Made by a program: the position numbers and the translations under genes. A DNA stretch of 25,646 bases from a virus. The stretch covers positions 1 to 25,646 of IMG/VR virus record IMGVR_UViG_3300013094_000250; one strand, given 5' to 3'. Positions 1 through 25,646 of this stretch are shown here, one piece after another. Numbering within the stretch: the first letter of the stretch is position 1; each line of letters opens with the position of its first letter. A model generated the notes under the pieces. It made no database searches, was not told the origin of the DNA, and saw only the letters and a program-made list of their open reading frames with translations.

Positions 1-1098
1 TATAATGTACCCTCTAATCCAAATGATCCGAATGATTTAATTAGTAAAAGCTTTAGTCCAGAAATATCATATGTTACCAGACACATGTATGTTAATTTCA
101 ATAAACAAGATGTCCATTTAGCAAACGGAAAAATATTTAAGTTCTCTAATGACGGAAATGGTAAATGGGTTTATTATAGTACAGATACAGGTTCTACTCA
201 AGCAACTGGAGAAATTATATTAGTACAGACAAAACCTCCAAGAATAATAACAAAACCAACAACATCTAATGGTAGATCTACAATAAATTTAGTTATAACT
301 GATAACACACATAATTTTGATGTTTATTATAATACAGCAATAAGTGGTTTATATTATCCCGGTTATACAGATGTTACAGTAACCGTAAATGCTGGAGTTT
401 ATGTGGGTGCTACATCAACATCAAATAGTGCTATAACAGTTTCAGGATTTAGTACGGGGGATACTGTTACTATAGTAAACAATGGAAACATCTTTGGTTG
501 TGGTGGTGCTGGTGGTTTAGGTGAAGGATTAGGAACACAATTATCAGTTGCTAATAATGGATCAAATGGAGGAGATGCTATATTCTTGGCATATCCTACA
601 ACTATACAAAACAATGGAATAATTGCTGGTGGTGGTGGAGGTGGTGCTGGTGGTATTGCTTCTCATAGTAATACCAGTTATGCCGTATTCCATAGTAGTA
701 CTGGTGTTCAGTCTGCTTTAGTTGTAGCAGCAGGATCTGGTGGAGGTGGAGGTGGAGGTGGAGGATATGATGCTGGTCTATATGGAAGTGTTGGTACATA
801 TACCGTTCCTATAACACCTCCCGGTAAAACCCCTTCCTTCTCTATTCATGATGGAAGTATTGGTAATTCTGGTGGTTTAACAACAGGAGGAAGTGGTGGT
901 TCTGGTTGGAATCCAGTTACAAATACTGGTAGTGGTGGTAATGGTGGAAATATAGGACTTCCCGGTGTCAGTACAGGCACTGTAGATGTTAGAAACACAC
1001 AATATCCACCATTAGGTGGTAAAGCAGGAAATTATGTAAATGGGCATTCTTATATCACATGGTTGCAAACTGGTGATGTCAGAGGTAATTTAGCATAA
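1..1098 (+). CDS. Glycine-rich tail fibre / receptor-binding adhesin, 3' part
   Basis: The reading frame is open from the first base of the window, so this is the C-terminal part of a larger gene; the ATG at 85 is only the first internal Met. The visible part has a beta-rich stretch followed by an alternation of short 'NNG' turns (IVNNGNIFG, IQNNGIIAG) and polyglycine blocks (six to nine Gly in a row), ending in YITWLQTGDVRGNLA. This layout is typical of the C-terminal tip of many phage tail proteins and resembles the polyglycine-sandwich adhesins of T-even phages (gp38 type), where Gly-rich strands pack as polyglycine II helices and connecting loops contact the receptor. It is inferred to sit at the distal end of a tail fibre and bind the host surface. 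The stop is 1 nt before the next gene's ATG, so the two are probably co-translated. The family assignment is by pattern only. Confidence 0.75.
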   Translation, partial: YNVPSNPNDPNDLISKSFSPEISYVTRHMYVNFNKQDVHLANGKIFKFSNDGNGKWVYYSTDTGSTQATGEIILVQTKPPRIITKPTTSNGRSTINLVITDNTHNFDVYYNTAISGLYYPGYTDVTVTVNAGVYVGATSTSNSAITVSGFSTGDTVTIVNNGNIFGCGGAGGLGEGLGTQLSVANNGSNGGDAIFLAYPTTIQNNGIIAGGGGGGAGGIASHSNTSYAVFHSSTGVQSALVVAAGSGGGGGGGGGYDAGLYGSVGTYTVPITPPGKTPSFSIHDGSIGNSGGLTTGGSGGSGWNPVTNTGSGGNGGNIGLPGVSTGTVDVRNTQYPPLGGKAGNYVNGHSYITWLQTGDVRGNLA

Positions 1099-1099
1099 T

Positions 1100-1549
1100 A
1101 TGTTTGTATTATTTAATAAAGAGGGAACCTTCATAGGTTATAGCCCCGATATACCAGAAAACACAGAACTTCTTAAAAAAGAAATACCCAATTCTCAATC
1201 AGATATCACCATGTGGAGATGGGATGGAGATTATCAAACGGGTAGAATGATTCCACTAGATATAGGTTATCCAGTGGAAGAAATGGAACTAGAAAGAGAG
1301 CTTTTTGAATATATTGATAAAAAGTACCCATTAGCGGTACAGATGAGAAATATAATAAAACAAATAAAAATGTTAGTAAAAAACAATCTTAATTTACAGG
1401 ATGATGATTTCATGGATATGTCTGACTATATTATAAATGCAGTGGACAAACATGATAAAAGAGTTAAATACTATAGAAACTACGCAAGTTTGATACCTAA
1501 AGATGAATCAGAACGACAATTCAACACAGTTTTTGGAAAACAATCCTAG
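1100..1549 (+). CDS. Hypothetical protein downstream of the tail adhesin
   Basis: A 149-aa protein starting 1 nt after the adhesin stop (TAATATG), which suggests translational coupling. The N-terminus MFVLFNKEGTFIGYSPD is a short beta-type segment. The middle and C-terminal parts are charged and helical (EEMELERELFEYIDKKYP, then a run rich in I/K/N). There is no signal peptide or membrane segment. Its position immediately after a fibre-tip gene is where phages often encode a fibre-assembly chaperone, so that role is possible, but I do not recognise a family. It ends with TAG and overlaps the next gene by 47 nt in another frame. Confidence 0.7.
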   Translation: MFVLFNKEGTFIGYSPDIPENTELLKKEIPNSQSDITMWRWDGDYQTGRMIPLDIGYPVEEMELERELFEYIDKKYPLAVQMRNIIKQIKMLVKNNLNLQDDDFMDMSDYIINAVDKHDKRVKYYRNYASLIPKDESERQFNTVFGKQS

Positions 1550-1988
1550 TCTTAAATTAAGATATTCTCGTGGATTAGGAGATGCTATAGCAGCCATTTT
1601 ACACGGGAAAACAATAGGGTGGCTCACTCATCTTATTACAGGTAAAAAGGTTCCTTGTGCTACTTGTTCCAAAAGAAAAGAAGCACTCAATATTCTTTTC
1701 CCCATACCTTTTTGGAGAATCTTCTTTAAGACAAAACAAGATGTAACAGCAGCACTTACTAAAGAAATGGAAGCTGCTGGATTTGATTCAGCAATCTCAA
1801 AAAACAAAGAAAATGTTTCATTCACAAAAACAGAAGAAAAAACTGTAGAACCTGAAGTTGGAGTATATAATGAGACGAGAAATGCCGCAAGATATGATAG
1901 AAGTTTAGATAATTATAAGATATTATCAAGTACGGATAGTGTGGTTGGTAATAATATGATAAGAATTCAAATATACGAAAAAATTTAA
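1503..1988 (+). CDS. Hypothetical phage protein with CxxC motif
   Basis: A 161-aa protein whose ATG lies inside the preceding gene. The recognisable region is LKLRYSRGLGDAIAAIL, then IGWLTHLITGK and the cysteine motif CATCSKRKEALN at about residues 52-63, followed by a hydrophobic LFPIPFWRIFF. A 'GLGD...CxxCxxRxxxLN' arrangement occurs in small proteins of unknown function in phages and prophages, and the two Cys could bind a metal. The C-terminal half is polar and low-complexity. The real start may be slightly downstream of ATG 1503, because conservation seems to begin near residue 17, but no later ATG precedes that block. One nt separates its stop from the next ATG. Confidence 0.65.
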   Translation: MNQNDNSTQFLENNPSLKLRYSRGLGDAIAAILHGKTIGWLTHLITGKKVPCATCSKRKEALNILFPIPFWRIFFKTKQDVTAALTKEMEAAGFDSAISKNKENVSFTKTEEKTVEPEVGVYNETRNAARYDRSLDNYKILSSTDSVVGNNMIRIQIYEKI

Positions 1989-1989
1989 A

Positions 1990-2448
1990 ATGGACATAGA
2001 AATCATAACAACTCAAACAATAAGCAATGTAGACCCAACTAGAGAATTTGGTGTTCTTTTAATGAAGGCAGAATCTATTATACATATGGTTCATTGGTAT
2101 GTTTTGGATTATAATAAACATAAAATTTTAGGTAAACTTTATGAAGATTTAGATGAACTTTTCGATAAACTTCAAGAAGAAATAATCGGTTCTAGTAGAA
2201 ACAGCACAGCATTATTTCCATCAGTCAATCATGCTATTTTAAACTTAGAAAATGCTTCTCAGTTCAATGATGAAAGTGGGGATATATTGGAAATATATTT
2301 CAATGTATACAAAGAAATAAGTTCAGTTCTCACTTCCATTGAAATGAACAATTATTTAACACAAATAAAATCTGGAATACATAATACAATTGAGGATATA
2401 CTATCCAGATTCAACCAAGCCAATTATTTGCTTGGTCTTGTTAAATAA
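1990..2448 (+). CDS. Dps/ferritin-like small helical protein
   Basis: A 152-aa, almost wholly helical protein. The segment from His35 to Gly67 follows the Dps pattern: a HW pair (H35-W36), a second His (H44), Tyr51, then Asp59 and Glu63 in LFDKLQEEIIG. In E. coli Dps the ferroxidase residues H63, D78 and E82 are spaced 0/+15/+19. Here H44, D59 and E63 keep exactly that spacing, while the D67 equivalent is Gly48. This suggests a ferritin-like four-helix bundle, perhaps with a weakened iron site. Dps proteins bind DNA or oxidise iron, but the role in a phage is not clear, and a purely structural use of the fold is possible. It is the last gene of the plus-strand block and overlaps the convergent baseplate gene's 3' end by 8 nt. 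Confidence 0.7.
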   Translation: MDIEIITTQTISNVDPTREFGVLLMKAESIIHMVHWYVLDYNKHKILGKLYEDLDELFDKLQEEIIGSSRNSTALFPSVNHAILNLENASQFNDESGDILEIYFNVYKEISSVLTSIEMNNYLTQIKSGIHNTIEDILSRFNQANYLLGLVK

Positions 2449-5400
2449 ATCCTAAACCTTTATACAACTCATAGGATAATTGGCTGTCCAAGAATCCTTC
2501 TTCACTAAACCATTGGTTATTTGTTGAGAGTGTTTCTGATATTGTTGTCTGTGGATTACTCCAATCTATAAATCCTTCCAATTGGGTCAGATCGTAGCTT
2601 GGAATAAATTCATAGAACTCATAATAAGAAGTCCAATTATTGTCAGTTAATCCTATCGAATCAGCTAAAGCTTGTAAAGGATATGCACTGAGTCCATATA
2701 GATTTCCAGTTGGTATGATTCTATATTTGTTTAAAGATCTGTCTTTTAAAATCAATGGTTTACCAGCACTTACTATATAACAAAGACTTGTTATAAGATC
2801 TCCTCTATTTATTTCTCCTTGACTGTTTGTTCTTGTGAAAGCTGTCTGGTCTAGTGATCTAGCACCTAAAAGTCTAGACTGATTGATACTTGCTGTATCA
2901 ATTATTCTTTGTACTTCAGGTGGGAAATTAAGTCTAAAGTCTTCAGAATCCAATCCTACAGATTCTGCAAGATCATACAATTGATTAATATTACAAAGAT
3001 CAATATCATTATGGTTTGCTACATAGTTTGCTATTTTTTCATATGTCTCTACACCAAGATCAGTGTGGTTAAATGGATATTTTCCAAAAATAGAACCCAA
3101 GAATTGATCAAATAAAGCAGTACTCTCATTTAATGAAGGCATGAAAGCCATAGACTTCATTTGACCTGCCATGTCAAAGTTTTCATTTAATTTGAAAATA
3201 TCATAGGTCTGATGTTGAATAAAATTCAAAGGAACAGATTGACCACTTAATGAAAGTGTATTTCCACTAGTTTCAAAATATGGCAATTTATTACCATATT
3301 TGTTAGTCCATCTAAATCCTGTCCAATCTCCTATAGCCTGTGCTGATTTATTCCAAAGAGCAGATTCGATAAGGGTTGGTTCATACTGATCAGCCTGATA
3401 GAATACAAATCCTTGTGGGTTTATATAAAATTTATTCAATAAAACATTATTAATAGAATCGTATACATAAACCTGATTCTCTATTGAATTGATTACATAT
3501 ACTCTTCCTTTAATGTCTGTTGCAATACCTTCGATAGCAGTCTCATCTGTATTAATAGAAGGATCAAACCAATCTGAATGATACTGAGTATTACCTGTTC
3601 CAGTAACTTCATAAGTGGTTATTGATCCTGTGGAATTATCTAAAGAACCAATCCAATCATAACTAAAACTAAACCAAGGATTCTGTTTAACATCTAATGT
3701 TAAATGATTGAGTCCATATATAGGATATACAGAACTCAAAAGTTGACCTAAAGAGTTTCTTTTTTCTAAACTACATTCTCTTGTGCTCCAGATATTGTTA
3801 GAAAGAGCAATCCAAACATTGTCTTGATTATCTACTACAATTTCCTGTGGGGATGAGCATACAGGATAAGAATATGAGAATAACATATTACCATTTTGGT
3901 CATATTTTATAAGGTAACCACTGGCATAATTAGAATATGTTACCCAAACATTATCTTGAGTATCGGTATCAATTCCTGTAGGTTCTATAAAGTTTATATC
4001 TTGGGCATTTAAATCATTCTGATAAGTTCCAGCATTAGTATCAAATGAAAAATAGGTATTTTCGTCATACCATGCAGGATCTATATTTGGTGGAAAGTCA
4101 TAACCAGTTGCAGCAAGAGGATTTGTTGCAAATAAGAAATTACCATAACTGTCAAACTTAAAAGTGGAAACAGTATCATATAGAGTCATCCAAATATTCT
4201 GTTTACTATCCATTACAATAGATGCAGGAGATACTTGATTAGGTACTGAGAAACCAAGATTATTATCGGTAACTACTTTATTAACATCAACAGCACAAAG
4301 AATGTTTCCAAAACTATTGATTCTATACATGTAATTCAATTCAGAATCAGCTACCCATGCATGATAGGTTGGCATTGGAAGGGCTGCTATACTATTAATC
4401 CCATGAAAACCAGATAATGCCATTGGATTATTTGTAAAATCTGGTTGTGTAATAATTGGCATAGCAAAGTTGTGAACTTGTGCTATATTCAGATTTTGGG
4501 TTGTAGCAGCAGATAAGGCATCACTATAGATATACTGAGCAGTAGACATCATTCCTGCTTCTGGATTTGATATCCAAAGAATAGGATTAAAGAATTGACC
4601 ACTAAGTGTAGGAACATCAAATGTTAAGTTTCCAGTTATAGGTGTGTTTAAGGATGAAACTGCACTGGTTGTAAAGCTACCTTTGAAATAACCGGGGGTC
4701 TTATACCCTGTGTCATCTATCCATTTAAATTCTGTATTATTATTAATTAAATTTACTTTATTACTATCTATAAATTCAGTATCTATATTAGGAGAACCTA
4801 ATTTTAAAATAGAATTATTTTGATTTTCTATTGGTATGGAATGACAAAAAGCAAAATCAGGATTATAAACACAGACACCATTACCATCTATCCAAGGATC
4901 GGGATATGGTTGTCTTGTTACAGTATCAACTAAGATTGGTTGGGTTGCAGAAGGCCATCTTGGGTTGATATAATCTCTGATACCGTTTTCTGTAATATTG
5001 AGTTTATCTGGTGGTCTGAAATAAAAGAGATATGGGCAGCTTATTGATGCCAAACTATTACTAAAACCGGGTAATTCGTTATCAGCATTAAAGCTATCAT
5101 TATATGATCTAATAGCACTTGTTCTGAGTGTTGCTATTATTGTTGTATATGGATTATCGTTTAATGCTAAATCAAAATTATAAAGATCATCAATGAAATA
5201 GAAACTCGCAGTACCTGTAACACCTGCTACAAATCCTGTTTGATCGTGTGTAACTCTTCCCAATTCATCTGCATAGATCAGTGTATCAGTTGTTGTTATT
5301 GATTTAATCTTATTTCCACTAAGATCCAAAAATCTCCATTCTGGTCTTAAGAATGACCATTTATTTTCTGGATCTTGTGCTTCATATGATCTAGAAAATT

Positions 5401-6040
5401 GTGCAGCAAGATCAATTACATGTTGTCCTGTTACTGATGATGTGAAATTTAATTTAAATGGGTATCTATTATAGTGACCAGCAAATGTTGGTGGTGGTAC
5501 ATAATCAAAATAAATTGATTCGTTTAATAAAAGCTTAACATCAAGATAACTCGAAAGACTAATAACCCCAGTTTTTGTGTATGCATTTAATGATACTATA
5601 TAATTTCCCGGTAAATGGTAGATGTGTTGTGGATTTATGGAATTGCTTATACTACCATCACCAAAATTCCATAATAAAGAATATGCAGAAAGAACACTTT
5701 GTGCGTTTGTTGTAAATTGAAAAACAGTAGAATCTGCATATCCTGTTTGTGGACCAATGTTAAAATTAAGGGTATAAGATTGTGGTATATTTAAGTGGAA
5801 ATATACAATTCCAGCACCAGTTCCTACACCGTTTTGAGTAGCTAATATATAGCCATATCTATTTGTTGATCCTGTTGGTGTTCCAGAAATAATTCCTGTA
5901 GCTGGGTCTATACTAAGACCTTCTGGTAATCCAACAGCTTCCCAACTGTCGGGATTGCCTGAATAGCTTAAGGGTTCTGTGAAATAAACGCCTTGAGTTA
6001 TTTCAAATTTTTGATTGGGTGTTATATATGGTGCAGCCAT
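2441..6040 (-). CDS. Baseplate/virion protein in gp7 position with Ig-like, PKD and beta-propeller domains
   Basis: A 1199-aa protein encoded 6 nt after gp6, the place of T4 gp7 (1032 aa) in the 25-6-7 order. Visible modules: a putative Ig/cadherin-like domain at about residues 10-82 (LPEGLSIDPATGIISGTP); a PKD domain at about 88-165 (WNFGDGS, then HIYHLPGNYIVSLNAY); a beta-rich region to about 550; a propeller of the NHL / SMP-30 type at about 555-875, with repeated blades of 'D.(Q/K)(D/Q)N(V/I)W(V/M)' plus 'YDQNGN' (NIWMTLYD, NVWVTYSN, NVWIALSN, GRVYVINS); and a mostly helical C-terminal part, 900-1199 (LNENFDMAGQMKSMAF). The C-terminal part probably docks into the baseplate wedge, and the other modules would be exposed on the virion. 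The gp7 role rests on gene order and size, not on clear sequence similarity. No Shine-Dalgarno is present, so translation is probably coupled to gp6. Confidence 0.75.
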   Translation of the reverse strand: MAAPYITPNQKFEITQGVYFTEPLSYSGNPDSWEAVGLPEGLSIDPATGIISGTPTGSTNRYGYILATQNGVGTGAGIVYFHLNIPQSYTLNFNIGPQTGYADSTVFQFTTNAQSVLSAYSLLWNFGDGSISNSINPQHIYHLPGNYIVSLNAYTKTGVISLSSYLDVKLLLNESIYFDYVPPPTFAGHYNRYPFKLNFTSSVTGQHVIDLAAQFSRSYEAQDPENKWSFLRPEWRFLDLSGNKIKSITTTDTLIYADELGRVTHDQTGFVAGVTGTASFYFIDDLYNFDLALNDNPYTTIIATLRTSAIRSYNDSFNADNELPGFSNSLASISCPYLFYFRPPDKLNITENGIRDYINPRWPSATQPILVDTVTRQPYPDPWIDGNGVCVYNPDFAFCHSIPIENQNNSILKLGSPNIDTEFIDSNKVNLINNNTEFKWIDDTGYKTPGYFKGSFTTSAVSSLNTPITGNLTFDVPTLSGQFFNPILWISNPEAGMMSTAQYIYSDALSAATTQNLNIAQVHNFAMPIITQPDFTNNPMALSGFHGINSIAALPMPTYHAWVADSELNYMYRINSFGNILCAVDVNKVVTDNNLGFSVPNQVSPASIVMDSKQNIWMTLYDTVSTFKFDSYGNFLFATNPLAATGYDFPPNIDPAWYDENTYFSFDTNAGTYQNDLNAQDINFIEPTGIDTDTQDNVWVTYSNYASGYLIKYDQNGNMLFSYSYPVCSSPQEIVVDNQDNVWIALSNNIWSTRECSLEKRNSLGQLLSSVYPIYGLNHLTLDVKQNPWFSFSYDWIGSLDNSTGSITTYEVTGTGNTQYHSDWFDPSINTDETAIEGIATDIKGRVYVINSIENQVYVYDSINNVLLNKFYINPQGFVFYQADQYEPTLIESALWNKSAQAIGDWTGFRWTNKYGNKLPYFETSGNTLSLSGQSVPLNFIQHQTYDIFKLNENFDMAGQMKSMAFMPSLNESTALFDQFLGSIFGKYPFNHTDLGVETYEKIANYVANHNDIDLCNINQLYDLAESVGLDSEDFRLNFPPEVQRIIDTASINQSRLLGARSLDQTAFTRTNSQGEINRGDLITSLCYIVSAGKPLILKDRSLNKYRIIPTGNLYGLSAYPLQALADSIGLTDNNWTSYYEFYEFIPSYDLTQLEGFIDWSNPQTTISETLSTNNQWFSEEGFLDSQLSYELYKGLGFI

Positions 6041-6046
6041 ATTTTA

Positions 6047-7849
6047 TTAGAAATCAACAGACTTGATTGTTCCTGTTTGTTCTATAACTTTTATTCTTGA
6101 AGCAATATCATTTATATTGTTGAATACTGGATATTGAAAATATCCTAATGTTATATTTTGTGTGTGTACGTTTGAATCTTGATCTGGGTATAAACTATTC
6201 CAGAATAATAAAGAAATACCATTAACAGATTCATTAGTATCTGATCTATATGTTTGTACATTTTGTACACCTTCGATATTAAGGATATCGGAAGTTAATT
6301 TATATAAATCAATTACTTGTCCTAATTTTGAAGTCTTATGATTAAATGTATTGATGAAAAGATTTTTTACATCAGATAAAATAGCAGAAGAAGCTCTTCT
6401 GGTATTTTTTGTTTTAATGATATTAAGACTGTTTAAATTAATATCATTTATAGAGGGATTAGTATATACCGATTTAACATAAAAATCCAAATTAATATAA
6501 ACAGGGTCCATGATAACAACATTTGATGTCATTGTCTTTGAATCTTGTAGACCATTTATTATAAGTTCTTTTTGTGGGGGAGAAAGATAATCCTGATCTT
6601 CATTATTAGGAACAACATAAACATATACATTGTTAAAGTTACAACTGTTTGCAAACTTTATTTGATTAAATAAAACTTGATTTTGTAGTTGAGGATAATT
6701 TAATCCAATATCATAAAGATATTTCATGTGACCATTTAAATAATCATCATTGTTTACAATTGCTGTATCTGCTATAATATTAGCAAAATTTGATCTAATA
6801 TAAGAATCGTAATCTAAATTAGTTACCAATCTATATTGTGATCTAAAGGCTTTTGGTGCATTTGATCTGATGTTCTCTACAGTTTCATAATCAGAATATG
6901 AATTGGATGGATAATCATTTGATAAAGAAATATAACCAATCTGTTGATTTGAAAGTGATTCTTGTAAATTGAATGAAGTATCATTTAATATTTGAGTATA
7001 TTGTGTTGAATTGAATTTTACTATACTTGAATCATTTATAGCACCCGGAGCTATTCCAGATGTATTAGGATCAATAGCTAGATAATAAACAGCAACTTGA
7101 TCACCTTCATTTAATTTATTACCAGTGATGCCATCTCCAAATTGAATTTCGTATCTAAGATTTTCATTAAATCTTGTAGTATAAACATTATCTGTGGCTG
7201 TGTATAAGAACAGATCAGAAACGCTTGTCCATTGTTGCCAAGTTGTAGCATTCTTAGGTTTTACATAAATCTGAATATTGAAGTGATCGATATATGTTGT
7301 ATCATTGAGTGCCAAATATATAACTTCATTATCAATACCAGCAGCAGTATAGAGAGGATATTCTTGGAAAAGTCCTTGATATAAAAGATAATTGTTATTG
7401 ATATCATCAATGGTTGTAGCACCATCTACAAGTTTTGAAAATACAATATCTTGATTTGTTGAAAATTGAGTTCCTCCAACATTTATGTAACTATAACGAG
7501 GAATGAAGTAATTTCCTTTCGGAAGATTTGCTGTTGCACTCATTGAGAATGGTACATTCTGACCTAATCTTCCTACTGGCTTATAGTTCAAAAGCTTAAC
7601 AATGCGGTTCATATTCTCATACACTTGAGCTTCTGAGAACATACTTTCTGAAGATGTTTTATTTAGATAGTAAAGAAGAGTTGAAAATGTGTAACTAATG
7701 ATGTCAATTAAAGCAGAAAGGTTTGAGCCTTGATAATTTTGGTCAGTAAAAACTTGACCTTGATTGAGGCGACTAACAATGATGTCTCTGATGCTTGTAC
7801 CATCAAAGGCTACATAGGAATTTTTGTCAAAGGGTACTAAATCACTCAT
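6047..7849 (-). CDS. gp6: Baseplate wedge protein gp6 (baseplate J-like)
   Basis: A 600-aa protein close to T4 gp6 in size (660 aa). The N-terminal part (SDLVPFDKNSYVAFDGTSI, then LSALIDIISYTFSTLLYYLNKTSSE) is the typical opening of gp6/J-type proteins, which dimerise to form the inner ring of the baseplate. A J-like core follows, with a GNYFIPRYSYI turn near residue 110 and YEIQFGDGITGNKLNEGD, a hallmark of this superfamily, near 235. The C-terminal half carries the paired alpha/beta domains. Its ATG lies inside the end of gp25 (ATGAGTGA, 8-nt overlap), so translation is coupled to gp25. It is followed after 6 nt by the gp7-position gene. The combination of sequence features and gene order makes this a firm call. 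Confidence 0.93.
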   Translation of the reverse strand: MSDLVPFDKNSYVAFDGTSIRDIIVSRLNQGQVFTDQNYQGSNLSALIDIISYTFSTLLYYLNKTSSESMFSEAQVYENMNRIVKLLNYKPVGRLGQNVPFSMSATANLPKGNYFIPRYSYINVGGTQFSTNQDIVFSKLVDGATTIDDINNNYLLYQGLFQEYPLYTAAGIDNEVIYLALNDTTYIDHFNIQIYVKPKNATTWQQWTSVSDLFLYTATDNVYTTRFNENLRYEIQFGDGITGNKLNEGDQVAVYYLAIDPNTSGIAPGAINDSSIVKFNSTQYTQILNDTSFNLQESLSNQQIGYISLSNDYPSNSYSDYETVENIRSNAPKAFRSQYRLVTNLDYDSYIRSNFANIIADTAIVNNDDYLNGHMKYLYDIGLNYPQLQNQVLFNQIKFANSCNFNNVYVYVVPNNEDQDYLSPPQKELIINGLQDSKTMTSNVVIMDPVYINLDFYVKSVYTNPSINDINLNSLNIIKTKNTRRASSAILSDVKNLFINTFNHKTSKLGQVIDLYKLTSDILNIEGVQNVQTYRSDTNESVNGISLLFWNSLYPDQDSNVHTQNITLGYFQYPVFNNINDIASRIKVIEQTGTIKSVDF

Positions 7850-8351
7850 AAATGTCTATATTGTTTGCTTGAAAATTGATTTTAAATGTATCAGTCTTAC
7901 CAATATTTAATACACTATACACAAAAATCACATGATATTGATTTTGGTCGGGTAATGGCATCACTTGTACACTTTCAACACTAATTCTAGGTTCATAAGC
8001 ATTTATTGCCTGTACGATACTATCACCTAAAATTTTGGCTTTAACGTTGTTTATAGATTCAAATAGATATTGATCTAAATTACCCCCAAAATTAGGATCT
8101 AAAAGCTTTTGACCCTTTCTTGTAGTGAAAATGTTATATAAAGAGTTTCTTATGGCGTTGGAATCATAATCAGCAACGATATCATTGGAATTTACTGGAT
8201 TTAACCCATTTCCCACATTTTTACCCATAATCAAATCTAAATGTAAATCAGTATAAACATGCTGATTTGGAATTGTTTCCTTAGAAGGGTAATTAGTAGG
8301 AGAATTTACCTCTTTTGGTTTAACAAGATTATCTATATAAATAGTAGCCAT
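7842..8351 (-). CDS. gp25: Baseplate wedge protein gp25 (GPW/gp25 family)
   Basis: A gp25-like wedge subunit that joins gp6 and gp53 in the T4 baseplate and belongs to the GPW/gp25 family also found in contractile injection systems. Family features are DIVADYDSNAIRNSLYNIFTTRKGQKL followed by LDPNFGGNLDQYLFE, given here in pieces, then a C-terminal beta sandwich (PRISVESVQVMP, YHVIFVYSVL). I start it at the ATG at 8349-8351 (MATIYIDN, 169 aa). The frame stays open up to 8423, but the extra 24 codons would be antisense to the start of the divergent neighbour and would skip the TAAATA promoter candidate at 8362-8369. It is the first gene of the gp25-gp6-gp7-position operon and ends with TGA, overlapping gp6. 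Confidence 0.92.
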   Translation of the reverse strand: MATIYIDNLVKPKEVNSPTNYPSKETIPNQHVYTDLHLDLIMGKNVGNGLNPVNSNDIVADYDSNAIRNSLYNIFTTRKGQKLLDPNFGGNLDQYLFESINNVKAKILGDSIVQAINAYEPRISVESVQVMPLPDQNQYHVIFVYSVLNIGKTDTFKINFQANNIDIYE

Positions 8352-8361
8352 CTTAGGTAAA

Positions 8362-8369
8362 TATTTATG
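8362..8369 (-). promoter_or_regulatory. Late-promoter-like CATAAATA before gp25
   Basis: On the minus strand CATAAATA, one base off the T4 late promoter TATAAATA, ends 10 nt before the gp25 ATG. No Shine-Dalgarno lies between. It abuts the mirror-image motif for the divergent gene at 8370-8376. Assigned by similarity to T4 late promoters and by repetition before other unit heads in this window. Confidence 0.5.
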
Positions 8370-8376
8370 GTAAATA
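8370..8376 (+). promoter_or_regulatory. Late-promoter-like GTAAATA before the 209-aa gene
   Basis: GTAAATA ends 10 nt before the ATG at 8387. It forms an inverted pair with the minus-strand motif (TATTTA-TGG-TAAATA), so the two divergent -10 elements are back to back. A second GTAAATA lies at 8357-8363. Confidence 0.45.
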
Positions 8377-8386
8377 TCCAATATAT

Positions 8387-9016
8387 ATGAACAAAAAATT
8401 CGAAACACTTTGCGAAAAAGCATTCACTCATTATTCAAATGGAGGTTTCCGCACAAACACTCCTGTAAAGCTTCGTCCTGAATTCTTCAATTCTGACTTT
8501 TATAAAACACATTATCAGCAGGGATCAGATTTCGACCAGTGGCTCAGAGGTTCATTAAAAGAGAATCCAAATCTTTTCTTCTTTATTCATGATATTGCCT
8601 CCCCAAGTACAAATGCATCAGCAAAGGATGCAAATGATTTAGCTGGTGGAGCACACAACATTATTCTCACACTTAAGACTGATCCAAGAACAGTTTCAGC
8701 ACCAACAGAATACAATGAATTCTTAGTTCCCGGTGATTATAAGCTCGTTGAAGTTCTTGATTTCGGTATCAATCTTCCTCCTGTGCAGGGCGTTCCTAAC
8801 AAGTATGAACGCTATCATGATTATGTTCAGAGCAAGCCAGTACCTGCTAATGTTGATGATTTTAAGGCTCTTGATAATCACTCAATGGATTCAAAGCTTC
8901 CTGAGAAGAATACCAAGATTAAGGCTTCTGTAGCAAAAGAAAGAAAATACTTCAATGGTCCTAAGAGATCAAAGAATTTCTTAGCTGGTAAGAAATCAAA
9001 GTCTAAGAAGAAGTAA
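8387..9016 (+). CDS. Hypothetical basic-tailed protein between gp25 and clamp loader
   Basis: A 209-aa protein with no family that I recognise. The N-terminal half is compact and mixed alpha/beta (FETLCEKAFTHYSNGGF, FDQWLRGSLKENPNLFFF). The centre contains AHNIILTLKTDPR and YKLVEVLDFGINLPP. The last 40 residues are strongly basic and end in KKSKSKKK, which suggests nucleic-acid binding or an electrostatic tail. There is no signal peptide or membrane span. It is divergent from gp25, with 35 nt between the starts, and its 3' end overlaps the convergent clamp-loader gene by 14 nt. It appears to use a TAAATA-type late promoter candidate, so it may be a virion or late-assembly protein, but this is only an inference. 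Confidence 0.75.
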   Translation: MNKKFETLCEKAFTHYSNGGFRTNTPVKLRPEFFNSDFYKTHYQQGSDFDQWLRGSLKENPNLFFFIHDIASPSTNASAKDANDLAGGAHNIILTLKTDPRTVSAPTEYNEFLVPGDYKLVEVLDFGINLPPVQGVPNKYERYHDYVQSKPVPANVDDFKALDNHSMDSKLPEKNTKIKASVAKERKYFNGPKRSKNFLAGKKSKSKKK

Positions 9017-9947
9017 GTGAGGCTTCAATAGCCAAGACACAGCAGAAAAAGTTGATCTCATGATCGAGAACAAAATTGTCTCGATATAGATATTCTCCGA
9101 TATCAAGCAATAGTGACTTTTTATGTTTTTCTGTAAGGTCTTGTGAAGAATACACATAATCAAACATATTCTTAAGAAGCTGTTGATAGTCATTATTGAA
9201 GCTCTTTTCTGATTCAATAACCTTCTTTCTAATATCCATAGATGATAATCTGGATATAGACAAACCCTTGATAATAAATCCTGCGAGATCTAACAATTCA
9301 TTATGATCAGGAATTAATAGCTTTCCAGTTACGCAAAACTTCTGAAGATCATTAATAATCCTACGAAGATCGGGGTATCTATCGGTTACAAAATCAATAA
9401 ACTTCTGCTTTTCTGCACCTAATTCAGCAATATTCTCTTTCTTGAGAATATCCACACAACGACCAATACAGCTAACGATGCTATTCTGTAGTTTAAAGAG
9501 CATACAGCGTGATCTAATAGGCTCTATAATCTTGTTTATATAGTTTGCAGTAAGAATGAAACGTGTAGTATCTACATATTCTTCCATGACGTTACGAAGG
9601 ATTCTCAGGGACTCTCCAGTAAGACCATCAGCCTCTTCTAGAATAACCACCTTCTTCTTTGCATCAATAGAACGAGTCTGTGCAAAGCTAATAACCTTGT
9701 TTCTGATTGTATCGATACCATTCTCATCGGATGCATTGATGTAGAGATACTGACACTTTAAGATGTCATTTACAATGATCTTTGCCAGTGTACTTTTACC
9801 TGTACCCGGAGATCCATAAAATAGAAGATTTGGGATATCATCAGTGATTGTCTTAAAATGATTCTTTATATCTTCTTCTAGGATAATATCATCCAAGATC
9901 TTAGGACGATACTTCTCAACCCACAATGTGTCGTAATGATTTGTCAT
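9003..9947 (-). CDS. gp44: Sliding-clamp loader ATPase, gp44-like AAA+ subunit
   Basis: A 314-aa AAA+ protein of the RFC/gp44 clamp-loader family (T4 gp44 is 319 aa), which opens the sliding clamp and places it on primer-template DNA. Seen: the opening LWVEKYRPKILDDII typical of RFC box I; Walker A GSPGTGKST at 45-53; Walker B VVILEEAD at 100-107, with EEAD in place of the usual DEAD; sensor 1 LTANY with Asn135; and the RFC-specific SRC motif IRSRC at about 144-148, used as the trans-acting arginine finger. A helical lid and C-terminal collar follow. No gp62-like partner is in the window. It stands alone on the minus strand among late genes and has a bacterial-type promoter candidate upstream. 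Confidence 0.93.
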   Translation of the reverse strand: MTNHYDTLWVEKYRPKILDDIILEEDIKNHFKTITDDIPNLLFYGSPGTGKSTLAKIIVNDILKCQYLYINASDENGIDTIRNKVISFAQTRSIDAKKKVVILEEADGLTGESLRILRNVMEEYVDTTRFILTANYINKIIEPIRSRCMLFKLQNSIVSCIGRCVDILKKENIAELGAEKQKFIDFVTDRYPDLRRIINDLQKFCVTGKLLIPDHNELLDLAGFIIKGLSISRLSSMDIRKKVIESEKSFNNDYQQLLKNMFDYVYSSQDLTEKHKKSLLLDIGEYLYRDNFVLDHEINFFCCVLAIEASLTSS

Positions 9948-9957
9948 TTATAAGTGT

Positions 9958-9985
9958 ATTTTACTAGAAATTTGGGCATAAGCAA
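9958..9985 (-). promoter_or_regulatory. Possible sigma70-type promoter before the clamp loader
   Basis: On the minus strand TTGCTT, a 16-nt spacer and TAAAAT end 10 nt before the clamp-loader ATG. The -10 matches the bacterial consensus at five of six positions, the -35 less well. It fits early expression of a replication gene, but AT-rich DNA gives such matches by chance. Confidence 0.3.
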
Positions 9986-9992
9986 CTAAATA
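9986..9992 (+). promoter_or_regulatory. Late-promoter-like CTAAATA before the 159-aa gene
   Basis: CTAAATA ends 14 nt before the ATG at 10007 in the divergent gap shared with the clamp-loader gene. The same heptamer precedes the genes starting at 19825 and 21271 on the minus strand. No ribosome-binding site is visible between it and the ATG. Confidence 0.4.
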
Positions 9993-10006
9993 TTTCGTAC
10001 CATAAT

Positions 10007-10486
10007 ATGGATTCCTCTGATGAAATAGACGCAATTGTAGAGCAGTTGAAGGGTGATGCTGTCCCTTCTGTGCCTCAAAAAAGACAAGTAGAAGTAGAAA
10101 ATCTTAACGATGAAAATGTAAGTGATTATGTTTATAAAAAAACTGCTGAAGTTATTGAAGTAGGCTTGGAAGCTGTTAATAACCTTAAAGACATGGTTAC
10201 TGCTGGTCAAGACCCTAAAGAGATTGCTGCTTTGGCACAAATGATTGGAGCAGTTACTAAGGCTATTGATAACCTTAACAAGATTAATCTTCAAACCAAG
10301 CAACATAAGAATAACCTAGAAGTGGCAAAGGTAGAAGCAACTGGTTCTAAGGCTCTTCCTATTGGAACACAGACAAATAACATCATGATAGCTACTAGAG
10401 ATGATGTTATGAAGAAACTGTTTGATAAGGATACTGGAAAGAAAGAGAAAATTGAGCTTATAGAAGGCGAATTTTCTAAGGAATAA
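10007..10486 (+). CDS. Small helical protein, possible terminase small subunit (gp16-like)
   Basis: A 159-aa acidic, mostly helical protein. The N-terminus is polar (MDSSDEIDAIVEQLKGD). A long helical region spans about residues 40-110 (ENVSDYVYKKTAEVIEVG, AALAQMIGAVTKAIDNLNKI), probably a coiled coil. The C-terminus is charged (DDVMKKLFDKDTGKKEKIEL). T4 gp16, the small terminase subunit, is a similar-sized protein dominated by a central coiled coil that asks for a DNA end during packaging, and small terminases of T4-like phages often show a 'LAQMI.A...A...L..I' helix. The match is by architecture only and no gp17 is adjacent, so another coiled-coil late protein remains possible. Its 3' end overlaps the convergent kinase gene by 11 nt. 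Confidence 0.7.
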   Translation: MDSSDEIDAIVEQLKGDAVPSVPQKRQVEVENLNDENVSDYVYKKTAEVIEVGLEAVNNLKDMVTAGQDPKEIAALAQMIGAVTKAIDNLNKINLQTKQHKNNLEVAKVEATGSKALPIGTQTNNIMIATRDDVMKKLFDKDTGKKEKIELIEGEFSKE

Positions 10487-11015
10487 AAGATTTGATATAA
10501 TCAACTCTTTCTTCAACCGTTCCTTTAACTTCAATAAATTTAGATTGAGTATCTTTATTTTTTGTTAGGAAGTTTTTAATGTGTTGATCGACTATTTGAC
10601 GATATAATTCATCATCTTTTCTAACACCATCTGAAACCATACGAAACTCTATTGGAATATAGAAGATTTTATCGTAAAGTTTTACGAATTCTTTTGTCAT
10701 ATGCCCTATAGTGGAATGTGTTTTCTTTTTTACTCTTCCATGAAAGAAATTATGACAGGTGTATCCATAGGTATCTATGATACAACGATCAGCAAACCAA
10801 TCATCTTCATTAAAACGGCTTATATGATTGGATGCAAGCAGTAATTCACTAGCATCATCAGCATTATCATTGATCTTAAAGCCAGCATTCTTGAGATTTC
10901 GGGCTTTACTGCTGTTAGTAATAGTCTTTATACCTTTCTCGATCAGAAAGTCCTCTAAACCATTGATTATGGAGGTTTTACCTACTCCATGTGAACCTGT
11001 TAGTGCATACCGCAT
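10476..11015 (-). CDS. P-loop nucleotide kinase-like protein (AAA_28 / NadR-kinase type)
   Basis: A 179-aa P-loop protein. Walker A is GSHGVGKT at residues 7-14, directly after the first beta strand (MRYALT). A DR pair (D76-R77) is followed by CIID (D81), the usual second acidic position of the kinase fold. A lid-like region has R132 and R139 in VRKDDELYRQIVDQHIKNFL. This layout matches the AAA_28 / NadR ribosylnicotinamide-kinase-like and small phage nucleoside-monophosphate-kinase proteins, all of which transfer the gamma-phosphate of ATP to a nucleoside or nucleotide. The substrate cannot be read from the sequence. It is separated from the capsid operon by a terminator and has its own sigma70-like promoter candidate at 11022-11049. 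Confidence 0.82.
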   Translation of the reverse strand: MRYALTGSHGVGKTSIINGLEDFLIEKGIKTITNSSKARNLKNAGFKINDNADDASELLLASNHISRFNEDDWFADRCIIDTYGYTCHNFFHGRVKKKTHSTIGHMTKEFVKLYDKIFYIPIEFRMVSDGVRKDDELYRQIVDQHIKNFLTKNKDTQSKFIEVKGTVEERVDYIKSFIP

Positions 11016-11021
11016 TGTTAA

Positions 11022-11049
11022 ATTATATCAAATAAAGGTAGTTATTCAA
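11022..11049 (-). promoter_or_regulatory. Sigma70-type promoter candidate before the kinase gene
   Basis: On the minus strand TTGAAT, 16-nt spacer, TATAAT (a perfect -10), ending 6 nt before the kinase ATG, so the leader would be about as short as for the late genes. It lies between the capsid terminator and the kinase gene, which would need its own promoter because the terminator cuts off read-through. Confidence 0.5.
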
Positions 11050-11052
11050 GCA

Positions 11053-11091
11053 AAAAGAAAACCCACCCCCTTGCGAGGATGGGTTTCTTTT
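11053..11091 (-). terminator. Intrinsic terminator of the capsid operon
   Basis: An A-rich arm plus AAACCCA (to about 11065) pairs with TGGGTTT plus a T-rich arm (11080-11091), with an interrupted CC/GG extension and a TTGCGA-containing loop. On the minus strand the stem is followed by TTTTCTTTTTG. It begins about 20 nt after the gp23 stop. It has U runs on both sides, so it could act in both directions. It is the clearest terminator in the window. Confidence 0.85.
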
Positions 11092-11111
11092 GAACTGAGG
11101 TTCTCGAACGA

Positions 11112-12608
11112 TTAGAGGTAAGCTACCTGACCGTTGGCATTGCCTTGGAAGGCACTGTTATAGCCCAAGCCCTTGACGATGATCACATGGTAGTACAGTG
11201 ATGCTCCGAAGATGTAATCTACAACTCCGTAACGGGTCATAAGACCAACTCTTGGTGAGAAGTCGTTAGGACCAACTGTACGCTGAATCATGACAGGAAT
11301 ATATGGGCAGTAAACGATACCAGTGTCGTAGTATTCTGTTCCTTTGTAACCGAGAAGAGCGTACTCAATTGGGTTTGATCTCTGACCTGCAAGATACTGA
11401 GCATCTGTACGAGTGTCGCGGTAAACTGTGAAACGACCACCGAGTGTTCCAACTTTGGCAACGCCTGTTGGTTGGGTGTTAACGTTTCCGTTTACTGGCA
11501 TCCACTGGAACTCAGGAAGCATCTCAAGAATCGCACAAACACGAGGTGTAGCAACAATGAAGTTTGCTGAACCACGACGATTGCGGATAGCGATGCGGTT
11601 AGCTTCGACGATGATCTTGGAATAGAAATCACGATTTCTCTCCCCTAACCAACGTGCGTCAGCTGACTGAGCGTACCAGAATGTGTATCCGTTTGGATTA
11701 CCTGCATTGAGAGCGATTTGGATCATACGAATGATCATTTCACGGTCGATTTCAGCCTGAATTTCATATGACATAGCATTTGTTAATTCAGAGTCGATAT
11801 CGAGGCCGTTCATGTTCTTAAGATCCTGCTCAAGTTCAACTGACCAATGAGCAGCCAAGCGGCGTGTGCCAGCTTCAACTGCTGTCTTGCTGAACTCAAC
11901 AGTGACTTGAGGGATATTGTTAGTTAACTCGAACTGGCTGAGGATAGCAGCAACGCCCTGATCAGAACCAACAACATTGAAGTCATTGTTTCCTGAGAGG
12001 AATGTTGAGCTAGTACCTGTGAAGCGTGTGTCGAGATACTGATATCCGAGTTCACTGCGGCTTGCACCTGAACCAACCTCAGAAGAACGATCAATTCCAT
12101 CATTACCGAGGTAAGAATTAGAATATGAAGATCCGTCTGAAGGATAGTTACTATTAGATGAAGAGCCGAGAGCGGTGGGCTCGTAGCGGTAACGCAGGGC
12201 AAATGCAAGTCCAACTGGACCACTCATTGGTTGAACACCAACAATCTCGTTTGTTATGAGTTCAGGGAATGTACGTCTGATCATCGGTATAAGAACCTTT
12301 GGAAGACGAGCATCACCAGAAGCATAACTACTGTCATTTGAAGTCACTCCGCCTGTTGAAGGACTGTAGATACCACCAATGGAAGAGCCAGATCCGAAAG
12401 ATCCGCCGTTTCCACTATAGTTTCCACCTTCCTCAAGACACCAACGCTCTTGGTTTTCCATGAGCATTGCTGTTGTAACACGGGAATGTTCATCCTCGAT
12501 AGGACGGACCTTGTCTGAACTGTAGTTCAGAACTGGAGCCCACTTTTCGAGAAGCTGACTTGCACGGGATTTGTCGATGAAACCGGGTGCGGGTTTTACA
12601 TTAGCCAT
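11112..12608 (-). CDS. gp23: Major capsid protein gp23
   Basis: A 498-aa protein of the T4 gp23 family (HK97 fold; T4 gp23 is 521 aa). Family signatures are LLEKWAPVL near residue 20 and HSRVTTAMLMENQERW, then FPELITNEIVGVQPMSGPVG around 113-132, LEQDLKNMNGLDIDSELTNA near 255-275 and a C-terminal PRVGLMTRYGVVD. In T4 an N-terminal propeptide is removed by gp21, which is present upstream. The gene is visibly richer in GC than its neighbours, as expected for strongly expressed codons. It is the only gene here with a strong Shine-Dalgarno, AAAGGAGA 10 nt before the ATG, and it has its own TAAATA promoter candidate and a terminator. A Ser/Gly/Tyr-rich insertion at about 65-200 may be a surface-exposed region. 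Confidence 0.97.
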   Translation of the reverse strand: MANVKPAPGFIDKSRASQLLEKWAPVLNYSSDKVRPIEDEHSRVTTAMLMENQERWCLEEGGNYSGNGGSFGSGSSIGGIYSPSTGGVTSNDSSYASGDARLPKVLIPMIRRTFPELITNEIVGVQPMSGPVGLAFALRYRYEPTALGSSSNSNYPSDGSSYSNSYLGNDGIDRSSEVGSGASRSELGYQYLDTRFTGTSSTFLSGNNDFNVVGSDQGVAAILSQFELTNNIPQVTVEFSKTAVEAGTRRLAAHWSVELEQDLKNMNGLDIDSELTNAMSYEIQAEIDREMIIRMIQIALNAGNPNGYTFWYAQSADARWLGERNRDFYSKIIVEANRIAIRNRRGSANFIVATPRVCAILEMLPEFQWMPVNGNVNTQPTGVAKVGTLGGRFTVYRDTRTDAQYLAGQRSNPIEYALLGYKGTEYYDTGIVYCPYIPVMIQRTVGPNDFSPRVGLMTRYGVVDYIFGASLYYHVIIVKGLGYNSAFQGNANGQVAYL

Positions 12609-12690
12609 TTTGTTATTTCTCCTTTATGGATATAGCGTTCGGGAAGTGCGGAATTGCCTTCTCCAACCTATAAAATTTTCGCTTTATTTA
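12609..12690 (-). promoter_or_regulatory. gp23 leader: late-promoter-like motif and strong ribosome-binding site
   Basis: Minus strand: AATAAATA (12685-12692) overlaps the gp22 stop codon and would start a leader of roughly 70 nt. AAAGGAGA, 10 nt before the ATG, is the only strong Shine-Dalgarno in front of any gene in the window. The leader is less AT-rich than other gaps and contains AATTCCGCAC and CCCGAACG. No clear stable hairpin was seen. Confidence 0.55.
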
Positions 12691-13584
12691 TTAGCGTTTG
12701 TCGATGCCCTGTAGGGCTGAAAGATATCCGTTAACTGGAGCACTTGACTCAACAGTGGAAGATTCAGTGACAACAGCCTTTGGAACTCTAGCATCCTTTG
12801 TGAATGCTTTTTCCTTGGCTTCTTCAACAAGTTTTGTTGAAGCCTCCTTATCTTCTCTTTCGAACATCTCAACGACATAATTAAAGTTCTCCTCGATATA
12901 CTCAGGAGTCTTGTCGCTCAACAGGCTGGAAATATAGTTCTTCTTTGAAGAAGTCATACCTTTTGTCTTCTTCTCAAGAACGAGGGAAGCCTTTGCTTCC
13001 TTAAGCTGCTCATTAATCTCAATGTTCTCCTTATAGGATTCATTGAGTTGATTTTGCAACTCATTAATCTTACCCTTTCCTTGGGTGATTAAATTTTTAA
13101 CATCTTCATTTAATGTTGAAGGATCAAATGAAATGATGCTCTTAATTTGTTCAATCTGCTTACGAGCATTGGTATTAGCAACTGCTTCCTCAAGCTGATT
13201 CTGTGGGATTGCTTTTTCGAGATAAGCATCCATGAAATTACTGATTTCTTCTACAACTTTATCAGAGAAGGCATTTGCCTTTTCATTAAGAGCCTTACGG
13301 TAGAAGGCAACAAGCTTCTCAAGCTTTGTTGTGTGGCTTTCGTTGATAGCATCAACTACCTTTGTTAACTTTTCTGAATGGTCTTCATCAATAGCCTTTA
13401 AAAGACTTTCTAATTTAACCGCATGATCTTCATCTTGCTTTGCAAGAGCATTTTCAACTTGGAGAGTTAAACGAGAAGAAACTTTCTCATTAACTGCTGA
13501 TTCAAATGCTTCAGCAATTGCTGATGCTGTTTCTTCATTAAGAACGCTTGTGTCAAGAGTTTTGATGATTGATGAGATATCCAT
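12691..13584 (-). CDS. gp22: Prohead scaffold core protein gp22
   Basis: A 297-aa, highly charged, almost completely helical protein immediately upstream of gp23, the canonical position of the T4 scaffold core protein gp22 (269 aa). It opens MDISSIIKTLD and contains long coiled-coil repeats such as KLESLLKAIDEDHSEKL, KLTKVVDAINESHTTKL and KLEKLVAFYRKALNEK at about residues 55-100. A conserved-looking block FMDAYLEKAIPQNQLEEA lies near 115-135. gp22 forms the internal core around which gp23 assembles and is then degraded by gp21. The near-repeated 'DEDH...KL' units (DEDHAVKL, DEDHSEKL, NESHTTKL) come from a duplicated heptad-type segment. It is preceded 14 nt away by the 63-aa gene and has no own promoter motif. 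Confidence 0.9.
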   Translation of the reverse strand: MDISSIIKTLDTSVLNEETASAIAEAFESAVNEKVSSRLTLQVENALAKQDEDHAVKLESLLKAIDEDHSEKLTKVVDAINESHTTKLEKLVAFYRKALNEKANAFSDKVVEEISNFMDAYLEKAIPQNQLEEAVANTNARKQIEQIKSIISFDPSTLNEDVKNLITQGKGKINELQNQLNESYKENIEINEQLKEAKASLVLEKKTKGMTSSKKNYISSLLSDKTPEYIEENFNYVVEMFEREDKEASTKLVEEAKEKAFTKDARVPKAVVTESSTVESSAPVNGYLSALQGIDKR

Positions 13585-13598
13585 AAAATTTTCTATTA

Positions 13599-13790
13599 TT
13601 ACTTAGTCTTCTTAGGTGACTTTTTTGTAGACTTTTTTGTAGGCTTTACAACTTTTTGCTTTTCAGCAGTTTTTTTAATACGAGTCTTTACCTTTTCTGT
13701 TACAACTTGATTGAGAGTATTATTTGCAGTAGCATAATTCTTTTCGCAAATTTGTGCTACAAGTTTTGATTTTAAATTGCGGATATTCAT
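13599..13790 (-). CDS. Small basic prohead-core-like protein
   Basis: A 63-aa protein between the protease and the scaffold gene. The N-terminal 38 residues are helical (NLKSKLVAQICEKNYATANN, LNQVVTEKVKTRIKK). The rest is a Lys-rich tail (KPTKKSTKKSPKKTK). T4 encodes small prohead-core proteins gp67 and gp68 next to gene 21, and related phages have short proteins with the same 'A...L...V..K...RI' helix there, so a prohead-core or protease-associated role is likely from position. The tail is basic, opposite to the acidic tail of T4 gp67. It has a GTAAATA motif at 13802-13808, 11 nt before the ATG. Confidence 0.75.
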   Translation of the reverse strand: MNIRNLKSKLVAQICEKNYATANNTLNQVVTEKVKTRIKKTAEKQKVVKPTKKSTKKSPKKTK

Positions 13791-13801
13791 ATTGTATATA
13801 T

Positions 13802-13808
13802 TATTTAC
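13802..13808 (-). promoter_or_regulatory. Late-promoter-like GTAAATA before the 63-aa gene
   Basis: On the minus strand GTAAATA ends 11 nt before the ATG of the 63-aa gene, inside the 34-nt gap after gp21. No Shine-Dalgarno is seen. Confidence 0.4.
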
Positions 13809-13824
13809 CTTTGTTGTTTACAAA

Positions 13825-14499
13825 TTAAAGAGTTTTTAATGCATTAATAAATGTAATGATTTGTTCTTTAAGATAAGCATCAACTTGCTTCTTAGGAAGT
13901 GAAGAGATTGCCTTTTCAAAATTATCATAAGTAAGAGCAAATTCTCCATTCTCATTAAGAATCCACTGTTTGGATTCTAAGATACCATTTACAAATGCTG
14001 AAGGTACTGAAGGATCAGCAACAACATCAACTGCAACCAATCTAAAATCAGCAACACGATTAACACCCTTGCTGTCTTCTTCAAGTCTACCAAGAGCACG
14101 GGAAGAAACACCAAGCTTAACGCCATCCATGATTAATGAACGAACGATCTGTCCCATTGGTGTTGAAAGAACCTTGGACTTACCTTCAAAGATATTTCCA
14201 TTCTGTTTTAATTCTGTCACAACGTGACAGACTCTTTCTAAATTGATTTCAGGAGAAGATGGGTGATTGAGTTCACCAGTAGCTCTCTTTGTGTTAATCA
14301 TCTCATCGGTATAACGATTAACTTCTTTGACCATTTCTTCAAGGGGATAAACACGCTTATTCTTATTGGCTTCATTAGCCATTAGGAATGGTCCTTGGAT
14401 ATGAAGTATTGATGGAGTATTGCGATTCTTTTCCTCAATCAGGTACTTTACTTCGTATGTTGGCTCTTCTACAAGGAGGCTATAGGTATTATTGGACAT
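13825..14499 (-). CDS. gp21: Prohead core protease gp21
   Basis: A 224-aa protein of the T4 gp21 / herpesvirus-assemblin-like serine protease family (T4 gp21 is 212 aa). The motifs are in order: GELNHPSSPEI with His79, GVSSRALG with Ser132/Ser133 as the nucleophile region, and VVADPS with Asp162. The N-terminal ILHIQGPFLMANEANKNKRVY, given here as the strand that precedes the active site, is also typical. The enzyme cleaves gp22, gp23 and other prohead proteins during head maturation. It is the first gene of the gp21 - 63 aa - gp22 - gp23 series and is preceded by a GTAAATA motif. In the T4 order its upstream neighbours would be the small core genes and gp20; here a homing endonuclease and gp4 lie upstream instead. 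Confidence 0.93.
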   Translation of the reverse strand: MSNNTYSLLVEEPTYEVKYLIEEKNRNTPSILHIQGPFLMANEANKNKRVYPLEEMVKEVNRYTDEMINTKRATGELNHPSSPEINLERVCHVVTELKQNGNIFEGKSKVLSTPMGQIVRSLIMDGVKLGVSSRALGRLEEDSKGVNRVADFRLVAVDVVADPSVPSAFVNGILESKQWILNENGEFALTYDNFEKAISSLPKKQVDAYLKEQIITFINALKTL

Positions 14500-14512
14500 A
14501 ATGTTCTTAATA

Positions 14513-14519
14513 TATTTAC
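14513..14519 (-). promoter_or_regulatory. Late-promoter-like GTAAATA before gp21
   Basis: On the minus strand GTAAATA ends 13 nt before the gp21 ATG. A second GTAAATA lies about 35 nt further upstream. No Shine-Dalgarno is visible. Confidence 0.4.
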
Positions 14520-14582
14520 TTTGAAACTATTCTATTTGTTTAATTTTATTTATTTACCAGAATTTTTTTATTTTCAATAAAA

Positions 14583-14624
14583 TTATTTTACCCACGAGTT
14601 TGGTGCTTTCCTGTGATAAGTATC
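14583..14624 (-). pseudogene. Possible displaced 3' end of a gene
   Basis: A short patch noticeably richer in GC than the surrounding spacer encodes DTYHRKAPNSWVK followed by TAA on the minus strand. The frame is closed by a stop just upstream, next to the start of the endonuclease insert. It could be the original C-terminus of gp4 or of another gene, cut off by insertion of the endonuclease gene. It is short, so chance cannot be excluded. Confidence 0.3.
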
Positions 14625-14635
14625 TTATATAAGAT
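14622..14635. repeat. Perfect 14-nt palindrome at the endonuclease start
   Basis: ATCTTATATAAGAT is its own reverse complement. It overlaps the ATG at 14634 that I propose as the original start of the endonuclease, and it adjoins the GC-richer patch. It might be an operator, a transcript hairpin or the edge of the inserted segment. Confidence 0.45.
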
Positions 14636-14732
14636 GAAACAAAAAATAGACCCTAGAACAAAAAAATGTATAGATAGATATAAAAATAAAATAAACAGAC
14701 TCATATGGAAAGGGTTTCCGCAAAAGAAATAG
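14634..14732 (+). pseudogene. Frameshifted 5' portion of the homing-endonuclease gene
   Basis: Starting at ATG 14634, 32 codons read MKQKIDPRTKKCIDRYKNKI, then NRLIWKG and a stop at 14730. KINRLIWKG matches KIKPLIWKG inside the downstream endonuclease, and the text after it in the second repeat (VTSVDI) matches VSAKEI, which is in the other frame here. Joining the frames at the AAAGGG run (14708-14713) restores a full first repeat. One missing G explains this. It could be a natural inactivating mutation, a sequencing error or, less likely, programmed frameshifting. Confidence 0.7.
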
Positions 14733-15409
14733 CAAAAAAATGCAATTTAGATCCTTCTATAATTTCAGATGAGGTCAAAAGATTTGGTTCTGAAGAAGAC
14801 AAAAAAAAGATAAAAGAAAATGGTAAAATAAAATTATTAAATGATAATAAATTAAAAACTAATTTTGGAGAAAATAATAAAAGATTAGAAAAAAGTAAAA
14901 AATTATTTTTTGAAAAAATAAAACCTTTAATATGGAAAGGAGTTACTTCAGTAGATATTGCCAATATACTCGGTTACACTAAAAATGGAGACATCTGTAT
15001 AAGAAAACATATAAAAAGATTCGGAAGAGAAGAAGATTATAAACAGTTATTACAAAATGGAATCAACAAAAGAAGAGACACTTTGATTTTATTAATGAAA
15101 AATAAAACCAGTGTACCTGAAAAAATGTTGTTTGATATAATAAAAGAAATATATCCTTCTGCTAAACACAAATATAAAATAATAAATGATAAAAATTATT
15201 ATTGGGAAATGGATGTTGCTATACCAGAAATAAAATTAAACATAGAATATGATGGTGAATACTGGCATAAAAACAATAGAGATAGAGATTATAAAAGAGA
15301 TTTATTTTTGATATCTAAAGGTTGGAAAATAATAAGAATAGAGTACAAAGATTCACCCACATATGAGACACTTTTAAAAGAAGTTATGGAGAAATGTGCT
15401 TTTCAGTAA
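14705..15409 (+). CDS. Free-standing homing endonuclease (Vsr/EDxHD-like nuclease with HTH repeats)
   Basis: A 234-aa frame with two DNA-binding repeats and a C-terminal nuclease. Repeat 1 (VSAKEIAKKCNLDPSII, ending RFGSEEDKKKIKENG) and repeat 2 (VTSVDIANILGYTKNG, ending RFGREEDYKQLLQNG) look like helix-turn-helix units of the NUMOD type. The nuclease, from about residue 135, has SVPEKMLFDII, then WEMDVAIPEIKLNIEYDGE with YWH, a DRDYKRD segment and KGWKIIRIEY. This is the order of Vsr-like and EDxHD homing endonucleases. Such genes spread by cutting alleles that lack them. It lies opposite to the late genes between gp21 and gp4, is much more AT-rich than either, and overlaps the 3' end of gp4 by 26 nt, all consistent with a recent insertion. 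ATG 14705 is probably not the original start; see 14634-14732. Confidence 0.82.
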   Translation: MERVSAKEIAKKCNLDPSIISDEVKRFGSEEDKKKIKENGKIKLLNDNKLKTNFGENNKRLEKSKKLFFEKIKPLIWKGVTSVDIANILGYTKNGDICIRKHIKRFGREEDYKQLLQNGINKRRDTLILLMKNKTSVPEKMLFDIIKEIYPSAKHKYKIINDKNYYWEMDVAIPEIKLNIEYDGEYWHKNNRDRDYKRDLFLISKGWKIIRIEYKDSPTYETLLKEVMEKCAFQ

Positions 15410-15848
15410 GAATTAGAAATTTTATATTATGTTTTTCAGCATATTGTTCTGCTGCTGACCATTTTGCCTGATTCTTTATCCATTCAGTTGTTTCATAGAT
15501 AATTGTCTTTGGTTTTTTATGTTTGGATGATTCTGGTTTTATCGTCTGCTTGTAGGGCTTTACTTCGATGATATATTTTTTAATAGTCCCATCTTTTTGT
15601 TTAAGTGCTATGACAAAATCCACAAAGTATCTGTGCATTCTTCCATCAAGAGGAGATACATAAGGTATAACAACACTCTCTGATCCCCATGTTATTATAT
15701 TAGGATTACCATCAAACCAACGCATTACCTTTAGTTCTAGGCTACTACGATATATGATAGGAAAACTGCCTTTATACTTCTGTATATTTTGTGCAGTGAA
15801 AACACCCTGCACAAAATTTTTAGATTTTCTTTTAAGTCCGAGTTTCAT
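15384..15848 (-). CDS. gp4: Head completion protein gp4 (TnsA-like nuclease fold)
   Basis: A 154-aa protein of the T4 gp4 head-completion family (T4 gp4 is 150 aa), needed with gp2 and gp50 to make the filled head competent for tail joining. Seen: KYKGSFPIIYRSSLELKVMRW with Glu38, ITWGSESVVIPYVSPLDGRMHRYFVDF (in two parts) with Asp77, and YIIEVKP with Glu95 and Lys97. E...D...ExK is the PD-(D/E)XK nuclease arrangement shared with TnsA. The ATG overlaps the gp13 stop by one base (TAATG), so translation is coupled to gp13. The last eight codons are antisense to the end of the endonuclease gene, so the C-terminus may have been altered by that insertion. Confidence 0.88.
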   Translation of the reverse strand: MKLGLKRKSKNFVQGVFTAQNIQKYKGSFPIIYRSSLELKVMRWFDGNPNIITWGSESVVIPYVSPLDGRMHRYFVDFVIALKQKDGTIKKYIIEVKPYKQTIKPESSKHKKPKTIIYETTEWIKNQAKWSAAEQYAEKHNIKFLILTEKHISP

Positions 15849-16744
15849 TAACCAACAAAGAACTTTATAGGTTCTCTGTCAATCTGATCGGTGGTGATTT
15901 CCTTTTCAAGTTCATCCTTTTCCTTATTACCTTCTCCTAAGAGATTAGTACCATTTACGGACTGACCACCAAAAAGATTTGTACCACTGAATTTTGTTCT
16001 TACATGACCAACAGCAATCTTTGTAAGAGCAAGAGTATAACGATATACCCAAAGCTGGCTTACTAAAAACTTAATAGGCTTCTGAACCTTACAACCAATC
16101 AGACCAAGATAGGTACTTCCACCAGCACTTTGTGAAGGTTCTGGAATAAGTTTCATGATCTGAGTATCAGGGTCAAAGCGAATATAAGGAGTAAGTGCAA
16201 GAACCTTATCACGAGTATCAAGCCATGTCTTAAGGGCTTGCCATGTAACCAAGTCATAACCTACATTACCAAGAAGCTGACCAAAGTAGGCTTGCTGTGC
16301 AATTGTATTTTCAATTGTAAAGAGCGTATTAACACCAGAATTATTTCCTTCTGCATAAGAATAAACATCAACAACTTTTCTAAAATCTCCCAAATCATAA
16401 TCATATCCAGCACTAAGAGAAGGATTAGATGTATTGGAATTCATCATCTCAGGAGAGATGTTCATGAGTTTTCCAATATCAAGACCAACACCAGATTTAT
16501 AAAGATCAGAACGGAAGATTAAAAACTCTTCAGTAACACCAGAAAACTTTGTGAAGTATTCAATAGCAATATCAATGAATTCGTAGATTTGTTCACTGCT
16601 TACTTCGATCTGAATTAAGGGTTCACCAAGGGCTCTGCGAACTCTTTGAGCAAGATGGTCATAACTCTTAATCTGTGAATTAAAAGTAGTGGAACCATGA
16701 AAGCCATTAGGTAGAACGGGTGTTGGAGGATATGCAGAACTCAT
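15848..16744 (-). CDS. gp13: Neck protein gp13
   Basis: A 298-aa protein matching the T4 neck protein gp13 (309 aa), which with gp14 closes the portal vertex and gives the tail its attachment site. The N-terminal block RVRRALGEPLIQIEVSSEQI followed by YEFIDIAIEYF corresponds to the 'LRRLGAPIINVELTPDQI' opening of T4 gp13. The C-terminal region (YRYTLALTKIAVG, LFGGQSVNG, EKDELEKEI, ending FFVG) matches the T4 ending (ALAKELNG, LPGGVTIDG, EKEALREEL, ILVG) in order and spacing. It starts 24 nt after the lectin-module gene and is preceded by a perfect TATAAATA. gp4 follows by a one-base overlap. Confidence 0.9.
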   Translation of the reverse strand: MSSAYPPTPVLPNGFHGSTTFNSQIKSYDHLAQRVRRALGEPLIQIEVSSEQIYEFIDIAIEYFTKFSGVTEEFLIFRSDLYKSGVGLDIGKLMNISPEMMNSNTSNPSLSAGYDYDLGDFRKVVDVYSYAEGNNSGVNTLFTIENTIAQQAYFGQLLGNVGYDLVTWQALKTWLDTRDKVLALTPYIRFDPDTQIMKLIPEPSQSAGGSTYLGLIGCKVQKPIKFLVSQLWVYRYTLALTKIAVGHVRTKFSGTNLFGGQSVNGTNLLGEGNKEKDELEKEITTDQIDREPIKFFVG

Positions 16745-16750
16745 TTATTA

Positions 16751-16758
16751 TATTTATA
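16751..16758 (-). promoter_or_regulatory. Perfect T4-type late promoter TATAAATA before gp13
   Basis: On the minus strand TATAAATA, identical to the T4 late -10 element, ends 6 nt before the gp13 ATG. With T4-like spacing transcription would start at or next to the ATG, giving a leaderless message. There is no Shine-Dalgarno. Confidence 0.65.
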
Positions 16759-16768
16759 GTATCATCCC

Positions 16769-19700
16769 TTATAATCCGAATTTAGCTACCATAGCATTGT
16801 AATTCTGAGTTACTTCTGCATCGGTTAGTCTTCTATTATAGACTGCAAAGAATTTAATGTCTCCCCAAAATTGATCACCAACATTAGGATCTGTGCTTCC
16901 TCCAATTCCCATATATCCACCAATAGAACCAAATCCTATTGTATATCTAGCAGCAGAATCTGTTATAGATCCTGCATGTGTATTATTAACATTAAAATCA
17001 TATGTAGGATTATCATTATTTGTCCATCTCCAGCACATGACATCAAAAGAATTTGATGCATAACCCGGAAGAGATTGTTGAGAATATCCAGTATCTCTAA
17101 AGCCGGGACCGTTACTTATGTATGTTCCTACATCCCATCCACCAGCCTGTACAATTACTTGATGATTTCCGGGCGATCCGTATGCACGAGTTAGTGTTCT
17201 CCAATTTCCTGTTGAATTTAAAATTCTAGTTAAACAGAGATAGGTAACATCTCCAGATAGAGTTATATCAGAAGAATTTTTTGCCATTCCGTAACTTCCC
17301 TTAAAATCCATATATCCAGCAGGATTCCATGCAGCAGGATTAATATTAAAGTTGTTACTATTCCCTGATATATCAGTCCAGACTCCACCAGTACCGGGAT
17401 AACTTGCTGGATCTGTTGCATCTAGTAATAAAATGAGTCCATCGGTTATGAATGAATTTTGAGGAACTGGTTTCTGATATCCTTTAATTAAAATTTTAAA
17501 CTTTGGAGGAACTTGAACGGGTGGTGTATATAATGGATATTGTCTACCTTGTCCGGTATTATAAAGATATGCAACATCACTAGGAGTTAATACTCTATTC
17601 CATATACCAACATCATCAATTAGGCCATGAAATTCACCGGGCTGTCCATTAATACCATTAGGAAAAGCATTATAATGACCTAATGTATATTCTGTATTGT
17701 CTGTTGAAATAGAACCACTATAACCAAACTGTGCTATTTGATTTCCATCATAGTAAGCAGTAACCTGACTGCCACTATATGTTATTACATAATGATGCCA
17801 AACATTTGGTGTTGGATATATATTTCCTCCTAAATTATATGCATTCCAATGATTTTCTGTTGTTGATAAAAATATTGTACTTAAAAAACTACCATTTTCT
17901 GTATAAACAATATTATTATCCGCAAAATCATAATTATGTCCTTGACACCAAATAAATTGATACCCAATATTTGTCTGATTTAATTTAAACCAAATTGAAA
18001 AAGACTTTTGTCCTGTTCCTATGTCACATATTCCAGCAGGTAATTTTAACCAAGAAGAATTTCCATTTGCTATATTTGCAGCACCTCCACCAGCAACAAC
18101 ACCATTTCCACTAGGAATAGTTCCATTTACTTCTGATATTGTATATCCATTTCCTGTTGCATCTGCTCGTGGTCCACTTGCTTCATCAAAATTCCAGAAT
18201 GCTTGAAGATTATTATTAATTGGGTTTGTAGGTGTTAAGCCAAATGGATATGAAAGGCCATTTCCAGATGCATATAAAGTAGTGACTTCAGATGATGTTA
18301 ATTCTCTATTCCAGATACCAACATCACTTAATTGTCCATCCATATTAAGTGGTGAATATGAATTATCAGAATTAGATCCTAAAGAAATATGACAAGAACC
18401 ATTACCGCCAATTGGTGTTGAGCTTGAATCATTTTGTTGTGCAAATAATGTTCCATCTATATAAACTTTTTTATTACCATTACTATATGTTCCAACTAGA
18501 TGATGCCAATTTCCATCTGCTATATTTGATGATCCTGTTGTAAATCTATTAGAGGTATTCGGATCTCCATAAAGTGCTCCCCATAATAAAGTTCCATTGC
18601 CATTATAATCAAATTGTATTCCTCCACCAGCCCAATTATTTCCTGTTACATTTCCAATAATTTCTCCTGATTGCCCAGCATTGGTTATTTTGACCCACAA
18701 AGAAGCACTAAATGTTGTTGTAGGTAATAGAATATTTCCATCTTGTGTTATCAAAGAACAAGAATTATTATGAACAAAAACAGCAGCATTTCCCCCTCTT
18801 CCATTTGAAGTGTAGCTAACATTATTTCTATTATCTAATAAAGTGTGTCCATTTCCTGTAGAATCTACTCTACTACCAGAATTTACTGTTTCATTTAAAG
18901 GCCAATATGCTAGAATATTTGTTAATAAACTATTTGTAGTTCCACCACCTCCACCACCAATATCTGTTAATGGATTATACCCTTTAATTAAGATTCTTGC
19001 TGGTTTTGTTGCTAAAACACTACCACCGCCTCCACCACCACTAAAAGGATATGCAAGACCATTTCCACTATTATATAATGAAGTGATTTCATTATCTGTT
19101 AAAACTCTTGTCCATATACCAAGCTCATCAAGATTAATACTTGCTGTGTTAACACCTTGTCTTGTATTTCTACCAATAAGAAAAGGAACTCCATTGGAAC
19201 CTCCAGCAAGTGAACCAGCTAAAGAAACCGAGTGCCATCCAGTATTGTCTACATTAGTTCTAACAAAAGTACTACCATCAGATTGAGCAACACAATGATG
19301 CCAATTTCCATCTGTAAAATCTATATTTGTTGCAATAGCTTCTCCAACTGCACCTGCTCCTCCGGGTTGAACTGCAATGTGTAAATGATTGTCATTAGCA
19401 ATGATAAAAATAAAATTCCAATTGGGACCAGAACCATCCCAGTGACAAGCTATAATATTATTATTGTTATGATTGCCTGTTAGTTTTACCCAACAACTAA
19501 TTGTAAATGTTGTTAATAATGGAAAGGTTCCTGTTGGAATATATAACCCTTCACCAGACAATGGACCATCAAATTGTAATGCATTTGCTCCCACCTTTCC
19601 AGTAGTGGCTACTGGTGGTGGATAAGATCCTTGGAATCCATCACCACTATTTGCTAAAAGAGTATAAGAGGAAGAACCAAATGTAGGAGGAATTGAAGCT

Positions 19701-19825
19701 AGATCAGATACCGAATCAAAATTCCAATAAGCTATTAAATTATCAGTAGAAACAGATGCAACACTTCCACCTCCTGATTGTGGAGGAATATATCCTTTTG
19801 TTTTAAAAATACTCGACCTAGACAT
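16769..19825 (-). CDS. Giant virion protein with four LamG/concanavalin-A-like lectin modules
   Basis: A 1018-aa protein made of four LamG-type (Laminin_G_3 / concanavalin-A-like) beta-sandwich domains, at about residues 30-258, 300-527, 536-765 and 793-1018. The first three share an opening of the type 'AYWNFDE...DATGNGY', a central 'WHH...Y..G....Y.DG', and a closing motif such as DELGIWTRVLTDNEITSLYN or DDVGIWNRVLTPSDVAYLYN, followed by 'G.G..YPF'. The fourth is the LLLDATDPASYPG variety. Modules are joined by Gly-rich or Pro-rich linkers and a recurrent KGY peptide (FKTKGYIPP, RILIKGYNP, KILIKGYQK). LamG domains bind glycans, so this is probably a fibre or decoration protein contacting host or environmental polysaccharide. 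No signal peptide is present. CTAAATA lies 8 nt before the ATG. Confidence 0.85.
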   Translation of the reverse strand: MSRSSIFKTKGYIPPQSGGGSVASVSTDNLIAYWNFDSVSDLASIPPTFGSSSYTLLANSGDGFQGSYPPPVATTGKVGANALQFDGPLSGEGLYIPTGTFPLLTTFTISCWVKLTGNHNNNNIIACHWDGSGPNWNFIFIIANDNHLHIAVQPGGAGAVGEAIATNIDFTDGNWHHCVAQSDGSTFVRTNVDNTGWHSVSLAGSLAGGSNGVPFLIGRNTRQGVNTASINLDELGIWTRVLTDNEITSLYNSGNGLAYPFSGGGGGGSVLATKPARILIKGYNPLTDIGGGGGGTTNSLLTNILAYWPLNETVNSGSRVDSTGNGHTLLDNRNNVSYTSNGRGGNAAVFVHNNSCSLITQDGNILLPTTTFSASLWVKITNAGQSGEIIGNVTGNNWAGGGIQFDYNGNGTLLWGALYGDPNTSNRFTTGSSNIADGNWHHLVGTYSNGNKKVYIDGTLFAQQNDSSSTPIGGNGSCHISLGSNSDNSYSPLNMDGQLSDVGIWNRELTSSEVTTLYASGNGLSYPFGLTPTNPINNNLQAFWNFDEASGPRADATGNGYTISEVNGTIPSGNGVVAGGGAANIANGNSSWLKLPAGICDIGTGQKSFSIWFKLNQTNIGYQFIWCQGHNYDFADNNIVYTENGSFLSTIFLSTTENHWNAYNLGGNIYPTPNVWHHYVITYSGSQVTAYYDGNQIAQFGYSGSISTDNTEYTLGHYNAFPNGINGQPGEFHGLIDDVGIWNRVLTPSDVAYLYNTGQGRQYPLYTPPVQVPPKFKILIKGYQKPVPQNSFITDGLILLLDATDPASYPGTGGVWTDISGNSNNFNINPAAWNPAGYMDFKGSYGMAKNSSDITLSGDVTYLCLTRILNSTGNWRTLTRAYGSPGNHQVIVQAGGWDVGTYISNGPGFRDTGYSQQSLPGYASNSFDVMCWRWTNNDNPTYDFNVNNTHAGSITDSAARYTIGFGSIGGYMGIGGSTDPNVGDQFWGDIKFFAVYNRRLTDAEVTQNYNAMVAKFGL

Positions 19826-19833
19826 TTGTGAAA

Positions 19834-19840
19834 TATTTAG
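19834..19840 (-). promoter_or_regulatory. Late-promoter-like CTAAATA before the 1018-aa lectin gene
   Basis: On the minus strand CTAAATA ends 8 nt before the ATG at 19825, inside the 36-nt gap after the fibre-like gene. No Shine-Dalgarno. Confidence 0.45.
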
Positions 19841-19861
19841 TCAAATGTCCCTATCTATCAA

Positions 19862-20686
19862 TTATGCAGCACCTAAAGCAGTTAATGTTCCAGTGGTAGT
19901 AGTACCAAATTTCCAACCCTTACCATGAGAGTCTGTTAGTATTATGTAAGAAGAAGGAACTCCAGAAACTGCTAATGTTTGAGTTGATATATGAGTAGAA
20001 TATAAATTATTTTGTGAACTTAAGTATATATTATTAGAATTAAGATATATTCCAGAAGCAAAATTAATAGTTAAACTACTTGGTCCATTACTATTATCAT
20101 TTGAACCATCAGACATAACAACCTCATTACCACCACCATAAACAGCACTTAGGGCAAACAAATTTTCAACAAAAGTTGTATTATCTTGAGAACTAATGAT
20201 ATTAGAACCAATGATAAAACTATCATTATTCTGCATGGTGTTTTTCTGACCAGCTAAAATACCAGAATATGTACCAGAAGCTATGTCGTTGCTACCTTTT
20301 GAAGGGACTATATTTGTTCCTGCACCACTATTGTCATATCCTAATGCTCCATTTACATGAGTAAGCTTACTCCCATCACCCTGAAAGAAATGTCCAGCAG
20401 GAACAGTAAAATCACCTACCGATCCATCTGCTGTTGTTGCATGTCCAGCATTTGTGGCATTGTCAGCATTGGTGGCATGATCGGCATTGGTAGCATGGTC
20501 AGCAGTTGCAACATGTCCTGTTGGTGCATTAAAGTTTCCACTAAAAGTAGCATTACCTTCTACAGTAAGGGTATTTGTTATATCAACTGTACCAGTAAAC
20601 TCAGTATTACCAGATATATTAACAGCACTGAGTGCTACTAATGAACTGTTTAGCTGTACTGGTTGTTGATGAATCTGCCATGACAT
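19862..20686 (-). CDS. Trimeric fibre-like protein with HATNAD repeats
   Basis: A 274-aa protein. The N-terminal part, about residues 15-60, is beta-structured with evenly spaced strands (VNISGNTEFTGTVDITNTL, VEGNATFSGNF). It is followed by about five copies of the hexapeptide HAT(N/T)AD at 58-84. The middle has AGQKNTMQNNDSFIIGSNI and SSQDNTTFVENLFALS, resembling the beta-helix heads of trimeric adhesins (YadA-like) and phage fibres. The C-terminus is a short globular domain (YIILTDSHGKGWKFGTT). A trimeric fibre or whisker role is inferred from these repeats. Its ATG follows the stop of the 193-aa gene after 3 nt, so the two are probably co-translated, and no separate promoter motif is present. 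Confidence 0.75.
   Translation of the reverse strand: MSWQIHQQPVQLNSSLVALSAVNISGNTEFTGTVDITNTLTVEGNATFSGNFNAPTGHVATADHATNADHATNADNATNAGHATTADGSVGDFTVPAGHFFQGDGSKLTHVNGALGYDNSGAGTNIVPSKGSNDIASGTYSGILAGQKNTMQNNDSFIIGSNIISSQDNTTFVENLFALSAVYGGGNEVVMSDGSNDNSNGPSSLTINFASGIYLNSNNIYLSSQNNLYSTHISTQTLAVSGVPSSYIILTDSHGKGWKFGTTTTGTLTALGAA
20431..20517 (-). repeat. 18-nt tandem repeat encoding HAT(N/T)AD
   Basis: About five imperfect 18-nt units, such as TGGTGGCATGATCGGCAT on the plus strand, lie in tandem inside the fibre-like gene. Units differ mainly at third codon positions, so the peptide repeat is conserved. Unit number could change by slippage without altering the frame. Confidence 0.75.
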
Positions 20687-20689
20687 AGT

Positions 20690-21271
20690 TTATATTGCTG
20701 ATGTAGAGCTTACATTTGTTACAAATGTGTTAGAATATCCACTTAAACTGAAGTGAATACTAGAAAGTGACTGTACTCTTATATGAGGAACAAAACGTCC
20801 AGATATTAATGGTGCAATACTTGAGATTCCCATCAAGAATGTGTATGGATTTGCTCTAAATGCACAATTTCCAGAGAATTCTGTGTAATATGTGCTGAAA
20901 ATGTTTCGAGAAGAGAGAGGAACAACATTGTGAACACGATTTCCACTAACTGCTGGTATAAAATTGGTTGCAAAAACCTTGTGACTGAACATTTCAGTCA
21001 AAATTTTGGTTGGATTACTACCTAAAGTCTCTAAAATCTTCTTTTCTACTTCTTCTTGGGTATAATCACCAGCTTTATCATAGAAATAACCTGTCCAAAG
21101 TACCATCGAATAAGGAATTGAATCAAATCTGACCTCAACTGTCTTCTTTTTAAAATCATCGAGTATAACAAACTTTAATTCATCCAATACAATTGGACTA
21201 AAAGTCTTTTCAGTGCCATCTGCAAGTTTAATTGGAGGTGGTGTTATTGTGATAGGATTTTTCAGGTTCAT
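20690..21271 (-). CDS. Hypothetical virion-region protein
   Basis: A 193-aa protein that I do not recognise. The N-terminal part is MNLKNPITITPPPIKLADG and then VLDELKFVILDDFKKKTVEVRFDSIPY in two strands. A middle segment reads YTQEEVEKKILETLGSNP. The C-terminal 80 residues are rich in Ser, aromatic and hydrophobic residues (FSTYYTEFSGNCAFRANPY, FVPHIRVQSLSSIHFSLSGY), beta-like and probably part of the particle. It lies between two lectin-module genes and is followed by the fibre-like gene after 3 nt, so it may be a connector or base for those fibres. It has its own CTAAATA motif 11 nt upstream. Confidence 0.7.
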   Translation of the reverse strand: MNLKNPITITPPPIKLADGTEKTFSPIVLDELKFVILDDFKKKTVEVRFDSIPYSMVLWTGYFYDKAGDYTQEEVEKKILETLGSNPTKILTEMFSHKVFATNFIPAVSGNRVHNVVPLSSRNIFSTYYTEFSGNCAFRANPYTFLMGISSIAPLISGRFVPHIRVQSLSSIHFSLSGYSNTFVTNVSSTSAI

Positions 21272-21282
21272 GTTCTATAATA

Positions 21283-21289
21283 TATTTAG
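21283..21289 (-). promoter_or_regulatory. Late-promoter-like CTAAATA before the 193-aa gene
   Basis: On the minus strand CTAAATA ends 11 nt before the ATG at 21271, in the 21-nt gap after the giant lectin gene. No Shine-Dalgarno. Confidence 0.45.
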
Positions 21290-21292
21290 TCT

Positions 21293-24200
21293 TTATAATC
21301 CAAATCTTGATCTGGAAACATTAAAGTTCTGTGCAACTTCAGTAGAATTCAAGGCTCTGTTATAAAGTCTTGTGATATATACATCTCCTTGGAAATAATA
21401 TTGACCATTTGATCTTCTTCCGATATTAAGTGCCTGTAATGTCTTTACAGTGGTATGGTTTAAAACTGCACTAGTATCAATTGCTCCATTCTTATAAAGA
21501 TAAGCTGTACTAGAATCCGCATCCCAAACATAAGTTACATGATTTGGACCACCACTTATTATATTAGTTTCATCTAGAGTATATCCATCTCCACTTGCTG
21601 ATAAACCAGAAGAAATTGCTGCTGGTATAAATCTTAGTCCATTTGTTCCTGTATTTCCTCCAGTATGTATTTCAAATTGTTGATAATTTCCAGAAAATAA
21701 GAAATTTACATTTGCAGTATTATATTCTGACCAATCAAATACCATTTCAAGGGTAAATGATTCATTTTCTGGTGTATAGCTTCCGAAGTTTACATATCCA
21801 CTAGAACCATCAAACTGCATTAGTCCACTATTAAATGATACACCATTGTTGAGTGTTCCATTATTGTTACTTGGACTCAAATCATACCATGTATTTCCTG
21901 TACCGGGATAACTTCTTGAATCATTTGCATCAAGCCAGAGAACAAGACCATCCTGTACGATTGCTGGTACTGTGTAGATGTTGTATTTGTTGTTGAGATA
22001 GGTTTCTACTGCATATCTTTCCGTATCATTTAATACACGATTGTATATTAATACTTCTGCAATATCACCGTTAAAGAATCTATCAACATTTGAATTATCA
22101 CGTTGATATCCTATCAATATATTATTATTACCATCCGATGTAAAAACATTTGAAGTGGAAGTTGCTATGCTTACACCATTAACTAATACAGGCCAAGTTT
22201 GTGAAACAGTATCAAATGGTAATCCTAAAAGATAAGGTGTGTTATTTGTATAGGTAAAAATATTATCTAAACCTCCTGATGCTCCTAATTTATAATATTC
22301 AGGAAATGATGCAAATGTATTATTACTCTTAAATGCAAAAGGCCAACCTTCATCTACATTTATTCCTCCATAACTCAATGGAGGATAGTAACCATCACCA
22401 GATCCATTGCCTCTATTTATAGCAACTATATAAACAGTATGTGATCCATCAACACCTAAAACCGTATCTGTGAGATACTGACTAGAACCATCAAATCTTA
22501 CAACAGGATTTCCGTTTAAAATATTTGTTGTCAGTACTGGTTGATTTGAAGGGTTTGACTGAATAGCATGATTGTTACTTCCTGATTTATCAGACCATTG
22601 TGATATAGATTGTCCGTCTGTCGCAGGTGTTCCTGAATTTAAAACAGTTGCTGAATCACTTGCATCTAACCAAAGAGCAAGACCACTTGTTGGTAAGAAA
22701 GGATATGCAAGAGCCCTACCATCATTATAAAGATAACTTATTTCATCTCGTGAAAGGGCTCTGTTCCAGATGCCTACTTCATCTAAACTTCCTGTTAAAT
22801 ATTGAATACCACCATACCCAAATCCAAGTTTAAAAGGTTGTCCAATAAAATTTCCAGAATAATTTCCAGTAGATGGATCAGCATTGCCATTTATATAAAG
22901 AGTCAATACACCTTCTTTTGAAACAAGTGCAACATGCGACCAAGAACCTAAAGGAATGGTGTTTGTACTTTCTATGCGTCCATTATTATCCGCATAGAAT
23001 CCGATATTCCCATTATTATACCAAAAACAATAATTTCCAGTAGAATCATTATTACCTTGGTTAACAATAGCAGTAGCATTGATACTACTTGGATTAATCC
23101 AAGCCGAAAAAGTAAAGTCTGATGTTCCTATAGTTAATCCGGGATCATTTTCTAACCAATTAGATCCACCGTAAACAGCATCTCCACTTAAAATTCCTGT
23201 TCCGTTTGTTACTCCTCCATTATTTGTAAGAGTATATCCATTACCACTAGAATCACTCCATGTAGTATCATCTAAACTCCAGTATGCAACAATATTATCC
23301 TTTAGATTGTATGGTTGTTGGTTGAATGGATATGCAAGTCCTTGACCAGTATTATAAAGTTTTGTTATTTCATCTTGGGAAAGGGCTCTATTCCAGATAC
23401 CGACTTCATCAATATTTCCATCATATTGAAGTCCATTTATATTAAAATATACATAATCAGTAACACAACCAAGCGTTATTTGAGTAGAAGTAAAGTCTGC
23501 ATAATCACTAAAAGTTCCATCTAAAACTCCATTTATGTAAACAGAAGTTGTGTTATTATTTCGGGAGAGAGTAACCATTGTCCATGACCCTGTGGGTATG
23601 GTTGCATTTGTAGTATATACATCTCCTCCAGATGAAGTAAAAATGCTCAAATAATTTCCATTATTAAAACCCACTGACCAACCATCTGTATTACCACCAT
23701 TTATACATTGTCTAAGATCTAATGAATATCCTGTGTGACTTTCAAATCCTCCAGTACCATAATCAGTTGGGTTTATCCAATAATTTGCTGATATGTCTCC
23801 ACTTCCTATATTAGCCAGATTATTAAAATTAGATGTCTGTAAATAACTTTGAGTACCTTGTGGATTCAGATAAGCATCTCCACCTAGAATACCTGTACCA
23901 ACTGATACATTACCTACTGATGTAAGATTATATCCATTATTTGTTAAATCTTCCCATGAAGAACTATTAAGACCCCAGTAACCAATCAATCCAAGTTTAA
24001 GTCCTGTGAATCTGTCTTTGGTTACATTATAATTCTGTGTAATTTCATTAGTACTTAAAACTCTGTTATATATTCTAGAAAGACCAACATTACCATAAAG
24101 ATATTCCTGTCCTCCTGCTTGATTATCACCAATTGAAAGATATGGATTGGTTCCTTGATTTAATGTACTGTATCCAAAATATGTACTATAGACATTAACA

Positions 24201-25132
24201 CCATTTATATAAAAAACAACATTACCATCTTGGAAAGTCACAACCAAATGTTGCCAATTATTATCTGTAATAGATGGACCTGTTATATTATTTCCTGTAG
24301 CACCACTTGAAAAATAATATGTTCCATCACCCCATGTACCTATTGCATATTGCTCCCAACCACCACCGGGTCCACCTTGTCCTGCATAAGAAAGTAAAGC
24401 ACCCCATTGGTTATCACCTGTAATATTACACCAAGTTTCAAGAGTAAAATTATTTGTTAAATTTAAAACTTGATTTGGATCTTGGAAATCGATTGATTGA
24501 TTGCCATTAAAATTAAAATAACTTGGTGCTTGAGAATTATATGTTGCACCACCATTATTTGTTCCTACAAGTCCACTTGCTTCATCGATCCATGAGCTTC
24601 CATTACCTGAATATCCAAGAGCATCTGTATAGAACACAAGACCATTAGTTACATAAGGGGGAAGTGGGGGATTGTTGAAAGGATATTGATTTGCTAGACC
24701 AAAATTATAAAGAGCAGAAACATCAGTCTGTCTAAGTGGTTTTGTCCAAATTCCAACCTCATCTATTTTTCCTACAAATTGATTACCCGAACCAGAATTA
24801 TCATACCCTAGAGCAATTGGTCCACTATAATCATTAGAATCTCCATAAGAAACTGATTGAGGAATTCCATTAACCCATGCTAAAAAGTCTCCATTGTTTC
24901 TAGAAACAACTATATGATACCATGTTCCTGTTTGAAATGAATATGAACATAAACGATTACCAAACTGATTAGGGGAATTTAAATCTATTCCTGTTCCTGC
25001 TCCTATCGCTATTCCAACACCACCCGATCCATTATTGGGATTGGTTATAAGTTCATTTGCTTGACTAGTAAAACTTGTAGCATTAAACCAAAGTGAAATT
25101 GTAAAATCTCCAGATAAATTGACTGTTTTCAT
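21293..25132 (-). CDS. Giant LamG-module virion protein, downstream part after an in-frame stop
   Basis: 1279 aa composed of LamG/concanavalin-A-like modules. The first (residues 1-151) lacks its N-terminal half, which is encoded just upstream beyond one in-frame TAA. Five complete modules follow at about 160-375, 378-602, 608-811, 813-1054 and 1058-1279. Modules 3 and 4 have the 'GYW/AYWSLDD...NGY' opening and the DEVGIWNRALS closing. Modules 2, 5 and 6 are the 'GLVLWLDA(N/S)DS' type. The ending, NFNVSRSRFGL, matches the end of the 1018-aa protein (NYNAMVAKFGL). The likely role is glycan binding at a fibre. The ATG at 25132 has no Shine-Dalgarno and lies one codon after the TAA, so it is more likely an internal Met of a longer protein than a designed start; reinitiation is possible. 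Confidence 0.75.
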   Translation of the reverse strand: MKTVNLSGDFTISLWFNATSFTSQANELITNPNNGSGGVGIAIGAGTGIDLNSPNQFGNRLCSYSFQTGTWYHIVVSRNNGDFLAWVNGIPQSVSYGDSNDYSGPIALGYDNSGSGNQFVGKIDEVGIWTKPLRQTDVSALYNFGLANQYPFNNPPLPPYVTNGLVFYTDALGYSGNGSSWIDEASGLVGTNNGGATYNSQAPSYFNFNGNQSIDFQDPNQVLNLTNNFTLETWCNITGDNQWGALLSYAGQGGPGGGWEQYAIGTWGDGTYYFSSGATGNNITGPSITDNNWQHLVVTFQDGNVVFYINGVNVYSTYFGYSTLNQGTNPYLSIGDNQAGGQEYLYGNVGLSRIYNRVLSTNEITQNYNVTKDRFTGLKLGLIGYWGLNSSSWEDLTNNGYNLTSVGNVSVGTGILGGDAYLNPQGTQSYLQTSNFNNLANIGSGDISANYWINPTDYGTGGFESHTGYSLDLRQCINGGNTDGWSVGFNNGNYLSIFTSSGGDVYTTNATIPTGSWTMVTLSRNNNTTSVYINGVLDGTFSDYADFTSTQITLGCVTDYVYFNINGLQYDGNIDEVGIWNRALSQDEITKLYNTGQGLAYPFNQQPYNLKDNIVAYWSLDDTTWSDSSGNGYTLTNNGGVTNGTGILSGDAVYGGSNWLENDPGLTIGTSDFTFSAWINPSSINATAIVNQGNNDSTGNYCFWYNNGNIGFYADNNGRIESTNTIPLGSWSHVALVSKEGVLTLYINGNADPSTGNYSGNFIGQPFKLGFGYGGIQYLTGSLDEVGIWNRALSRDEISYLYNDGRALAYPFLPTSGLALWLDASDSATVLNSGTPATDGQSISQWSDKSGSNNHAIQSNPSNQPVLTTNILNGNPVVRFDGSSQYLTDTVLGVDGSHTVYIVAINRGNGSGDGYYPPLSYGGINVDEGWPFAFKSNNTFASFPEYYKLGASGGLDNIFTYTNNTPYLLGLPFDTVSQTWPVLVNGVSIATSTSNVFTSDGNNNILIGYQRDNSNVDRFFNGDIAEVLIYNRVLNDTERYAVETYLNNKYNIYTVPAIVQDGLVLWLDANDSRSYPGTGNTWYDLSPSNNNGTLNNGVSFNSGLMQFDGSSGYVNFGSYTPENESFTLEMVFDWSEYNTANVNFLFSGNYQQFEIHTGGNTGTNGLRFIPAAISSGLSASGDGYTLDETNIISGGPNHVTYVWDADSSTAYLYKNGAIDTSAVLNHTTVKTLQALNIGRRSNGQYYFQGDVYITRLYNRALNSTEVAQNFNVSRSRFGL

Positions 25133-25135
25133 ATA

Positions 25136-25646
25136 TTATTCAGTTTGTAGGAAGTTAGTTCCATTAAACACTGCTGCATTATTTATTATACCAGTATCAG
25201 AAGTCACGGAACTTGTTGGGTCAAATAATGTAAGTCCATGTCCTGTAGCATCTGAACGTGTGCCACTTGTTTCATCCATATTCCAGTAAGCTGAAATTCT
25301 TCCTGTTAATGTGTATGTACAAGATCCGTCATCTATATTAGCATTTGGGTTATAGTTGTCTGCTACTCTATTTGTACAACCAAAGCTGTACCCATAATAT
25401 GTTACATTACCCCATGTGCCTTCTAATGGATAGTGAGCAGGATAATATACATTGGCATGACTTATATAACCATAGTTATGAGACTGTGCTTGGATTGTTC
25501 CTATATCTAGTATACCACCATAGTTGATACTTGAGTCCAAGAAGGAAGCAGAGAGTAATTCTCCACTGGTATTGTTATAACTTTGGTCATAGAATGTTCC
25601 TTGATAAATATCACTATTATTGAAGCTATAATCATGGAAATCGGCA
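25136..25646 (-). CDS. Upstream part of the giant LamG protein, cut by in-frame TAA
   Basis: The minus-strand frame is open to the end of the window, so the gene begins outside; a TTG at 25540 is not a start. The visible 169 residues contain repeats of the 'FYDQSYNNTSGEL' and 'SASFLDSSINYGGI' type, then a cysteine motif beginning CTNRVADNYNP and ending DDGSC. Last comes the first half of a LamG domain (AYWNMDETSGTRSDATGHG, then AVFNGTNFLQTE). The TAA at 25136-25138 stops it exactly where the next strand should begin, and the downstream frame (YMKTVNLSGDFTISLWFN) continues the domain in the same phase. The CTNR...DDGSC motif is common in Bacteroidota surface proteins. This and the 1279-aa frame are probably one gene or were recently one. 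Confidence 0.75.
   Translation of the reverse strand, partial: ADFHDYSFNNSDIYQGTFYDQSYNNTSGELLSASFLDSSINYGGILDIGTIQAQSHNYGYISHANVYYPAHYPLEGTWGNVTYYGYSFGCTNRVADNYNPNANIDDGSCTYTLTGRISAYWNMDETSGTRSDATGHGLTLFDPTSSVTSDTGIINNAAVFNGTNFLQTE

What the first reader, a model, noticed from the sequence alone, without database searches (positions are those of the whole stretch)
25115..25200. One in-frame TAA splits a LamG domain of a giant lectin protein
Seen: the upstream frame ends ...FNGTNFLQTE-TAA and the same frame continues YMKTVNLSGDFTISLWFN. Together they form one normal LamG domain, when compared with intact copies in the same cluster (for example SNWLENDPGL... then FTFSAWIN). There is no frame change, only the stop. 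UAA followed by U is normally an efficient stop, and other genes here use TAA as a true stop, so code reassignment is unlikely. Possible explanations are a nonsense mutation that trims the fibre, a host-range switch by point mutation, low-level read-through giving long and short fibres, reinitiation at the ATG one codon later, or a sequence error.
Basis: seen in the sequence. Interest (0 to 1): 0.6.

Follow-up and report, generated by a model that had tools for sequence, protein, structure and literature searches.

The report
Phage lectin domain split between genes
In an uncultured T4-like phage, the stop codon noticed inside a fibre's lectin domain looks like an ordinary gene boundary: a second, diverged fibre gene pair in the same phage is cut at the same place in the same domain, so the two half-domains are probably made as separate proteins that join to hold the fibre together.

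Summary
In detail: TAA at window 25138-25136 (minus strand) interrupts one LamG domain without a frame change, and ATG follows one codon later. A 228-bp identical contig-end overlap identifies record G001 as the neighbouring part of the same, or a near-identical, phage. G001 carries a second, diverged LamG gene pair (44% identity, dS about 1) cut at the same place, again by TAA with ATG just behind. There the second half lies in the +1 frame, so read-through could not fuse it. No other LamG domain among about 316 in 292 loci is split this way. The 9-mer TAATATATG at the break is the gene boundary used elsewhere in this phage and in a relative. The phage hardly uses Shine-Dalgarno sites, and both ATGs sit in start-like contexts. 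AlphaFold puts the break in a short loop of a complete LamG domain (pLDDT 90). Best reading: two stop-start-coupled genes whose half-domains close one LamG domain between two chains, joining two fibre subunits. The two-gene part is well supported; the reassembly is inference. A nonsense mutation, a sequence error and read-through are disfavoured. It is a rare variant of known kinds: coupled gene pairs, two-piece fibres and two-chain lectins.

The parts
25136..25646 (-). 3' end of fibre gene B1; it continues into record G001 (L013:1-3623), 1301 aa in all; ends with LamG N-half ...VFNGTNFLQTE*
   Evidence: 228-bp identical overlap with G001, one open frame across it
25139..25309 (-). LamG N-half (about 57 aa: strands 5-9, 36-39, 44-49 and 54-56 of the modelled domain)
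   Evidence: profile positions 4-56, 55 bits; structure model
25136..25138 (-). TAA stop of B1, in the loop after strand 54-56
25130..25138 (-). Stop-start junction TAATATATG; the identical 9-mer joins gp15 to gene A1 in the same phage (L013:13993-13985) and two fibre genes in relative L285
25130..25132 (-). ATG start of gene B2; its start-context score equals the median of known starts and beats 94% of internal ATGs
24677..25132 (-). LamG C-half at the N-terminus of B2
   Evidence: profile positions 61-217, 121 bits; structure models
21293..25132 (-). Gene B2, 1279 aa: LamG C-half plus five further LamG domains

Best explanation
The TAA is the normal end of one fibre gene (B1, 1301 aa) and the ATG three bases later is the normal start of the next (B2, 1279 aa). 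Ribosomes that stop at TAA most likely restart at the adjacent ATG (stop-start coupling), giving about equal amounts of two proteins. B1 ends in the first part of a LamG beta-sandwich and B2 begins with the rest. Most likely the two parts close into one lectin-type domain and so dock the LamG-rich B2 onto B1. The paralogous pair A1/A2 does the same: A1 is a conserved small protein encoded beside gp15, extended by a Pro-Thr linker and a LamG N-half, and A2 has the C-half followed by an arylsulfotransferase-like domain. Shown: the split, its recurrence at the homologous site in another frame, gene-like junction and start context, purifying selection on both halves, position in a loop of the model. 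Inferred: coupled translation, reassembly between chains, docking role.
For: Paralogous pair A1/A2 in G001 is cut at the homologous point: LQT-TAA-T-ATG-MNIVPLSGDF against LQTE-TAA-TAT-ATG-MKTVNLSGDF. The two split domains are sisters among 149 LamG domains (support 0.98; 44% identity against at most 35% to any other). dS is 0.9 (N-half) and 1.3 (C-half) with dN/dS about 0.4 in both, so both halves stayed under selection. The break is found nowhere else in about 316 LamG domains. The junction 9-mer is an ordinary gene boundary in this phage and a relative. Almost no Shine-Dalgarno use; both ATGs are in start-like context. Read-through model: complete LamG domain, pLDDT 89.9, stop in a loop. 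The C-half alone is modelled less well (82.5; strand 115-124 lost; C-terminus down from about 90-96 to 55-76). Fold matches are concanavalin-A-like lectin domains, including a cyanophage tailspike. About the same joint takes whole inserted LamG domains in phage L045. A1's first 165 aa are a stand-alone gene beside gp15 in relatives, so the LamG N-half is an added C-terminal tail. Published: coupling needs very short gaps, and pairs at -8 to +10 nt are enriched for subunits of one complex (PMC10666635).
Against: No expression or protein data. No orthologue of either pair was found in other phages, so persistence is judged from two copies in one phage, which could have exchanged sequence. The window's TAA rests on a single contig; no reads are available. 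The N-half alone is not recognised by Pfam. AlphaFold was run on one chain read through the stop, not on two chains.
Confidence: 0.62

Rival explanations
1. The genes are separate, but the halves do not reassemble: the break is a recombination joint between fibre modules, and each half is a harmless leftover.
For: Fibre modules in this phage group are shuffled and often end at stop-start boundaries. A1 carries an extra, unpaired N-half. A 17-base identical stretch lies beside the joint in both loci.
Against: Both halves stay under purifying selection (dN/dS about 0.4), together lack almost nothing, and sit next to each other in both loci.
Confidence: 0.2
2. Nonsense mutation (or decay) that truncates the fibre; B2 is a remnant or is translated by accident.
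For: A single-codon stop in frame, with the domain otherwise complete.
Against: The paralogue is cut at the same point by a different stop arrangement. ATG lies directly behind the stop in both loci (about 1% chance each). B2 has no further stop over 1279 aa.
Confidence: 0.07
3. Recoding: read-through of TAA here and +1 frameshift in the paralogue make a minor long fibre beside a short one.
For: Both loci could in principle give a whole LamG domain if recoded; the paralogue's second half is in the +1 frame.
Against: Two different recoding events would be needed at homologous sites; neither is needed, because a start-like ATG is present in each. The 2-base difference between stop and start fits separate genes, not a selected reading frame.
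Confidence: 0.06
4. Sequencing or assembly error at 25136-25138.
For: One metagenomic contig, the stop lies about 500 bases from its end, no reads available; the exact junction was not found in other viral contigs.
Against: The same break in a separately assembled record at a homologous site; no comparable breaks in about 314 other LamG domains, nearly all from metagenomic contigs.
Confidence: 0.05

Closest known systems
LamG / Laminin_G_3 (PF13385), concanavalin-A-like lectin domain
   Same: Sequence profile, strand order and fold; five further copies follow in the same protein.
   Different: The domain is shared between two ORFs.
Two-chain legume lectins (pea, lentil; PMC8834014)
   Same: One concanavalin-A-like jelly roll built from a small and a large chain.
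   Different: There one precursor chain is processed (from general knowledge); here two genes. No sequence kinship was tested.
Stop-start (termination-reinitiation) coupled gene pairs (PMC6728339, PMC10666635)
   Same: Gap of 1-3 nt, same strand, likely subunits of one complex.
   Different: The boundary falls inside a protein domain.
Two-gene tail fibres LtfA/LtfB of T5-like phages DT57C and DT571/2 (PMC4728585)
   Same: One fibre made by two consecutive genes, the second proposed to attach to the virion through the first.
   Different: There the fibre is divided between genes, not a single domain in two; no LamG reported in the passages read.

Membership tests
LamG / PF13385 | Profile match over the domain | tested here: met
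   Halves match profile positions 4-56 and 61-217 of a LamG profile built here; Pfam matches B2 with six stretches but finds nothing in the N-half fragment alone
LamG / PF13385 | Beta-sandwich fold of concanavalin-A type | tested here: met
   AlphaFold of the read-through domain pLDDT 89.9; Foldseek hits to lectin-type domains, best E 2.5e-12
Coupled stop-start gene pair | Same strand, gap within -8 to +10 nt | tested here: met
   Gaps +3 nt (B) and +1 nt (A)
Coupled stop-start gene pair | Reinitiation actually occurs | not testable with these tools
   Needs a reporter or proteomics
Stop-codon read-through / frameshift fibre | One recoding event that joins the halves, conserved in copies | tested here: not met
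   In frame in B, +1 in A; the frame relation is not conserved
Reassigned stop codon | TAA found in frame in other genes, another stop used as terminator | tested here: not met
   TAA ends 32 of about 49 checked genes
Two-chain lectin (functional analogy) | Two chains form one sandwich | tested here: inconclusive
   Single-chain model only; C-half alone modelled less well

The most novel reading that the evidence does not exclude
A split LamG domain acts as a plug-and-socket joint: a virion-bound protein carries the N-half on a tail or linker and separate adhesins or enzymes carry the C-half, so the phage attaches interchangeable modules by completing one lectin fold between two chains.
Probability: 0.4. 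Interest if true: 0.75.

Novelty: new variant of a known kind. Interest (0 to 1): 0.5.

Why it matters
If right, what reads as a broken gene is a working joint. It would give phages a simple way to attach and exchange adhesins, offer a natural split-protein pair, and warn annotators that an in-frame stop inside a domain need not be a mutation or an error.

Tried and rejected
An exact search for the junction with any codon at the stop position found no other viral contig, so no other alleles could be compared. LamG tblastn in annotated phages: no match. Close relatives chosen by portal and neck proteins have no orthologue of either split pair; where they have LamG it is not split. Genome contigs gave only distant LamG. 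I first read the 250-290 aa 'C then N' proteins as cut at exactly the same joint; the alignment shows their cut lies about 10-15 residues earlier, so they are only loosely supportive. Code reassignment was rejected. Literature searches for split LamG or half-domain tail fibres gave nothing directly comparable.

Full report
What is there. The window is a 25,646-base virus record with T4-like structural genes: major head protein, head closure, head-tail adaptor, baseplate wedge, and giant LamG proteins, mostly on the minus strand. The TAA is at 25138-25136 and the next ATG at 25132-25130 in the same frame. A LamG profile runs to position 56 just before the stop and from 61 just after it.

The missing upstream part. 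Record G001 (IMGVR_UViG_3300013093_002697, 35,275 bases) shares its first 228 bases exactly with the end of the window. The overlap is at both contig ends and the two gene sets complement each other (portal and tail sheath stabiliser in G001; head protein, adaptor and baseplate in the window), so it is most simply the next piece of the same or a near-identical phage. Read across it, the upstream frame is one gene of 1301 aa, B1. B2, after the stop, has 1279 aa.

The decisive comparison. G001 holds a second pair, A1 (525 aa) and A2 (682 aa). A1 ends ...VFNHNWLQT-TAA and A2 starts one base later, ATG-AAT-ATA... = MNIVPLSGDFSFSLWFN. In B it is ...VFNGTNFLQTE-TAA-TAT-ATG = MKTVNLSGDFTISLWFN. The sites are homologous; the stop-to-start distance differs by two bases, so the second half is in frame in B and in the +1 frame in A. 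The two split domains are each other's closest relatives among 149 LamG domains (support 0.98, 44% identity). They have diverged to dS about 1 with dN/dS about 0.4 in both halves. The simplest history is one ancestral split, a duplication, and long maintenance as separate reading frames. In a scan of 292 loci with about 316 LamG domains no other domain is divided between adjacent ORFs, so random breaks and assembly errors of this kind are rare in such data.

The junction looks like a gene boundary. TAA is the commonest stop. Nearly all starts lack a Shine-Dalgarno site; the head protein gene is the clearest exception. TAATATATG also joins gp15 to A1 in this phage and two fibre genes in relative L285, while TAAAATATG and similar join fibre genes in L280, L284 and L286. 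In a start-context model trained on 44 genes, the B2 ATG scores at the median of known starts and above 200 of 212 internal ATGs; the A2 ATG is above 191 of 212. Met is 0.5% in these fibres, so an ATG within two codons of a random stop is a 1% event.

Structure. AlphaFold of the read-through domain (TAA as Gln, 60 sequences) gives mean pLDDT 89.9 and pTM 0.89. The stop is residue 58, in the coil between strand 54-56 and residues 63-64 (residue map). Foldseek finds concanavalin-A-like lectin domains: arabinanase AbnA domain 4, trans-sialidase lectin domains, the lectin-like part of clostridial neurotoxins, and a cyanophage Pan3 tailspike. These are fold-level matches and say nothing about toxicity. 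The C-half alone is modelled at 82.5, loses strand 115-124 and becomes poor at its C-terminus, as expected if the N-half helps to complete the sandwich; this is suggestive only. The joint is tolerant elsewhere: in L045 one protein has the order full, N, N, full, C, C, which reads as LamG domains nested inside each other at about the same joint. A group of 250-290 aa phage proteins carries the C-part first and the N-part last, a circular permutation with its cut 10-15 residues earlier.

Role. In relatives the first 165 aa of A1 form a small gene of their own (or are fused to gp15) beside gp15. In this phage that protein is extended by a long Pro-Thr repeat and LamG N-halves, and A2 carries the C-half followed by an arylsulfotransferase-like domain. 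This suggests an anchor-and-module arrangement in which the LamG domain is closed between two chains. B1/B2 would be the same device with a string of LamG domains as the module. This step is inference. Published work shows that coupling by reinitiation needs very short gaps and that such pairs often encode subunits of one complex (PMC10666635); that some tail fibres are made of two consecutive gene products, the second proposed to attach through the first (PMC4728585); and that a concanavalin-A-type jelly roll can consist of two chains (PMC8834014).

Verdict. Not a nonsense mutation in all likelihood. Two genes, a shared domain, a rare arrangement seen twice in one phage. The separate-genes part is well supported (about 0.8); reassembly of the halves is plausible (about 0.7 given separate genes).

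Noticed in passing
L045:5680-8310 (also L231): A phage protein with LamG parts in the order full-N-N-full-C-C, which reads as LamG domains nested inside one another like Russian dolls.
   Followed up: partly
L196:1144-1944, L094:5683-6441, L095:496-1356, L003, L008, L043, L073, L079: Small phage LamG proteins with the C-part first and the N-part last: apparent circular permutants.
   Followed up: partly
L013:12410-13987 (G001): A1 contains a very long Pro-Thr repeat plus a second, unpaired LamG N-half in tandem with the split one (68% DNA identity over 142 columns).
   Followed up: partly
L013:10360-12408 and L013:3645-8072: Two fibre-region proteins share an arylsulfotransferase-like C-terminal region (Pfam hit in A2; 36% identity between the two), unusual for virion proteins.
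   Followed up: no
window 14705-15409: Plus-strand DUF559/MTES_1575 endonuclease-like gene between gp13 and gp21 of the minus-strand head cluster, possibly a homing endonuclease; L098, L105 and L110 have other ORFs inserted between gp14 and gp13.
   Followed up: no
L102:18492-20270: The gp21 protease ORF is 592 aa instead of 224, with the conserved parts separated: a possible intein or insertion.
   Followed up: no
window 25419-25646 and G001 1-228: The two contigs end in the same fibre gene with a 228-base identical overlap, so together they give a longer piece of one phage genome.
   Followed up: yes
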